Source: Oscillospiraceae bacterium
Lineage (GTDB): Bacteria; Bacillota; Clostridia; Oscillospirales; Ruminococcaceae
Length of the DNA: 52,956 nucleotides
Direction of reading: 5' to 3'
NCBI GenBank assembly: GCA_017462785.1
Contig: JAFTQJ010000024.1
Span: forward strand, 1 to 52,956
Part shown: piece after piece, positions 1 through 52,956 of the stretch
Layout: the number at the start of each line of letters is the position of its first letter
How positions within the stretch are numbered: position 1 is the stretch's first letter
The notes under the pieces: generated by a model
Told to the model about the DNA's origin: nothing
The model's input: the letters and a program-made list of their open reading frames with translations, nothing else
Databases searched by the model: none
Program-made: the position numbers and the translations under genes

Positions 1-140
1 AGGTTCAAAGGGCTTTGCCCTTTGGCGGGTGGAGGGTACGCAGTACCCTCCAAACATAGCCCCTCCCCTCGGGGAGGGGTTGGGGTGGGGGCAGTTACAG
101 GATGCCCAACCCTAAGAAAAAGGACTTTTTCTACAAGCTG
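1..140 (+). repeat. Intergenic repeat family, copy 1 (left end cut by window edge)
   Basis: GC-rich non-coding repeat also present at 4490-4624 (inverted), 48849-49011 and 52791-52956 (inverted). Modules seen in order are: hairpin CAAAGGGC/GCCCTTTG; hairpin GGAGGGTA/TACCCTCC; a C-run/G-run hairpin followed by more G-runs (about 60-94); a degenerate ACCC-rich stretch; then the right edge AAAGGACTTTTTCTACAAGCTG at 119-140. The left terminus (CAGTCTGTCGAAAAACC in copy 3) lies outside the window. It ends directly against the palindrome at 140-159, 54 bases before trkA. Confidence 0.85.
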
Positions 141-159
141 AAACGGCTTTCGCCGTTTC
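140..159. other. Palindrome at right edge of repeat copy 1
   Basis: GAAACGGC TTTC GCCGTTTC forms a perfect 8 bp stem with a 4 base loop. It occupies the same position relative to the repeat edge (ACAAGCTG) as the unrelated palindrome at 49012-49030 next to copy 3. There is no U-run after it in either direction, so it is not a clear intrinsic terminator. It lies in what would be the trkA leader. Confidence 0.6.
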
Positions 160-193
160 ATGTACTGCATTTTCTGGCAAAAGGAGAATTATC

Positions 194-1552
194 GTGAACA
201 TTTTAATTGTAGGCTGCGGAAAAGCTGGCAGTCTGCTGACGCAGACGCTTTGCAATGAGGGACATAATGTCACTATCATGGATATTGACAGCGAGGTCGT
301 CACCGATATGGTGGATAACTATGATGTGCAGGGAATCTGCGGAAACGGACTGATCCTCAATGATCTGCTGGAAGCGGATGTGGAGCATACCCACATCATC
401 GTTGCAATGACGGAATCCGATGAAGTCAACATCATGTGCTGCCTGATGGCAAGAAAGAGCAAGGCACGGCACAGCATCGCAAGAGTCCGCAACCCTGCCT
501 ATGCCGATCAGATGGTGTTCATGCGTGAGGAGCTGGGTGTGAGCATGATGGTCAATCCGGAATTCCACACCGCCAACGAAATCGCAAGAATGCTGCGTTA
601 TCCGAATGCCATCCATGTTGAAACCTTTGCAAAGGGCAGGCTTGACCTTGCAGAGATCCGTGTTGCTCCGGACAGCATTCTGGACGGGCTGGTTCTCTAC
701 ACCATCCCCAAGAAGATCAAAGTGCACCTGCTGGTGTGTGCGGTGGAACGGGGCGACGAGGTCATCATTCCGGACGGTAATTTCGTGCTCAGGGGCGGCG
801 ACCGGATCTATATCACCTCACCGCACAGCGAGATCGGCAATCTGCACCGGCAGATCGGTGAATTCCGTTCCCGTGTGAAGTCCGTGCTCATCATCGGCGG
901 CGGAAGGATCACCTACTACCTCACCAACCAGCTGCTGGAGCTGGGCATCAGTGTACGGATCATTGAAATTGACGAGGAACGTGCGGAACGGCTGAGTGAG
1001 TACTTCCCCAAGGCGAGTGTGATCCGTGGCGACGGTACGGATCAGGATCTCCTGCTGGAACAGGGCATCGAGAATGTGGATGCCTGCATCTGCCTGACGG
1101 GAATTGACGAGGAAAACATCATCCTTTCGCTCTATGCGAAGAAAATGGGGGTGGAAAAGATCGTCACGAAGATCAACCGTTCTTCTCTCCGGATGATCTC
1201 TGACAGCGTGGGGCTGGAGAATATCATTTCTCCCAAGACCACCACAGCCGACCTCATTTTGCAGTATGTCCGTGCGAAGCAGAACGCCGAGGACAGCAAC
1301 ATCATCACGCTCTACCGTCTTGCGGAAGAACGGCTGGAGGCGATCGAGTTCATCATCCGTGAACAGGCAAGGTATGTGGGGATCCCCCTCAAAGAGCTGC
1401 GGATGAACAGCGGTTTCCTGATCGCTGGCATCATTCGTGGCAGCAAGCGGATCATTCCCAGCGGTCTTGACATGCTGAAGATCAATGACAGCGTGGTGGT
1501 CGTGACGACCAAGAGCAAGATCACGAGCCTTGATGACATTTTCGAGAACTGA
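194..1552 (+). CDS. trkA: TrkA, peripheral NAD-binding subunit of Trk/Ktr potassium uptake
   Basis: Cytoplasmic regulatory subunit that gates a TrkH-type K+ channel in response to nucleotide binding. The 452 residue protein has the duplicated TrkA layout. A first Rossmann RCK domain starts at residue 1 (NILIVGCGKAGS, glycine-rich loop, with the acidic DID ending strand 2), followed by a TrkA-C domain near 140-220. A second RCK domain begins near 235 (VLIIGGGR, then EIDEERA), followed by a second TrkA-C domain. The length is typical of the family. The start is a GTG preceded by AAAGGAG with about 8 bases of spacing. trkH follows 14 bases downstream, so the two are surely co-transcribed. No convincing promoter is visible; the region upstream is repeat copy 1 and its palindrome. 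Confidence 0.95.
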   Translation: MNILIVGCGKAGSLLTQTLCNEGHNVTIMDIDSEVVTDMVDNYDVQGICGNGLILNDLLEADVEHTHIIVAMTESDEVNIMCCLMARKSKARHSIARVRNPAYADQMVFMREELGVSMMVNPEFHTANEIARMLRYPNAIHVETFAKGRLDLAEIRVAPDSILDGLVLYTIPKKIKVHLLVCAVERGDEVIIPDGNFVLRGGDRIYITSPHSEIGNLHRQIGEFRSRVKSVLIIGGGRITYYLTNQLLELGISVRIIEIDEERAERLSEYFPKASVIRGDGTDQDLLLEQGIENVDACICLTGIDEENIILSLYAKKMGVEKIVTKINRSSLRMISDSVGLENIISPKTTTADLILQYVRAKQNAEDSNIITLYRLAEERLEAIEFIIREQARYVGIPLKELRMNSGFLIAGIIRGSKRIIPSGLDMLKINDSVVVVTTKSKITSLDDIFEN

Positions 1553-1566
1553 GAACGGAGGATGCT

Positions 1567-3006
1567 ATGAATTACAGAATGATCCTCTATCTTTCGGGGC
1601 AGATCCTCCGTGTTCTCGGAGGGCTGATGATCCTGCCGCTTCTGGTGGCTCTGATCTACAACGAGCCTGCAAGCCGCAATGCCTTTGCCTTCACAGCATT
1701 GGTGCTGCTGGGAACAGGAAGCCTGATCACATGGAAAAAACCCGAAAACAAGTCACTTTACAACCGTGAGGGTCTTGCGACCGTAGCCATTGCATGGCTG
1801 CTGGTTTCGATCTTCGGCGGCATTCCCTTCCTGCTTTCGGGGGATATTCCCAATTATGCGGACTGCATTTTTGAGATCACCTCCGGTTTTACAACGACCG
1901 GCTCGACCATCCTCACGGATGTGGAGAGCATGTCCCATGCAACACTGTTCTGGAGGGCTTTCTCCCATTTTCTGGGCGGTATGGGTGTGCTGGTCTTTAT
2001 GCTGGCGATCCTGCCGCACAATGATACACGCACGATGCACATTGTCCGTGCAGAATCCCCCGGTCCGACCGTGGGCAAGCTGGTGGCAAAAATGAGTTTC
2101 TCCGTACGCATTCTCTATGGAATGTACATTGCACTCACGCTCATTATGACGGTGTTCCTGCTCTTTGGCGGCATGGATCTGTTCGAGGCTCTTTGCCACG
2201 CCTTTGCGACCGCTGGAACGGGCGGCTTCGGCATCACCAACAACAGTATAGCGGACTACAACAGCGTCTATATCGATGTGGTCATCACCATTTTCATGGG
2301 GCTGTTCGGCATTAATTTCACGCTCTACTACCTTCTTTTAATGAAGAAATGGAAATCCGTGCTCCAGAATGAGGAGCTGCGTGTATTTCTGGGTATCTGT
2401 GTTGTATCCATTCTCCTGATTGCATTCAATATCATGAACATCTACGGCAGCTTCTGGCAGGGACTGCGGTACTCCTCCTTTCAGGTCATGTCCACGGTTT
2501 CAACAACGGGATTTGCAACAGCAAATTTCACTGACTGGCCGGTATTTTCTCAGATCATTCTCATTCTGCTGATGTTCGTGGGCGGCTGTGCTGGCTCCAC
2601 GGGCGGCGGTCTGAAGGTCATGCGGATCCTGCTGCTGTTTAAAATCGCAGTCAGACAGATCCGCTGTGCACTCAATCCACGTGCGGTCATTACAGTGAAG
2701 TGTGACGGAAAGGCAGTCGAAAAGGACGTGGTCAGCGGAACGGCAGCCTATTTTGTGCTGTTTGCGTTCCTGCTCGCACTTTCCGTCCTGCTGCTCTCAC
2801 TGGATGGGCATGATGTGGGAACGACGGTGACGGCGGTCATTACCTGCCTGAACAATGTCGGTCCCGGTATCGGAGAGGTCAATCCCTCCGGCAACTTCTC
2901 AGGCTTCTCAGAATGGGCAAAGCTCCTCCTGAGTATGGATATGCTGCTGGGCAGACTGGAAATCTATCCCCTGCTGGTGCTGTTCACATGCAGAAAGAAT
3001 AAATGA
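1567..3006 (+). CDS. trkH: TrkH family potassium uptake channel subunit
   Basis: Integral membrane K+-translocating subunit, partner of the TrkA encoded just upstream. The protein is 479 residues and strongly hydrophobic. The four pore-loop filters typical of TrkH/KtrB are visible as TTGSTI, GTGGFG, STTGF and NVGPG, in that order along the chain, each between paired membrane helices. The C-terminal LLGRLEIYPLLVLF motif is characteristic of the family. The start ATG has CGGAGG about 5 bases upstream. The gene ends at a strong bidirectional terminator. Family assignment is secure. Whether the pair is Trk-like (H+ coupled) or Ktr-like (Na+ coupled) cannot be decided by eye. Confidence 0.95.
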   Translation: MNYRMILYLSGQILRVLGGLMILPLLVALIYNEPASRNAFAFTALVLLGTGSLITWKKPENKSLYNREGLATVAIAWLLVSIFGGIPFLLSGDIPNYADCIFEITSGFTTTGSTILTDVESMSHATLFWRAFSHFLGGMGVLVFMLAILPHNDTRTMHIVRAESPGPTVGKLVAKMSFSVRILYGMYIALTLIMTVFLLFGGMDLFEALCHAFATAGTGGFGITNNSIADYNSVYIDVVITIFMGLFGINFTLYYLLLMKKWKSVLQNEELRVFLGICVVSILLIAFNIMNIYGSFWQGLRYSSFQVMSTVSTTGFATANFTDWPVFSQIILILLMFVGGCAGSTGGGLKVMRILLLFKIAVRQIRCALNPRAVITVKCDGKAVEKDVVSGTAAYFVLFAFLLALSVLLLSLDGHDVGTTVTAVITCLNNVGPGIGEVNPSGNFSGFSEWAKLLLSMDMLLGRLEIYPLLVLFTCRKNK

Positions 3007-3047
3007 GAAAAAGGACATCCTTCGTTTCGGGAAGGATGTCCTTTCTT
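3007..3047. terminator. Bidirectional intrinsic terminator between trkH and the PIN-like gene
   Basis: A 14 bp stem AAAGGACATCCTTC/GAAGGATGTCCTTT with a 7 base loop, followed by TTTCTTTG on the plus strand and by TTTTTCTC on the minus strand. It serves both convergent genes. Confidence 0.85.
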
Positions 3048-3049
3048 TG

Positions 3050-3883
3050 TCAGTGTCTGGGGCTGCGTACCTTGGAAAGATGCCGCAGATCTTCAAATTT
3101 GGGCTTGAATTTGTGATAGATCTGCTTGGTCCGCTGTCCGTCCTTGTAATAACGTGCAAGAGCATTGTTGAAGGATACCAGATCCGTGGAGTCCGAGATC
3201 ATCTCACAGACTCTGCTGACGGTTTCCTCATCCGTGTTCTTACCCAGCAGATTACGGACTGTGTTGTGGTACTGCACCGTGAACAGGGGGGATTCCTCCT
3301 GCGGTGCATGCTTTGTCAGCAGATCAGCCAGCACGTTTTCCTCCTCTGCCGGCTTTGCATACTGGTCACAGATCGCTGCAAAGCTTGGCAGTTCCGACTG
3401 CTGCAATGCCTGTACAAAGGCATCATAGCCGCTGAGAGGCGTTTCCGGCACAGGAGCCTCCTCCTGCACAGGTTCCTCCGCTTCAGGTTCTGCGAGAGCT
3501 GCCGCAATGGACGGGGCAAGCTCCAGATGGATGGGATTCTCTGTAAGATAGTGTGTACAGAAATCCAGTCCCAGCAGAAAATCCTTGTCCTTGCTGATGA
3601 TATACAGATCCTCCGTACTGCCGCTGCCCATCAGGTAGCCGGTGTACAGCATCAGCTGCAGATCCAGTGCATTCTTCACAGGATCGCCGTTTCTCGGACT
3701 TACAGCGACTTCATTGAGCTTGACTGCCGCCTTGCAGGCGATGAGCTGTTCATATAAGCCGAATGTCAGACCGCAGCGGTTGTGGGTGTAGAAAATATGC
3801 AGCGTGTCCTCCTCTGTCAGCTGTTCCATGCCGGTCAGCCCCTCAATGTAGACGTTTTCATAGTCCACCAGATAAATTGCCAT
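3050..3883 (-). CDS. PIN/NYN-like domain protein
   Basis: 277 residue soluble protein. The N-terminal half (1-135) looks like a PIN/NYN-type nuclease fold: MAIYLVDYENV gives the first acidic cluster (D7, E9) with N10, NALDLQLMLYTGYL supplies a central Asp, and YIISKDKDFL supplies the terminal Asp pair. These resemble the metal-binding acidic residues of NYN-family ribonucleases. After residue ~145 comes an acidic Pro/Glu-rich linker and then a helical C-terminal region of about 120 residues that I do not recognise. The open frame extends upstream into tRNA-Cys, but the real start is the ATG at 3883, which has AAAGGTGGTG just upstream. RNA cleavage is inferred from the fold; the target is unknown. 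Confidence 0.75.
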   Translation of the reverse strand: MAIYLVDYENVYIEGLTGMEQLTEEDTLHIFYTHNRCGLTFGLYEQLIACKAAVKLNEVAVSPRNGDPVKNALDLQLMLYTGYLMGSGSTEDLYIISKDKDFLLGLDFCTHYLTENPIHLELAPSIAAALAEPEAEEPVQEEAPVPETPLSGYDAFVQALQQSELPSFAAICDQYAKPAEEENVLADLLTKHAPQEESPLFTVQYHNTVRNLLGKNTDEETVSRVCEMISDSTDLVSFNNALARYYKDGQRTKQIYHKFKPKFEDLRHLSKVRSPRH

Positions 3884-3980
3884 TTTGTTTTCACCACCTT
3901 TGTCTGATCGCTTCTCCCAGACCCGCAAGCAGTCTGAAAGAATGCATTTTCCCATATCCGTCTGAGAAGCCGGATATATA

Positions 3981-4010
3981 AAAAATCCATCAGCGGAGCT
4001 GATGGATTTT
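3981..4010 (-). terminator. Intrinsic terminator of the tRNA cluster
   Basis: On the minus strand, AAAATCCATCAGC and GCTGATGGATTTT form a 13 bp stem with a TCC loop, followed by a T-rich run. It lies 2 bases beyond the CCA end of tRNA-Cys, so it ends the four-tRNA transcript. Confidence 0.85.
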
Positions 4011-4011
4011 C

Positions 4012-4085
4012 TGGAGGCGCCACCCGGATTTGAACCGGGGATCAAGGTGTTGCAGACCTACGCCTTACCACTTGGCTATAGCGCC
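4012..4085 (-). tRNA. tRNA-Cys (anticodon GCA)
   Basis: Complete cloverleaf of 74 nt with encoded CCA. The acceptor stem is GGCGCTA with its partner at the 3' end. The anticodon loop reads CTGCAAC, giving GCA. The T-arm GGTTCAAATCC is intact. It is the last gene of the minus-strand cluster Val-Asp-Gly-Cys. Confidence 0.93.
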
Positions 4086-4093
4086 GAAAAAAA

Positions 4094-4169
4094 TGGAGCG
4101 GATTACGAGGCTCGAACTCGCTACCTCCACCTTGGCAAGGTGGCGCTCTACCAGATGAGCTAAATCCGC
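4094..4169 (-). tRNA. tRNA-Gly (anticodon GCC)
   Basis: 76 nt with encoded CCA. The acceptor GCGGATT pairs with AATCCGC. The anticodon stem-loop CCACC-TTGCCAA-GGTGG gives GCC. The T-arm GAGTTCGAGCCTC is intact. It is third in the cluster, 8 bases from tRNA-Cys. Confidence 0.94.
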
Positions 4170-4173
4170 TTAG

Positions 4174-4250
4174 TGGCGACCTGGATGGGACTCGAACCCA
4201 CGACCTCCGCCGTGACAGGGCGGCGTTCTAACCAACTGAACTACCAGGCC
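4174..4250 (-). tRNA. tRNA-Asp (anticodon GTC)
   Basis: 77 nt with encoded CCA. The acceptor GGCCTGG pairs with CCAGGTC (one G-U pair). The anticodon loop CTGTCAC gives GTC. The T-arm GTGGGTTCGAGTCCCAT is intact. It is second in the cluster. Confidence 0.94.
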
Positions 4251-4253
4251 TTA

Positions 4254-4329
4254 TGGTGGGAGCTACAGGGCTCGAACCTGTGACCCTCTGCTTGTAAGGC
4301 AGATGCTCTCCCAGCTGAGCTAAGCTCCC
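4254..4329 (-). tRNA. tRNA-Val (anticodon TAC)
   Basis: 76 nt with encoded CCA. The acceptor GGGAGCT pairs with AGCTCCC. The anticodon loop CTTACAA gives TAC. The T-arm ACAGGTTCGAGCCCTGT is intact. It is the first gene of the cluster, about 55 bases after the cluster promoter. Confidence 0.94.
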
Positions 4330-4383
4330 GACCAACTGTCGTTTTGGCTTTCGTTTTTATCACTCTTGCCTGACGACTTTATT

Positions 4384-4412
4384 ATTATACCACAGCTTTT
4401 TTGATTTGTCAA
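4384..4412 (-). promoter_or_regulatory. Sigma-A type promoter of the tRNA cluster
   Basis: Minus strand reads TTGACA, 17 bases, TATAAT: a perfect consensus, as expected for stable RNA genes. It points toward tRNA-Val. Confidence 0.88.
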
Positions 4413-4489
4413 CCCCTTTTTTCAATTTTTTTTGATTTTTTTGAAAAAAGTTTTTGGAATGATGAAAAACGGCTTGATATTGGCGTTTT

Positions 4490-4624
4490 TTGAGAAAAGT
4501 TTTTTTGAGATGAACCCCAAGGATCCCCCCCCTCGGGGAGGGGCTATACTTGGAGGGTACTGCGTACCCTCCACCCGCCAAAGGACTTCGTCCTTTGAAC
4601 CCCACAAGGTTTTTCGACAGACTG
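4490..4624 (-). repeat. Intergenic repeat family, copy 2 (inverted, internally shortened)
   Basis: In its own orientation it starts with CAGTCTGTCGAAAAACC (edge at 4624). It continues with hairpin CAAAGGAC/GTCCTTTG, hairpin GGAGGGTA/TACCCTCC, and a C-run/G-run hairpin. It lacks the TTGGGGTGGGGGCA segment found in the other copies. The far end (about 4490-4510) is divergent, rich in A and T runs, and its boundary is approximate. The rest of 4413-4489 shows only AT-rich sequence. Confidence 0.82.
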
Positions 4625-4646
4625 AGCCGGTGCAAAGCACCGGCTC
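4624..4646 (-). other. Palindrome at left edge of repeat copy 2, behind mscS
   Basis: AGCCGGTGC AAA GCACCGGCT forms a perfect stem immediately after mscS in transcript order and directly before the repeat edge. It resembles a terminator stem, but the U-run is missing and the repeat sequence CAGTCTGTCG follows instead. Its position matches the palindrome before copy 3. Confidence 0.65.
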
Positions 4647-4666
4647 TAAATCCTCTATTTGAATCG

Positions 4667-5557
4667 TTAATCCTTCCCTGCCATATGGACATCCACCTGC
4701 GGATAGGGCATGGAGATGCCGTTTGCGTCGAATGCTTTCTTGATCTGCTCGTGCATATCATAATGGAGATCCCAATAATGATCGTTCGCTGTCCACACCT
4801 TGACAAAGAGCACCACGGCACTGTCATCGAATCTGCCCACTCTCACCAGCGGAGCAGGATCCTCTGCGGCGAGGGGGTGTGCCTGAATCAGCTCTGCGAT
4901 CACCTGCTTTGCCTTTTCAAAGTCGGCATCGTAGGAAATGCCGATCTCCAGATCAAGGCGACGCATTTCCTTTTCGGAGTAATTCACGATCACGGATTCC
5001 GCTACCTGACCATTGGGAATGAACACCACAGTCTGGTCGCTGAGTACCAGCCGTGTCTGGAGGATGCCCACGCTCTTGACGGTACCGGTCACATCACCGA
5101 ATTTCACAAGATCGCCCACCTTTAAAGGCTTGGTGAACATGATGAGGAAGCCGCCTGCAACATTGGCAAGGCTGTCCTGCAATGCAAGACCGATGGCAAG
5201 TCCGGCGGTGCCGATGACGGTGACGATCGAATCCATCGGGACATTGAGCACGGAGAGGACAATGACGGCAACGATCACATAGAGCAGGACGCTGATGACC
5301 GAAGTCAGGAAGCTGCCGGCAGTCGGGTCGATCGTTGTTCTCTTTAATGTACGCTTGATGATCTTCATGAGTGCTTTTGCAAGCATCACGCCGATGAAGA
5401 GCACCAGCAATGCGGAGCCGACGGACGGCAGGATGGACTTGATGAAATTCAGCAGACCCGTCAGCAGCGTGGAAACCTCCTCCGCCTCCTGTGAAATGGC
5501 GGCTTCAATTTCCGTTTCGGTATTCTGCGTCAGAAACAGAGCATTCACAAACTTCAT
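4667..5557 (-). CDS. MscS family small-conductance mechanosensitive channel
   Basis: Membrane-tension-gated channel that releases solutes on osmotic downshock. The protein is 296 residues. An N-terminal segment (about 1-35) is followed by three membrane helices. The pore-lining TM3 is rich in Gly/Ala (VIGTAGLAIGLALQDSLANVAGGFLIM, starting near residue 120), which is the hallmark of MscS. Next come the beta domain (KVGDLVKFGDVTGTVKSVG; FIPNGQV) and the cytoplasmic alpha/beta cage domain (IGISYDADFEKAK). The open frame allows an upstream ATG, but the start at 5557 has AAAGGAG 9 bases before it. It is transcribed alone from the promoter at 5596-5625, and palindrome 4624-4646 plus repeat copy 2 lie behind it. 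Confidence 0.93.
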   Translation of the reverse strand: MKFVNALFLTQNTETEIEAAISQEAEEVSTLLTGLLNFIKSILPSVGSALLVLFIGVMLAKALMKIIKRTLKRTTIDPTAGSFLTSVISVLLYVIVAVIVLSVLNVPMDSIVTVIGTAGLAIGLALQDSLANVAGGFLIMFTKPLKVGDLVKFGDVTGTVKSVGILQTRLVLSDQTVVFIPNGQVAESVIVNYSEKEMRRLDLEIGISYDADFEKAKQVIAELIQAHPLAAEDPAPLVRVGRFDDSAVVLFVKVWTANDHYWDLHYDMHEQIKKAFDANGISMPYPQVDVHMAGKD

Positions 5558-5595
5558 AAATATGTTCTCCTTTGTTCTTCGATTTCCCCACACCT

Positions 5596-5625
5596 ATTAT
5601 ACAACAGCGTTCCCCACTTTGTCAA
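5596..5625 (-). promoter_or_regulatory. Promoter of the mscS gene
   Basis: Minus strand TTGACA, 18 bases, TATAAT, about 40 bases before the mscS start codon. Divergent from the promoter at 5700-5728. Confidence 0.82.
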
Positions 5626-5699
5626 GATTGCAAAAAACTGGAAAATCTCCCTCCCAAGAAATCTATGTGTAAAAAAAGTGAAAAAATTTCAAAAAAAGC

Positions 5700-5728
5700 T
5701 TGCAAAAGACGAAGAACTATTGTATAAT
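5700..5728 (+). promoter_or_regulatory. Promoter of the oadG-oadB-like pair
   Basis: TTGCAA, 17 bases, TATAAT, about 40 bases before the start codon at 5769. Confidence 0.8.
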
Positions 5729-5768
5729 AGAAATGTATGCTGAATTTTCAAGAACGGAGTGTGAGTAT

Positions 5769-6236
5769 ATGAATTTCCAATCAGCTGTCAACCACATCAA
5801 CATGCTTGCAGGCGGTTCCATTCCCGGTCAGGATCTGCTGGATTCTTCACAGATCTGGGGCGTTACCATTGCAGGTCTTGGCATCGTTTTTTCCTGTCTG
5901 GTACTTCTGGTATTGGTGATTTTCCTCTTTGGCAAGATTTTTGAGGTGATCAACAAGAAGAAGGCTGACAAGCAGGCTGCAAAGGTAGCGGCAAATGCTC
6001 CCAAAGCAGTTCCCAAGCCCGCTGCTCCTGCACCGTCTGCACCTGCTGCATCTGCTCCCGCTGCATCGGATGACGATGAAGTAATCGCTGTCATTTCTGC
6101 GGTCATTGCTGCAATGAGTGCTGCGGATGGTACGACCTACAAGGTTCGTTCTGTCAAGCCCGCTGCATCCAGCTCTCTCGGCGGACGCACTGCATGGGCG
6201 ATGGACGGCAGACGCAACAACGTAATGCCGTTTTAA
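5769..6236 (+). CDS. OadG-like gamma/delta subunit of a Na+-pumping decarboxylase
   Basis: 155 residue single-span membrane protein. One hydrophobic helix (about 32-58, VTIAGLGIVFSCLVLLVLVI) has a conserved GLGIVF motif. It is followed by a Lys-rich cytoplasmic face, an Ala/Pro-rich linker (about 78-100) and a short C-terminal region (DDDEVIAVISAVIAAM). This matches the OadG family, which holds the carboxyltransferase alpha subunit to the membrane beta subunit. The Ala/Pro linker resembles that of biotin carrier proteins, but no MKM biotinylation motif is present. The start at 5769 was chosen over the upstream frame because it follows the promoter and a GGAG. oadB-like starts 24 bases downstream. 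Confidence 0.8.
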   Translation: MNFQSAVNHINMLAGGSIPGQDLLDSSQIWGVTIAGLGIVFSCLVLLVLVIFLFGKIFEVINKKKADKQAAKVAANAPKAVPKPAAPAPSAPAASAPAASDDDEVIAVISAVIAAMSAADGTTYKVRSVKPAASSSLGGRTAWAMDGRRNNVMPF

Positions 6237-6260
6237 TTCAGAAGTAAAGGAGTATAGGAT

Positions 6261-7484
6261 ATGGAAATTTTAAATATTCTGATGGATATCCTGATGGGTC
6301 TGTGGGAAACCAGCGGACTTCGTGCCCTGATGGACAGTCCTGAAAATCTGCTGATGATCCTGATTTCATTCGTTTTCATGTATCTTGCAATCGTATGGGA
6401 ATTTGAGCCGCTTCTGCTGCTCCCGATTTCGTTCGGTATGTTTCTAACCAACCTGCCAGCTGTTCTGCCCGAGGATATGATGTACCATGCAGAGTTCTGG
6501 ACAATGGAACAAAATGCTGACTGGCTCTTCACCGTCCTGCATGACGGCGGATTGCTCGATAAATTGTACTTAGGCGTTAAGCTCCAGATCTATCCCTGTC
6601 TGATCTTCCTCGGCATCGGCACGATGACCGACTTCGGTCCGCTGATCGCCAACCCCAAGAGCTTTCTGCTCGGTGCGGCTGCACAGGGCGGTATCTTCTT
6701 CACATTCATTGCGGCTGCCCTGCTGGGCATGAGTGCTGCTGAGTGCGGTTCCATCGCTATCATCGGCGGTGCGGACGGTCCGACCGCAATTTACGTTTCC
6801 AGTAAGCTGCTCGGCGGCGGCGGAGATTATAACCTGACCACAGGTACCATCGCTCTCGCTGCTTATACATACATGGCTCTGGTTCCGGTAATTCAGCCGT
6901 TCTTCATGAAGCTGCTGACCACCAAGAAGGAACGTGCGATCAAGATGCCCCAGCTGCGTCAGGTTTCCAAGACTGAGAAGATCATTTTCCCGATCGTTGT
7001 TACCCTCGTTGTTGCCCTGCTGGTTCCCTCCGCAGGTGCACTGGTTGGTATGCTGATGTTCGGTAATCTGCTGAAGGAAAGCGGCGTTTGCTCTCGTCTG
7101 GTAGATACTGCACAGAACGCTCTGATGAACATTGTTACTATCTTCCTTGGTATCTCCGTAGGTGCGACCACCACTGCTGAAAGCATCATCAATCCGGCAT
7201 TTGTTAAGGTTATGGTGCTCGGTGTTGTAGCATTCTCCCTCGGTACCTGCTGCGGTCTGCTGCTGGCAAAGCTGATGAACTTCCTGTCCGGCGGCAAGCT
7301 CAATCCGCTGATCGGTTCTGCTGGTGTATCCGCTGTTCCGATGGCTGCAAGAATCTCTCAGAAGGTTGGTGCACAGACTGATCCGACCAACTTCCTGCTG
7401 ATGCATGCAATGGGTCCGAACGTTGCAGGTGTTATCGGTTCTGCGGTTGCAGCCGGTGTACTGCTGAGTGTTGTGTCTTATTAA
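6261..7484 (+). CDS. OadB/GcdB/MmdB-type beta subunit of a Na+-translocating decarboxylase
   Basis: Polytopic membrane subunit that couples decarboxylation of carboxybiotin to Na+ export. The 407 residue length is normal. Family signatures are LKLQIYPCLIFLGIGTMTDF-like, the Asp-bearing loop GGADGPTAIYVSSKL, FGNLLKESGV, and the C-terminal NFLLMHAMGPNVAGVIGSA. The start ATG has AAAGGAG 8 bases upstream. The substrate (oxaloacetate, methylmalonyl-CoA or glutaconyl-CoA) cannot be told from the beta subunit. No carboxyltransferase alpha or biotin carrier gene is near, so these must be encoded elsewhere. Transcription ends at the hairpin at 7497-7527. Confidence 0.9.
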   Translation: MEILNILMDILMGLWETSGLRALMDSPENLLMILISFVFMYLAIVWEFEPLLLLPISFGMFLTNLPAVLPEDMMYHAEFWTMEQNADWLFTVLHDGGLLDKLYLGVKLQIYPCLIFLGIGTMTDFGPLIANPKSFLLGAAAQGGIFFTFIAAALLGMSAAECGSIAIIGGADGPTAIYVSSKLLGGGGDYNLTTGTIALAAYTYMALVPVIQPFFMKLLTTKKERAIKMPQLRQVSKTEKIIFPIVVTLVVALLVPSAGALVGMLMFGNLLKESGVCSRLVDTAQNALMNIVTIFLGISVGATTTAESIINPAFVKVMVLGVVAFSLGTCCGLLLAKLMNFLSGGKLNPLIGSAGVSAVPMAARISQKVGAQTDPTNFLLMHAMGPNVAGVIGSAVAAGVLLSVVSY

Positions 7485-7496
7485 GTTTCATTTCAG

Positions 7497-7527
7497 ACTC
7501 CCCGATTTGTGAAATCGGGGAGTTTTT
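7497..7527 (+). terminator. Intrinsic terminator after the oadB-like gene
   Basis: ACTCCCCGATTT/AAATCGGGGAGT 12 bp stem with a 3 base loop, then TTTTT. Confidence 0.9.
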
Positions 7528-7561
7528 GTGTGTGCATTTTGTGGAAATTTCATGCATTCTC

Positions 7562-7590
7562 TTTACAAAACACAGATTATGTGGTAAAAT
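7562..7590 (+). promoter_or_regulatory. Promoter before the GH25 gene
   Basis: TTTACA, 17 bases, TAAAAT, about 35 bases before the start codon at 7626. It is the only clear promoter before the four genes up to 13215. Confidence 0.72.
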
Positions 7591-7625
7591 AGAATAGAAT
7601 GGGTATCACAGAAAGGAGCATCGCC

Positions 7626-8597
7626 ATGTCTGAAGAAAACAAACGTCCCGATGCACAGACACATTTACATAAACTGAGAAAAATCACGCTCATTGAAACC
7701 GGTGTGATCGCCGCACTGGTCATTGCCGTCATTGGTCTGACGGCGGCTCTGTCCGCCAAAAAGCCGGAGAGCGTTCCGGTGGCACTGAGCACCACACCCG
7801 TGACCGAACCGCAGGAAACCGAGGCAACGGATGAGAAAGGGAAAATTTTCCTCTTTCAGGACGGTGCAAACGGTGAGATCTATCTGCCCGTTTTCTCCAA
7901 TGTGCCGGTCTGCAATTACGACCATGAGAAGATCATCAACCGCAATGGTATGGTCTACTATGTTGAGGATGAGCAGATCACCTCAAAATTCGGTGTTGAC
8001 ATTTCCTCCCATCAGGGCATCATTGACTGGGAAACGGTGAAGGAGGCAGGGGTTGAATTCGCCCTCATCCGTGCCGGCTACCGTGGCTACGGCTCCGGCG
8101 AGCTGGTAGAGGATGAACGCTTCCACGAGAATATGCAGGGAGCGATGGATGCCGGAATCGAGGTGGGTGTATACTTCTTCTCGCAGGCGATCACGCCCGA
8201 GGAGGCACTCGAAGAAGCCGACCTGACGCTCTCCATGATCGAGGGCTATGAGTTCAGCTATCCCGTCATTTTTGACTGGGAATTCGTTTCCGCTGCGGAA
8301 GCAAGAACGAGCAATATCTCCGTCACCGGTCTGACGGACTGCACGGTGGCATTCTGCAAGGCGATCGAGGAGGCAGGTTACAGACCGATGGTCTACCAGA
8401 ACAAGCGGACAAGTCTGTTCAAGCTCGACCTCTCACAGATCGCTGACTATGATTTCTGGCTTGAGGAATACAATGACCGCCCCGGCTATTATTACCACTA
8501 TGACATCTGGCAGTACACGGAAAACGGCACTGTACCGGGAATTCAGGGCGAAGTTGACCTGAACATCTGCTTTACCGACTACACAGCAGGTACATAA
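7626..8597 (+). CDS. Membrane-anchored GH25 family muramidase (lysozyme)
   Basis: Predicted to cleave the MurNAc-GlcNAc bond of peptidoglycan. The protein is 323 residues. A short charged cytoplasmic start is followed by one hydrophobic helix (about 25-45, TGVIAALVIAVIGLTAAL), an uncleaved signal anchor, and a linker. The GH25 barrel starts at DISSHQGIIDW (D125) and contains YFFSQAITPEEA and FDWE (D217 and E219, the catalytic acidic pair). The barrel ends with DIWQYTENG and DLNICF. The start was set at 7626 because AGAAAGGAG lies 7 bases upstream; the first ATG of the frame at 7599 has no ribosome site. DUF3810 follows after 2 bases, which suggests coupled translation. Confidence 0.9.
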   Translation: MSEENKRPDAQTHLHKLRKITLIETGVIAALVIAVIGLTAALSAKKPESVPVALSTTPVTEPQETEATDEKGKIFLFQDGANGEIYLPVFSNVPVCNYDHEKIINRNGMVYYVEDEQITSKFGVDISSHQGIIDWETVKEAGVEFALIRAGYRGYGSGELVEDERFHENMQGAMDAGIEVGVYFFSQAITPEEALEEADLTLSMIEGYEFSYPVIFDWEFVSAAEARTSNISVTGLTDCTVAFCKAIEEAGYRPMVYQNKRTSLFKLDLSQIADYDFWLEEYNDRPGYYYHYDIWQYTENGTVPGIQGEVDLNICFTDYTAGT

Positions 8598-8599
8598 CC

Positions 8600-9718
8600 A
8601 TGAAAAGCAGGCTCTCGTTCCGTGCAATGGGTGCAGTCTGCGGCATGATGCTCCTGCTGAACATCCTTGCACGGTGCAGCAGGACATGCAGTGACTGGTA
8701 CATCCGGCACATTTTCCCCTTTTTATCGGAATTATGGTCACGCTTCTCGGGACTGTTCCCCTTTTCGCTGGGGGAGGTGCTGATCTGTCTGGCGGTGATC
8801 GTTGGTGTGCCGGCGATTCTGGCATTTCCGCTGCTGATGATTTTCTGTAAAACGCAGCGTGGCACCATTGCGAAGATCTACGGCACCGGCATCGGCTGGA
8901 TCCTGACGTGGCTTTTCACCGTGCTGACGCTGCATTTTTTCATTCTCTACCAGTGCACGCCCATCGGGGAGCAGTACTACCCCGATTCACCGGAATACTA
9001 CACGACGGAGGAGATCCGCCCCGTCATTGCTGCCATGATCGCTGAAACCAATGCACTGGCGGAGGAGGTTGCCCGTGATGAAAACGGGTACTTCGTTCTG
9101 ACGGAGGACCTGCAGTCCGGTGCAAAGGCGGCAATGCAGGGGCTTGCAGAGGATTTTCCGCAGTTCGGCGGATATTATCCGGATGCGAAAGCGATCCATT
9201 TTTCCTATGTGATGTCCCACCAGTCCATTCTGGGGATCTACTACCCCTTTACGATGGAGGCGAATTACAATCAGGATCTCTGTCCGGTCAATCTGCCTGC
9301 AACGGTCTGCCATGAGTACACGCACCTGAAGGGCAATATTCTGGAGGATGAGGCGAATTTCCTTGCTTTTCTGGCATGCATCCGGAGCGATAGTCCGGAT
9401 TTCCGTTACAGCGGCCATATTCAGGCGTTGGAATATATGATGGACCTTGCATGGGAGGTGGATCCGGAGGGCATACTTGCCGGAACGCTTTCGGAAAAGG
9501 CATGGATGGATATGTATGAATTTGTGCCGGAGGGCTATTTTGGCGAGGAAGAAAACCAGCTGCCCGATGTCATTCCGGAGGAAGTCGTGACCGAGGTTTC
9601 CTCCACACTGCTGGACACCTCCCTGAAGATCAATGGCGTAGAGGACGGGGATCTGAGCTATGGTCGGATGGCGGAGCTGATACTGGATTATTATATGCAG
9701 GATGCGAAAGCATCCTGA
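8600..9718 (+). CDS. DUF3810 family membrane protein with HEXXH-like motif
   Basis: 372 residues. Two or three N-terminal membrane helices (about 10-25, 55-78 and 95-120) are followed by an extracytoplasmic domain containing CHEYTHLKG, an HEXXH zinc-metallopeptidase-type motif, near residue 236. A downstream acidic patch (EDEANFLAFLAC) could supply a further metal ligand. This combination matches DUF3810, which is predicted to be a peptidase but has no established substrate. The start lies 2 bases after the GH25 stop and has only a weak ribosome site, so translational coupling is likely. Its position next to a muramidase suggests a cell-envelope role; this is inference. Confidence 0.8.
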   Translation: MKSRLSFRAMGAVCGMMLLLNILARCSRTCSDWYIRHIFPFLSELWSRFSGLFPFSLGEVLICLAVIVGVPAILAFPLLMIFCKTQRGTIAKIYGTGIGWILTWLFTVLTLHFFILYQCTPIGEQYYPDSPEYYTTEEIRPVIAAMIAETNALAEEVARDENGYFVLTEDLQSGAKAAMQGLAEDFPQFGGYYPDAKAIHFSYVMSHQSILGIYYPFTMEANYNQDLCPVNLPATVCHEYTHLKGNILEDEANFLAFLACIRSDSPDFRYSGHIQALEYMMDLAWEVDPEGILAGTLSEKAWMDMYEFVPEGYFGEEENQLPDVIPEEVVTEVSSTLLDTSLKINGVEDGDLSYGRMAELILDYYMQDAKAS

Positions 9719-9740
9719 TTCTCTTGGAAAGAAGGATTTT

Positions 9741-10445
9741 ATGAGCCATTTCATTGAATTTCATGAGGTCTGCAAGTTCTACAGGATGGGACAGCAGACC
9801 ATTGCTGCGGCGGATCACATCAGTTTCTATGCAGAAAAGGGTGAATTTGTCATCATTGTCGGTCCCAGCGGTGCCGGCAAGACCACGGTGCTGAATATGA
9901 TCGGCGGTATGGATACCTGCGATGCCGGAAAGATCATCCTTGACGGGCAGGAGATCAGTGCTCTGCACGGCAGAAAGCTGACTGCGTACCGCCGGCATGA
10001 TGTGGGCTTTGTGTTCCAGTTCTACAATCTTGTGCAGAATCTGACGGCTCTCGAAAATGTCGAGCTTGCGTCCGAAATCTGCAAGAATCCGCTGGATGCG
10101 GCTGAAACGCTCCGTCAGGTGGGCTTGCAGGACAGAATGCAGAATTTCCCGTCCCAGCTCTCCGGCGGCGAGCAGCAGCGTGTGGCGATCGCACGGGCAC
10201 TGGCGAAAAACCCCAAGATCCTCCTCTGCGATGAGCCGACCGGTGCACTGGATTACAACACCGGAAAGGCGGTGCTCCAGCTTTTGCAGGATACCTGCCG
10301 GAACACCGGCCGCACGGTGCTGGTCATCACGCACAATCAGGCGTTGGCAGGCATGGCTGACCGCATCATCCGCATCAAGAACGGCACGGCGATCTCCAAT
10401 CAGGTAAACCCGAACCCCGTGCCGGTCGCACAGATCGAGTGGTAA
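9741..10445 (+). CDS. ABC transporter ATPase (LolD/MacB type)
   Basis: 234 residue nucleotide-binding subunit partnered with the permease 4 bases downstream. Walker [10 protein letters not shown] is near residue 40, the Q-loop is at [11 protein letters not shown], the signature is [15 protein letters not shown], Walker B is [12 protein letters not shown] and the H-loop is VITHN. The DEPTGALD and FQFYNL forms are typical of the MacB/LolD/BceA group, which drives mechanotransmission or peptide/lipid export rather than nutrient uptake. The start at 9741 has AAAGAAGGA 5 bases upstream; the frame opens earlier inside the preceding gene. Confidence 0.92.
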
Positions 10446-10449
10446 TGCC

Positions 10450-13215
10450 ATGAAGAGAACACACAGCTACCGGAAAAACATCCTCCGTGAGATCCGTGGG
10501 AGCTTCGGCAGATTCTTCTCCATTTTTGCCATTGTTGCACTCGGAACGGGTTTCTTTGCCGGACTGACGGCAACCTCCCCCGATATGCTCGATTCGGTGG
10601 ATGCTTATTATGACAGAAACAAAATTGCCGATATGGAGATCATTTCCACGCTCGGACTGACGGATGCCGATGCGGATGCACTCAGGGAAATGGAGGGCGT
10701 TTCGCAGGTTTCTCCGATCTTCCGGATGGATGCACTTGTCAATTATGCGGCGGATCAGGTGCTTGCTGCAAGGCTTTCCAGCCTGCCGGAGGGCGGCGAC
10801 GGTCTGAATCAGGTGACGCTGCTCGAAGGCACACTCCCGAAAAACAGCGACGAATGTGTTGTAACAAGGCTCAAGAATGTGACTGCAATTCCGCAGGTCG
10901 GCAGCACCATCACCATCAATGAGGAAACGGACACGGAGGGCATCCTGCATCACAGGACGCTCACGGTGACGGGCATTGTGGACAGTGCCTATTATTTCTC
11001 CACGGAGCGTGACCGGACAACAGTCGGCGAGGGCAAGATCAACATGGTGCTCTGGCTGCCGGAATCCGCCTTTGCCATGGACTGCTGGACGCAGCTCCTG
11101 CTCTCTGCGGAAGGGGCGGAAGAGCTGAATGCGTTCGGTGATGACTACGAAGCGAAAATCGACGCATTACAGGAAAAAATCGAGGGCATTGCAGACGAAC
11201 GGTGCAGGATCCGGCGTGATGAGCTGACAGCGGAGCCAAGGCAGGAGCTTGCTGACGGCTGGGAGGAATTCCGTACACAGAAAGCGGATGCCGAAGCACA
11301 GCTTGCAGATGCCAAGGCAGAGCTGGATGACGGCTATGCACAGCTCGATGCACAGGCAGCACAAATGCGGGATGCAGGCTATCCGGAGGAGATGATCGAG
11401 CAGAGCCTTGCGGATGCACGGGCACAGCTGGATGCTGGACTTGCGGAATATGAAGAGAACCGTGCACGGGCGGAACGTGAGCTTGCAGATGCCGAGCAGA
11501 AGCTCCTTGATGCGGAGCAGAAGCTGGAGGATGCCCCCACGGGTGAATGGTATATCATGACGAGGGAGGACAATCTCTCGTTTGCAAGCTTTGAGGGAAA
11601 TGCCCAGAAGATCGCCGCAATTGCGGTGGTGTTCCCCGTGTTCTTCTTCATGGTCGCAGTCCTTGTGGCGTTGACGACAATGACCAGAATGGTGGAGGAG
11701 CAGCGTGTGCAGATCGGCACATTCAAGGCTCTGGGCTACAGCAATTCTGCCATTATGCGGAAATACATCCTCTATGCCGGTACTGCCACACTCCTCGGAA
11801 GTGCGGTGGGGCTTGGCGTAGGTATGCAGTTCTTCCCTGCGGTGCTCTGGAATGCCTACGGGATCATGTACAACCTCCCTCCCCTGCTGACCCCGTTCCG
11901 GCTGAATTACGCACTCATTGCGTTCCTTGGTGCACTTTTCTGCACGATGCTGGCGACCTTCAGTGCATGCCGCAATTCCCTCAAAGAATGTGCGGCAAGC
12001 CTGATGCTCCCGAAAGCTCCCAAGGCTGGAAAACGTGTGCTCCTCGAACATATCACCCCCGTCTGGAAGCATATGCGGTTCACGCATAAGGTCACAGTCC
12101 GCAATCTGATGCGGTATAAGAAGCGGTTTTTCATGACGATCGTGGGCATTGCCGGCTGTACGGCTCTCCTGCTGACGGGCTTCGGTCTGAGCGATTCGAT
12201 CAACGAGATCATGGACAAGCAGTACACGGAGCTGAATCACTACCATGCAGTGGCGATGCTGCGTAATGCGGATGCGGCACACAGTCAGGAATTACAGGAC
12301 ACCTACGAACGTTCGGTCATGCCGGATACCGTGCTTTCCGTGCATCAGGAGAGCATGCAGATCACGGCGAATGACAAAACACAGGAGGCGTACCTCTTTG
12401 TACCGGAGGATCTGGAGGCATTCCCGCAGCTTCTGACTCTGCGGAATCGGAAATCCGGTGAGCATCTGGAGCTGACGGAGGAGGCAGTGATCCTGACGGA
12501 AAAGGCGGCAGAAACCATGCGGCTTTCCGTGGGTGACAGCATGGGGCTGAAACAGGATGACGGCAGGACGGTCACGGTGACGATCGGCGGCGTTGCGGAG
12601 AATTATGTGAACGCCTATGTTTATATGCATCCTGCACTGTACGAGGAATTGTACGAAAAATCGCCGGATTTCACTGTTCTGCTTGCAAATCTCGGTCCTG
12701 CGGACAGCTCACAGCACCAGAGCTTTGCGGAGGAAATGCTCCGGTGTGATGACGTTGCAATGGTGACAATGGTCGGCGACATGCGGGAATCCTTCCGAAA
12801 CATGGTCACAAGCATTGACTACATCATCGTGGTGCTCATCATCTGTGCCGGACTGCTGGCATTTGTGGTGCTGTACAACCTCATGAACATCAACATCACC
12901 GAACGTGAACGGGAGCTGGCGACCATCAAGGTGCTGGGCTTCTATGAGGGTGAAGTTGGGGCGTATGTGTTCCGTGAAACGCTCCTCCTCTCGCTCTTCG
13001 GCACAGCGGCGGGTCTGGTGCTGGGGATTTTCCTGCATGCATTCGTTGTCCGCACAGCAGAAGTGGACATGGCAATGTTCGGTCGTGAGATCTCCCCTTC
13101 GAGCTTTGTCTATGCGGCAGTGCTGACGATGGTATTTTCTCTGATCGTGTGCCTGTGCATGTTCCCGAAGCTTCGCAGAATCAACATGGTGGAGTCGCTC
13201 AAGAGTGTGGATTGA
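10450..13215 (+). CDS. Large FtsX-family ABC permease with coiled-coil ectodomain
   Basis: 921 residue permease for the ATPase encoded 4 bases upstream. It has an N-terminal helix (about 18-40) and a large outside domain, then three membrane helices around residues 390-520 with FtsX features (FKALGYSNSAIMRKY). A second outside region follows, then three more helices at 790-915 (LATIKVLGFYEGEV). Residues about 255-375 form a long charged coiled coil with repeated Ala/Asp/Glu/Leu heptads, a feature seen in many Firmicute permeases of this size. It ends with MVESLKSVD, similar to the end of the permease at 50493-52790. Substrate unknown; a role in envelope or peptide handling is inferred from the neighbouring muramidase. 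Confidence 0.88.
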   Translation: MKRTHSYRKNILREIRGSFGRFFSIFAIVALGTGFFAGLTATSPDMLDSVDAYYDRNKIADMEIISTLGLTDADADALREMEGVSQVSPIFRMDALVNYAADQVLAARLSSLPEGGDGLNQVTLLEGTLPKNSDECVVTRLKNVTAIPQVGSTITINEETDTEGILHHRTLTVTGIVDSAYYFSTERDRTTVGEGKINMVLWLPESAFAMDCWTQLLLSAEGAEELNAFGDDYEAKIDALQEKIEGIADERCRIRRDELTAEPRQELADGWEEFRTQKADAEAQLADAKAELDDGYAQLDAQAAQMRDAGYPEEMIEQSLADARAQLDAGLAEYEENRARAERELADAEQKLLDAEQKLEDAPTGEWYIMTREDNLSFASFEGNAQKIAAIAVVFPVFFFMVAVLVALTTMTRMVEEQRVQIGTFKALGYSNSAIMRKYILYAGTATLLGSAVGLGVGMQFFPAVLWNAYGIMYNLPPLLTPFRLNYALIAFLGALFCTMLATFSACRNSLKECAASLMLPKAPKAGKRVLLEHITPVWKHMRFTHKVTVRNLMRYKKRFFMTIVGIAGCTALLLTGFGLSDSINEIMDKQYTELNHYHAVAMLRNADAAHSQELQDTYERSVMPDTVLSVHQESMQITANDKTQEAYLFVPEDLEAFPQLLTLRNRKSGEHLELTEEAVILTEKAAETMRLSVGDSMGLKQDDGRTVTVTIGGVAENYVNAYVYMHPALYEELYEKSPDFTVLLANLGPADSSQHQSFAEEMLRCDDVAMVTMVGDMRESFRNMVTSIDYIIVVLIICAGLLAFVVLYNLMNINITERERELATIKVLGFYEGEVGAYVFRETLLLSLFGTAAGLVLGIFLHAFVVRTAEVDMAMFGREISPSSFVYAAVLTMVFSLIVCLCMFPKLRRINMVESLKSVD

Positions 13216-13244
13216 CAGCATTCTGACGAAATCCCAAAATCCGC

Positions 13245-13273
13245 TTGACATTTCCTTTTGAATATGTTAGAAT
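13245..13273 (+). promoter_or_regulatory. Promoter of the riboswitch-controlled P-type ATPase
   Basis: TTGACA, 17 bases, TAGAAT. Transcription would start near 13280, so the RNA begins just before or within the aptamer 5' strand. Confidence 0.85.
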
Positions 13274-13409
13274 GCATTTCAAAAGGGAGTAGCTTGCGTT
13301 TCAAAAAAGCGTAGCATCTTGCGACATACCCGACGGAAACGTCCGCATGATGTTTTAAAAAGCAAGACTTTTATTACGAGTGATCGTGGTAGAAGTCTTG
13401 CTTTTTTTG
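13274..13409 (+). promoter_or_regulatory. Probable yybP-ykoY (manganese) riboswitch with overlapping terminator
   Basis: The leader contains AAAAGGGAGTAGC (13281-13293), matching the conserved GGGGAGUAGC loop of the yybP-ykoY class. It also contains an arm CATC..GCG / CGC..GATG enclosing ACATACCC and a GACG-GAAA-CGTC tetraloop hairpin. An AT-rich basal helix pairs TTTCAAAA with TTTTAAAA (one mismatch). The 3' strand of that helix (TTTTAAAAAGC) overlaps the 5' arm of the terminator stem at 13357-13370, so the aptamer fold and the terminator exclude each other. That predicts ligand-induced read-through, as known for Mn2+-sensing members. The class assignment is by eye, not by covariance model. 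Confidence 0.78.
13357..13409 (+). terminator. Conditional terminator in the riboswitch leader
   Basis: AAAAAGCAAGACTT (13357-13370) pairs with AAGTCTTGCTTTTT (from 13393), followed by a T-run. It sits before the ATPase gene, not after a gene, so it is an attenuator. Confidence 0.85.
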
Positions 13410-13461
13410 TATTTTTGGGGAAGAAATGCCGATACTCCATAAAAAGCGAGGAGGAACACCG

Positions 13462-16071
13462 ATGGAAACAAGCAAACCGATTTACAGTCAGACCAAGGAA
13501 GAAGTCCTGTCCATGCTGGGCGTGGATGCAGGCGGTCTGAGTGCGGAGGAATCCGCAAAAATGCAGGAGAAGCATGGCAAGAATGAGCTGGAGGACACAG
13601 CGAAAAAGAGCGTATTGCAGGTATTTCTGGAACAGTACAAGGACTTTCTGGTCATCATCCTGATCGCTGCCGCTGTCATTTCCGGCGTACTGGGCGACTG
13701 GGAATCTGCCATCATCATTCTGGTGGTCATCACCATCAACGCCATTCTCGGCACAGTACAGCACTGCAAGGCACAGCAGTCCCTTGACGGTCTGAAAGCC
13801 ATGTCCGCACCGTCTGCAAAGGTTCTGCGTGGCGGCGAGATCGCTGTGATCGCCGGAAAGGATGTCACGGTCGGTGATGTGCTGGTGCTCGATGCCGGTG
13901 ACTTCATCTGTGCGGACGGACGTATTCTCGAATCTGCGAGCCTGAAGGTTGCCGAATCCGCCCTGACCGGTGAGAGTGAGCCGGTGGAAAAGGAGGACAC
14001 GGTGCTGGAGGGAGATGTGCCGCTGGGCGACCGCAGAAATATGGTGTACTCCGGCAGCTTCGTGACCTACGGCAGAGCCAAGGTTCTGGTAACGGGCATT
14101 GGCATGCACACGGAGATCGGCAAGATCGCAACGCTCCTGAAATCGACTGAAGAGAAGAAAACGCCCTTACAGGTGAGCCTTGACAGCTTCGGCAAAAAGC
14201 TTTCCATTGGTATTCTGGGTGTTTGTGCACTGGTCTTTGCCCTGAGCATGTTCCGTGGCAATCCCCCCGTGGATGCATTTGTATTTGCGGTAGCTCTGGC
14301 GGTTGCGGCAATTCCGGAGGCTCTCAGCTCCATCGTGACCATCGTGCTGGCGATGGGTACGCAGAAGCTTGCCAAGGAAAACGCCATCATCCGGAAATTG
14401 CAGGCAGTCGAGGGTCTGGGCAGCGTGTCCATCATCTGCTCCGATAAGACCGGTACACTGACACAGAACAAGATGACCATCCGCAAGATCTTCTTTGACA
14501 ACCAGCTGATCGATGAAAACGATACCCTGACGGAACGTCAGAAGCAGCTGGTGATCGACGGACTTCTGTGCAACGATGCGACCGTGCGTGACGGCGAGGA
14601 GATCGGCGACCCGACGGAGGTTGCACTTGTCAATTATGCGGAAAAGCACCGGATCGGTTCACTGGAATACCGTGGAAAATACGAGCGTCTGGGCGAGCTG
14701 CCGTTTGATTCCGACAGAAAGCTCATGTCCACCATCCACAAGATCGGACCGAATTACAAGATGCTCACCAAGGGTGCGGTGGATGTGCTGATCCCCCGCA
14801 TTCTGGAGATGAAAACCGCCGAGGGCAAGCGGACATTCACGCCGGAGGATGCGGAGCTTCTGCGTTCCACGAACCTCCGGCTCTCCGAACAGGGTTTGCG
14901 TGTGCTGGCTCTCTGTGAGCGTGACGTTCCCTCTCCGGATGTGACGCTTGCGGACGAAAACGGCTATATCCTGCTGGGTCTGTTTGCTATGCAGGATCCG
15001 CCCAGAGTGGAATCTGCGGATGCAGTTGCAAAGTGCAAATCCGCCGGCATCCGCCCGATCATGATCACGGGCGACCATCTCATCACCGCTTCTGCAATTG
15101 CAAAGCAGATCGGCATTCTGGATGATGAGCATATTGCAGTGGAGGGTGCAGCGATCGAGAATCTTTCCGATGAGGAGCTTCAGAGCTTTGTGGAAAAGGT
15201 TTCCGTTTATGCGAGAGTATCGCCCGAGCATAAGATCCGCATTGTCAATGCATGGCAGGCACGGGGCAACATCGTTTCCATGACGGGTGACGGCGTGAAT
15301 GACGCACCGGCACTCAAGCAGGCGGATGTGGGTGTTGCAATGGGCATCACCGGCAGCGAGGTGGCAAAGGACAGTGCTTCCATGGTGCTGACGGATGACA
15401 ATTTTGCGACCATCGTCAAGGCGATTGAAAACGGCAGAAACCTGTATGACAATATCAAGCGTTCCATTCTCTTCCTGCTCTCCGGCAACACCGCCGGTAT
15501 TCTGGCGGTACTGTACTGCTCCATTCTGGCACTCCCCGTTCCGTTCAAGGCAGTGCATCTGCTGTTCATCAATCTGCTGACCGACTCCCTGCCGGCGATC
15601 GCACTGGGTATGGAGCCGCACAATTCCGACGTGATGAAGCGGAAACCCCGTCCGAAGGATGAGTCCATCCTGACAAAATCCGTCCTGCTTCAGATCGTGA
15701 CGGGCGGTGTTGTGATCGCTGCCTACACGATGATCGGCTATTATATCGGACTCCAGATCAGCGAAGAGGCTGCAAGCACGATGGCATTTGCTGTGCTCTG
15801 TCTGTCAAGACTGGTACACAGCTACAACTGCAAGGCGGACGGTGCGATCCTGTTCACCAAGAGAATATTCAACAATTCTGCGATTCAGGGAGCATTCCTC
15901 ATTGGTTTCCTGCTGCTGAGTGCGGTACTCTGGCTGCCCTTCCTGCATGGTATTTTCAGTGTGGCTGCACTGGATGTGACACATATCCTGATGGTTTACG
16001 GTCTGGCGGTAATGGTACTGCCCACGATTCAGCTGATCAAGTGGATCGGCGGATGCATCAACAGAAAATAA
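13462..16071 (+). CDS. P-type cation-transporting ATPase (PMR1/SERCA-like), probably Mn2+/Ca2+ export
   Basis: 869 residue P2-type ATPase. It has an N-terminal cation ATPase domain (about 5-65), membrane helices M1-M2, an actuator domain with LTGES, and M4 with AAIPEALSSIV. The phosphorylation site DKTGTLT is at D328. The nucleotide domain contains KGAVDVL, and the hinge is MTGDGVNDAPALKQAD. About six C-terminal helices complete it, including FINLLTDSLPAIALGMEP. Motifs place it with Ca2+/Mn2+ pumps. The M4 PEAL and the upstream yybP-ykoY-like leader favour manganese (or both) as the relevant ion, as with Lactococcus YoaB; that is inference. The start at 13462 has GAGGAGG 8 bases upstream. Monocistronic between the attenuator and the terminator at 16078. 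Confidence 0.92.
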   Translation: METSKPIYSQTKEEVLSMLGVDAGGLSAEESAKMQEKHGKNELEDTAKKSVLQVFLEQYKDFLVIILIAAAVISGVLGDWESAIIILVVITINAILGTVQHCKAQQSLDGLKAMSAPSAKVLRGGEIAVIAGKDVTVGDVLVLDAGDFICADGRILESASLKVAESALTGESEPVEKEDTVLEGDVPLGDRRNMVYSGSFVTYGRAKVLVTGIGMHTEIGKIATLLKSTEEKKTPLQVSLDSFGKKLSIGILGVCALVFALSMFRGNPPVDAFVFAVALAVAAIPEALSSIVTIVLAMGTQKLAKENAIIRKLQAVEGLGSVSIICSDKTGTLTQNKMTIRKIFFDNQLIDENDTLTERQKQLVIDGLLCNDATVRDGEEIGDPTEVALVNYAEKHRIGSLEYRGKYERLGELPFDSDRKLMSTIHKIGPNYKMLTKGAVDVLIPRILEMKTAEGKRTFTPEDAELLRSTNLRLSEQGLRVLALCERDVPSPDVTLADENGYILLGLFAMQDPPRVESADAVAKCKSAGIRPIMITGDHLITASAIAKQIGILDDEHIAVEGAAIENLSDEELQSFVEKVSVYARVSPEHKIRIVNAWQARGNIVSMTGDGVNDAPALKQADVGVAMGITGSEVAKDSASMVLTDDNFATIVKAIENGRNLYDNIKRSILFLLSGNTAGILAVLYCSILALPVPFKAVHLLFINLLTDSLPAIALGMEPHNSDVMKRKPRPKDESILTKSVLLQIVTGGVVIAAYTMIGYYIGLQISEEAASTMAFAVLCLSRLVHSYNCKADGAILFTKRIFNNSAIQGAFLIGFLLLSAVLWLPFLHGIFSVAALDVTHILMVYGLAVMVLPTIQLIKWIGGCINRK

Positions 16072-16077
16072 TACCTG

Positions 16078-16118
16078 AACAATACTGCCGCTTCACAGAA
16101 CGAAGCGGCAGTATTGTT
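16078..16118. terminator. Bidirectional terminator between ATPase and GH9 genes
   Basis: 17 bp perfect stem AACAATACTGCCGCTTC/GAAGCGGCAGTATTGTT with a 7 base loop, between convergent genes. It touches the stop codon of the GH9 gene. U-tracts are short (TTGTTT on the plus strand). Confidence 0.8.
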
Positions 16119-18448
16119 TATGCAAGAAACAGTTTCTTCAAAGCGGCAAGATCAAACGCATTGAGCACACCATCCTCACAGAGATCCCCTGCTTGCCAGT
16201 CGGTAATCTCACCGGCACAGAGCAGGTATTTCTGGAGCATGACTATATCAGCAGCGTTCAGTCTGCCGTCCGCATTCACGTCGCCCTGCACGGGCTTTGG
16301 GGCATCCTGCGTCAGCGAAAGCAGATAAGCCAGAGGAGAATTCCAGTAAATGGTGATTTCATTTGTGGAATAGCTGCCGGATGCATCAACATAGCACTTT
16401 GCTGCCGGTGCATCTGCAAGGTATTTCTGTGCCGCCGGATCGGCAAGATCGGAGTTGACACCGCCGACCAGCATGCCCGGCATTGCCCTGCCGACTGCAA
16501 TGGACGGACGGTGATGGGGATTCTGCGGTGAAACCGTGCCAAAACCCGTTACATAGCACATGCCGTTCGGATTTCTGCCGAGCAGATAATGCAGCTGCTT
16601 CTCTGCGGCGGTCAGGAAAGCAGCATCCCCCGTCAGGCGGTACGCTGTGGAAAGCACGATACCTGCGTTGGCAATGGTCATATTGCTGCCCCATGTGTAT
16701 TTGGAAATCGCCGTTTCATAGCCGGTTACACTGATTTGTCCGGTATACTCCCCGACCCAGTTGAACAGCATTTCCTCCGCTATTGCATATTCCGCAGATG
16801 ACTTGTCAATGCCCTCCATCGTCAGAAGTGCAATATTGCCGTAATGCCCGACCATGTGCCATTCCAGTCCGTCCTTGTAGTAGGTGCCGGTGATGGAGGG
16901 GATCGCCTCCAGATAGGCGTTGTCCCCCGTTGTACGGTAGAGCTGACAGGCTGCCCAGTAACGTTCATCGCCGTCCCTTGTATCGGAATAACCGCCGTTG
17001 GTATCACCGTAATCTGCCGGATCTTCGTAGATCAGGTCGGGATGCTCCTGCAAAAATTCCCATGCTGCCTTTGCAGCATCAAGGCAGGTTCGGGCGAACT
17101 TTGCATCAATTTCTGCAAAATGCTCGGCTGCCATCGCCGTAACTGCACAGAAATCCGCTGTCGCAGTGCTGGAAATGGGGGTAACATACTGTGTTGCCGT
17201 TTCCTTGTCCGGCATGACGGAGCCGGTATTGCCCATACAGTTCACCTTATGATATACGCCGCCGGATGCCGTCTGCATTTTCAGCATCCACTCCACCTCA
17301 TAACGCACTTCATCAAGAATATCCGGTACGCCGTTTCCGCTTTCCGGAATACCAATGCTGTCACTGTGAATTGTAGGGTTCGCTCCATAGGCAAGCATCA
17401 GGTCTGCTGCCGCCTTTGCTGCCGGCACAACATATCTTCCATAATCACCTGCATCATGCCAGCCTCCGGTCACATCGATCTCCTCGCCCGTGGCAAGGAG
17501 CTTTGCTGGCTGTGTATGGCATGCAGGATGTCCGAATTCCGCATCCTCCACAGCACAGCCGCACCGCTGCAAATAGAGCATCCGCACGGTTTTCTCCAGC
17601 AGGTCATCATAGACATGCTCCCCGATCGTGAACGGATAGGAGGCATCCAGACCGCCGCAGGTAAGATAGTAGCTGCCGGATTTGGTGACCTCGGAAAAAT
17701 CGCCGTACCAGTTGATTTCTCCGGCAGCTGCATTGTCAAATCTGCCGTAAAGTTCCCCTGTATAGACCGTTTCCTGTGTTGCGGCATCGACTACGGAGAA
17801 CGTGGTTTCGCTCGTAATATTACGAAATACTGCGACTTTGGAAGCATCCGGTTCATAACCAAGCTGGTTGATGGTAATGGGAGGCTCATAGGGAGTATCG
17901 GGTTCCGCATCCTGTGCAGGAATGGGAATCAGCGTCACATTGTCAATGTAGATCGTGTGCTCCGTCAGGGTTTCGCTGTGATTGCCGCAGTTGAATACGA
18001 GCTTTGCTTCTGCGGTTTCCTCCTCCATCACAAAGGAAACGGTCACGGTCTGCATTTCGGGGGTGAGCGTCACGCCCTGTGCAGCGAATGCCTGATAGCC
18101 GTTTCCGTTTTCCTGTACGATAGCATCGATATAACGGGTGGTATCGGAATAAATATCGAAAGTCAGCCGATAACCGCTCCCTTTTTCAAGCGTGAGGGCA
18201 TTGCTGGAAAGCTGGACTGCATAGTTGACAGTGCCCAGCTCGGAAACCGTGAGGGCAAGCATGCCGTTTTCCTGGGCAAGGGAGGCGGCGGCATCCTTGT
18301 GGGCGTAATAGCTCCAGCCGTCAAGATCACTGTCAAAGGTGGAATTGGTGATGAGGCTGTCTGCCGCTGAAGCTGTGCCGGCAATGCCGGTGAGCATTGC
18401 AGCTGAACAGAGCATGGCTGTCAGGCGGCTGATGGGTCGTTTGTTCAT
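16118..18448 (-). CDS. Secreted GH9 endoglucanase with CBM4-like, Ig-like and dockerin domains
   Basis: Predicted extracellular cellulase of a cellulosome-type system. The protein is 776 residues. A signal peptide at 1-29 ends ASA-AD. A CBM4/9-like beta sandwich spans about 30-178 (SLITNSTFDSDLDGWSYY). The Ig-like GH9 N-domain spans about 190-275 (INQLGYEPDASKVAVF). The GH9 catalytic barrel spans about 280-705, with HDAGDYGRY (D332 and D335, catalytic base region), YLLGRNPNGMCYVTGFG, a PHHRPS signature and NEITIYWNSPLAY with the acid Glu. A type I dockerin at about 714-776 has two Ca-binding repeats (GDVNADGRLNAADIVMLQKY and GDLCEDGVLNAFDLAALKK). The start at 18448 was chosen for AAAGGAG 8 bases upstream; an ATG seven codons earlier lacks a site. 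It has its own promoter and a structured leader. Confidence 0.94.
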   Translation of the reverse strand: MNKRPISRLTAMLCSAAMLTGIAGTASAADSLITNSTFDSDLDGWSYYAHKDAAASLAQENGMLALTVSELGTVNYAVQLSSNALTLEKGSGYRLTFDIYSDTTRYIDAIVQENGNGYQAFAAQGVTLTPEMQTVTVSFVMEEETAEAKLVFNCGNHSETLTEHTIYIDNVTLIPIPAQDAEPDTPYEPPITINQLGYEPDASKVAVFRNITSETTFSVVDAATQETVYTGELYGRFDNAAAGEINWYGDFSEVTKSGSYYLTCGGLDASYPFTIGEHVYDDLLEKTVRMLYLQRCGCAVEDAEFGHPACHTQPAKLLATGEEIDVTGGWHDAGDYGRYVVPAAKAAADLMLAYGANPTIHSDSIGIPESGNGVPDILDEVRYEVEWMLKMQTASGGVYHKVNCMGNTGSVMPDKETATQYVTPISSTATADFCAVTAMAAEHFAEIDAKFARTCLDAAKAAWEFLQEHPDLIYEDPADYGDTNGGYSDTRDGDERYWAACQLYRTTGDNAYLEAIPSITGTYYKDGLEWHMVGHYGNIALLTMEGIDKSSAEYAIAEEMLFNWVGEYTGQISVTGYETAISKYTWGSNMTIANAGIVLSTAYRLTGDAAFLTAAEKQLHYLLGRNPNGMCYVTGFGTVSPQNPHHRPSIAVGRAMPGMLVGGVNSDLADPAAQKYLADAPAAKCYVDASGSYSTNEITIYWNSPLAYLLSLTQDAPKPVQGDVNADGRLNAADIVMLQKYLLCAGEITDWQAGDLCEDGVLNAFDLAALKKLFLA

Positions 18449-18468
18449 GGATGACGCTCCTTTCTTCA

Positions 18469-18508
18469 TGATCCGGTACGCAGCATTTTCTTTGCTGCAC
18501 CCAGATCA
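18469..18508 (-). other. Stem-loop in the GH9 leader just before the ribosome site
   Basis: On the minus strand TGATC..GGT..GCAGC pairs with GCTGC..ACC..GATCA around an A-rich loop. It ends a few bases before the AAAGGAG of the GH9 gene. A smaller stem CTTCA/TGAAG lies further 5' in the same ~155 base leader. Function unknown; mRNA stability or translational control is possible. Confidence 0.5.
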
Positions 18509-18612
18509 AATGCATGGGAATGAAATGTCCGCCAATTTGTGTTGGTTCTTCAAAATTGCTGAAGGTGTTCACCTCTTAATTTGACGCAGGGCATGTGTTT
18601 TGATCTGTATTC

Positions 18613-18641
18613 ATTATAGCGTATTCAGAAAGAAAAGTCAA
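18613..18641 (-). promoter_or_regulatory. Promoter of the GH9 gene
   Basis: Minus strand TTGACT, 17 bases, TATAAT. It gives an untranslated leader of roughly 155 bases, unusually long for this window. Confidence 0.82.
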
Positions 18642-18674
18642 TGAAGAAATTGTTATTTTTGTGGAAGATGCACA

Positions 18675-18707
18675 TAAAAAGAGAGCTGATGCAGTGCATC
18701 AGCTCTC
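18675..18707 (-). terminator. Intrinsic terminator after the ASCH-DUF1810 gene
   Basis: GAGAGCTGATGCA/TGCATCAGCTCTC near-perfect palindrome followed on the minus strand by TTTTTATG. Confidence 0.88.
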
Positions 18708-18730
18708 AGAAAGGCGGTTTTGCTCATTGA

Positions 18731-19504
18731 TCACAGTCCCAGCAGTCTTAACGTTTTCTCATCCCTTCTGCTCATGCAGAATTTGTCAAGCACCTGTCCG
18801 AATACGGGTTCGTCGGGGGCGGCTTCCGCAAAGAGCGTCATGCAGGAGCGAAGCTTGAAAGCATCTGGGCTGCCGAATACGCTCATGGGGTCGCTCGTGC
18901 GGAGGGTGAGCAGTACGCCGGAGATCTCACGCAGTCTTGCTCCAAGTACGGGGTGCTGGCAGTAATCCCGTGCTTCTTCAAGGGAATTGATTGAAAAATA
19001 GGCGGTCGTTCCGCTTATGCCAAGTCCCTTGATCTGCGGGAAAATATACCACATCCAATGCGTCCGCTTTTCTCCGCTGCGGATCTCCTCCAAGGCGGCA
19101 GCATAATCCGAGCACCAGCCGCTATAGCCGTTCTCCTGTGCATCCAGAAATTTCTGCAATGCCGTCAGCCGCACCTCAATTCCAAGAACACCGTATTTTT
19201 CCTGCTCTTCTCCGGAATAGTAAGCCTCCATATCCGCTGGATCGGCATGTGCAAGCTCTTCCTCAGTATAGCCGCATTGCAGAAGCGGCAGGTGTTCATA
19301 CAGCTCTGCAAAACTCCGGAAGCGGTGCAGGGCTGTGACCCTTACCTGCATTTTTTCCTCCGGCTGCTCCGTGCTCGTAAATTCGATAAAATCCCCGACT
19401 TTCACCTGTCTGCGTTTCTCATCGTTCAGCCGCAGTTCAATGGTTTTCTGTCCGCTGCGGATCATGGAAAAGGGGGCTGCGTTCAGCTTCATTCTGTGCA
19501 TCAT
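18731..19504 (-). CDS. ASCH domain - DUF1810 fusion protein
   Basis: 257 residues in two parts. Residues 1-110 are an ASCH (PUA-like) domain: KLNAAPFSMIRSGQKTIELRL with the diagnostic G-x-K-x-x-E-x-R pattern, then VKVGDFIEF. ASCH domains are predicted RNA or nucleotide binders. Residues ~118-257 are DUF1810: LQKFLDAQENGYSGWCSDYAAALEEIRSGEKRTHWMWYIFPQIKGLG and a C-terminal VFGSPDAFKLRSCMTLF. DUF1810 is a small helical family without established function. The start at 19504 has GGGAGG 8 bases upstream (ATG repeats at 19501 and 19492). It may be read from the nucleotidase transcript, whose stop is 77 bases upstream, since the hairpin between them lacks a U-run. Confidence 0.82.
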   Translation of the reverse strand: MMHRMKLNAAPFSMIRSGQKTIELRLNDEKRRQVKVGDFIEFTSTEQPEEKMQVRVTALHRFRSFAELYEHLPLLQCGYTEEELAHADPADMEAYYSGEEQEKYGVLGIEVRLTALQKFLDAQENGYSGWCSDYAAALEEIRSGEKRTHWMWYIFPQIKGLGISGTTAYFSINSLEEARDYCQHPVLGARLREISGVLLTLRTSDPMSVFGSPDAFKLRSCMTLFAEAAPDEPVFGQVLDKFCMSRRDEKTLRLLGL

Positions 19505-19529
19505 CCTGTATTCCTCCCTGCATATGGCA

Positions 19530-19560
19530 CAATGCCCCCGACAGGCAGTCAGGGGCATTG
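19530..19560 (-). other. Stem-loop between the nucleotidase and ASCH-DUF1810 genes
   Basis: CAATGCCCC/GGGGCATTG with a 13 base loop. No U-run follows, so it is more likely a processing or stability element, or a weak terminator. Confidence 0.5.
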
Positions 19561-19581
19561 CTCTGCCTCTTCTCTTATTCC

Positions 19582-21594
19582 TTATTCTTCCGTCTTTCTC
19601 TTGCTGTAAACCGCTGCTGTGCAAAGGCTTGCTCCGCTTGCAAGCAGCAGCAGGAACCACATGCCTGCGTCCGCATCACCCGTGCTGGGAGATGCAGCGG
19701 AGCTGGCTGCGGTCGTCGCCTTGGTTGTTGCGGATACCGTGTTGGTGGTGGATGCCGCAGTGGTCTGTGCGGCGGCTGCGGTGGTCTGCGTGCTTTCCTC
19801 GGTGGGTTCTGTTGCAGGTTCATCCTCCCCGGCTGCTGCTGCAACGATTCTGCCGGAGCCGTTCACATCCCCGTAGTTGACCAGCAGACCGGCATATTTG
19901 GCAAGCAGCGGAGAATTTGCTGCATCCACAACGCCGCCCTCAAATCCCTGCACATAGTTGGCAAGGACCATGTAGTCCTCCATCACATAGTCAAGCACAT
20001 TGACTGCACCGTCAAACATTGCAAAGCCGTCACCAAGATCACGGAGGGTGTAGTTGTAGCCTGCAAGATTGTATTCCGCTGCCGGATCAAGTGCATCCCA
20101 TGCACCGGTTTCCTTGTTGTAGATCTTCACATCATGCACACGGTATGCACCGGTGGGGCTGCCCGTCCAGATGTCCTTGTCATCATGCTGCACTGTGCTC
20201 TCAATGCCTGTGTCGATCCGATAGGTCAGACCGGATACCTGAAGGAAGCCGCCCAGCTCCGCAGTACCGGCACTTCTTGCACCCCATTCGAGGGCATCGA
20301 GGATCTGCTGTCCGGTCACGGTCTGGAGGCATGCCACATTGCCGAAAGTATGCATATCCTTGCAGACCTTGTAGGTCAGCTCGCCCGTGATGGACTTGTT
20401 GCGGATACCGCCGCCGTTCATGATGGCAACATCCACATCCATGTCCATATCATCAAAAAGGTAGTACAGAGCATCCGCTGCAAAGTCGCCGGAATTGGTT
20501 TCCTGACTGCGGACAAGGCGGTTGCCCTCGCTGTCGTAATTATCGAACGTCACGGATGCGAAGCCAATCTTCTGACCGAGCATAGTGTCGATCTCGGCGA
20601 TCCAGCTGTCCTTTGCTGCCTTGACTTCCTCATCGGAAAGCACGACCGTACCGCTGTACAGATCGGATACCAGCTGATAACCGCCGTCCTCTGTTTCCTC
20701 GCATTCAATGAAATCGGTGGTGATCTCATCCGTTTCTGCGTCAATGACCATCATGCCGATGCGTGTGAAATACTCGCCGGTCTGTGTGAGGAGCACCTCA
20801 TTTCCGTCCTTGTCGGTGACGTTCTTACCCTCCATCACGGTATGGGAGTGACCGTCAATGAAGGCATCCAGACCGCTGACACCGGCAATGGCTGCCTCAC
20901 TTGTCCAAGGACCGGAGGAAAGATCCACGCCCAGATGTCCCAGTGCAATGACCTGTGTTGCACCTTCTGCTCTGGCTGCGTCGATTGCGTTCTGCACATC
21001 CTGCTGAAGTGCGGAGCCGTCCTCACCGCCGGAAATGCCATAGATGAAATTGCCGTCTGCATCCTGAAAATAGGCAGGCGTGGTTTTGGTAAAGGTTTCC
21101 GGTGTGGTGATACCAACGAATGCGATCTTCTCCTCACCGAAGTCAAACAGCTCATAGCTGCCGAGTACATTCTCACCACGCACGCCGTCCGCTTCGTGAT
21201 AGAAATTGGCGGAAACATAGGGGAACTGTGCAAGTGCGACTGCGTTCTGGCAGCCCTCCATGCCATAGTCAAACTCATGGTTGCCAAGCGTTGCGACATC
21301 ATAGCCTGCTGCATTCATCAGCTCAATGATGGTTTCGCCCTTGTCCATCGAGCCGTAGGCAGTACCCTGAATGTGGTCGCCTGCATCGGCAAGGATCACA
21401 TGGGCGTACTGGGTTTCCAGCTCCTCCTTGACTGCTGCGATCACATCATAGCTCAGGGGACCGTCAATGTAGGTATGCACGTCATTGGTGTAGAGGATGA
21501 CAATATCCTCCGAGGTGGTTTCGGCTGCTGCGGTCATGGGGGCGGCGGCAAGTGCGAACATGCCAGCCATCATTGCTGCGATTGTTTTTTTCAT
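19582..21594 (-). CDS. Surface-anchored 5'-nucleotidase / 2',3'-cyclic phosphodiesterase (UshA family)
   Basis: 670 residues. A signal peptide at 1-24 is followed by a calcineurin-type metallophosphatase domain. Metal ligands appear in YTNDVHTY, DAGDHIQG, LGNHEFDYG and the later GHLG and DGHSH segments. A 5'-nucleotidase C-terminal domain follows (NGGGIRNKSITGE; TVTGQQILDALEWG), giving substrate specificity for nucleotides. After residue ~590 comes a Thr/Ala-rich wall-spanning linker. The end is a sorting-like signal SPSTGDAD, a hydrophobic helix and SKRKTEE. The motif departs from LPXTG but the three-part layout is that of a sortase substrate. Likely role: phosphate or nucleoside salvage outside the cell. 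Start has AAGGAGAG upstream; promoter at 21672-21700. Confidence 0.92.
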   Translation of the reverse strand: MKKTIAAMMAGMFALAAAPMTAAAETTSEDIVILYTNDVHTYIDGPLSYDVIAAVKEELETQYAHVILADAGDHIQGTAYGSMDKGETIIELMNAAGYDVATLGNHEFDYGMEGCQNAVALAQFPYVSANFYHEADGVRGENVLGSYELFDFGEEKIAFVGITTPETFTKTTPAYFQDADGNFIYGISGGEDGSALQQDVQNAIDAARAEGATQVIALGHLGVDLSSGPWTSEAAIAGVSGLDAFIDGHSHTVMEGKNVTDKDGNEVLLTQTGEYFTRIGMMVIDAETDEITTDFIECEETEDGGYQLVSDLYSGTVVLSDEEVKAAKDSWIAEIDTMLGQKIGFASVTFDNYDSEGNRLVRSQETNSGDFAADALYYLFDDMDMDVDVAIMNGGGIRNKSITGELTYKVCKDMHTFGNVACLQTVTGQQILDALEWGARSAGTAELGGFLQVSGLTYRIDTGIESTVQHDDKDIWTGSPTGAYRVHDVKIYNKETGAWDALDPAAEYNLAGYNYTLRDLGDGFAMFDGAVNVLDYVMEDYMVLANYVQGFEGGVVDAANSPLLAKYAGLLVNYGDVNGSGRIVAAAAGEDEPATEPTEESTQTTAAAAQTTAASTTNTVSATTKATTAASSAASPSTGDADAGMWFLLLLASGASLCTAAVYSKRKTEE

Positions 21595-21671
21595 AGACTC
21601 TCTCCTTTTTCAGACATTCTCCATTCCAAGGTTGCACCCGTCCTACTTCGGACGATGTGCCTCCTTTATTA

Positions 21672-21700
21672 TTTTACATAATTTTGCATATTTTGTCAAG
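21672..21700 (-). promoter_or_regulatory. Promoter of the 5'-nucleotidase gene
   Basis: Minus strand TTGACA, 17 bases, TAAAAT, about 70 bases before the start codon. Confidence 0.82.
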
Positions 21701-21741
21701 CGGTTACAGAAAAATTGCTTTGGCACTAATTGATATATACT

Positions 21742-21773
21742 TAAAAAATGCTCCCTGCTGTGCAGGGAGCATC
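21742..21773 (-). terminator. Intrinsic terminator after glf
   Basis: ATGCTCCCTGC/GCAGGGAGCAT stem with a 3 base loop, followed on the minus strand by TTTTTTAAG. Confidence 0.9.
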
Positions 21774-21783
21774 ATGTTCAGAA

Positions 21784-22941
21784 TTATTCTCCGAATTCCT
21801 GCTTCACAGCATCCAGTGCAGCCATGATGCAATCATCCATATCATAGTACTTGTACAGACCCAGTCTGCCGCCGAAGATCACATTTTCCTCAGCATCTGC
21901 CAGAGCCTTGTACTGGTTGTAGAGTGCGGTGTTCTTCTCATCGTTGACCGGATAGTAAGGATCCATGCCTTCCTTCCACTCAGTGGAATATTCCTTGGAG
22001 ATCACGGTCTTTGCGGTATCCGCATAGCTCTCGATCTCGAAGAACTTGTGCTCAATGATTCTTGTCCAGGGACGATCGTGGGAGGTGTAGTTCACAACAG
22101 CATTACCCTGATAATTGTCAGTGTCATGCACCTCATCCTCAAAGTAAACAGTTCTCCAGTTGAGTCTGCCCAGCTTGAAATCGAAGAAAGCGTCAACCTG
22201 ACCGGTGTAAACAGTCTTGCCGAAGGTGATGTCGGTGGACTTCACGAAATCGAAGTAGTCAGTTTCCAGCAGAACGTCGATCTTCTCGTCAGCGAGCATC
22301 TTCTCAACGATCTGGGTATAGCCGCCGATCGGGATGCCCTGATAGCGATCATTGAAGTAGTTGTTGTCGAAACGGAAGCGGAACGGCAGACGCTGGATGG
22401 TGCTTGCCGGCAGATCCTTGCAGTCACGCTGCCACTGCTTCTCGGTGTATTCCTTAACGAGCTTGGTGAATACAGTCTTGCTCAGACGCATGCCCTGCTC
22501 TTCGAGGTTCTTCGGCTCGCCTGTGATGCCGCACTCATCGATCTCCTTCTGGATGGCAGCCTTTGCCTCAGCCGGTGTCTTTGCACCGAAGAGCTGATAG
22601 AAGGTGTTCATGTTGAACGGCAGGTTGTACATCTCATCCTCGTCTGTTTCGGGATTGTGGTAGATGGCAACGGGAGCGTTGATGTAGTTGTTGAACTCGC
22701 AGAACTGGTTCACATAGTCCCAGATCGCCTTGTCATGGGTGTGGAAAATGTGAGCACCATAAATGTGCTGGCTGATGCCCTCCAGACCCTCGTCTGTGAG
22801 CTTCTTGGTGTAGATATTGCCGGCAACGTTCGGACGCTTGTCGATCACAAGGCAGGTCTTGCCTCTCTTGGCTGCTTCAAATGCGAAGGTTGCACCGAAC
22901 AGACCGGTGCCGACGATCAGATAGTCATAGCTTGTTCTCAT
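21784..22941 (-). CDS. glf: UDP-galactopyranose mutase
   Basis: FAD-dependent cytoplasmic enzyme that interconverts UDP-galactopyranose and UDP-galactofuranose, supplying the Galf donor. The protein is 385 residues, the usual length. The N-terminal dinucleotide fold reads DYLIVGTGLFGATFAFEAA, with the ribose-binding acidic turn IDKRPNVAGN. The family motifs YGAHIFHT, PINMNTF-like (LPFNMNTFYQLFG), EKQWQRD, IPIGGYTQI, GRLNWRTVYFE and GRLGLYKYYDMDD are present. The start ATG has AAAGGAAA upstream. It lies 36 bases behind a GlfT2-like gene on the same strand, so donor synthesis and use are co-expressed from the promoter at 24905-24933. Confidence 0.96.
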   Translation of the reverse strand: MRTSYDYLIVGTGLFGATFAFEAAKRGKTCLVIDKRPNVAGNIYTKKLTDEGLEGISQHIYGAHIFHTHDKAIWDYVNQFCEFNNYINAPVAIYHNPETDEDEMYNLPFNMNTFYQLFGAKTPAEAKAAIQKEIDECGITGEPKNLEEQGMRLSKTVFTKLVKEYTEKQWQRDCKDLPASTIQRLPFRFRFDNNYFNDRYQGIPIGGYTQIVEKMLADEKIDVLLETDYFDFVKSTDITFGKTVYTGQVDAFFDFKLGRLNWRTVYFEDEVHDTDNYQGNAVVNYTSHDRPWTRIIEHKFFEIESYADTAKTVISKEYSTEWKEGMDPYYPVNDEKNTALYNQYKALADAEENVIFGGRLGLYKYYDMDDCIMAALDAVKQEFGE

Positions 22942-22977
22942 AATCAGTTTCCTTTCATAGCATAATATATCTCACGC

Positions 22978-24804
22978 TTATTCAGCAGTAAGCTCCAGAT
23001 ATTTTTCCCAGAAGCTGCGTTTCCAGAAACGGCTTGCATGCAGCTTGTAGTCCTGCACGGTCTTTTCATAGTCCGTGTCGATCCTCCGGTACATCTCCCG
23101 CAGCTCCGCAATGCATGCCTTTGCTTCCTTCACATCACGCTTGGTCACAAAGCCTCGTCCGCTTGCTGCATCGTAATTGAGTACGGTTTCGGTGCGGTAA
23201 ACTGTGATCTGCCGCACACCGTCCGCAGGTACGATATTGTATTTCCGCTTCGGCGGAAGATAGGTGCCGTTCACGGTTCGATTGGCAATGACACGATGCA
23301 GCAGATCCCTCGGCTGATCGGCATTTCTCGACTGTTCAAAGAGCTGCTCATCAAAGGTGATCCCCTCCCCCAGCTCGGAAACAGGCTTCATGGCATAGCC
23401 CTCCTGCATGATCTGCTGGTGGATCGCTTCACCGTCCCGCTGGGCAAACCATTCCGTCCCCTTGAAGAAATCACGCATTCCTTTCATCAGGAGCCGAGCA
23501 TTCCGGTAACGGTACAGACGTACTTCATTCATCACATAGCCATACAGCTCACGTTTCAGCTCTTCTGCGGTCATGTTCATGTCATGAAGTGCATTGTCGA
23601 TCAGGCGGTTGCGGAAAATGTAGTAGTACAATGCAGAAGAGTACTTGTTCTCAAACGGCTCATGCCAGACACAGATGCCATTGAGGAGGACAAGGTGCTT
23701 GGTATTCCGCAGACCATATTCGACATCATCGCCACGGATGAAGATGGGCATGGGAAGGTTGTCCTCCGATGCCACCTCAGCCGGAAATGCACAGAACCAC
23801 CATGCATTGTACTGCGGATCCTCCTCGGTTTCATTATACAGACACGCTTCCAGATCCCGCAGATCCAGTCCACGCTTCAGAGAAACCAGCCGTCCGCCGT
23901 TCCAGACTGCACCGGATTCTACCTGAAAATAGGGCATATCAAGCCGCAGCATTGCACCGCCGACAAAGGCATCCGCATATTCCGGGCGGATACATGTCAG
24001 GAAAGTACAGGTGCGGAAGAGTGCCTCCGGCTCATAGACGATGTCGTCATCATTGAGAAGAACATGGGTGATCTTCCTCTCCTTACGGACATTCTGAATC
24101 TCGATCAGACCTCTGGTAAAGCCGCCGGCTCCGCCGACATTCTTATTTTTTACAATGTGTATTTTTTCACTCGAAAGTGCCGGAATATCAAGTGTTCCGG
24201 CATTATCGGAAATAAAGATCTCCAGCTTGTCATAAAGAAAAGAATCCGGTGCATCCAGAAAACTGCTGCGGAGCTTCTTCAGATTCTGTTCAATGAAGGC
24301 TTCACGGCGGTAGGTGCAGATGTCAACAGCAATTTTCACATACCGCTGCTCCTCCGGTGCGAGCATGGAGAAATACGAGCCGCCGCCGAATACTGAGCCA
24401 TCCTGCATGCTTGTCAGAGAAAAACAGAGCATGCCTTTTTCACAGCTATCGGGGAATTCATAGGTGAATTCCTGCATTCCTTCACTGGATGCCTCCGCTG
24501 AAAGCAGCTCCTGCGTATGTACAGCACCATCCTCACTGCGGGTCATGCAGCATAGTCTGACCGTGAATACGCCTTTGAGCAGGAGTTTTAGTGAAACCCT
24601 CCTGACATGGGTGTATTTCCTCCATTTTTCGATGGTAAATCCTCCGAAATAGGTGTCAAAGCTGATCGTACAGCCTTTTTCCGCTGCAAGTTCATTTCCA
24701 TGCAGGGTGCATTTCTGACGTTCCGCTGCGGCGGTACGGTAATACAGCTCCGTTTCCTCACAGGTTCCAGCGGACGGCAGCAGTACATTCTGCAATGTCA
24801 ACAT
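22978..24804 (-). CDS. GlfT2-like galactofuranosyltransferase (GT2), copy A
   Basis: 608 residues. The architecture matches mycobacterial GlfT2. An N-terminal beta-rich domain carries the diagnostic FDTYFGGFTIEKWRKYT (49-65). A GT-A domain starts near residue 165 (VDICTYRREAFIEQNL), with a DXD-type LNDDDIVYEP motif and GGAMLRLDMPYFQ. Then come WWFCAFP and RGDDVEYGLR (catalytic Asp region), then VWHEPFENKY. The C-terminal ~200 residues are helical. By family, it would add Galf from UDP-Galf to a growing glycan. The start ATG at 24804 has GGAGGAA upstream. It is first in an operon with glf. Acceptor and linkage cannot be read from the sequence. Confidence 0.85.
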   Translation of the reverse strand: MLTLQNVLLPSAGTCEETELYYRTAAAERQKCTLHGNELAAEKGCTISFDTYFGGFTIEKWRKYTHVRRVSLKLLLKGVFTVRLCCMTRSEDGAVHTQELLSAEASSEGMQEFTYEFPDSCEKGMLCFSLTSMQDGSVFGGGSYFSMLAPEEQRYVKIAVDICTYRREAFIEQNLKKLRSSFLDAPDSFLYDKLEIFISDNAGTLDIPALSSEKIHIVKNKNVGGAGGFTRGLIEIQNVRKERKITHVLLNDDDIVYEPEALFRTCTFLTCIRPEYADAFVGGAMLRLDMPYFQVESGAVWNGGRLVSLKRGLDLRDLEACLYNETEEDPQYNAWWFCAFPAEVASEDNLPMPIFIRGDDVEYGLRNTKHLVLLNGICVWHEPFENKYSSALYYYIFRNRLIDNALHDMNMTAEELKRELYGYVMNEVRLYRYRNARLLMKGMRDFFKGTEWFAQRDGEAIHQQIMQEGYAMKPVSELGEGITFDEQLFEQSRNADQPRDLLHRVIANRTVNGTYLPPKRKYNIVPADGVRQITVYRTETVLNYDAASGRGFVTKRDVKEAKACIAELREMYRRIDTDYEKTVQDYKLHASRFWKRSFWEKYLELTAE

Positions 24805-24904
24805 TACGATTCCTCCGAGTTCTTTTCAAGGCATCCCCAAAACCGGAACACAGCAGAATCACGTCCGCAGCCGGCAGCATCCAGCCTTTTCATTATTCCT
24901 TTCT

Positions 24905-24933
24905 ATTATAGCATACATCTCCCCCTTTGTCAA
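24905..24933 (-). promoter_or_regulatory. Promoter of the glfT2-like A / glf operon
   Basis: Minus strand TTGACA, 17 bases, TATAAT. About 100 bases of leader precede the start. The divergent promoter at 25048 leaves roughly 115 bases between the two -35 boxes; that stretch is AT-rich without a clear operator. Confidence 0.85.
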
Positions 24934-25047
24934 CCGCAGTCAATTCCTTTTTCACGCAGCATCCTGCATATTGTACAAATACTACATATTAATATTATGC
25001 TTTTTTGTGGTTTCTCCAATATTCACAAAAAGGTTACGAATCCCCCC

Positions 25048-25076
25048 TTGACAAATATCTGACAGCGTGATAAAAT
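25048..25076 (+). promoter_or_regulatory. Promoter of the GlfT2-TagF fusion gene
   Basis: TTGACA, 17 bases, TAAAAT, about 90 bases before the start codon at 25167. Confidence 0.84.
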
Positions 25077-25166
25077 GTATGTAAACATGTCTGTTTGCGT
25101 ACAAATTTCAAGCATAATGTCGAAATCCGGTATGCATTGCAGGACACAATTATTGGAGGTAAAGAA

Positions 25167-28100
25167 ATGTTACTACAGGAGATTTTGTTCCCTTCAAAGG
25201 AAATCTGTCTGGAGAAGGAGTTGTATTTCCGTTATTCCAAAGATCATTGTTTGCAGCACAGTGATATTGCACAGTATCAGGCTGAAATAAAGGCAAAAAA
25301 AGAAGAGGCTGAGCGTATTGCTCTTGAGAAGGAGCGTCTTGCACTTCTGGAGGAACAGCGTCTTGCCCGTATGGAGCAGCTGCGTATTGCCCGTGAAGAA
25401 GCGATGAAGATCGCCATTGAATCCGGTATCACCTTTGATCCCTCCGCTTTTGAGTTCAAGGAAGAGCTGGAAGAAGAGCTGCTCGAAGAACCGGAAGAGA
25501 ACGCTGCATCTGCTGAGGATGCAGAAAATGAGAATGCAGAGGATGAGAATGCAGAAGCTCCTGAGGAAACCGAGGATGCGGAGCCGGAAGAAATTCCTGA
25601 GCCGGAAACCGGTATTATCTTCAAAAAGAAGAATGCACTGCTCAAGTTTGATACATACTTCAATGCATTTTCCATCGCAAAGTGGAGAAAGTACACCAAC
25701 CTTTCCAACCTCGGCATCAAGCTGGTGCTTCAGGGTACTTTCAAGATCAATGTCAAGCATGTCAGCCGTATGGCTGGTGAGCAGACAGTGACAATGCTGC
25801 GTACCTACATGGTAGAAGAACCAGAAAAGAAGCGTCGTGCATTTGAGATCCCGATGGAGGATTTCAAGGATGGTCTGCTCTACATCGAGATCATCGCTTT
25901 GGAGGAACACAGTGTATTCTACAACGGTTTCTACTACACAGAGGTAGCAGATCAGATCGACGATCTGAATCCGGTCAAGTTTGCAATTGACATCTGCACA
26001 TTCCGCCGTGAGGAATATGTAACTGCTAATATCCATAAGCTGCTGAAGATGATCATCCGTAATCCGGAAAGCCCGCTGCACGGCAGACTCGATGTTTATG
26101 TATCTGACAACGGCCGCACACTGGATTATGAAGCCCTGAATTCTGAGCATGTACATGTTTTCCCGAATAAGAACCTCGGCGGTGCCGGCGGTTTCGGCAG
26201 AAGCATGTATGAGATCATGCTCCAGAAAACAAAGAAGGGTTACACACACATCATCATGATGGATGATGACATCCGTCTGGACCCGCATGTACTGGAAAGA
26301 AACTACGCTTTCCTGCGTCTGCTCAAATCCGATTACAGTGATGCCTTTATTGGCGGTGCAATGCTCCGTCTGGATATGGAATGGATGCAGAGCGAATCCG
26401 GCGACCTTTGGAACGTGGTTTCCTGCAAGCCCGTCAAGTATAAGTACGATCTCCGCCGTATTATGTGGATCCTGAAGAATGAAAAGGAAGATACAGTAAA
26501 CCATTTCGGATGGTGGTACTGCTGTATGCCGATTGCTGTTGTTCAGCCGGACAACCTTCCTCTCCCGATCTTCATCAAGCGTGATGACATTGAATACGGT
26601 CTGAGAAACGGCAGACACTTCATCAACATCAACGGTCTTTGTGTATGGCACGAGGCATTTGAGGGTAAGCGTGTACCGTATCTGGACTACTACTACTACC
26701 GTAACCAGAGCATCATGAATGCAAGACATCGTCCGCATTTTGGTTCTGAACAGATGCTCAACTACTTTGATACCACATTCAAGAAGAAGATTCAGGAGGA
26801 TATTGAGCTGTACCGCTATAAGGAAGCTCACCTGAAGCTGCAGGGTATTGATGACTTCCTCAAGGGTATTGACTGGCTCAAGGCTCAGGACGGTGAGCTG
26901 CTGAATACCATCACCATGCGTCGCCGTACCTATCAGAAAAAGCCTGTTGAGCAGCTCAACTGCACTTTCACACATGGTATCTATGAAAACACTCTGAAAT
27001 TCAAGGAAACCAAGGATCAGGAGAAGAAGCGTATTGCTTCCCACAACGGCTGGGACAAGCCGGCAACCAAGGATCTTGTCATTGCTCCGCTGAATTTCCC
27101 GCATCCCGGTATGATCTGCGGTGCCAAGAGAGTCCTCTACTACGATGAAGCATCCAATACCGGCTACTATGTTACCAGAAGCGAGAACGAGCGTGATGAC
27201 GTTCTCAAGCACTTCAACATGACTCGTCAGAATATTATTGATACTTACGATCAGGTTCGTGAGGAGTATGATGACCGTTATGAAGAGCTGCTCTGCCGTG
27301 AGTTCTGGGAGAAATACCTCTTTACTCCTGTTGAAGAAGCACAGCCCATTCCGCTGGAGTGGTGGGAAAAGACTGCACACTTCACACCTGCCCGTGTTGA
27401 GAAGGGTAAGGAAAAGCTCGCTGAAATTGAAGCTGAGCTGAAGCGTCAGAAGAAGCTCAAGGTAGCCATCAAGTCCAATCGTGTGGTATTCTATCTGACG
27501 AACCGCCGTGGCGTAACATGCAACCTCAAGTACATTCTCCTTGAACTGAGAAAGCAGGTCGGCAGCAAGCTGGATATCATCTGGGCTTCTGATTATCCTG
27601 AAACCTGCGATTCCATCCGCAAGATGGGTATCCCCGTTGTAAAAGCTGGTTCTGAGGAGCATCTGGCATATCATATGTCCGCAAAGGTTCTGATCACCAA
27701 TGATAATCAGCCTGCACATTTCGGCAAGCGTAAGGGACAGATCTACATCAATACATGGCACGCAGCTATGAATTACAAGACCATCGGACCGGATTATCTG
27801 GCTCCCCGTACTCCGGAGGAAATGCAGGTTTACATGCTGGAGAATCCGCAGCCTGATTATTACCTGTCCGGCAGCCAGTTCTTTACAGATGACACTTCCA
27901 AGTCTTTCTATTATGACAAGAAGGTCTTTGTTCCCACCGGTATGGCAAGAAATGATATTTTCTTCACTGATTACAGTGAGGTAGTCAAGAAGGTCCGCAA
28001 GGAATGCGGTGTACCGGACGGCAAGAAGATCGCACTGTATGCTCCGACATTCCGCCGTGGATTTAAGATCGGTGACATGCTGTTCGACTTCCGCCGCTTC

Positions 28101-28544
28101 AAGGCTGCACTGTCCAAGCGATTCGGCGGTGAGTGGGTAGTTCTTTACCGTGGTCACTACTTTGTAAAGAACAATCCTAAGACTGATTCCATTGATGTTT
28201 CCCGCTATGAGGATATGCAGGAGCTGATGTGTGCAGCAGATATTCTCGTTTCCGACTATTCTTCCTGTCTGTGGGACTTCACCTTTACAGGCAGACCGGC
28301 AATCGTATTTGCAAATGACCTCGACGAATATCTCTATGACGACAGAGGCTTTGCACTGCCGCTGCACAAGTGGCCGTATCCCATCACAAGAAACACCAAG
28401 CAGCTCGTTGACTGCATTCTGAACTTTGATGAGAAGGAATACAACGAAAAGGTTAAGCTGCATCATGAGCGTGAGGGTGCGTTTGAAAAGGGCACATCCG
28501 CAAAGGCTGCAGTTGAGATCATCCGCAGAGAATGCGGCGTTTGA
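25167..28544 (+). CDS. GlfT2-like glycosyltransferase fused to CDP-polyol phosphotransferase (TagF/TagB-like)
   Basis: 1125 residues with two catalytic parts. Residues 1-30 and 155-760 form a GlfT2-type enzyme: FDTYFNAFSIAKWRKYT (161-177), VDNGRT-like VSDNGRTLDYE, MMDDDIRLDP, GGAMLRLDMEWMQ, WWYCCMP, KRDDIEYGLR and VWHEAFEGKR. Inserted into its N-terminal beta domain (about 35-155) is a charged helix rich in K, E, R and A, followed by a very acidic E/P tract. Residues ~765-1125 are a CDP-glycerol glycerophosphotransferase-like domain with RRGVTCNLKYIL, TWHAAMNYKTIG (catalytic His near 865) and SDYSSCLWDFTFTGRP (near 1028). It could thus add both Galf and a polyol phosphate to one chain. The start at 25167 has GGAGG 7 bases upstream. 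Confidence 0.87.
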   Translation: MLLQEILFPSKEICLEKELYFRYSKDHCLQHSDIAQYQAEIKAKKEEAERIALEKERLALLEEQRLARMEQLRIAREEAMKIAIESGITFDPSAFEFKEELEEELLEEPEENAASAEDAENENAEDENAEAPEETEDAEPEEIPEPETGIIFKKKNALLKFDTYFNAFSIAKWRKYTNLSNLGIKLVLQGTFKINVKHVSRMAGEQTVTMLRTYMVEEPEKKRRAFEIPMEDFKDGLLYIEIIALEEHSVFYNGFYYTEVADQIDDLNPVKFAIDICTFRREEYVTANIHKLLKMIIRNPESPLHGRLDVYVSDNGRTLDYEALNSEHVHVFPNKNLGGAGGFGRSMYEIMLQKTKKGYTHIIMMDDDIRLDPHVLERNYAFLRLLKSDYSDAFIGGAMLRLDMEWMQSESGDLWNVVSCKPVKYKYDLRRIMWILKNEKEDTVNHFGWWYCCMPIAVVQPDNLPLPIFIKRDDIEYGLRNGRHFININGLCVWHEAFEGKRVPYLDYYYYRNQSIMNARHRPHFGSEQMLNYFDTTFKKKIQEDIELYRYKEAHLKLQGIDDFLKGIDWLKAQDGELLNTITMRRRTYQKKPVEQLNCTFTHGIYENTLKFKETKDQEKKRIASHNGWDKPATKDLVIAPLNFPHPGMICGAKRVLYYDEASNTGYYVTRSENERDDVLKHFNMTRQNIIDTYDQVREEYDDRYEELLCREFWEKYLFTPVEEAQPIPLEWWEKTAHFTPARVEKGKEKLAEIEAELKRQKKLKVAIKSNRVVFYLTNRRGVTCNLKYILLELRKQVGSKLDIIWASDYPETCDSIRKMGIPVVKAGSEEHLAYHMSAKVLITNDNQPAHFGKRKGQIYINTWHAAMNYKTIGPDYLAPRTPEEMQVYMLENPQPDYYLSGSQFFTDDTSKSFYYDKKVFVPTGMARNDIFFTDYSEVVKKVRKECGVPDGKKIALYAPTFRRGFKIGDMLFDFRRFKAALSKRFGGEWVVLYRGHYFVKNNPKTDSIDVSRYEDMQELMCAADILVSDYSSCLWDFTFTGRPAIVFANDLDEYLYDDRGFALPLHKWPYPITRNTKQLVDCILNFDEKEYNEKVKLHHEREGAFEKGTSAKAAVEIIRRECGV

Positions 28545-28557
28545 TCGTAACAATTCT

Positions 28558-28592
28558 AAACAGCTCCCCTTGATTGGGGGGCTGTTTTTTTG
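28558..28592 (+). terminator. Intrinsic terminator after the GlfT2-TagF gene
   Basis: AAACAGCTCCCC/GGGGGGCTGTTT stem, then a T-run. Confidence 0.9.
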
Positions 28593-28599
28593 GATACAA

Positions 28600-28632
28600 A
28601 AGAATCCCCCGAACTGGACGTTCGGGGGATCG
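28600..28632 (-). terminator. Intrinsic terminator of the seven-gene glycan operon
   Basis: ATCCCCCGAAC/GTTCGGGGGAT 11 bp stem with a 5 base loop; minus strand continues TTCTTTTG. Back-to-back with the plus-strand terminator. Confidence 0.85.
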
Positions 28633-28635
28633 ACT

Positions 28636-31542
28636 TTATCTCAGTACAACCTTTGCAAGAGCTTCCAGCAGCTTTTTCTGTGCTGCCATTTCATTCTGCA
28701 TGGTTTCAATCTGTTCATTCAGCTGGGTGATCTGTTCTGCCTGCTCGGTATTGGTCTGAGCCTGTGCAGAGAGCTGTTCGGTCAGCTGGGTGATCCGGTC
28801 AGCCTGTGCAGTGCTGGTCTGTGTCAGAGCTTCAAGATCAGCATCGGTGGAAAGACGGAGCCACGGACCCCATTTGTTTTCCTTCTTACCATGGAAATAA
28901 CGCCGATATACAGGAACATTGGGGAGATTGGGTTCAAGAATTTGAATCATTGCCGTGTTCCCTTCAACAATGGCAGCAATCTGCTTGACGGTCAGACGGA
29001 AGCCAACATTCTGGGTAAAGGATTCCGGAAGGTTGGTGATACTCGCCTTCTCTTTACCGGAACGGCAACGGTATGCACCTGGTTCATGGTAGTCGTTGAT
29101 GTCAGCATTCTCCTGAATCGTGTTAGTATAGGGCACATACAGCGACTCCAGCTTATAGTAATCTGCAAAACGCACATCATTTCTTGACAGCAATGCAACA
29201 CGTTTTTCCAGAGTTTCCAGCTCAGTTTTCTCCTTCAGCTCATTCAGCATCTGAACTTCATTCTCACATTTGCTGGTGATAATGTTTACAGCCTCCAATG
29301 CATAATCATAGAAGCTCGGCTCAAAATGGAGGATATGCTTTCCCCATTTGTTGCGTTCATCTGCAATATAATGCTCGGGGAACGGGATCACATGTGCTTT
29401 GGGAAGAGCTTTTTTCAAAGTATCGAAAGCCACTCGGATGCATCTGCGGCAGTCTTCAACCATCCAGCCAGCTGTAAACGGAATAATCTCATGATTGAAT
29501 CCATAATACTCCGCAGCCGGGACGCATTCCAGAAGTATGATCTTTTCTTCATCATACAATTCCAGTGCCTTCTTCGCAAAGGAAAGCATTGCTTCCTGAA
29601 TTTCGTCATCCGTATATGACTGTGCTTTGCGTCTTGATGCAATTTTATACACGCCATCCTTGGAAAGACTTTCCATCAGAGGTGTACTGGGTACACGGCA
29701 GCTTGCAACACAGCCGTCAGGATCACTCATAATGGGCAGACGGATGTCGCCGACATCAATCATAAAGTAATCGGCCCGGTTCTCAGCAAGATAATTCCAG
29801 TAGGTTTTTGTCAGATCCAAAAAGATGTTGCGTTTAAGGAAATTCTTTTCAGGGAGAGCATATACCTTCTCCTCCAGCAGTTCTCTATCACAGGAAACGG
29901 CAGGACTGCCCATTGCAAGAGGATTGATGAACCCTTCGTAGCAGTTGATCTGATAACCGCCATCGTCCTCGTGTACACCAAAAATATCTCTGATAACGCA
30001 AGGACCGAACAGGCTAAGACTCACCTTTTCAGGCTCTTCTTTTTCCGGCTCCTGAAGCATCGTCTGCACTTTCTCTTCCAGCATAAGAATATCCTGATCT
30101 GTGGCAAGCCGCTGCCACTCGCCCCATCTATTTGCTCTTGTACCGTGATAATAACGGCGGTACACCGGTACATCCGGAAGATTCGGTTCAAGAATCTGAA
30201 TCAACGGAGTAGCACCCTGCGGTGCGGCAGCAATCTGCTTTACAGTTAACCGAAAGCCTACATTCACAGTAAAACTTTCCGGTAAATTTTTGATTGTGGA
30301 CTTGGTTGCACCATCTACACAACGATAAACCTTCGGAAGAATATAAGAATTCAAATCCTCGTTTCTAAGAATTGTGTTTTTTCTGCCAAGATCAGCAGGT
30401 ACAAACAAGCTGTCAACTGCAAGTTTATTGACCACATCCAAGCGATTCAGTCCCAACATTCTATTGAAAACAATGTACGACTGATTACGGCACTGCACAG
30501 ATCTCGCCATCTTTTCATAATCTGAAACTTTCTCCGCATACTTCCACCAGATTCCGAAGTAAGCATTCAGCTCCGGAAGCCAGTCATTGTAACGATTGGA
30601 TGCTGCTCTGATTTCCGTATCATCAAAGTTCCATTCCCACGGCTTATTGTTTTTCGGAATTAATCCGCAATAATGGATAATGATTGGCTGATACGGATAA
30701 TACTCATAAGGGATTTCTTCATCATAGTGAAATCTTTTACGCTCGTTAAAGTAATCCGGCAAGCTGAAATCAATTCTGTAATTATAATAACCATTTTTTA
30801 ACAGTTTTGTTTTTGTCAAGAAAGCCATATTCAGAAGACCCTGATCATTCAGAATATTATTGTTTCCCGTTACAGTTTCGACCACATTTTTGTAAAATTC
30901 CACATCAATGTTTTCTGCTCTGAATTTTTCGAGATTGATCAGAATCACACCAGCATTGAAGTAACCACCAGCTCTGGCTGTTTCAGGGTTCATTGTATCT
31001 ATGATTTCAAAATCAGTCAATGCTCCCTCTTCATTTCTAATGTCATATCTGCATTTGCTTGCAATCAAAAAATGATCCTCAAAATCCATTGTATAATATG
31101 GAAGGAGATCTCCATCAACAATAATATCAATGTCAAGATACAGAATACGATCAAGTGTCTCAGGTAAAATTTGATGAGCACACAATCTGTACATTGTTTC
31201 AATTGTCCAAAGCTGACCACCAAACGGCAAATCGTCATACAACGCAGCATCTACTTTTAGATAATAAACTTTCTGACCATACATATCAGCCACTTCATTG
31301 CCATATGCTTCATCGGTTTCATCAAGTTTATCGTGCAAAACATAAAAATTGACTTTGCAGTCCGGATGATTCTCATACACAGAAACCATCAGTACTCTCA
31401 GGTACTTCAGGTAATTCCGGTCAGTAGAAACCAGAATATTTAATGTGTCGTCCTTTACCGCAACGACTTCTGTCTTAGGCATATTTGTCTTGGGCGTATT
31501 CGTCTTAGATACATTTCTTCTTTTGGATGATCTCCTGCTCAC
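28636..31542 (-). CDS. GT8 glycosyltransferase with two pyocin-knob-like repeats, DUF6270-like domain and coiled coil
   Basis: 968 residues. After a basic Thr/Lys tail (1-25) comes a GT8 domain at ~33-330: ILVSTDRNYLKYLRVLMVS, DXD LYLDIDIIVDGDLL (D137 and D139), FNAGVILINL and a C-terminal HYCG. A first pyocin-knob-like module at ~395-480 includes NVGFRLTVKQIA and WGEWQRLATDQD. A domain at ~507-790 begins LFGPCVIRDIF and resembles DUF6270. A second knob-like module at ~820-902 is nearly a copy of the first (NVGFRLTVKQIA; WGPWLRLSTDAD). A heptad coiled coil closes at ~903-968. Knob modules are known from phage tail fibres, so the fusion is unusual. It is the last gene of the operon; its ATG overlaps the upstream TGA (ATGA). 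Confidence 0.82.
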   Translation of the reverse strand: MSRRSSKRRNVSKTNTPKTNMPKTEVVAVKDDTLNILVSTDRNYLKYLRVLMVSVYENHPDCKVNFYVLHDKLDETDEAYGNEVADMYGQKVYYLKVDAALYDDLPFGGQLWTIETMYRLCAHQILPETLDRILYLDIDIIVDGDLLPYYTMDFEDHFLIASKCRYDIRNEEGALTDFEIIDTMNPETARAGGYFNAGVILINLEKFRAENIDVEFYKNVVETVTGNNNILNDQGLLNMAFLTKTKLLKNGYYNYRIDFSLPDYFNERKRFHYDEEIPYEYYPYQPIIIHYCGLIPKNNKPWEWNFDDTEIRAASNRYNDWLPELNAYFGIWWKYAEKVSDYEKMARSVQCRNQSYIVFNRMLGLNRLDVVNKLAVDSLFVPADLGRKNTILRNEDLNSYILPKVYRCVDGATKSTIKNLPESFTVNVGFRLTVKQIAAAPQGATPLIQILEPNLPDVPVYRRYYHGTRANRWGEWQRLATDQDILMLEEKVQTMLQEPEKEEPEKVSLSLFGPCVIRDIFGVHEDDGGYQINCYEGFINPLAMGSPAVSCDRELLEEKVYALPEKNFLKRNIFLDLTKTYWNYLAENRADYFMIDVGDIRLPIMSDPDGCVASCRVPSTPLMESLSKDGVYKIASRRKAQSYTDDEIQEAMLSFAKKALELYDEEKIILLECVPAAEYYGFNHEIIPFTAGWMVEDCRRCIRVAFDTLKKALPKAHVIPFPEHYIADERNKWGKHILHFEPSFYDYALEAVNIITSKCENEVQMLNELKEKTELETLEKRVALLSRNDVRFADYYKLESLYVPYTNTIQENADINDYHEPGAYRCRSGKEKASITNLPESFTQNVGFRLTVKQIAAIVEGNTAMIQILEPNLPNVPVYRRYFHGKKENKWGPWLRLSTDADLEALTQTSTAQADRITQLTEQLSAQAQTNTEQAEQITQLNEQIETMQNEMAAQKKLLEALAKVVLR

Positions 31543-32687
31543 TTCGCAATTGCCTCCCTCAGCTGTGTACTGCTTGTTCCCTTTGTATACGGGAAGTACA
31601 CGATTTGAACTCCCTTATCTGCAAAATATTCCTCATAGGAATTGAAACGTTCTGTCCCCTTGTAGTCTGAACCAACAAACAGGAAATCATACTTGATGAT
31701 GTCCTTTTTGTACACATCCACATCCTCCTTGCAGGAGGTGATTACCTGATCCACATAGCTGATGCTCTCCACGATCGCCTTGCGTTCCTCAAACGGAATG
31801 TAAGTGGTCTTGCCCTTGTGGGATGCATCCGCATGCACACCAACAACAAGATAGTCGCAGTACTGCTTTGCTCTCTTGAGCAGATTCAGATGCCCGATAT
31901 GGAACAGGTCAAATGTACCGCTGAGATAACCAACCTTGAGCTGGGGCTTTGTGGGGGTGTCAAGTCTGCCGCTTTTCTGCTTGTATTCGATGCTGCTCAG
32001 ACCGAATGCCTGCACGTCCTCACGGCTGCGGCGGATCACATCCGCATAAACCTCGTCATAGGACGGAATGTAGAGCAGCTCACGGCTCTCTGCACGGCGG
32101 ATGAACTCTGCTGCAAACGCCCGTACTGCGGAAAGATCCGTCTGTGCTGCACCGTCAAAGCGTGTGCCCTTGATATTGCCGGGGGATGCGTTCAGAATGC
32201 GGTTTTCACTGCCGTGGTAAGCAAGCTCTGTATTCAGTGCATCAATACAGCTGCATACCGCCGCCTTGGAAGCACTGTAAACGGAGAACAGCGGAGAATT
32301 GACGATGCCGACAATGCTGCCCATAACTCCGCAGTAAAATGCTTCCCTGCCCATGAGCTTGTGGTAGAAGCGGTGGAGAATGCGGATCACTGCTTCTGCG
32401 TTGACACGCAGATTGTTCATGATCTCTGCCTCCTTCAGCTCCTCAAAAAATGCCAGTCTGCCGAAGCCCGCTGTGATGTAGAGAGCATCCGCATCCTGAT
32501 GGGCATCAAAAATGGAAAAATCTCTGCTGCGAAGATCGAACTGTTCAAAAGTAACCTTCTCTGTTTCAGGCAGATTGGAACCGTCACGGTCAATCACGCA
32601 GACCTGCTCGTAATTCTGAGCAAGCAGTTCGTGCACGACTGCAAGACCAATGCCGTTTCCTCCGCCGACAACCAATGCTTTTTTCAT
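31539..32687 (-). CDS. SDR oxidoreductase fused to TagD-like cytidylyltransferase
   Basis: 382 residues. The N-terminal short-chain dehydrogenase (1-~240) has VVGGGNGIGLAV (TGxxxGIG-type loop) and YSASKAA with the catalytic Tyr and Lys. The C-terminal domain from ~255 is a glycerol-3-phosphate cytidylyltransferase type: GYLSGTFDLFHIGHLNLLKRAK with HIGH, VGVHAD, VGSDYKGT and YTKGTSSTQLR. Together they could reduce a ketose/aldose phosphate or dihydroxyacetone phosphate and activate the product as a CDP-polyol, the donor needed by the TagF-like domain at 25167-28544. Substrate unknown. The true start is 32687 (GGGGAGGAA upstream); the frame opens 30 codons earlier in the preceding gene. Overlaps the next gene by ATGA. 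Confidence 0.83.
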   Translation of the reverse strand: MKKALVVGGGNGIGLAVVHELLAQNYEQVCVIDRDGSNLPETEKVTFEQFDLRSRDFSIFDAHQDADALYITAGFGRLAFFEELKEAEIMNNLRVNAEAVIRILHRFYHKLMGREAFYCGVMGSIVGIVNSPLFSVYSASKAAVCSCIDALNTELAYHGSENRILNASPGNIKGTRFDGAAQTDLSAVRAFAAEFIRRAESRELLYIPSYDEVYADVIRRSREDVQAFGLSSIEYKQKSGRLDTPTKPQLKVGYLSGTFDLFHIGHLNLLKRAKQYCDYLVVGVHADASHKGKTTYIPFEERKAIVESISYVDQVITSCKEDVDVYKKDIIKYDFLFVGSDYKGTERFNSYEEYFADKGVQIVYFPYTKGTSSTQLREAIAK

Positions 32688-32712
32688 AGTATTCCTCCCC
32701 TTTTCCTCGGAA

Positions 32713-35007
32713 TCAACTCTGTTGAGTTGCATTTGCTTCATTCTGTGCTTCACGGAGTGAACGCACTTCCTTCTCAAGCTGCTTGACCTGCCGCATGAGA
32801 ATATCGTATGCGGACGGCTGTGCAGATTTTTCAGCTTCCAGTGCTTCCTTCAGCCATGCAAGGCTGCGGTCACGCTCTCTGGCGATGATCTCATAAACAC
32901 GATCATAGTCGATCTGCGGACGGAAGAATTCCTCCTTTGCTGTCATGATCTCACCCGGACGGTAAACCAGCCGATCCATCAGACCGAGCAGACCAAAAAG
33001 CGACAGGAATCTCGGAATGCCACGCTGCTGGTTGGCGATGCAGATGAACGGCTTGCGGAAGAGAATTGCAAAGCAGGAACCGTGGAAGGAGTCCGTCACC
33101 ACAAAATCCGCATTCTGATAGTACTGCATCATATCTTCGAGCGTCACATCATCCTGAATATTCGGCAGTCCAAGCTTCTGTGCATTATCCTTATGCATCC
33201 ACGGTACGCCGTTGAGGGTGTTCACCATATCCAGTCCCAGCAGATCGGCTGTTTTCTGGATGGCATTCCGCTTACCCTCCGTGGGATCGAGAATATAGGT
33301 CATCAGGTAGGGTTTCTCGGGCAGCCTGCGTTCAGAGGCGGCTGCGAGAGCATCATAATGCTTCGGATCACAGAGGAAAATGGGGTCAAGTACGAATTCC
33401 GCATCAATGCCGAAGCGTTTCTTCGCAATCTCCACACCCTGATCCTCACGCAGAGAAACTGCATCAATACGGCCTGCATGGAACGCACATTTTGCTCTTC
33501 CCTCCTCCGGTGCAAAGAAATCATCCTTGCCGAAGGAGCCTGCGTAAACGATCTTTTTCTTGTCATCCCTTGCAAAATCAAGGAAATAATAGGTGCCGAA
33601 CTGCTCACAGCGTGTCCATGTCCACATCTGGTCGGAGCCGAGCATGAAAGTATTGCAAAGGTCATTGAGCTGCATGGTGTCAGTAATATCAAACACTTCG
33701 CTGACTGCGTAATCATGCCGCCTTGCAAAGCTTCTGGCATAGTTGTCACGGCGTTCAATATCATTTTCCTTGATCTTCGGCTTGTCGATCATCAGAACAC
33801 TGTACCCCAGCTCCTCCAGTACTGTGTGGAGAGCATAATAGGTCAGTGTTGTGCCATAATTCGGGAAATACCATGCACCGATCAGACCGATGTCATAACG
33901 TCCGTCAAGTGCCATTTCTACCGCCTCCTCAATGGTATGCTTTTGCAGCAGCTGGAAAAACGCATCCCTGCGGGGGTGTGCCGCTGCCGGCCTGTGCAGG
34001 TGTGCCTGCTTTTCAAGTGCTGCCTGCAAGGGCATCCGCTTGATCTTGCGGCACTTGTCAAACAATTCTCCGAGAAGCTTTTCGCCCTTCGGATGATTGA
34101 CAAGCACAAGCGATGTACCTCTTGTATCATTCATATAGGGATCAAGCTTGGAAATCCCCCAGAAATCCCCGATCGTCACATCGCCCTGACGGGATCTGAC
34201 AGTGAACTGACAGCCGGTGCAGGAGGGACGGATCATGAGGTTTTTCAGGTATGCTTTCAGGTAGGGATCCGCATCACCACGGTGGTATTCTCTGCCGTTT
34301 TCCAGCTTTGCAGAAACAGCCGTTGTCCAGCCGAACACTTTTTTATCACGGAAGGTCAGCTCTTTGACACGGCTGCCCTTCAATGCGGACAGCTCATCAA
34401 GGTATTTTGCAAACACTGCCGGTGATGCAATGCCATGACAGATCAGGTCGGCAAGAATGAGGTTCGGATAGTCTTTTTTCAGGTACATCCGCAGACCTGC
34501 AACGTGACAGGGACAGCCCGTGAAGAGCAGGGGCTTGTCGGGATGCTTTGTCAGGAATTGTTTTGTCTGCCGATAGATGTCGCCCATCCGGCTCTGTGTA
34601 TACTTGGAATGACGGAGCTTCGGGAGATCTGCGGCATCAGTAATGAGAATATGCTCTGCTTCGAGCGTATCGGAATACGCACAGCCGACCACAGCACCGC
34701 CCTGATCGAGCACATGCTGTGCCATCAGTCCGAACATACCGCCGGAGGAGCTGTCCTCACGGATGGTGTTGTCCGCCATCATCGCATAGCAGAGAGGTTC
34801 TTCGGTGTTGCCGCTTGCGGGGGACTCACAGGCTGCACAGGCAGTCCGGCACAGACCGCAGTCCGTACATTTTGCATTGTCCACCGCAGGATAGGGAAAG
34901 CCCTCACTGTCCGGCTGCATGGTGATCGCAGAAGCCGGACAGATATTGCTGCACACGCTGCATCCGGTGCAGCGGAACTTGGTTACATTTGCAATGGAAT
35001 TGGTCAT
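32713..35007 (-). CDS. Ferredoxin - FrhB - polysaccharide pyruvyl transferase fusion, copy A
   Basis: 764 residues in three parts. Residues 1-60 hold two [4Fe-4S] motifs (CTGCSVCSNICP and CTDCGLCRTAC). Residues ~75-360 are an FrhB/coenzyme F420 hydrogenase-beta type flavoprotein domain with SSSGGMFG, FTGCPCHVAGL, LICHGIAS and CTGCQF..GDVTIGDFWG. Residues ~370-700 are a polysaccharide pyruvyl transferase (CsaB/WcaK-like) domain with GAWYFPNYGTTLTYYAL, GSDQMW, SLREDQG and TDSFHGSCFAILFRKPF. A C-terminal helical tail follows. By family, it combines electron transfer with pyruvate-ketal or related glycan modification; the real reaction of such fusions is not established. The start at 35007 has AAGGAGG 6 bases upstream. 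Paralogue at 40406-42757. Confidence 0.85.
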   Translation of the reverse strand: MTNSIANVTKFRCTGCSVCSNICPASAITMQPDSEGFPYPAVDNAKCTDCGLCRTACAACESPASGNTEEPLCYAMMADNTIREDSSSGGMFGLMAQHVLDQGGAVVGCAYSDTLEAEHILITDAADLPKLRHSKYTQSRMGDIYRQTKQFLTKHPDKPLLFTGCPCHVAGLRMYLKKDYPNLILADLICHGIASPAVFAKYLDELSALKGSRVKELTFRDKKVFGWTTAVSAKLENGREYHRGDADPYLKAYLKNLMIRPSCTGCQFTVRSRQGDVTIGDFWGISKLDPYMNDTRGTSLVLVNHPKGEKLLGELFDKCRKIKRMPLQAALEKQAHLHRPAAAHPRRDAFFQLLQKHTIEEAVEMALDGRYDIGLIGAWYFPNYGTTLTYYALHTVLEELGYSVLMIDKPKIKENDIERRDNYARSFARRHDYAVSEVFDITDTMQLNDLCNTFMLGSDQMWTWTRCEQFGTYYFLDFARDDKKKIVYAGSFGKDDFFAPEEGRAKCAFHAGRIDAVSLREDQGVEIAKKRFGIDAEFVLDPIFLCDPKHYDALAAASERRLPEKPYLMTYILDPTEGKRNAIQKTADLLGLDMVNTLNGVPWMHKDNAQKLGLPNIQDDVTLEDMMQYYQNADFVVTDSFHGSCFAILFRKPFICIANQQRGIPRFLSLFGLLGLMDRLVYRPGEIMTAKEEFFRPQIDYDRVYEIIARERDRSLAWLKEALEAEKSAQPSAYDILMRQVKQLEKEVRSLREAQNEANATQQS

Positions 35008-35027
35008 GAATGCCTCCTTAGAATGCA

Positions 35028-38000
35028 TCAGCGGCGGAGCAGCTGCTTGATCTTGCGAATGGGGGCAGTCAGTGCCATACCCAGACGATGGGAGAAAGCG
35101 GCTCTGGTCGCATCAAGGGATGCAATGTACATATCACGTTCGTTTCGTGCATCGTCACGTTCACGGGTCAGATCCTGAATCCGCACTTCCTTTTCGTGAA
35201 TCAGGGCATCAATGGAACCGCTTGTGCTGACGCTGGAAGCCGCTGCAGCAAGATGTCCGGAATAGAGCTGGTCGATCGAAGCAATGACTGTTTCCGGTGA
35301 AAAGCCGGTGCTTTTCAGGATTTCAAAATCCAGACAGCCGCATGCTGCAAGATAGTAAATGAAGGTGCTGCTGCTGCCATTGCGAATGGCTTCAGCGGCA
35401 ATGGGAGTGAATTCAGTGAACAGCCGATCCGCCGTGATCCGGTGGAGCTTGGCATACCCATGTTCAGCGGAGAACCGGAGATTATCACGCAGTCCGCTGA
35501 GAAGTCCCTCCACCTTCTCCGGTGTCCAGTCAATGGGCTGGTAGCAGGCACGATAGCCGTAGGTCTGCATGGGAACCGCATAGAACTTTCCGGCATGGTG
35601 CATTGCCTGCACAAAGAACGGAGGATCCTGAAAACGCTTATAATCAGGGAATTTCAGCTCATGCTTGCCGATGAACTCCCTGCGGTAGAGGAAACGGTGG
35701 AAACCGTAGTCGAACTGATAATCACTGAAATGTACAAAGCCTTCTTTTTCAAAGGTATACTTTCCGTAAATGCCGCTGAATTCTTCCTGCACGACACCGC
35801 TTTCATTCATCACGAAGCTGCCGCCGCAGATCTCTGCTTTATGGGCAGAAGCGGCGATGTACATCTGACGGAGCACATCACGGTCGGGGTAATAATCGTC
35901 GGGATCCATGAATGCGATATATTCGCCCTTAGCGTGAGCAATACCGGCATTTCTTGCCGCACCGACACCGCTGTTCTTCTGATTGACGATCTTCAGTCGG
36001 TTATCATTTCGCCAGAAATCCACCAGCAGCGGAAGGGAATCATCGGTGGAGCCGTCATTGACAGCGATGATCTCCAGCTCGGAAAGACTCTGCTGGGATA
36101 CGCTTTCCAGACACTGCACCAGATAGGGAGCTTTATTGTACACCGGAATGATGACGGAGATCTTCGGATGCATCACCGGCTGTTTTTCACGATAGAATGT
36201 CTTGTAATAGCCAAGCTTCACATGTGCAGAGGCTTCCTCTGCCTCTGCGAGGAGCTGTTCGGCTTCACGCTTCTTTGCCTCTGCTTCCTGCTGCGTACTG
36301 AGGAACTGCATCAGCATGGACTGCTCACCGCAGACCGCATTCTGTAAGAGCTGCAGGACAAAATGTTCCGGATAGCGTACTTCCGTGCTGCCCTTCTGGA
36401 GGAGCTGCTGGTCAATGCAGCTCTGTGCAGTCAGGAGCTTCTGCACGATCGCAGGATGTCCGGCATTGCAGAAAGGCTCGATCTGCGGTCTGAACAGAAG
36501 ATTCAGACGGCGGACAGTCAGCTCGTGGAGCTTTGCATACTGCTGCTCTGCGGAAAAACGGAGGTCATCCGTCAAGCCGTCGATCAGGGCTTCCACCTGT
36601 ACTGCCCCAAGCTGCTTGGACTCGCTCCAGCGATAGCAGTAGGTCACCTGCTTCACTGCATAAAAAGTGCCTGCTGCATGCATGGCACGGATGAAGAAGG
36701 GCGGATCCTGAAAACGGATCAGTGGCGGAAATTCTATATGGTTGGACTGGAGCAGCTCACGGTCATAGATGAAACGGTGGTAGCCATAGTCAAACTGATA
36801 ATCGGCATATCTGACCAGTCCCTCTTTATGGAAAGTATAATCCTTCAGTGTACCGCCGAATTCAGTATGCATCACACCATCCTGATCAACATTGGAGAAT
36901 GAACCGCCGCAGATCTTGACGTTGTGAGCTTCTGCTTTCTCGTAAAGCATTTTCAGGGTATTGTGACGGGGATACCAGTCATCGGGATCCATAAAGCAGA
37001 TGTATTTGCCCCGTGCATAACGCATGGCATGATTTCTGGCAGGGCCTGCACCCTGATTTTCCTGTGTGTACACACGGTAACGCTTGTCACGGGCTTCGTA
37101 TTCACGCAGAAGTTCAAGCGTGTTGTCCGTGGAGCCGTCATTCATTGCAATGACCTCAAAATCATAGAGATTCTGACTCATGATACTGTCAAAGCATTTC
37201 CGCAGATAGGGGGCTGTATTATAGGCAGGAACAATGATGGAGATCTTCGGGTGATCGGTGATCTCAGCAGAGGGAGTTACCGGAACGAACTGGTCATCCT
37301 TGTTCTCTGCATAGAAGCGTTCGGGATCATGGAGGATCTGCTCCAGACGCATACGCTGCTTTTCATCAAAGAGGCTGCGGTCGATCTCACCGGCTGCATC
37401 CGCTTTCTGGAAATCCTTTGTGAACTGTGCAAGAAACTCCCGTTTCAGCTCAGGGGCAATGCGGCGGAATGTGAAATAATAGCTGCCGAACTGCTTGAAG
37501 CGGTATACGGGGATGAAGCTCCTGCGAAGCTCCGGATCCTTGTTCAGGAAATTCTCCTCGGTGAGCTGGTACTCAGTCACGATCGCCATAGCCTTGCCTC
37601 TGTTATTGATGGAAGAGCCGGGATTATCGCCACGATACATGTAGAAGGGACGATTGACGAACATGATCCGCTGTGCACGGCTGAACACACGCACCCAGAA
37701 GCCGTTGTCCTGATAGGAGGCTCCGGGAGTTTCGTTATGACGGATGCCGTGGCGGTTGATGAAATCCATGTTGTAGATACCGCTCCAGTTATTGACAGTG
37801 AAGCGGTACACCTCAGGATGTTCCGCAGGATTCAGAACCTTGTTATATGCTTCCTGATTGCCCAGCGTAATGGAATTGTAGCTTTGCAGCATGGTTCGGT
37901 TCTGGTTATAGAAGCGGTAAAAGTCCGCCTTGACAAAATCCAGCTCATTCTCCTTAGCGGTCTTGTACAGGATCTCGTACATATCTGCAAGGATGAAGTC

Positions 38001-38282
38001 ATCGGACTCGACAATGGAGAAATACTCGCCCTTTGCCGCATCCATGCCAACATTCATGGTATGACCGTAGCCGGAATTCGGCTTGTCAATCACAATGACA
38101 CGGGAATCCTTCTTTTCATATTCCCTCAGTATCTCCAGTGAATTGTCCGTGGAGCCGTCATTGACACAGATGATCTCAATTTCCTTGAGTGTCTGCCCGA
38201 TCAGACTGTCCAGACATTCCGGCAGGTAGGCTGCAACATTGCAGACCGGTACCACTACGGATATTTTAATCCGGCTTTCCAT
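35028..38282 (-). CDS. Triple GT2 glycosyltransferase
   Basis: 1084 residues with three GT-A family 2 domains in series. Domain 1 starts at ~6 (ISVVVPVCNVAAYLPECLDSL, NDGSTDNS, ESDDF). Domain 2 starts at ~350 (ISIIVPAYNTAPYLRKCFDSI, NDGSTDNT, MDPDDWYP). Domain 3 starts at ~710 (ISVIIPVYNKAPYLVQCLESV, NDGSTDDS, MDPDDYYP). Domains 2 and 3 share a specific tail (CGGSF, EGxVxxxDYQFDYGxHRFxY, FQDPPFF.AMH.AG.FYAV), so they arose by internal duplication. The C-terminal ~40 residues form a short coiled segment and a basic end. Likely adds successive sugars of the repeat unit. The start ATG has AAAGGA 12 bases upstream, a rather long spacing. It lies 107 bases behind the ABC ATPase gene in the operon. 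Confidence 0.88.
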   Translation of the reverse strand: MESRIKISVVVPVCNVAAYLPECLDSLIGQTLKEIEIICVNDGSTDNSLEILREYEKKDSRVIVIDKPNSGYGHTMNVGMDAAKGEYFSIVESDDFILADMYEILYKTAKENELDFVKADFYRFYNQNRTMLQSYNSITLGNQEAYNKVLNPAEHPEVYRFTVNNWSGIYNMDFINRHGIRHNETPGASYQDNGFWVRVFSRAQRIMFVNRPFYMYRGDNPGSSINNRGKAMAIVTEYQLTEENFLNKDPELRRSFIPVYRFKQFGSYYFTFRRIAPELKREFLAQFTKDFQKADAAGEIDRSLFDEKQRMRLEQILHDPERFYAENKDDQFVPVTPSAEITDHPKISIIVPAYNTAPYLRKCFDSIMSQNLYDFEVIAMNDGSTDNTLELLREYEARDKRYRVYTQENQGAGPARNHAMRYARGKYICFMDPDDWYPRHNTLKMLYEKAEAHNVKICGGSFSNVDQDGVMHTEFGGTLKDYTFHKEGLVRYADYQFDYGYHRFIYDRELLQSNHIEFPPLIRFQDPPFFIRAMHAAGTFYAVKQVTYCYRWSESKQLGAVQVEALIDGLTDDLRFSAEQQYAKLHELTVRRLNLLFRPQIEPFCNAGHPAIVQKLLTAQSCIDQQLLQKGSTEVRYPEHFVLQLLQNAVCGEQSMLMQFLSTQQEAEAKKREAEQLLAEAEEASAHVKLGYYKTFYREKQPVMHPKISVIIPVYNKAPYLVQCLESVSQQSLSELEIIAVNDGSTDDSLPLLVDFWRNDNRLKIVNQKNSGVGAARNAGIAHAKGEYIAFMDPDDYYPDRDVLRQMYIAASAHKAEICGGSFVMNESGVVQEEFSGIYGKYTFEKEGFVHFSDYQFDYGFHRFLYRREFIGKHELKFPDYKRFQDPPFFVQAMHHAGKFYAVPMQTYGYRACYQPIDWTPEKVEGLLSGLRDNLRFSAEHGYAKLHRITADRLFTEFTPIAAEAIRNGSSSTFIYYLAACGCLDFEILKSTGFSPETVIASIDQLYSGHLAAAASSVSTSGSIDALIHEKEVRIQDLTRERDDARNERDMYIASLDATRAAFSHRLGMALTAPIRKIKQLLRR

Positions 38283-38389
38283 AATGTTTTCTTTTCCTTT
38301 CTATATATTTGTGGGAATGACTGAAAACCAGCGTTCCGGCAAGATGGTGAATCTGCTGTTCCTGCCTTGGTAAGGTATTCAGCTTCCTC

Positions 38390-39589
38390 TTATGAGCTTT
38401 GATAACTGCCGTCCATCAGCTCCTGCACTGTGTAATGCGGTACATTGGTCATATTGCGTAATTTTTTTCTGATGGTCGCCGCATTGTACAGATCTGCGAT
38501 CAGAAACATCCTTGTTTCCGGATAGGAAGGTGATCTGCGTGGAACGATCTTGATCTCGTTCTGCTTGCTGCGGTTGCTGTCCTCCACAATGTAATCCACA
38601 CTGATCCCTGCCTCACGCAGCCATTCCCTGACTGCCTGATAAACAACATTTTCGCCGTAAACAGCGATATGTGTGATCTCTCGCTCCTTGAAATAGCGGA
38701 GGAAATTCTGTTTGCATTCCGGTTCGGAGAGCATGCGGAGGAAGAGATTGGAAATCGTTGCATAATACGCAACGCTGGAATCCTCCTGATGCTGTTTGTC
38801 CGCTGCGGTCAGGGGGGCAAGGCTCGGCTTTGCATTGCGGTCAGCATTGCGGACACGCAGATAGCGTTCGTATTTTGCACAAAGCTCACGCACCTCGTCA
38901 CCCGTCTGGGCGAAGGCAACCTGTTTGCCGTGGTCAAGCCAGAGGATCTTATTGCAGAGCCTCCTGATCTGTGCCAGAGAATGTGACACAAAAATAGTCG
39001 TTGCACCGCCACGGATGATCTCCATCATCTTTTCTTCACTTTTCTTGCGGAACGCACCGTCACCAACGGAAAGCACCTCATCAAGAATGAGGATGTCGGG
39101 GTTGACCAGACAGCTGATGGAAAATGCCAGTCTGGATTTCATTCCGGAAGAAAGCTGCTTGAAACGGCGGTTCTGGAATTCGGTCAGCTCGGCAAATTCG
39201 AGAATCTCATCGACCTTGGAGTCGAGGAATTCCTGTGTATAGCCCAGCAGTGCACCACGCATGTAGATGTTTTCACGAAGATTCAGCTCACCGTCAAAGC
39301 CCGTGCCAAGTTCCAGAAGAGCAACGACTCTGCCGTCCGCAGCGATCGTTCCCTTCTGCGGAGGGAGAATGCCGGCGATGGATTTGAGGATGGTGGATTT
39401 TCCGGCACCGTTTGTACCGATGATGCCGAGAAAATCGCCCTTTTCAATGCGGAAGGAAACGTCCTCGACCGCCCAGTATTCATTCTTGTCCAGATCTCCC
39501 TTGATTTTATGGATGACCCAGTCCTTCAGACCGATGTTCTGAATTTCTCCTGAAATATAGCGGATGGATACATTTTTTGCTTCTACCAT
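38390..39589 (-). CDS. Polysaccharide ABC exporter ATPase (Wzt/TagH-like) with Rossmann-like C-terminal extension
   Basis: 399 residues. The NBD (1-~240) has Walker A GTNGAGKST, the export-family motif LLELGTGFDGELNLRENIYMRG, signature LSSGMKSRLAFS, Walker B ILILDEVLSVGD and H-loop VSHSL. This is the Wzt/TagH/RfbE subfamily that exports lipid-linked glycans or teichoic acids. The extension from ~290 contains ITHIAVYGENVVYQAVREWL and VDYIVEDSNRS, which reads like a Rossmann-type nucleotide or sugar-binding module rather than the usual Wzt carbohydrate-binding beta sandwich. The start ATG has GGAGGGTGG upstream, and the permease ends 13 bases before it. The extension may recognise the glycan or its donor; this is inference. 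Confidence 0.9.
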   Translation of the reverse strand: MVEAKNVSIRYISGEIQNIGLKDWVIHKIKGDLDKNEYWAVEDVSFRIEKGDFLGIIGTNGAGKSTILKSIAGILPPQKGTIAADGRVVALLELGTGFDGELNLRENIYMRGALLGYTQEFLDSKVDEILEFAELTEFQNRRFKQLSSGMKSRLAFSISCLVNPDILILDEVLSVGDGAFRKKSEEKMMEIIRGGATTIFVSHSLAQIRRLCNKILWLDHGKQVAFAQTGDEVRELCAKYERYLRVRNADRNAKPSLAPLTAADKQHQEDSSVAYYATISNLFLRMLSEPECKQNFLRYFKEREITHIAVYGENVVYQAVREWLREAGISVDYIVEDSNRSKQNEIKIVPRRSPSYPETRMFLIADLYNAATIRKKLRNMTNVPHYTVQELMDGSYQSS

Positions 39590-39602
39590 TGCTCCACCCT
39601 CC

Positions 39603-40382
39603 TTACAGATAATAGATAAATTTCTTATTGTTCAGCTTGTAGGTAATGCAGCCTGCGAGGAAGAATACTGCTGCATATCCGATACAGATCAGGTGATCTG
39701 TCAGTGATGGGATCGTACCGTCAATGATGATGCTTCTGAAATACACAATGTAGTCATACAGCGGATTGATCTTGAGCAAATCACGGTACTGCTCCGGAAG
39801 AATGCTGACCTGCCAGAAGATCGCACTCAGATAATTGAGCAGACGGCAGAAGATATTGTACAGATACTGTGTATCTTTGAAAAACACATACATGGTGGAG
39901 AGGATCATGCTCACGCCAAGATTGAACAGAATCAGACAGCCAAGCGGTATGAGCAGGAACACAAACTTCCATGTGAAAGCGATGTCATCAAGCACCATAA
40001 AAACAATGAGAATCAGGAATGTGATCCCGAAATCCACAAGACAGGCAACATTTTTGGACAGAACAAAGAACCATTTCGGCACATTGATCTTGGTAATGAT
40101 ACCGGAATTGGAAAGAATGGCAGTCATGCCGCCGTGTGTTGCGAAGGAAAACATGCCGTACACCAGCACACCTGTGAGAAGATAAATGGTATAATGCGGT
40201 GTGTCCCTGCCGAAAAGATTTCTGAAGATCAGCATCATGATGGCAAATTCACACAGGGGATTCAGGGCACTCCAAAGGAGTCCGAGGGTGGTTTTCTTAT
40301 ATTTCTGACGGAAATCCCGTTTGACAAGCTGTGTAAACAAATAGCGGCTCTGTATCAGGGTTTTAATCAATCTCTTTCCCAT
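39603..40382 (-). CDS. Polysaccharide ABC exporter permease (Wzm/TagG-like)
   Basis: 259 residues with about six membrane helices, the normal size for ABC-2 polysaccharide permeases. The amphipathic start (LFTQLVKRDFRQKYKKTTLGLLWSALNPL) is the characteristic coupling segment of Wzm/TagG. It pairs with the ATPase 13 bases downstream. The ATG at 40382 has AAAGG directly adjoining it, which is too close for good initiation. A TTG at codon 5 (40370) is better spaced, so the true start is uncertain by four codons. Exports a completed or growing lipid-linked glycan across the membrane. Confidence 0.9.
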   Translation of the reverse strand: MGKRLIKTLIQSRYLFTQLVKRDFRQKYKKTTLGLLWSALNPLCEFAIMMLIFRNLFGRDTPHYTIYLLTGVLVYGMFSFATHGGMTAILSNSGIITKINVPKWFFVLSKNVACLVDFGITFLILIVFMVLDDIAFTWKFVFLLIPLGCLILFNLGVSMILSTMYVFFKDTQYLYNIFCRLLNYLSAIFWQVSILPEQYRDLLKINPLYDYIVYFRSIIIDGTIPSLTDHLICIGYAAVFFLAGCITYKLNNKKFIYYL

Positions 40383-40405
40383 CCTTTCTTGCGATGATTT
40401 GTCCG

Positions 40406-42757
40406 TCAGGACTTCTGGTGTTTCTGACGGAGAGCTTCTAGCTCACGCTGCAAAGCATAGATCTCGTACTGCATCGTGCTCAGACGCTGCTCCAGCTCCT
40501 CCGGTGTATCTGCATGAAGGGCTTGCAGCGGCTGCTCCATATGGGTGCGGAGCCACGTCATGGACTCCTGACGTAACGGTTCCAGACGGCGTTCCACCTC
40601 ATCATAATCAATGTCCTCTTCCAGCAGATGGAAGCGGCTGGTGTTATCCTGCTCCATGTAGAGCAGTCTGTCCTCAAGACCGCAGATCCGCAGCAATGTT
40701 TCAAAGCGGTCACGGCTGGGCATATCCTTGCGGATGATGCAGACAAAACGGCGGCGGAACAGGATCGAAAAGCAAAGACCGTGGAAGGAATCGCCGATAT
40801 ACAGTGTACAATCACGGATCAGGTGCAGCCAGTCCTCCACAGTGGGATCCTTCACTGTGGGCAGATTCATGATCTTCCGGCATTGTTCAGGTTCATTCGG
40901 ATTGACCACATTGAACATCTCACAGCCGAGCTGTTTTGCCGCTGCCTGAATAAAGGCACGCTTCTTTTCGCTTGCACCGAGGATGTAGGATGCAAGATAG
41001 CGTTCCGGCAGCACAAGCCTTGAATCATCCGCAGCCTCATTGAACCAACGCATGTCACAGAGGAATACGGGGTCGAGCACCTTGTCCGCAGCAACGCCGA
41101 AATGCTTTTTGCAGAGGTTCACTGCAGCATCCTCCCGGACGGAGATGCCGTCAAATTTGCGGATATAGTAACGGTTCTGTCTTGCCAGCCATTCCGGAGC
41201 GTTATATCCGCCGCCGAAAGAGGCAGCATAAGCAAGTTTCCGTTTATTGTCAGGTACAAAGTCAAGGAAAAGATAATTGCCGCTGCTTCTGCCGCAGATC
41301 TCATAGTTCCAGACGACATCGGAACCAATGATAAAAGTATCGCACTGCTCGCCCTGAATACGCCAGTCCTCAGCATTCACTCTTCTCTTGCTGACATTGC
41401 AGTGACGGCGGATAAAGCGGTGAGCGAGGGTATTGTGATCGGCATAACGAGGCGACCACAGGAATGTGGGCTTGTCGATGAGCAGAGGATCATAGCCCAT
41501 ATCATAGAGTACACGGTAAAGTGCATAATAGGTCAGAACACTGCCGTAATTCAAGCCGTACCAGAGTCCGACGATGCCTGCATCATAGGTTTTCTGCATG
41601 CAGCTTTTCAGCAGACGGCGAAGCGGCACACGTCCGACACCTGCAAGGAAGCGGTCAGCCAGCTCCGGACGGGGCGGACGCTCCGTAAGGACACGGTTGC
41701 CGTGAGAGGCTTCCGACAGCGGGATCTGCTCATACAGCGGAAGTGCCTTCTGTACAGCGGCACAGAGCTTTTCGCCCTTGGGACTGTTGACTGTCACAAA
41801 GGAGGTGCCCTTTTTATCACTCCATTCCTCATGGAATCTGCTCACGCTCCAGAGATCCCCGCAGGTCAGATCGCCCTGACGGGGGAGCTTTGCAAACATG
41901 CAGTTTCCGCAGGAAGGACGGATGGAGTAGTCGGACTGGAACATGGCATAGAAGAAATTCTCCTTGCACTTTTCACGGAATTCTGTTCCGTCCGTAAATT
42001 CGATCGTCATGGAAGAGCTCCAGCCGTAGCGTTTTTTATTGCGGTAGGAGATCTTTGCTGCTTCCTGCTCGGGAAATGTTTCCTTGAGGTACTGCTGCAT
42101 GATCTTCTCTGATACTACACCGCTGCATGCGATGTCAAGCGTATACAACTCAGGGTAATCCCTCCCGAGAAAAGCAAGCACACCTGCAACCTGACAGGGG
42201 CAGCCGATGAACAGCACCTTTTCACCCCTTGTCAGCAGTGTCCGGATCTCGTGATACATGCTGCGTGGGATCATGCTCTGGGTATATTTTACACCGGAAA
42301 GCTGCTCCAGCTCCTCTGCTTCATGGATGATGGTATGCTGCACCTGCAATGCATTGACAAATGCAGCACCGCAGACATAACCGCCGCCTGCAATGAATTC
42401 AGCAGAAAGCACTGCTGCAAAACCGCCGGATGCACTGACTTCACGCTGCTCAGGCTCTGCCTGCACCGCATAGCAGGCAGGACGCTTTTCATTGCGGTAA
42501 TCCGGTGTAAGCACGGGGCAGCGATTGGTACATTCGCCGCATTGTGTGCAGAGCGAGCTGTTGATGACAGGATACAAGAAACCGCCCATTCCCTCCTGCA
42601 TTGTGATCGCATTCAGAGAACAGGCTGCTTCACATGCACCGCATCCGGTGCAGCGGTTTTTTTCCGGCAGCCGGCAGCTGACAGCCGGTACTTCCTCCGT
42701 CTGTATACTGACAGAAGGGAGCTGCACTTTATTTCGTTTCAATGATAACTTCTTCAA
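40406..42757 (-). CDS. Ferredoxin - FrhB - polysaccharide pyruvyl transferase fusion, copy B
   Basis: 783 residues, first gene of the seven-gene operon. Two [4Fe-4S] motifs at ~35-80 (CTGCGACEAACS and CTQCGECTNRCP) precede an FrhB-type domain at ~90-380 (SASGGFAAVL, FIGCPCQVAGV, CSGVVS, CGNCMFA..GDLTCGDLWS). The pyruvyl transferase domain at ~395-720 has GLWYGLNYGSVLTYYAL, GSDVVW, SVREDAAV and GDSFHGLCFSILFRRRF. The C-terminal end is a helical tail with heptads. Same layout as the protein at 32713-35007 but clearly diverged. The likely start codon is TTG at 42757, with AAAGGA 9 bases upstream; no ATG is near. Transcribed from the promoter at 42898-42926 through a structured leader. Confidence 0.85.
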   Translation of the reverse strand: MKKLSLKRNKVQLPSVSIQTEEVPAVSCRLPEKNRCTGCGACEAACSLNAITMQEGMGGFLYPVINSSLCTQCGECTNRCPVLTPDYRNEKRPACYAVQAEPEQREVSASGGFAAVLSAEFIAGGGYVCGAAFVNALQVQHTIIHEAEELEQLSGVKYTQSMIPRSMYHEIRTLLTRGEKVLFIGCPCQVAGVLAFLGRDYPELYTLDIACSGVVSEKIMQQYLKETFPEQEAAKISYRNKKRYGWSSSMTIEFTDGTEFREKCKENFFYAMFQSDYSIRPSCGNCMFAKLPRQGDLTCGDLWSVSRFHEEWSDKKGTSFVTVNSPKGEKLCAAVQKALPLYEQIPLSEASHGNRVLTERPPRPELADRFLAGVGRVPLRRLLKSCMQKTYDAGIVGLWYGLNYGSVLTYYALYRVLYDMGYDPLLIDKPTFLWSPRYADHNTLAHRFIRRHCNVSKRRVNAEDWRIQGEQCDTFIIGSDVVWNYEICGRSSGNYLFLDFVPDNKRKLAYAASFGGGYNAPEWLARQNRYYIRKFDGISVREDAAVNLCKKHFGVAADKVLDPVFLCDMRWFNEAADDSRLVLPERYLASYILGASEKKRAFIQAAAKQLGCEMFNVVNPNEPEQCRKIMNLPTVKDPTVEDWLHLIRDCTLYIGDSFHGLCFSILFRRRFVCIIRKDMPSRDRFETLLRICGLEDRLLYMEQDNTSRFHLLEEDIDYDEVERRLEPLRQESMTWLRTHMEQPLQALHADTPEELEQRLSTMQYEIYALQRELEALRQKHQKS

Positions 42758-42777
42758 CTCTCAAAATCCTTTCCTAA

Positions 42778-42862
42778 GGCAGCATACATTCCAGAATATG
42801 TCTGCCGCTTGGGGGTCGGCTATATGAAAACTTCCGATTCCGGTTTTTTTCTGGTACCGGAA
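42778..42862 (-). other. Two stem-loops in the leader of the glycan operon
   Basis: The first in transcript order is TTCCGGT/ACCGGAA (42838-42862) with an A-rich loop. The second is GGCAG..CATA/TATG..CTGCC (42778-42806, imperfect), just before the ribosome site of the TTG-initiated gene. No known riboswitch class recognised. Confidence 0.45.
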
Positions 42863-42897
42863 CAGAAATGTTGTTTTTATGATATTACCCTATCTAT

Positions 42898-42926
42898 ATT
42901 ATACCACAGTTCCTGCTGTATTGCAA
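42898..42926 (-). promoter_or_regulatory. Promoter of the seven-gene glycan operon
   Basis: Minus strand TTGCAA, 17 bases, TATAAT, about 140 bases before the TTG start. No other clear promoter or terminator is seen down to 28632. Confidence 0.82.
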
Positions 42927-42937
42927 GGAATTCATGA

Positions 42938-42973
42938 TAAAAAGGAGAATTTGCTCAAACGGCATCATTCTCC
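42938..42973 (-). terminator. Intrinsic terminator overlapping the 3' end of glfT2-like C
   Basis: Minus strand GGAGAAT/ATTCTCC stem followed by TTTTT. The upstream arm lies within the last codons of the gene and the stop codon is in the loop region. Confidence 0.75.
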
Positions 42974-44691
42974 CTGAACCGGTTGACTTTTTCCCAGTAT
43001 TCCGTACTGCACAGCGTACCGGATGCTTCACGAAATGACCTGACCGCCCATTCTCTCCTGAAAAGGAGAACGGCAGCAGAGGTCAGCATGCGGAGCAGAA
43101 GCCGCAGTGCCCTGCCTCTTTGCAGGTGTGTCCGGTACATTCTGCCGGTCATGGGGGAGCAGTGGAGCAGTTCCCGTACACGGAAGCCCTCGGCGGAATA
43201 TGCATGAAAGGCATCCACCGCAGCGGTGTCCCTGCTGCATGGAAGGAGGATGCCGCCGAGTGTGAGCATCCGGAGCAGTGAGGGAACCGGCACCGGAGGT
43301 GTCAGCTCCGTGCCCTCGGGAATGGATTCACATTCGGGCACGCACTGCATGATCTCCCGATGGAGTGCGGAAGCATCCGTATTTCGCAGGAAATCGGCAC
43401 CTTTCAGAAAATCACCGTAGGCACGCAGGATCAGTCCGGCCGTCTCATACCGCTGGAGGAATACATTCCGGCACACAGCGGAAACGAGGTTCCGGATGGT
43501 GCGGAGCCGTCCGCCCGTGCGGTCATGAAGTGCAGCGGTGATCAGGGTGTTGCGGGTGTTGTAGTACTCAATTGCAGGATTGTATTTTTTCACAAAGTCC
43601 TCGTGTGCCACGCACACACCGGACAGGCAGACCACGGGTTCTCCCAGACGGAGGGCGTATTCCACATCGTCCATCTTGAAGAAGAACGGCATGGAAAGTC
43701 CGGCATTCCGTATTTTTTCCACGGACATGCAGCAGCACCACCATGAATTGTAGTCAGCCTCCTGCTCTGCTGCGGCATTCCGGATGCAGTTTTCTCTGCT
43801 GCGGAGATCAAGCCCCTGCATCAGTCCCTGCAAAATGCCGCCCTCCAGAAATTTTGCACCGGCTTCAAACTGGATCCACGGCATATCGAGCAGGCACATG
43901 GCACCGCCGACGGTCACATGTGCATATTCTGCACGACAGTGACTGAGGAAAAACAGAAGTTTTCCGAGGATCTCAGGACGGAACTCAATATCGTCGTCCA
44001 TGAGGAGCAGGTGTGTAAAACCGGCTTCGCTTTGCAGCACCTCCTGCATGATACGGGAGAAGCCGCCGGAACCGCCGGTATTCGGATTGGGCAGAGTGGT
44101 CACATGGGGCAGCTCCGGCAGAAGTCCGGAGAGCGTACCCCCGTTATCAGCAATCAGCAAATGATGGGAAGATGCTCCGATCCGCTGTAAATAGCCAGAA
44201 ACTGCGGCTGCATTGCGTTGGATGAAGGCTTCACGGTGATAGGTGCAGATGCCTGCTGCAAGGCGGATCTCCCTCTGCATGGGAGCATTCGCTGTGAGAA
44301 CCGCAGACCGCAGCTCACAGTCCGTTTCCGCAGAAAAGCTCCAGAAAACGGCGGCTGCCTGCTCCGGTATTTCCGGATGCAGCGTGACCTTGCAGAAATC
44401 CTCTGCATTTACTGAGGTGCTTTCCTCCAGCAGCACATTTCCCTGTGCATCGCAGGCGGTCAGCCTCACCCTTCCCCTGCCCCGTGCTTCGAGCACGAGC
44501 TGCGGAGAAGTACAGACAGTATATTTCCGGTAGGTACCGATCGGAAACAGGTTGTAATAACCATCGAAGGAAACGACACAGCCGCCTGCAAGCCGCATTC
44601 CGCCTGCATGACAGGAAACGCCCCGTTCTGCATGAAAATACAGCTCCGTGCATGCGTCCTGTACGGGAAGCAGCATGACATCCAGTTGCAT
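42955..44691 (-). CDS. GlfT2-like galactofuranosyltransferase (GT2), copy C
   Basis: 578 residues. The same layout as the other two GlfT2-like proteins, but most diverged. The N-terminal beta domain has FDGYYNLFPIGTYRKYT (about 49-65). The GT-A domain starts near 160 with AAGICTYHREAFIQRN, then LLMDDDIEFRPE, GGAMCLLDMPWIQFE, WWCCCMS, KMDDVEYALR and VAHEDFVKKY (Trp of WHE replaced by Ala). The C-terminal part is helical and ends in a basic segment. The start at 44691 has GGAGG about 7 bases upstream, although the frame is open for 32 more codons. Single-gene transcript from 44747-44775 with its own terminator, next to but separate from the main operon. Galf transfer is inferred from family. 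Confidence 0.82.
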   Translation of the reverse strand: MQLDVMLLPVQDACTELYFHAERGVSCHAGGMRLAGGCVVSFDGYYNLFPIGTYRKYTVCTSPQLVLEARGRGRVRLTACDAQGNVLLEESTSVNAEDFCKVTLHPEIPEQAAAVFWSFSAETDCELRSAVLTANAPMQREIRLAAGICTYHREAFIQRNAAAVSGYLQRIGASSHHLLIADNGGTLSGLLPELPHVTTLPNPNTGGSGGFSRIMQEVLQSEAGFTHLLLMDDDIEFRPEILGKLLFFLSHCRAEYAHVTVGGAMCLLDMPWIQFEAGAKFLEGGILQGLMQGLDLRSRENCIRNAAAEQEADYNSWWCCCMSVEKIRNAGLSMPFFFKMDDVEYALRLGEPVVCLSGVCVAHEDFVKKYNPAIEYYNTRNTLITAALHDRTGGRLRTIRNLVSAVCRNVFLQRYETAGLILRAYGDFLKGADFLRNTDASALHREIMQCVPECESIPEGTELTPPVPVPSLLRMLTLGGILLPCSRDTAAVDAFHAYSAEGFRVRELLHCSPMTGRMYRTHLQRGRALRLLLRMLTSAAVLLFRREWAVRSFREASGTLCSTEYWEKVNRFRENDAV

Positions 44692-44746
44692 CAGATCCCC
44701 TCCGTTTCTCGATTTTTCCGGTCTTTCCGGCAATCTTCCCACGATT

Positions 44747-44775
44747 ATCATAACACAAAAAAAGTACCGTGTCAA
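44747..44775 (-). promoter_or_regulatory. Promoter of glfT2-like C
   Basis: Minus strand TTGACA, 17 bases, TATGAT, about 50 bases before the start codon. Confidence 0.8.
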
Positions 44776-44861
44776 GGGAATCCGCACAACCTTGACAAGC
44801 TACACAAAACCGCATGCGGCTTCCCCATTCTTTTCGGGCATTATGAGCACCGTTTTCCAGC

Positions 44862-44891
44862 AGAAAACACCGCCGGCATCCGGTGTTTTCC
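44862..44891 (-). terminator. Probable terminator after the nitroreductase gene
   Basis: AAAACACCG/CGGTGTTTT stem with an 8 base loop; the U-tract is only the TTTT of the stem. Moderate support. Confidence 0.6.
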
Positions 44892-44919
44892 GGCTGACGG
44901 CGGTGATGTGACACATATA

Positions 44920-45441
44920 TTATCCGATATGGAATACCTGTCCTTCACGTCTTGCGATACGGGGCTTGGGGGCATCTTTCTGATAGCCGAGGATGCAGCA
45001 GCCGACACCGGCATAATTGCCCTCCACACCCCATTCCTTCAGGAGAGCCTTGCCCTCCTCGCTCTCAAACATCTGGAAGCAGCGATGGATCCAGCAGCTG
45101 CCAAGACCGAGGGCATGTGCCGCAAGCTGGAGGTTGCCCATCGCAAGGGAACCGTCCTCAAGCCATGTGCTGCGGTCACGGTTGGAGAGCACGAGAATGA
45201 CGGTCGGTGCACCGTAAAAAGGATCACCGTCCATGCCCATGACTGCGGCATTCATGCGGGAAAGCTTGGCGATCACCTCGGGATCCTGCACAGCAATGAA
45301 GATGGGAGCCATGGCATTCATACCCGTGGGGGCATATCTGCCGGCTTCGATGACCTGATCGAGCAGTTCTCTGGATACCTGCTCACTGGTGAAGGATTTC
45401 ACGCTTCTGCGTGAGAGAATGGTTTCGTAAAGATTGTTCAT
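44920..45441 (-). CDS. Nitroreductase family FMN-dependent oxidoreductase
   Basis: 173 residues, typical of the short nitroreductase clade. The FMN-binding N-terminus RRSVKSFTSEQVSRELLDQVIEAGRYAPTGMNAMAP has the conserved Arg-Arg-Ser and the APTG..N loop. The C-terminal part has LGSCWIHR and a Gly-rich GYQKDAPKP near the end. Uses NAD(P)H to reduce quinones, nitro compounds or unknown cellular substrates. Start has AAAGGAAA upstream. The fold-back element at 45466-45619 sits only 25 bases before the start, so any promoter must be within or beyond that element. Confidence 0.88.
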   Translation of the reverse strand: MNNLYETILSRRSVKSFTSEQVSRELLDQVIEAGRYAPTGMNAMAPIFIAVQDPEVIAKLSRMNAAVMGMDGDPFYGAPTVILVLSNRDRSTWLEDGSLAMGNLQLAAHALGLGSCWIHRCFQMFESEEGKALLKEWGVEGNYAGVGCCILGYQKDAPKPRIARREGQVFHIG

Positions 45442-45465
45442 AGTATTTTCCTTTCGATGCAGGGA

Positions 45466-45619
45466 GTGTTGACACTAAAATAATACGCAGATTTTCGAGC
45501 AAAAATTTTATGCAGGCAAGGCGAAAAGGTGCAGGCAGGCTGTCGCCTGTCAAACCTTTTCAACGCAGAATGCGTGAAATATTGCCGAAAAGATGTGTTG
45601 TTAGGCTGAGTGTCAACAC
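45466..45619. repeat. 154 bp fold-back element with 11 bp terminal inverted repeats (MITE-like)
   Basis: Ends are GTGTTGACACT (45466-45476) and AGTGTCAACAC (45609-45619), perfect inverted repeats. Inside, GAAAAGGT/ACCTTTTC and other partially complementary arms allow the whole unit to fold. It codes for nothing evident. It fills the gap between the histidine kinase stop and the nitroreductase start. Flanks share at most a 2 base GA, so target duplication is unproven. It is unrelated to the four-copy family. Confidence 0.65.
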
Positions 45620-45626
45620 GACCTGG

Positions 45627-47486
45627 TTACATTGTCAGCAGGAAGCGGATCCACTTGCCCTGTTCGCAGGTGACCTGAATCTTGATCTTATGGACATCCA
45701 TGATGCTCTTGGCAATGGCAAGTCCCAGACCGTAGCCGCTTTTGCCCTGATTGTTCCGTGCCTTGTCGCCACGGTAGAAACGCTCGAAGATCTTTTCAGT
45801 CTCCTTCTGCGAAATCTCACAGCCTGTGTTGTAGAATTCCAGAACCGCCTTATCGCCACGCTTCATGAGGGTGATCTTGATCGTGCCGTTCTCATTGGAA
45901 TACTTCATGGCATTATCAATGAAGATCGCTGCAAGCTGGCGGATATGCTTTTCGCTGCCGCAGTATTCCACACCGGACTGAATGTCAAGCTCAAGGTTCT
46001 TGTGCATCTCAAAAGCCTGACTCTCAAACGGCAGTGCTGTGGCATTCACGGCGGCACTCAGATTGAATTTGACCAGCTCATATTCCTGCGTTGCATTGTC
46101 CATACGGGCAAGACTGAGCAGATCGCCGACAAGCTGATTCATACGGGCGGTCTGTTCCTGCATGTAGCAGAGCCACTTGTTTTCACCGATCTCATCCTGC
46201 AAAATATCTGCATTCGCAGAAAGAACGGTCAGCGGTGTTTTCAGCTCGTGTCCGGCATCGGATACAAACTGCTTCTGCCGCTTGAACGCTGTCTGTACGG
46301 GCTTTGTGATCCACTTTGACAGGATGCAGAGGATCACAAACAGCACAAACAGCATGATGCATCCGACAATGACAGTGATCCGGAACAGATTGTTCAGAAG
46401 TCCCTGATCGGAGGTCTTGTCGGTTACAACGATCAATGTACCATATTCCTTGGCGACGGAATAGTATTGCAGCCAACCGTACATACCGCTTTGCTCTCCC
46501 ATCTGACGGATGCCGGTCATGATGGCTTTGGCTTCCTCGGCAGTGTAATCCTCCGTGTTCCGCAGTCCGAGGAATTCGCCGTTATGTCCAACAAGCAGTG
46601 CAAAATGGTCGATCGTGATGGTGATATTCCATTTGTTCGGACGTGCCGGCGGAATGGGCGGCGGCGTTGTGGTCGTCTGCACGGTGGTCGTGGTGGTCTG
46701 TACAGTGGTGGTCGTGGTGGTGGTGGTTTCTTCCGCAGTGGTAATTTCCTCCGGTACCGTGGGCTGCACGACCACAGGCACTTCCTCAGGCGGTGCCTCC
46801 TCTGTCTGCAAAGGCTCCGTGGGCGGATCGGTCGGCGGCAGCGTTGCGGAGATCGTGGTTTCAGGCTCCGTGGGCGGTGCCGGCGGCGTGGTGGGGAAGG
46901 TTTCAGGCGGCATGGTTTCCCTCGGAGGCATGGTTTCCGGCGGCCACTCCTCCCAGCTCGGACGGGTCGGACGTTCGGGACGCTGCTCCTCGGTCATTTC
47001 CGTCTGCTGGGGACGATCCTGCCAGTCATTTTCCCAGTCCTGATTCTGCCAGTCTTCATTCTGCAAGTCCTCATTCTCCCACCAATAGGTGCCGTTCTGG
47101 GTTTCTTCTTCCCACCAGTTCCGGTTGGCGAGCTGCTGCACCTCGATCACACGATTCTGCACAGCGTGGGTTTCAGCCATCGGCTCGGGGATCCCCTCCG
47201 GCGGAACGGGAGGTTCGCCCATCGGCTCGGGAATGAATTCATCGGAGGTTTCAAGGGTATTGTAACGGTCGCTTTCTGCGATCTGCCGCAGAAGCTTCAT
47301 GGACTGGTGCTGACTGACGGTCTGCATCATCATATTGATGGTGCTGAGCATGATGAGAAATACGCCGATGAGAATCGCCATCGCAACTGCAACAAATTTG
47401 AGCTGCATCTGCATCATCATATCAAATTTGAGCATCGGCAGTCGGGCTTTCAGGGATGAAAGACTGAATTTCGGAATCTTCGGCAT
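45627..47486 (-). CDS. Sensor histidine kinase with Pro/Thr-rich extracytoplasmic region
   Basis: 619 residues. TM1 is at ~31-54. An extracytoplasmic region of some 300 residues follows, of which about 130-290 is low-complexity Pro, Glu, Thr (EPMAE repeats, W/Q/N-rich stretch, then PPETMPP-like units and runs of up to eight Thr). A compact folded part precedes TM2 (NITITIDHFALLVGHNGEFLGLRN). TM2 is near 350-375. HisKA has SDAGHELKTPL with the phospho-His near 413. The HATPase has FIDNAMKYSNENG, a gap, and GYGLGLAIAKSIM. Start ATG at 47486 is 1 base after the response regulator stop. Signal unknown; the stalk suggests sensing beyond the wall. Confidence 0.9.
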   Translation of the reverse strand: MPKIPKFSLSSLKARLPMLKFDMMMQMQLKFVAVAMAILIGVFLIMLSTINMMMQTVSQHQSMKLLRQIAESDRYNTLETSDEFIPEPMGEPPVPPEGIPEPMAETHAVQNRVIEVQQLANRNWWEEETQNGTYWWENEDLQNEDWQNQDWENDWQDRPQQTEMTEEQRPERPTRPSWEEWPPETMPPRETMPPETFPTTPPAPPTEPETTISATLPPTDPPTEPLQTEEAPPEEVPVVVQPTVPEEITTAEETTTTTTTTVQTTTTTVQTTTTPPPIPPARPNKWNITITIDHFALLVGHNGEFLGLRNTEDYTAEEAKAIMTGIRQMGEQSGMYGWLQYYSVAKEYGTLIVVTDKTSDQGLLNNLFRITVIVGCIMLFVLFVILCILSKWITKPVQTAFKRQKQFVSDAGHELKTPLTVLSANADILQDEIGENKWLCYMQEQTARMNQLVGDLLSLARMDNATQEYELVKFNLSAAVNATALPFESQAFEMHKNLELDIQSGVEYCGSEKHIRQLAAIFIDNAMKYSNENGTIKITLMKRGDKAVLEFYNTGCEISQKETEKIFERFYRGDKARNNQGKSGYGLGLAIAKSIMDVHKIKIQVTCEQGKWIRFLLTM

Positions 47487-47487
47487 A

Positions 47488-48162
47488 TCAATCACCGCTT
47501 TCCAGAAAATATCCCACGCCTCTTGCGGTTTTGATGATGACGGTAGATTCCAGTGCACTGAGCTTTTTCCGCAGGAAGGAGATATAGACTTCTACATTGT
47601 TATACTCAACATCACTTTCATAGCCCCAGATCTTTTCAATGAAGCGTTCCTTGGGGATCAGCTGCCGGGGATTGGCGATCAGCAGCTCCATGATCTGGTA
47701 TTCCTTCAGACTGAGCTTGACGAACTGACCGTCACGGCTGAGGCTGAATGTGCTCTTATTCAGGGCAATATCCCCGAATGTGAACTGATCGGTAACGACC
47801 TCCCCCCTTCTGCGTGTGAGTGCACGCACCCGTGCCAGAAGCTCGCCGGTCACAAAGGGCTTGGTCAGGAAATCATCCGCACCGCTGTCGAGTCCATTGA
47901 TCTTGTCCTCGATTTCGGATTTGGCAGTGAGGAGCAGGACGGGGGTGGAGATGTGCTTTCTCCGCAGGATGCGGAGGACATCAATGCCGTTCATCTTCGG
48001 AAGCATGATGTCGAGAATGATGCAGTCATAGATGCCGGTCATTGCGAATTCCAGACCATCCTCGCCGTCATAAACAGCATCCACGGAATATTTATTGCGT
48101 TTGAGGATCTCGCTGAGTGCTTCCGCCAGAGCGACCTCATCTTCTACTACCAGAATTTTCAT
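47488..48162 (-). CDS. OmpR/PhoB family response regulator
   Basis: 224 residues. Receiver domain 1-115: acidic pocket VVEDE, phospho-acceptor D51 (IILDIMLP), switch Thr LLLTAK, and conserved Lys LTKPF. DNA-binding winged helix 128-224: LTRRRG linker, LSLKEYQIMELLIANPRQLIPKERF, and VEVYISFLRKKL with the family's recognition helix. Partner of the kinase encoded directly downstream, with translational coupling. Start at 48162 has GAGGAGGAA upstream. A direct repeat TTAAGG spaced 11 bp lies ~65 bases upstream, a possible autoregulatory site. Confidence 0.94.
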   Translation of the reverse strand: MKILVVEDEVALAEALSEILKRNKYSVDAVYDGEDGLEFAMTGIYDCIILDIMLPKMNGIDVLRILRRKHISTPVLLLTAKSEIEDKINGLDSGADDFLTKPFVTGELLARVRALTRRRGEVVTDQFTFGDIALNKSTFSLSRDGQFVKLSLKEYQIMELLIANPRQLIPKERFIEKIWGYESDVEYNNVEVYISFLRKKLSALESTVIIKTARGVGYFLESGD

Positions 48163-48225
48163 ATGCAGGGTTCCTCCTCTTTATGGATATAGCAACTCCA
48201 TTCTACCTCCACTATAACAGACGCT

Positions 48226-48242
48226 CCTTAAAATAACCTTAA
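48226..48242 (-). promoter_or_regulatory. Direct repeat, possible response-regulator operator
   Basis: Minus strand TTAAGG TTATT TTAAGG: two hexamers with an 11 bp period, as expected for one DNA turn contacted by an OmpR-family dimer. It lies between the divergent response-regulator and SpoVAC genes. A weak -10 (TATAGT) follows downstream on the minus strand. Inference only. Confidence 0.4.
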
Positions 48243-48255
48243 TTTTTTAAAAAAC

Positions 48256-48284
48256 TTGCAGATTTATGATAAATATGCTATACT
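48256..48284 (+). promoter_or_regulatory. Promoter of the SpoVAC-like gene
   Basis: TTGCAG, 17 bases, TATACT with an extended TGC in front of the -10. It resembles a vegetative promoter more than a sigma-G one. Confidence 0.75.
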
Positions 48285-48384
48285 AATTATAGCACACTGC
48301 ACAGAAAAAAGCAACGGTAAATTGAAAAGACGGTTATTTTCCGGAAAACGGGGCATACTTTGTTCCGGAAGGAGCGTGAAGCTT

Positions 48385-48825
48385 ATGAAAGTGACACCGG
48401 AGGAATACCAGAAAATGCAGAAAGAGGCGGCACCGCCGTCAAAGAGCTATATCAACATTCCCATGGCATTTCTGACGGGAGGGCTGATCTGTGTACTCGG
48501 ACAGCTTCTGCTGGAGGGGTATGGTGCAATGGGACTGGAGAAGGATGCAGCGGCGGCATGGACATCCATCACACTTGTATGTCTGAGTGCACTGCTGACG
48601 GGCTTCGGGGTATATGAACGGCTTGCCAAGCATGCAGGAGCAGGGACGCTTGTCCCGATCACGGGGTTTGCCAATGCGATTTCCTCCAGTGCACTGGAAG
48701 CCAAGTCCGAGGGATTCATTCTGGGCGTGGGTGCAAAGATCTTTACGATCGCAGGACCGGTGATCCTGTACGGCAGTACAGCATCAGTGGTCTATGGGCT
48801 GATTTACTATTTCTTTTTGCGGTAA
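48385..48825 (+). CDS. SpoVAC/SpoVAEb family membrane protein
   Basis: 146 residues with about four membrane helices. FLTGGLICVLGQLLLEGY at the first helix, GFGVYERLAKHAGAGTLVPITGFANAISSSALEAKSEGFILGVGAKIFTIAGPVILYG over the middle and end, all match PF03862. SpoVA proteins form the dipicolinic acid channel of forespores. Here it stands alone: no spoVAD or spoVAE neighbour and no sigma-G-like promoter. It may therefore be a stand-alone homologue with another membrane role. Start at 48385 has GGAAGGAG 10 bases upstream. Its stop is followed within 4 bases by the palindrome that borders repeat copy 3. Confidence 0.85.
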   Translation: MKVTPEEYQKMQKEAAPPSKSYINIPMAFLTGGLICVLGQLLLEGYGAMGLEKDAAAAWTSITLVCLSALLTGFGVYERLAKHAGAGTLVPITGFANAISSSALEAKSEGFILGVGAKIFTIAGPVILYGSTASVVYGLIYYFFLR

Positions 48826-48829
48826 ACTA

Positions 48830-48848
48830 TGCGGAGCATGACTCCGCT
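48830..48848 (+). repeat. 19 bp palindromic direct repeat, left of repeat copy 3
   Basis: TGCGGAGCATGACTCCGCT, a 6 bp stem GCGGAG/CTCCGC with a 5 base loop. Identical to 49012-49030. Sits 4 bases after the SpoVAC stop codon where a terminator stem would be expected. Confidence 0.85.
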
Positions 48849-49011
48849 CAGTCTGTCGAAAAACCTTGTTAGGTTCAAAGGGCGAAGCCCTTTGGCGGGT
48901 TGAGGGTATGCAGTACCCTCGCAATATCCCCCCCCCCCCTCTGGGGGAGGGGTTGGGGTGGGGGCAAACTTTGGGGTTCTCCCCCCCAAAAAAGACTTTT
49001 TTGACAAGCTG
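48849..49011 (+). repeat. Intergenic repeat family, copy 3 (complete, 163 bp)
   Basis: The best preserved copy. Left edge CAGTCTGTCGAAAAACC and right edge TTTTTTGACAAGCTG form imperfect terminal inverted repeats (CAGTCTGTCGAAAAA against CAGCTTGTCAAAAAA). Interior: hairpin CAAAGGGC/GCCCTTTG, hairpin GAGGGTA/TACCCTC, a long C-run, GGGGGAGGGGTTGGGGTGGG, then GGGGTT and a second C-run. Flanked on both sides by the same 19 bp palindrome. Confidence 0.9.
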
Positions 49012-49030
49012 TGCGGAGCATGACTCCGCT
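49012..49030 (+). repeat. 19 bp palindromic direct repeat, right of repeat copy 3
   Basis: Exact copy of 48830-48848. It ends 10 bases before the AGGAGG of the phosphatase gene, so it lies in that gene's leader. Confidence 0.85.
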
Positions 49031-49050
49031 GTACATATCAGGAGGTTATG

Positions 49051-49587
49051 ATGAAATTATATGTGACAAGACATGGCGAAACAGAATACAATGCCCTTGA
49101 CCGGATCAGCGGTGTCACGGACATTCTGCTCACGGAAAACGGCATTGCACAGGCGATGGCAATGGCTGAAAAAGCCAAGGAATACGGCGATATTCAGCGG
49201 ATCATTGCATCCCCTCTGAAACGTGCACAGATGACGGCTGGCATTGTCGGGGAGGTGCTCGGACTGCCGGTACAGACGGATGCACGGCTGACGGAATGGG
49301 ATTACGGCAGTTTTGAGGGCATGGACCGTCATACAAAGGGCTTTGCGGAAACCAAGGCTGAATTCGGCGTGAAGATGCCGGACGGCGGAGAATCGGTATT
49401 CCAGATCGTACAGCGTACATACAATGTGATCGATGATGTAAAACGGCTGTATCCGGACGAAAATGTACTGCTGGTATGTCATGGCGGCATCTGCCGTGTG
49501 ATCGACAGCTATTTCCATGACATGACGGTGGATCGGTTCATGCATTTCTTTATGGGGAATTGTGAGCTGAGGGTGTATGAGTTCTGA
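49051..49587 (+). CDS. Histidine phosphatase superfamily protein (phosphoglycerate mutase-like)
   Basis: 178 residues. MKLYVTRHGETEYN carries the RHG catalytic motif (His8). ASPLKRAQMTA gives the second Arg, EWDYGSFEGM the acid region and VCHGGICRV the second catalytic His. The size and motifs fit small phosphatases of the CobC/PhoE/GpmB type rather than glycolytic mutase; substrate unknown. Two ATGs are in tandem (49048, 49051). The second is preferred because AGGAGG is 5 bases before it and only 2 before the first. No separate promoter is clear between repeat copy 3 and the start. Confidence 0.9.
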   Translation: MKLYVTRHGETEYNALDRISGVTDILLTENGIAQAMAMAEKAKEYGDIQRIIASPLKRAQMTAGIVGEVLGLPVQTDARLTEWDYGSFEGMDRHTKGFAETKAEFGVKMPDGGESVFQIVQRTYNVIDDVKRLYPDENVLLVCHGGICRVIDSYFHDMTVDRFMHFFMGNCELRVYEF

Positions 49588-49655
49588 CCGCACGCATTCC
49601 TCTTCGGACAATCTCAGCAGCTTCGTCCCAAACCCTTTTGACGATCCCTCACCAG

Positions 49656-49683
49656 ACCAGCCTTTCCGCAGGCTGGTTTTTCT
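49656..49683 (+). terminator. Intrinsic terminator after the histidine phosphatase gene
   Basis: ACCAGCCT/AGGCTGGT stem with a 6 base loop, followed by TTTTCT. Confidence 0.82.
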
Positions 49684-49733
49684 CAAATTTCACCATGTAT
49701 GCGTAAAGTGACAAAATTGTAAGCTGAATGTCA

Positions 49734-49761
49734 TTGAAAAGTGATTTTCATGTGCTATAAT
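49734..49761 (+). promoter_or_regulatory. Promoter of the BceAB-like ABC pair
   Basis: TTGAAA, 16 bases, TATAAT with extended TGC before the -10; about 30 bases before the start codon. Confidence 0.8.
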
Positions 49762-49793
49762 AGAAACCAGAACAACACCAAGGAGGAAGCATC

Positions 49794-50480
49794 ATGGAAT
49801 TACTGAAAATCGAACATCTCTGCAAGATCTACGGCAAAGGTGAAAATGAAGTGCGGGCACTTGATGACGTGTCCTTTACCATCCCCAAGGAACAGATGAC
49901 CGCTGTCATCGGTCCGTCCGGTTCGGGCAAATCCACACTCCTGCATGTACTCGGCGGCGTGGACAGACCCACCTCCGGCAAGGTCTTTCTGGACGGACAG
50001 GATGTGTACAAGCAGAACAACCACAATCTCGCCATTTTTCGCAGACGGCAGGTGGGGCTGATCTACCAGTTCTACAACCTCATTCCCGTGCTCAATGCCG
50101 AGGAGAATATCACGCTGCCCCTCATCATGGACGGCAGAAAACCCAATGCGGAACAGCTGAATGAACTGCTCACGCTCCTTGACCTCAAGGAACGCCGCCA
50201 CCACCTCCCTTCCCAGCTCTCCGGCGGTCAGCAGCAGCGTGTTTCCATCGGACGTGCACTGTTCACCTCTCCGAGCGTGATCCTTGCGGACGAGCCAACC
50301 GGCAATCTGGACAGCAGGAACAGCGTGGAGATCATGAACCTGCTGCGGAAGTCTAACCGTGAATTCAGTCAGACCATGCTCATCATCACCCATGACGAGA
50401 ACATTGCTCTCCAGTGTGACCGGATCATCACGCTCACGGACGGAAAGATCATCCGTGACGAGCTGACCGGTCAGGCGTAA
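49794..50480 (+). CDS. ABC transporter ATPase (BceA/LolD/MacB type)
   Basis: 228 residues. Walker A GPSGSGKST, Q-loop YQFYNLIPVL, signature LSGGQQQRVSIGRAL, Walker B ILADEPTGNLDS, H-loop ITHDE. The set is typical of the MacB/BceA group working with FtsX-type permeases. Start ATG has GGAGGAA upstream. The permease start is 12 bases after its stop. In Firmicutes such pairs often confer resistance to cell-wall-active peptides, usually with a dedicated two-component system. One is encoded 1.6 kb away on the other strand, but a link is only a guess. Confidence 0.93.
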   Translation: MELLKIEHLCKIYGKGENEVRALDDVSFTIPKEQMTAVIGPSGSGKSTLLHVLGGVDRPTSGKVFLDGQDVYKQNNHNLAIFRRRQVGLIYQFYNLIPVLNAEENITLPLIMDGRKPNAEQLNELLTLLDLKERRHHLPSQLSGGQQQRVSIGRALFTSPSVILADEPTGNLDSRNSVEIMNLLRKSNREFSQTMLIITHDENIALQCDRIITLTDGKIIRDELTGQA

Positions 50481-50492
50481 GGAGGCGTGGCT

Positions 50493-52790
50493 ATGGGATT
50501 TCAGCGATTACTTGCAGGACGGTACATCTTCTCACAGAAACGGCACTCCATCCTGACGATTTGCAGCATCGCTGCGGCTCTGACACTCATGACAATGCTG
50601 TTCACGGGCTTTTCGACCATTCTCGGCTGCCTGCGTGCAAATGCCTACGACAAAGCCCCCTATCACTACATGCTCTATGCTGTCACCAAGGAGCAGGGCG
50701 ATATTCTGAAAAAATGCGACGGCATCGAAAGCTGCAGCCTTGTGCAGAACAGGGGCGAGGGTACATTCCGTGCGGTGATCTTTCTGGAGAAGGATGTGCG
50801 GGATGATGAAACCGTCATGCAGAATGCTTTTGACAAAGCCGGTACGGGCTATTCCTATCAGGATGGGATTTACAGGGATTTTGACATGAATCTGTCGCTT
50901 CTGCAATACGATTTTATCGGTGTAAAGGCGTGGTACAACATCGCCCAGATCTTTGCACTCTTCTATGTCTTTGTCATTTTCCTTGCCATGGCGATGCGGC
51001 TTGTCATTGATACGGCGTTTGAAATCTCCTCAAAGGAACGTGAACGCCAGTTCGGTGTCCTCCAGTCCATCGGTGCAACGCCGAAACAGGTCGTGGGCAT
51101 CATCACAATGGAGGGTACGCTGCTTTCTGTCATCGGTATTCCGGTCGGCATCCTCTGCGGTATCGGGCTGACCTTTGTTGCATTCCGGATGGTGATCGCC
51201 TCGGGCGTTATGGATATTTTCTTTACCTCCGATGCAAAGGCTGCCGACATTCTGCAATTCACCGTCAATCCGTGGCTGCTCCTGATCGCTGCCCTGACGG
51301 GGTACGGCTGGGTATGGCTCTCCGCTTATGCAACCGGCATGCGGATCATCAAAATGTCCCCCATGCAGGCGATCAGCAGCAGAAGCAACTCCGTGAAAAA
51401 AGTCAGAAAATTCTCCCTTTTCGGTCTGCTCTTCGGCTGGGTGGGCAAGGTCGCTGCGAGAAATACCCGACGTGCCCCCAAGCGTTTCGCCATTACGGTG
51501 GTATCCCTGACCATTTCCATCACCCTCTTTGCAAGCTTTTCCTATGTACTCGATTCCGTAGAAAAGGGATTTATGGATTTTGTGGAAAGCTTCGGTATCA
51601 GCTATGATTTCTTCGTCCGTGAAGAATCGGAGGACTGGCATCCGCTGTCCTATCAGGAATCACTGAAAGAACTGGAGGAATGCGGTTACTTCACCAATGT
51701 GCAGATCTCAGCCGGCGGCTGGGGATACTGCGAATTATCCGAGGATAAGCACAAGACAGCCAGCATTGAGTATCACAATGAGGCGAGCTACAATGCACTC
51801 TTTGAAGGTGCACCGCCGGTTTCCTATGAAGAACTTGCTGCCAAGGGCGGTTATATCATGCTGGAACGCACAGAAGAATGCGTCGATCCGGAGCACTGGG
51901 AAAGCATTCAGCAGATACAGGCACAGGACAATCTCCATATCAAAATCAACCGACAGACCACCATTTTGCCTGAGGAATATGAAAGTCTCTCCGCCGAAGA
52001 ACAGAAAAAGTGGGAGGAATATACCCATCAGGACGGCAGAACCGGAGAAATGAAAACGTTGTTTTATATCCGGAAGGATATCAATCCCGTAGATTTTGGC
52101 GTGACAGCACGCTATACCATTCCGGATGAGGATTACTGCTTTCAACATGGCATTATGGAAACCGGAGTAACATTGGTCGCAACATTGTCACAGTATGAAA
52201 CGGAATATCTGTACTACCGTGACCATGCATCGGGGCAGAATATTTTCTGCGATCTTGCGGATGAAAGCATGTACCGTGAGGCAGTGCGTTTTCTCAAATC
52301 GCATGATTCGATGACTCTGGAACATGACATGTATGTGGAAAACAAGACCATCCAGTCCACGCTTGCACTGGTAAAGCTCATCATGGCATTCATTATCGTC
52401 ATGATCGCACTGATTGCGATTGTCAATCTGATCAATATCATTTCGACAGGCATCCTCAACCGCAGAAGTGAGCTTGCATCCATGCAGTGCGTGGGTATGA
52501 CGGATCACCAGCTGATCGGGCTGACCGCTGTGGAATGCCTGCAATATGCTGTGACTTCCGGCATTGTATCGAGCCTCCTTGCGGCAGGAATGCTGTTCGG
52601 AACAGAAGAATTCCTCCGGCTGATGACGCTGGAAGAAGATTATGGCGAACGCCTGAACTACGCCGAACCTCTCCCGATGATCTGGATCGCCGCTGCAGCT
52701 GCATTCATAGTTGCATTCTGCACGGCTCTGTTCTCACTGCATGGCATGAAGAAGCAGAGCTTGGTGGAACAGATTCAGAGTGTGGATTAA
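50493..52790 (+). CDS. FtsX-family ABC permease (BceB/YvrN-like)
   Basis: 765 residues. An N-terminal helix (about 17-45) is followed by an outside segment and three helices at ~150-290 with the FtsX feature ERERQFGVLQSIGATPKQV. Then come RNTRRAPKRFAITVVSLTISI near 325-350, an outside domain of about 260 residues, and three helices near 630-755 (NRRSELASMQCVGMTDHQL). It ends LVEQIQSVD. The duplicated FtsX unit with a large second outside domain is typical of Firmicute peptide-sensing or export permeases. The start was set at the ATG 50493; a GTG two codons earlier adjoins the AGGAGG and is too close to be used. Repeat copy 4 begins directly after the stop codon. Confidence 0.9.
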   Translation: MGFQRLLAGRYIFSQKRHSILTICSIAAALTLMTMLFTGFSTILGCLRANAYDKAPYHYMLYAVTKEQGDILKKCDGIESCSLVQNRGEGTFRAVIFLEKDVRDDETVMQNAFDKAGTGYSYQDGIYRDFDMNLSLLQYDFIGVKAWYNIAQIFALFYVFVIFLAMAMRLVIDTAFEISSKERERQFGVLQSIGATPKQVVGIITMEGTLLSVIGIPVGILCGIGLTFVAFRMVIASGVMDIFFTSDAKAADILQFTVNPWLLLIAALTGYGWVWLSAYATGMRIIKMSPMQAISSRSNSVKKVRKFSLFGLLFGWVGKVAARNTRRAPKRFAITVVSLTISITLFASFSYVLDSVEKGFMDFVESFGISYDFFVREESEDWHPLSYQESLKELEECGYFTNVQISAGGWGYCELSEDKHKTASIEYHNEASYNALFEGAPPVSYEELAAKGGYIMLERTEECVDPEHWESIQQIQAQDNLHIKINRQTTILPEEYESLSAEEQKKWEEYTHQDGRTGEMKTLFYIRKDINPVDFGVTARYTIPDEDYCFQHGIMETGVTLVATLSQYETEYLYYRDHASGQNIFCDLADESMYREAVRFLKSHDSMTLEHDMYVENKTIQSTLALVKLIMAFIIVMIALIAIVNLINIISTGILNRRSELASMQCVGMTDHQLIGLTAVECLQYAVTSGIVSSLLAAGMLFGTEEFLRLMTLEEDYGERLNYAEPLPMIWIAAAAAFIVAFCTALFSLHGMKKQSLVEQIQSVD

Positions 52791-52956
52791 TCACAAAAAG
52801 TCTTTTTCTGGGGTTAGAACCCCAAAGATTGCCCCCACCCCAACCCCTCCCCCAAAGGGGGAGGGGCTATATTGCGAGGGTACTGCGTACCCTCAACCCG
52901 CCAAAGGACTTCGTCCTTTGAACCTAACAAGGTTTTTCGACAAACTAAAAGGACAG
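52791..52956 (-). repeat. Intergenic repeat family, copy 4 (inverted, cut by window end)
   Basis: In its own orientation it reads TTTGTCGAAAAACC, hairpin CAAAGGAC/GTCCTTTG, hairpin GAGGGTA/TACCCTC, CCCCTCCCCC-TTT-GGGGGAGGGG, then TTGGGGTGGGGGCA, hairpin GGGGTTC/AACCCC, and AAAAAGACTTTTTGTGA. The last edge touches the stop codon of the permease gene and lacks the ACAAGCTG and palindrome of copies 1 and 3. The other edge runs into the end of the window. Confidence 0.87.

Follow-up and report, generated by a model that had tools for sequence, protein, structure and literature searches.

A 163-bp unit lies between two exact copies of a 19-bp hairpin in a contig of an Oscillospiraceae bacterium, and this arrangement raises the question of how the hairpin came to be present twice. 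The original prediction, made for the 52,956-nucleotide contig that was analyzed here as a whole (the window), held that the unit is mobile and offered two answers: either a non-autonomous element inserts into terminator-like hairpins and duplicates the whole hairpin as its target site, or each element carries matched but copy-specific hairpins at its own ends. The flanks of the copies of the unit and of their transposase-bearing relatives were compared, as was the corresponding site in related species.

The 163-bp unit and its site in the window

The arrangement was confirmed in the sequence (Table 1). A unit with imperfect terminal inverted repeats sits between two identical copies of the hairpin TGCGGAGCATGACTCCGCT, the left of which begins, as predicted, 4 bases downstream of the stop codon TAA (48823-48825). 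The 18-base core of the hairpin was found at only these two places in the window when up to 3 mismatches were allowed, and two core matches were obtained in 0 of 100 shuffles performed as a window control. Folded as single-stranded DNA, the hairpin reached -7.2 kcal/mol (z about -4). A T run was absent after it (GTACATATC), and the terminator scan made no call there; the hairpin at the window site is a palindrome between two genes and not a canonical terminator.

None of the listed reading frames of at least 80 aa runs within the 163 bp, and the unit is without a transposase gene. It folds strongly (z -4.3), which we attribute to its inverted repeats. A structured RNA was rejected as the identity of the unit, with only two Rfam matches obtained, both far below the gathering scores. 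Inside the element, a stretch of 12 consecutive C residues (48928-48939) is a place where a sequencing or assembly error is possible. Two other family copies occupy the two ends of the window contig, as is expected because repeats break assemblies.

Table 1. Positions of the insertion, its neighboring genes and the other family copies in the window
Feature	Position	Strand	Evidence
SpoVAC/SpoVAEB-type sporulation membrane protein gene, upstream of the insertion	48385..48825	+	PF03862, E 8.2e-43
Left copy of the duplicated target hairpin (19 bp)	48830..48848	.	Sequence, fold, core search
163-bp non-autonomous element (MITE) without transposase gene	48849..49011	+	41 genome matches; ends common to IS1182-family elements
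Left terminal inverted repeat, CAGTCTGTCGAAAAA	48849..48863	+	Sequence, end consensus
Right terminal inverted repeat, CAGCTTGTCAAAAAA (minus-strand reading)	48997..49011	-	Sequence, end consensus
Right copy of the duplicated target hairpin (19 bp)	49012..49030	.	Sequence, fold, core search
Histidine phosphatase (branch 1) family gene, downstream of the insertion	49048..49587	+	PF00300, E 7.4e-45
Second family copy, cut by contig start; different hairpin AAACGGCTTTCGCCGTTT next at 141-158	1..140	+	Sequence match
Third family copy, partial; different hairpin AGCCGGTGCAAAGCACCGGCT at 4625-4645 adjoins the intact end	4514..4624	-	Sequence match, end consensus
Fourth family copy, at contig end; one end degenerate, duplication not readable	52795..52947	-	Sequence match

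Hairpin duplication in the MITE family and in transposase-bearing relatives

The predicted mobility was borne out by 41 matches to the unit in its own draft genome (2.58 Mb), which correspond to 40 loci, two of the rows being pieces of one element; the unit is a multicopy MITE. Its ends follow the consensus CAG..TGTC.AAAAA, which occurred 114 times in this genome as compared with a single occurrence of the reversed pattern. Matches at E ≤0.001, some of them partial, were present in 14 of the 61 genomes searched (own genome included), all from one genus. Larger variants of 227 and 284 bp were seen in genome G004 (L250 213-827); they have the same ends, extra internal sequence and an own duplicated hairpin each.

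Both ends were present at 35 of the 40 loci, and 32 of these had both flanks as well. When a duplication score tolerating one short gap was applied, 19 of the 32 passed, and one of them (L038) was excluded as a 9-bp low-complexity match. Thus, 18 of the 32 copies carried the same copy-specific hairpin of 14-36 bp on both sides. The flanks of different elements, compared for every fifth cross pair within each group, matched in only 1 of 859 cases. An earlier, stricter test without gaps had given 17/32 for own copies versus 0/992 for cross pairs. A hairpin was scored on both sides of 16 of the 18 duplicated copies and on the left only in the other two; the two hairpin copies were identical in 7 of the 18 and differed in the remainder. 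A convincing duplication was missing from 14 of the 32 copies, L038 being counted among them. In other species of the genus, the duplication was observed at 15 of the 19 elements in the fetched loci, a count that keeps one probably false pair (the second pair in L047).

The hairpin copies are direct and not inverted, as they were identical and not self-complementary in 42 of the 57 duplications. Inverted copying of the hairpin was rejected as a rule, with only L010, L029, and L109 appearing loop-flipped. The loop of one hairpin copy is flipped relative to that of the other in these three elements, as would result from an in-place inversion of one hairpin.

A search for DDE_Tnp_1_6 in relatives revealed that ends of the same kind bracket IS1182-type transposases. 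Seven IS1182-type loci with such ends were found (L071-L076 and L109), and direct copies of a hairpin were seen in two of them, namely L072 (1532 bp, with a palindromic duplication of 31 bp) and L074 (1473 bp, with a duplication of 33 bp). In L109 (1522 bp), the two hairpins were the same apart from a flipped loop, L071 and L073 lay between different hairpins, L075 had a hairpin on one side only, and L076 had one end only. A more distant PF13751 protein (L069) was rejected as a relative, with no such ends or repeats found. The transposase proteins, which carry PF13751, PF01609, and PF05598 domains in part or whole, scored best with NF033551, the model of the IS1182 family. This model was run on six pieces, separately from the 80 loci of the genome scan described below, and three of the six exceeded its cut-off of 270: L109 with 386.1 (E 2.7e-115), L074 with 357.7, and L070 with 270.8. 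L071 (232.4) and two L072 pieces (201.1 and 183.5) stayed under it. L070 1-1068 (G000 contig 50), which is cut by the contig start, was the sole IS1182-type transposase found in the own genome; no matching right end was seen beside it, and a hairpin does follow. In the MITE-rich relatives G002, G004, and G020, no transposase match at E 1e-10 was obtained.

Scanning of GTDB genomes yielded 356 relatives; 80 loci were kept from these. Their record titles named Clostridia, Bacillota, or clostridial genera in all but one case (L169, Candidatus Hydrogenedens). A recognizable end pair was found at 64 of the 80 loci, with a median length of about 1570 bp, and 58 elements were left after the 16 loci without such a pair and 6 more without one flank had been dropped. 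The CAG..TGTC.AAAAA ends are thereby common to the MITE and to 64/80 transposase loci; because the end pairs were scored partly on this consensus, the end base counts lean towards it. The flanking hairpins had no part in the choice of ends. L112 proved to be the same record as L074 (100% identity).

Duplication of the whole hairpin, over 20-39 bp, was found in 39 of the 58 transposase-bearing elements. Another 16 lay between two different hairpins (L130, L140, L142, L145, L150, L153, L154, L163, L164, L166, L167, L175, L176, L185, L189, and L191), and 3 fitted neither class. The 39 duplications comprised 38 distinct sequences, L122 and L124 sharing one hairpin sequence, and the two copies were identical in 35 of them. 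Hairpins were present on both sides of 55 of the 58 elements, and shuffled flanks gave a hairpin in 41 of 3600 cases.

The complete genome of Oscillibacter valericigenes contains 16 element copies by our count. Nine of the 13 copies with both ends in one piece passed the duplication score, and one copy split in two also had, by eye, the same hairpin at both ends. The remaining four were L193 and L194 with a hairpin on one side, L198 with two different hairpins, and L203, which was partial; L201 and L204 had one end only. In L194, a T tract directly follows the element, which has the appearance of an insertion without duplication.

Thus, the comparison of flanks that had been proposed as a check gave matching flanks for the larger part of both sets (18/32 own copies and 39/58 insertion sequences), in line with the prediction that the hairpin is the target and is duplicated whole, and in its target behavior the MITE equals the insertion sequences. 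Its terminal repeats match those of IS1182-type elements (NF033551, PF13751) of the same genus and of other Clostridia, from which the window element differs by being without a transposase. Judged from sequence, the 163-bp unit is a transposase-less derivative of an IS1182-family clade of DDE insertion sequences.

Element-free sites and the geometry of the duplication

The same pair of genes (spoVAE-phosphatase) was found in other species of the genus, with a gap of at most 157 bp in 16 of them; these counts leave out G011 (795-bp gap) and G006 (one of the two genes on the fetched stretch). The element was absent from all 16. By eye, a clear hairpin lies between the genes in 13 of the 16 species (not in G005, G012, and G014), and a duplicated hairpin was seen in none of the 16. 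The empty-site check suggested with the original prediction thus turned up the hairpin at element-free sites and no species with two palindromes. The evidence comes from one site, that of the window element. A candidate second element-free site (L014/L027) was set aside because its neighbors matched on one side only; the L251 and L252 stretches fetched for it were scanned for ends. The motif TACAT follows the hairpin in 11 of the 16 element-free species and also the right-hand hairpin in the window. The hairpin that precedes TACAT between the SpoVAEB-type and phosphatase genes varies in sequence and may have a role in the operon.

The duplication was centered on the axis of the palindrome, within half a base, in 38 of 39 insertion sequences and in 15 of 17 MITEs, a count that leaves out L028 and L038. 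In the insertion sequences, its length rose with the span of the palindrome (Spearman 0.55, p 0.0003); the relation was not significant in the MITE set (n = 17; Spearman 0.36, p 0.15). Duplication and best palindrome ended no more than 3 bp apart in 32/39 insertion sequences and 13/17 MITEs, and the palindrome overran the duplication by more than 3 bp in 7/39 (by up to 10) and 4/17 (by up to 16), respectively. In the latter cases, only the core of a longer palindrome has been duplicated, and the term "whole" hairpin is not always literal.

The right copy started with A in 30/39 insertion sequences and 10/18 MITEs, and the left copy ended with T in 34/39 and 15/18, respectively. With 5 of 8 bases as the threshold, the hairpin was followed by a T run or preceded by an A run at 30/39 insertion sequence sites and 9/18 MITE sites; the same count taken 12-20 bases further out was 14/39 and 2/17. 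Therefore, most of the sites of insertion sequences look like terminators, and the window site does not. The prediction of terminator-like targets accordingly stands for most sites of the transposase-bearing relatives and falls for the window site, where the T run is absent.

Tandem arrangements were also found. An array in G004 (L248 1763-2859) consists of six related units in alternation with the hairpin AACCGCCC..GGGCGGTT and has a period of about 182 bp. Such an array would be expected from insertions that each double their own target or from unequal recombination between copies. In G021 (L052 1260-1584), the hairpin AGCGGCAGTATCTTCGCGATACTGCCGCT is shared by a complete unit and the first part of another.

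Known systems, alternatives and proposed mechanism

With bacterial MITEs in general, the window element shares its shortness, its multicopy and non-coding nature, and its inverted-repeat ends; it differs in that the duplication is long, variable, and palindrome-following instead of short and fixed. Classical MITEs have a fixed short duplication of 2-10 bp, unlike the duplications seen here, which measured 14-36 bp in the MITEs and 20-39 bp in the insertion sequences. Group IIC introns insert beside terminator hairpins by means of intron RNA with a reverse transcriptase and without target duplication. The unit resembles them in its hairpin-adjacent insertion and differs by being without an intron-encoded protein and by having inverted-repeat ends and a target duplication.

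For the IS1182 family, the direct repeats given in ISfinder are 0-60 bp long. Palindromic targets are reported for some of its members, without detailed data, in PMC5678879 and PMC4923244, which cite Siguier 2015. The family is among those overrepresented between convergent genes according to PMC9208149, which suits terminators as targets. IS1182-related transposases act with or without target duplication, as stated in PMC12056078, and ISPse1 (Paracoccus, IS1182 family) is listed with the figure 4 in a table row of PMC3281130; taken for a 4-bp duplication, this figure means that the family is not uniform. The accessible part of PMC9484755 contains nothing on target duplication. IS1272/TnSha1 of staphylococci, as described in PMC4923244 and PMC5678879, targets hairpins, several of which are terminators, with no primary sequence preference; the hairpin is lost, entirely or in part, and no duplication results. 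The elements studied here are like IS1272 (IS1182 family) in their hairpin target and unlike it in that they duplicate the hairpin, whereas IS1272 deletes or replaces it. Hairpin targeting is thus already known for this transposase family, and duplication of the whole hairpin was previously only a hypothesis in the accessible literature: Wan et al. 2017 (PMC5678879) drew duplication of a whole stem-loop as a hypothetical pathway (legend of Fig. 13b), which is now matched by the pattern at 38 distinct insertion sequence targets. In our literature search, which had most subscription papers and ISfinder outside its scope and saw several sources in part, no demonstration of whole-hairpin duplication with a length set by the target was recognized.

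The hairpins on both sides of 55/58 transposase-bearing elements would also be explained if the element carried its own end hairpins, matched by gene conversion or copying, and brought them to each new site. These hairpins, however, differ between copies (38 distinct sequences among 39 insertion sequence cases), 13 of the 16 element-free relatives already have a hairpin at the same intergenic place, and, outside the hairpins, A-rich sequence precedes and T-rich sequence follows, as at terminators. Because the hairpin is present at the element-free site and its sequence is specific to each copy, element-carried hairpins are not needed; this second answer of the original prediction is largely refuted, and we consider it extremely improbable. 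Replacement in the style of IS1272, in which the element supplants the target hairpin without any duplication, has in its favor the same transposase family and the same kind of target (PMC5678879, PMC4923244) and a few copies with one hairpin only, e.g. L194 with the T tract directly after the element. It is nevertheless a very improbable account of elements that have the hairpin twice in 39/58 transposase-bearing and 18/32 MITE copies.

The mixed hairpins call for a separate explanation. A longer duplication spanning two neighboring hairpins was rejected as their cause: within up to 1200 bp on each side of 32 elements without duplication, including all 19 mixed-hairpin elements, the best direct repeats reached 11-16 of 24, with the exception of L014 (19 of 24, inside its own long hairpin). 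The two ends of one element might attack two separate hairpins, which would lead to transposase-made deletions or inversions between terminators. Such attack would agree with the 16/58 transposase-bearing elements between two different hairpins and with L198 (the same copy as L185), the flanks of which have their best matches on different contigs in six other Oscillibacter drafts (G069, G079, G081, G084, G092, and G093); these split matches suggest that L198 may lie at a synteny breakpoint. Homologous recombination between two copies gives the same picture, however, and needs nothing new; draft-genome chimeras would give it too, and no reciprocal partner was present among the O. valericigenes copies compared (L201, L204, L207, and L208 excluded). 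The missing partner fits deletion by either route. Recombination between two copies is the simplest cause of mixed hairpins; attack of one element on two hairpins is possible, and we regard it as rather improbable.

The likeness of the ends, the copy-specific duplication of the hairpin, the dyad centering, and the single hairpin at one element-free site are direct observations. On these grounds, we consider it highly probable that the unit is a MITE of the IS1182 clade, that the transposase joins the ends symmetrically to a palindrome, and that repair duplicates the hairpin over a length that depends on the target. An IS1182-type transposase acting in trans would bring the two MITE ends together. 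The ends would be joined to symmetrically placed points of the target palindrome, on opposite strands and on either side of the hairpin close to the base of its stem, with cuts presumably placed at the 5' feet of the stems. Repair of the gaps would then yield a complete hairpin copy on each side of the element. Since the ends would be joined on both sides of the palindrome, it would be the target palindrome, not a fixed stagger, that determines how long the duplication is. DDE transposases usually produce a target duplication of nearly fixed length, which results from the spacing of the two active sites.

The feature recognized is probably an extruded cruciform rather than the dyad symmetry of B-form DNA. 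On balance, and with reserve, we favor a clade of DDE transposases that reads the geometry of the extruded cruciform and joins the ends at the feet of the stems, such that any palindrome would be duplicated whatever its length. Independently of a cruciform, the transposase might recognize a dyad-symmetric or A...T-bounded sequence, with two monomers cutting where the symmetry ends. The frequent A at the start of the right copy (30/39) and T at the end of the left copy (34/39) in the insertion sequences point in this direction, and the dyad centering fits either view. Direct reading of bases, however, does not easily account for duplicated sequences that differ by site and have a variable length (19 bp in the window and 20-39 bp in the insertion sequences), and recognition of this kind appears unlikely, although less so than the other alternatives considered above.

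If the transposase indeed reads cruciforms, each insertion would recreate two intact targets, which would explain the tandem arrays of hairpins and elements and also how the elements spread with little damage to the host. A low cost of insertion for the host is likely, and a terminator should survive, because the outer hairpin copy keeps its own flanking sequence and the T tract, if there is any. For genome annotation, it follows that elements of this group double terminator hairpins, form tandem arrays, and lie at contig ends. As the duplication follows the palindrome and is symmetric about its axis, structure-guided choice of targets becomes testable with designed targets.
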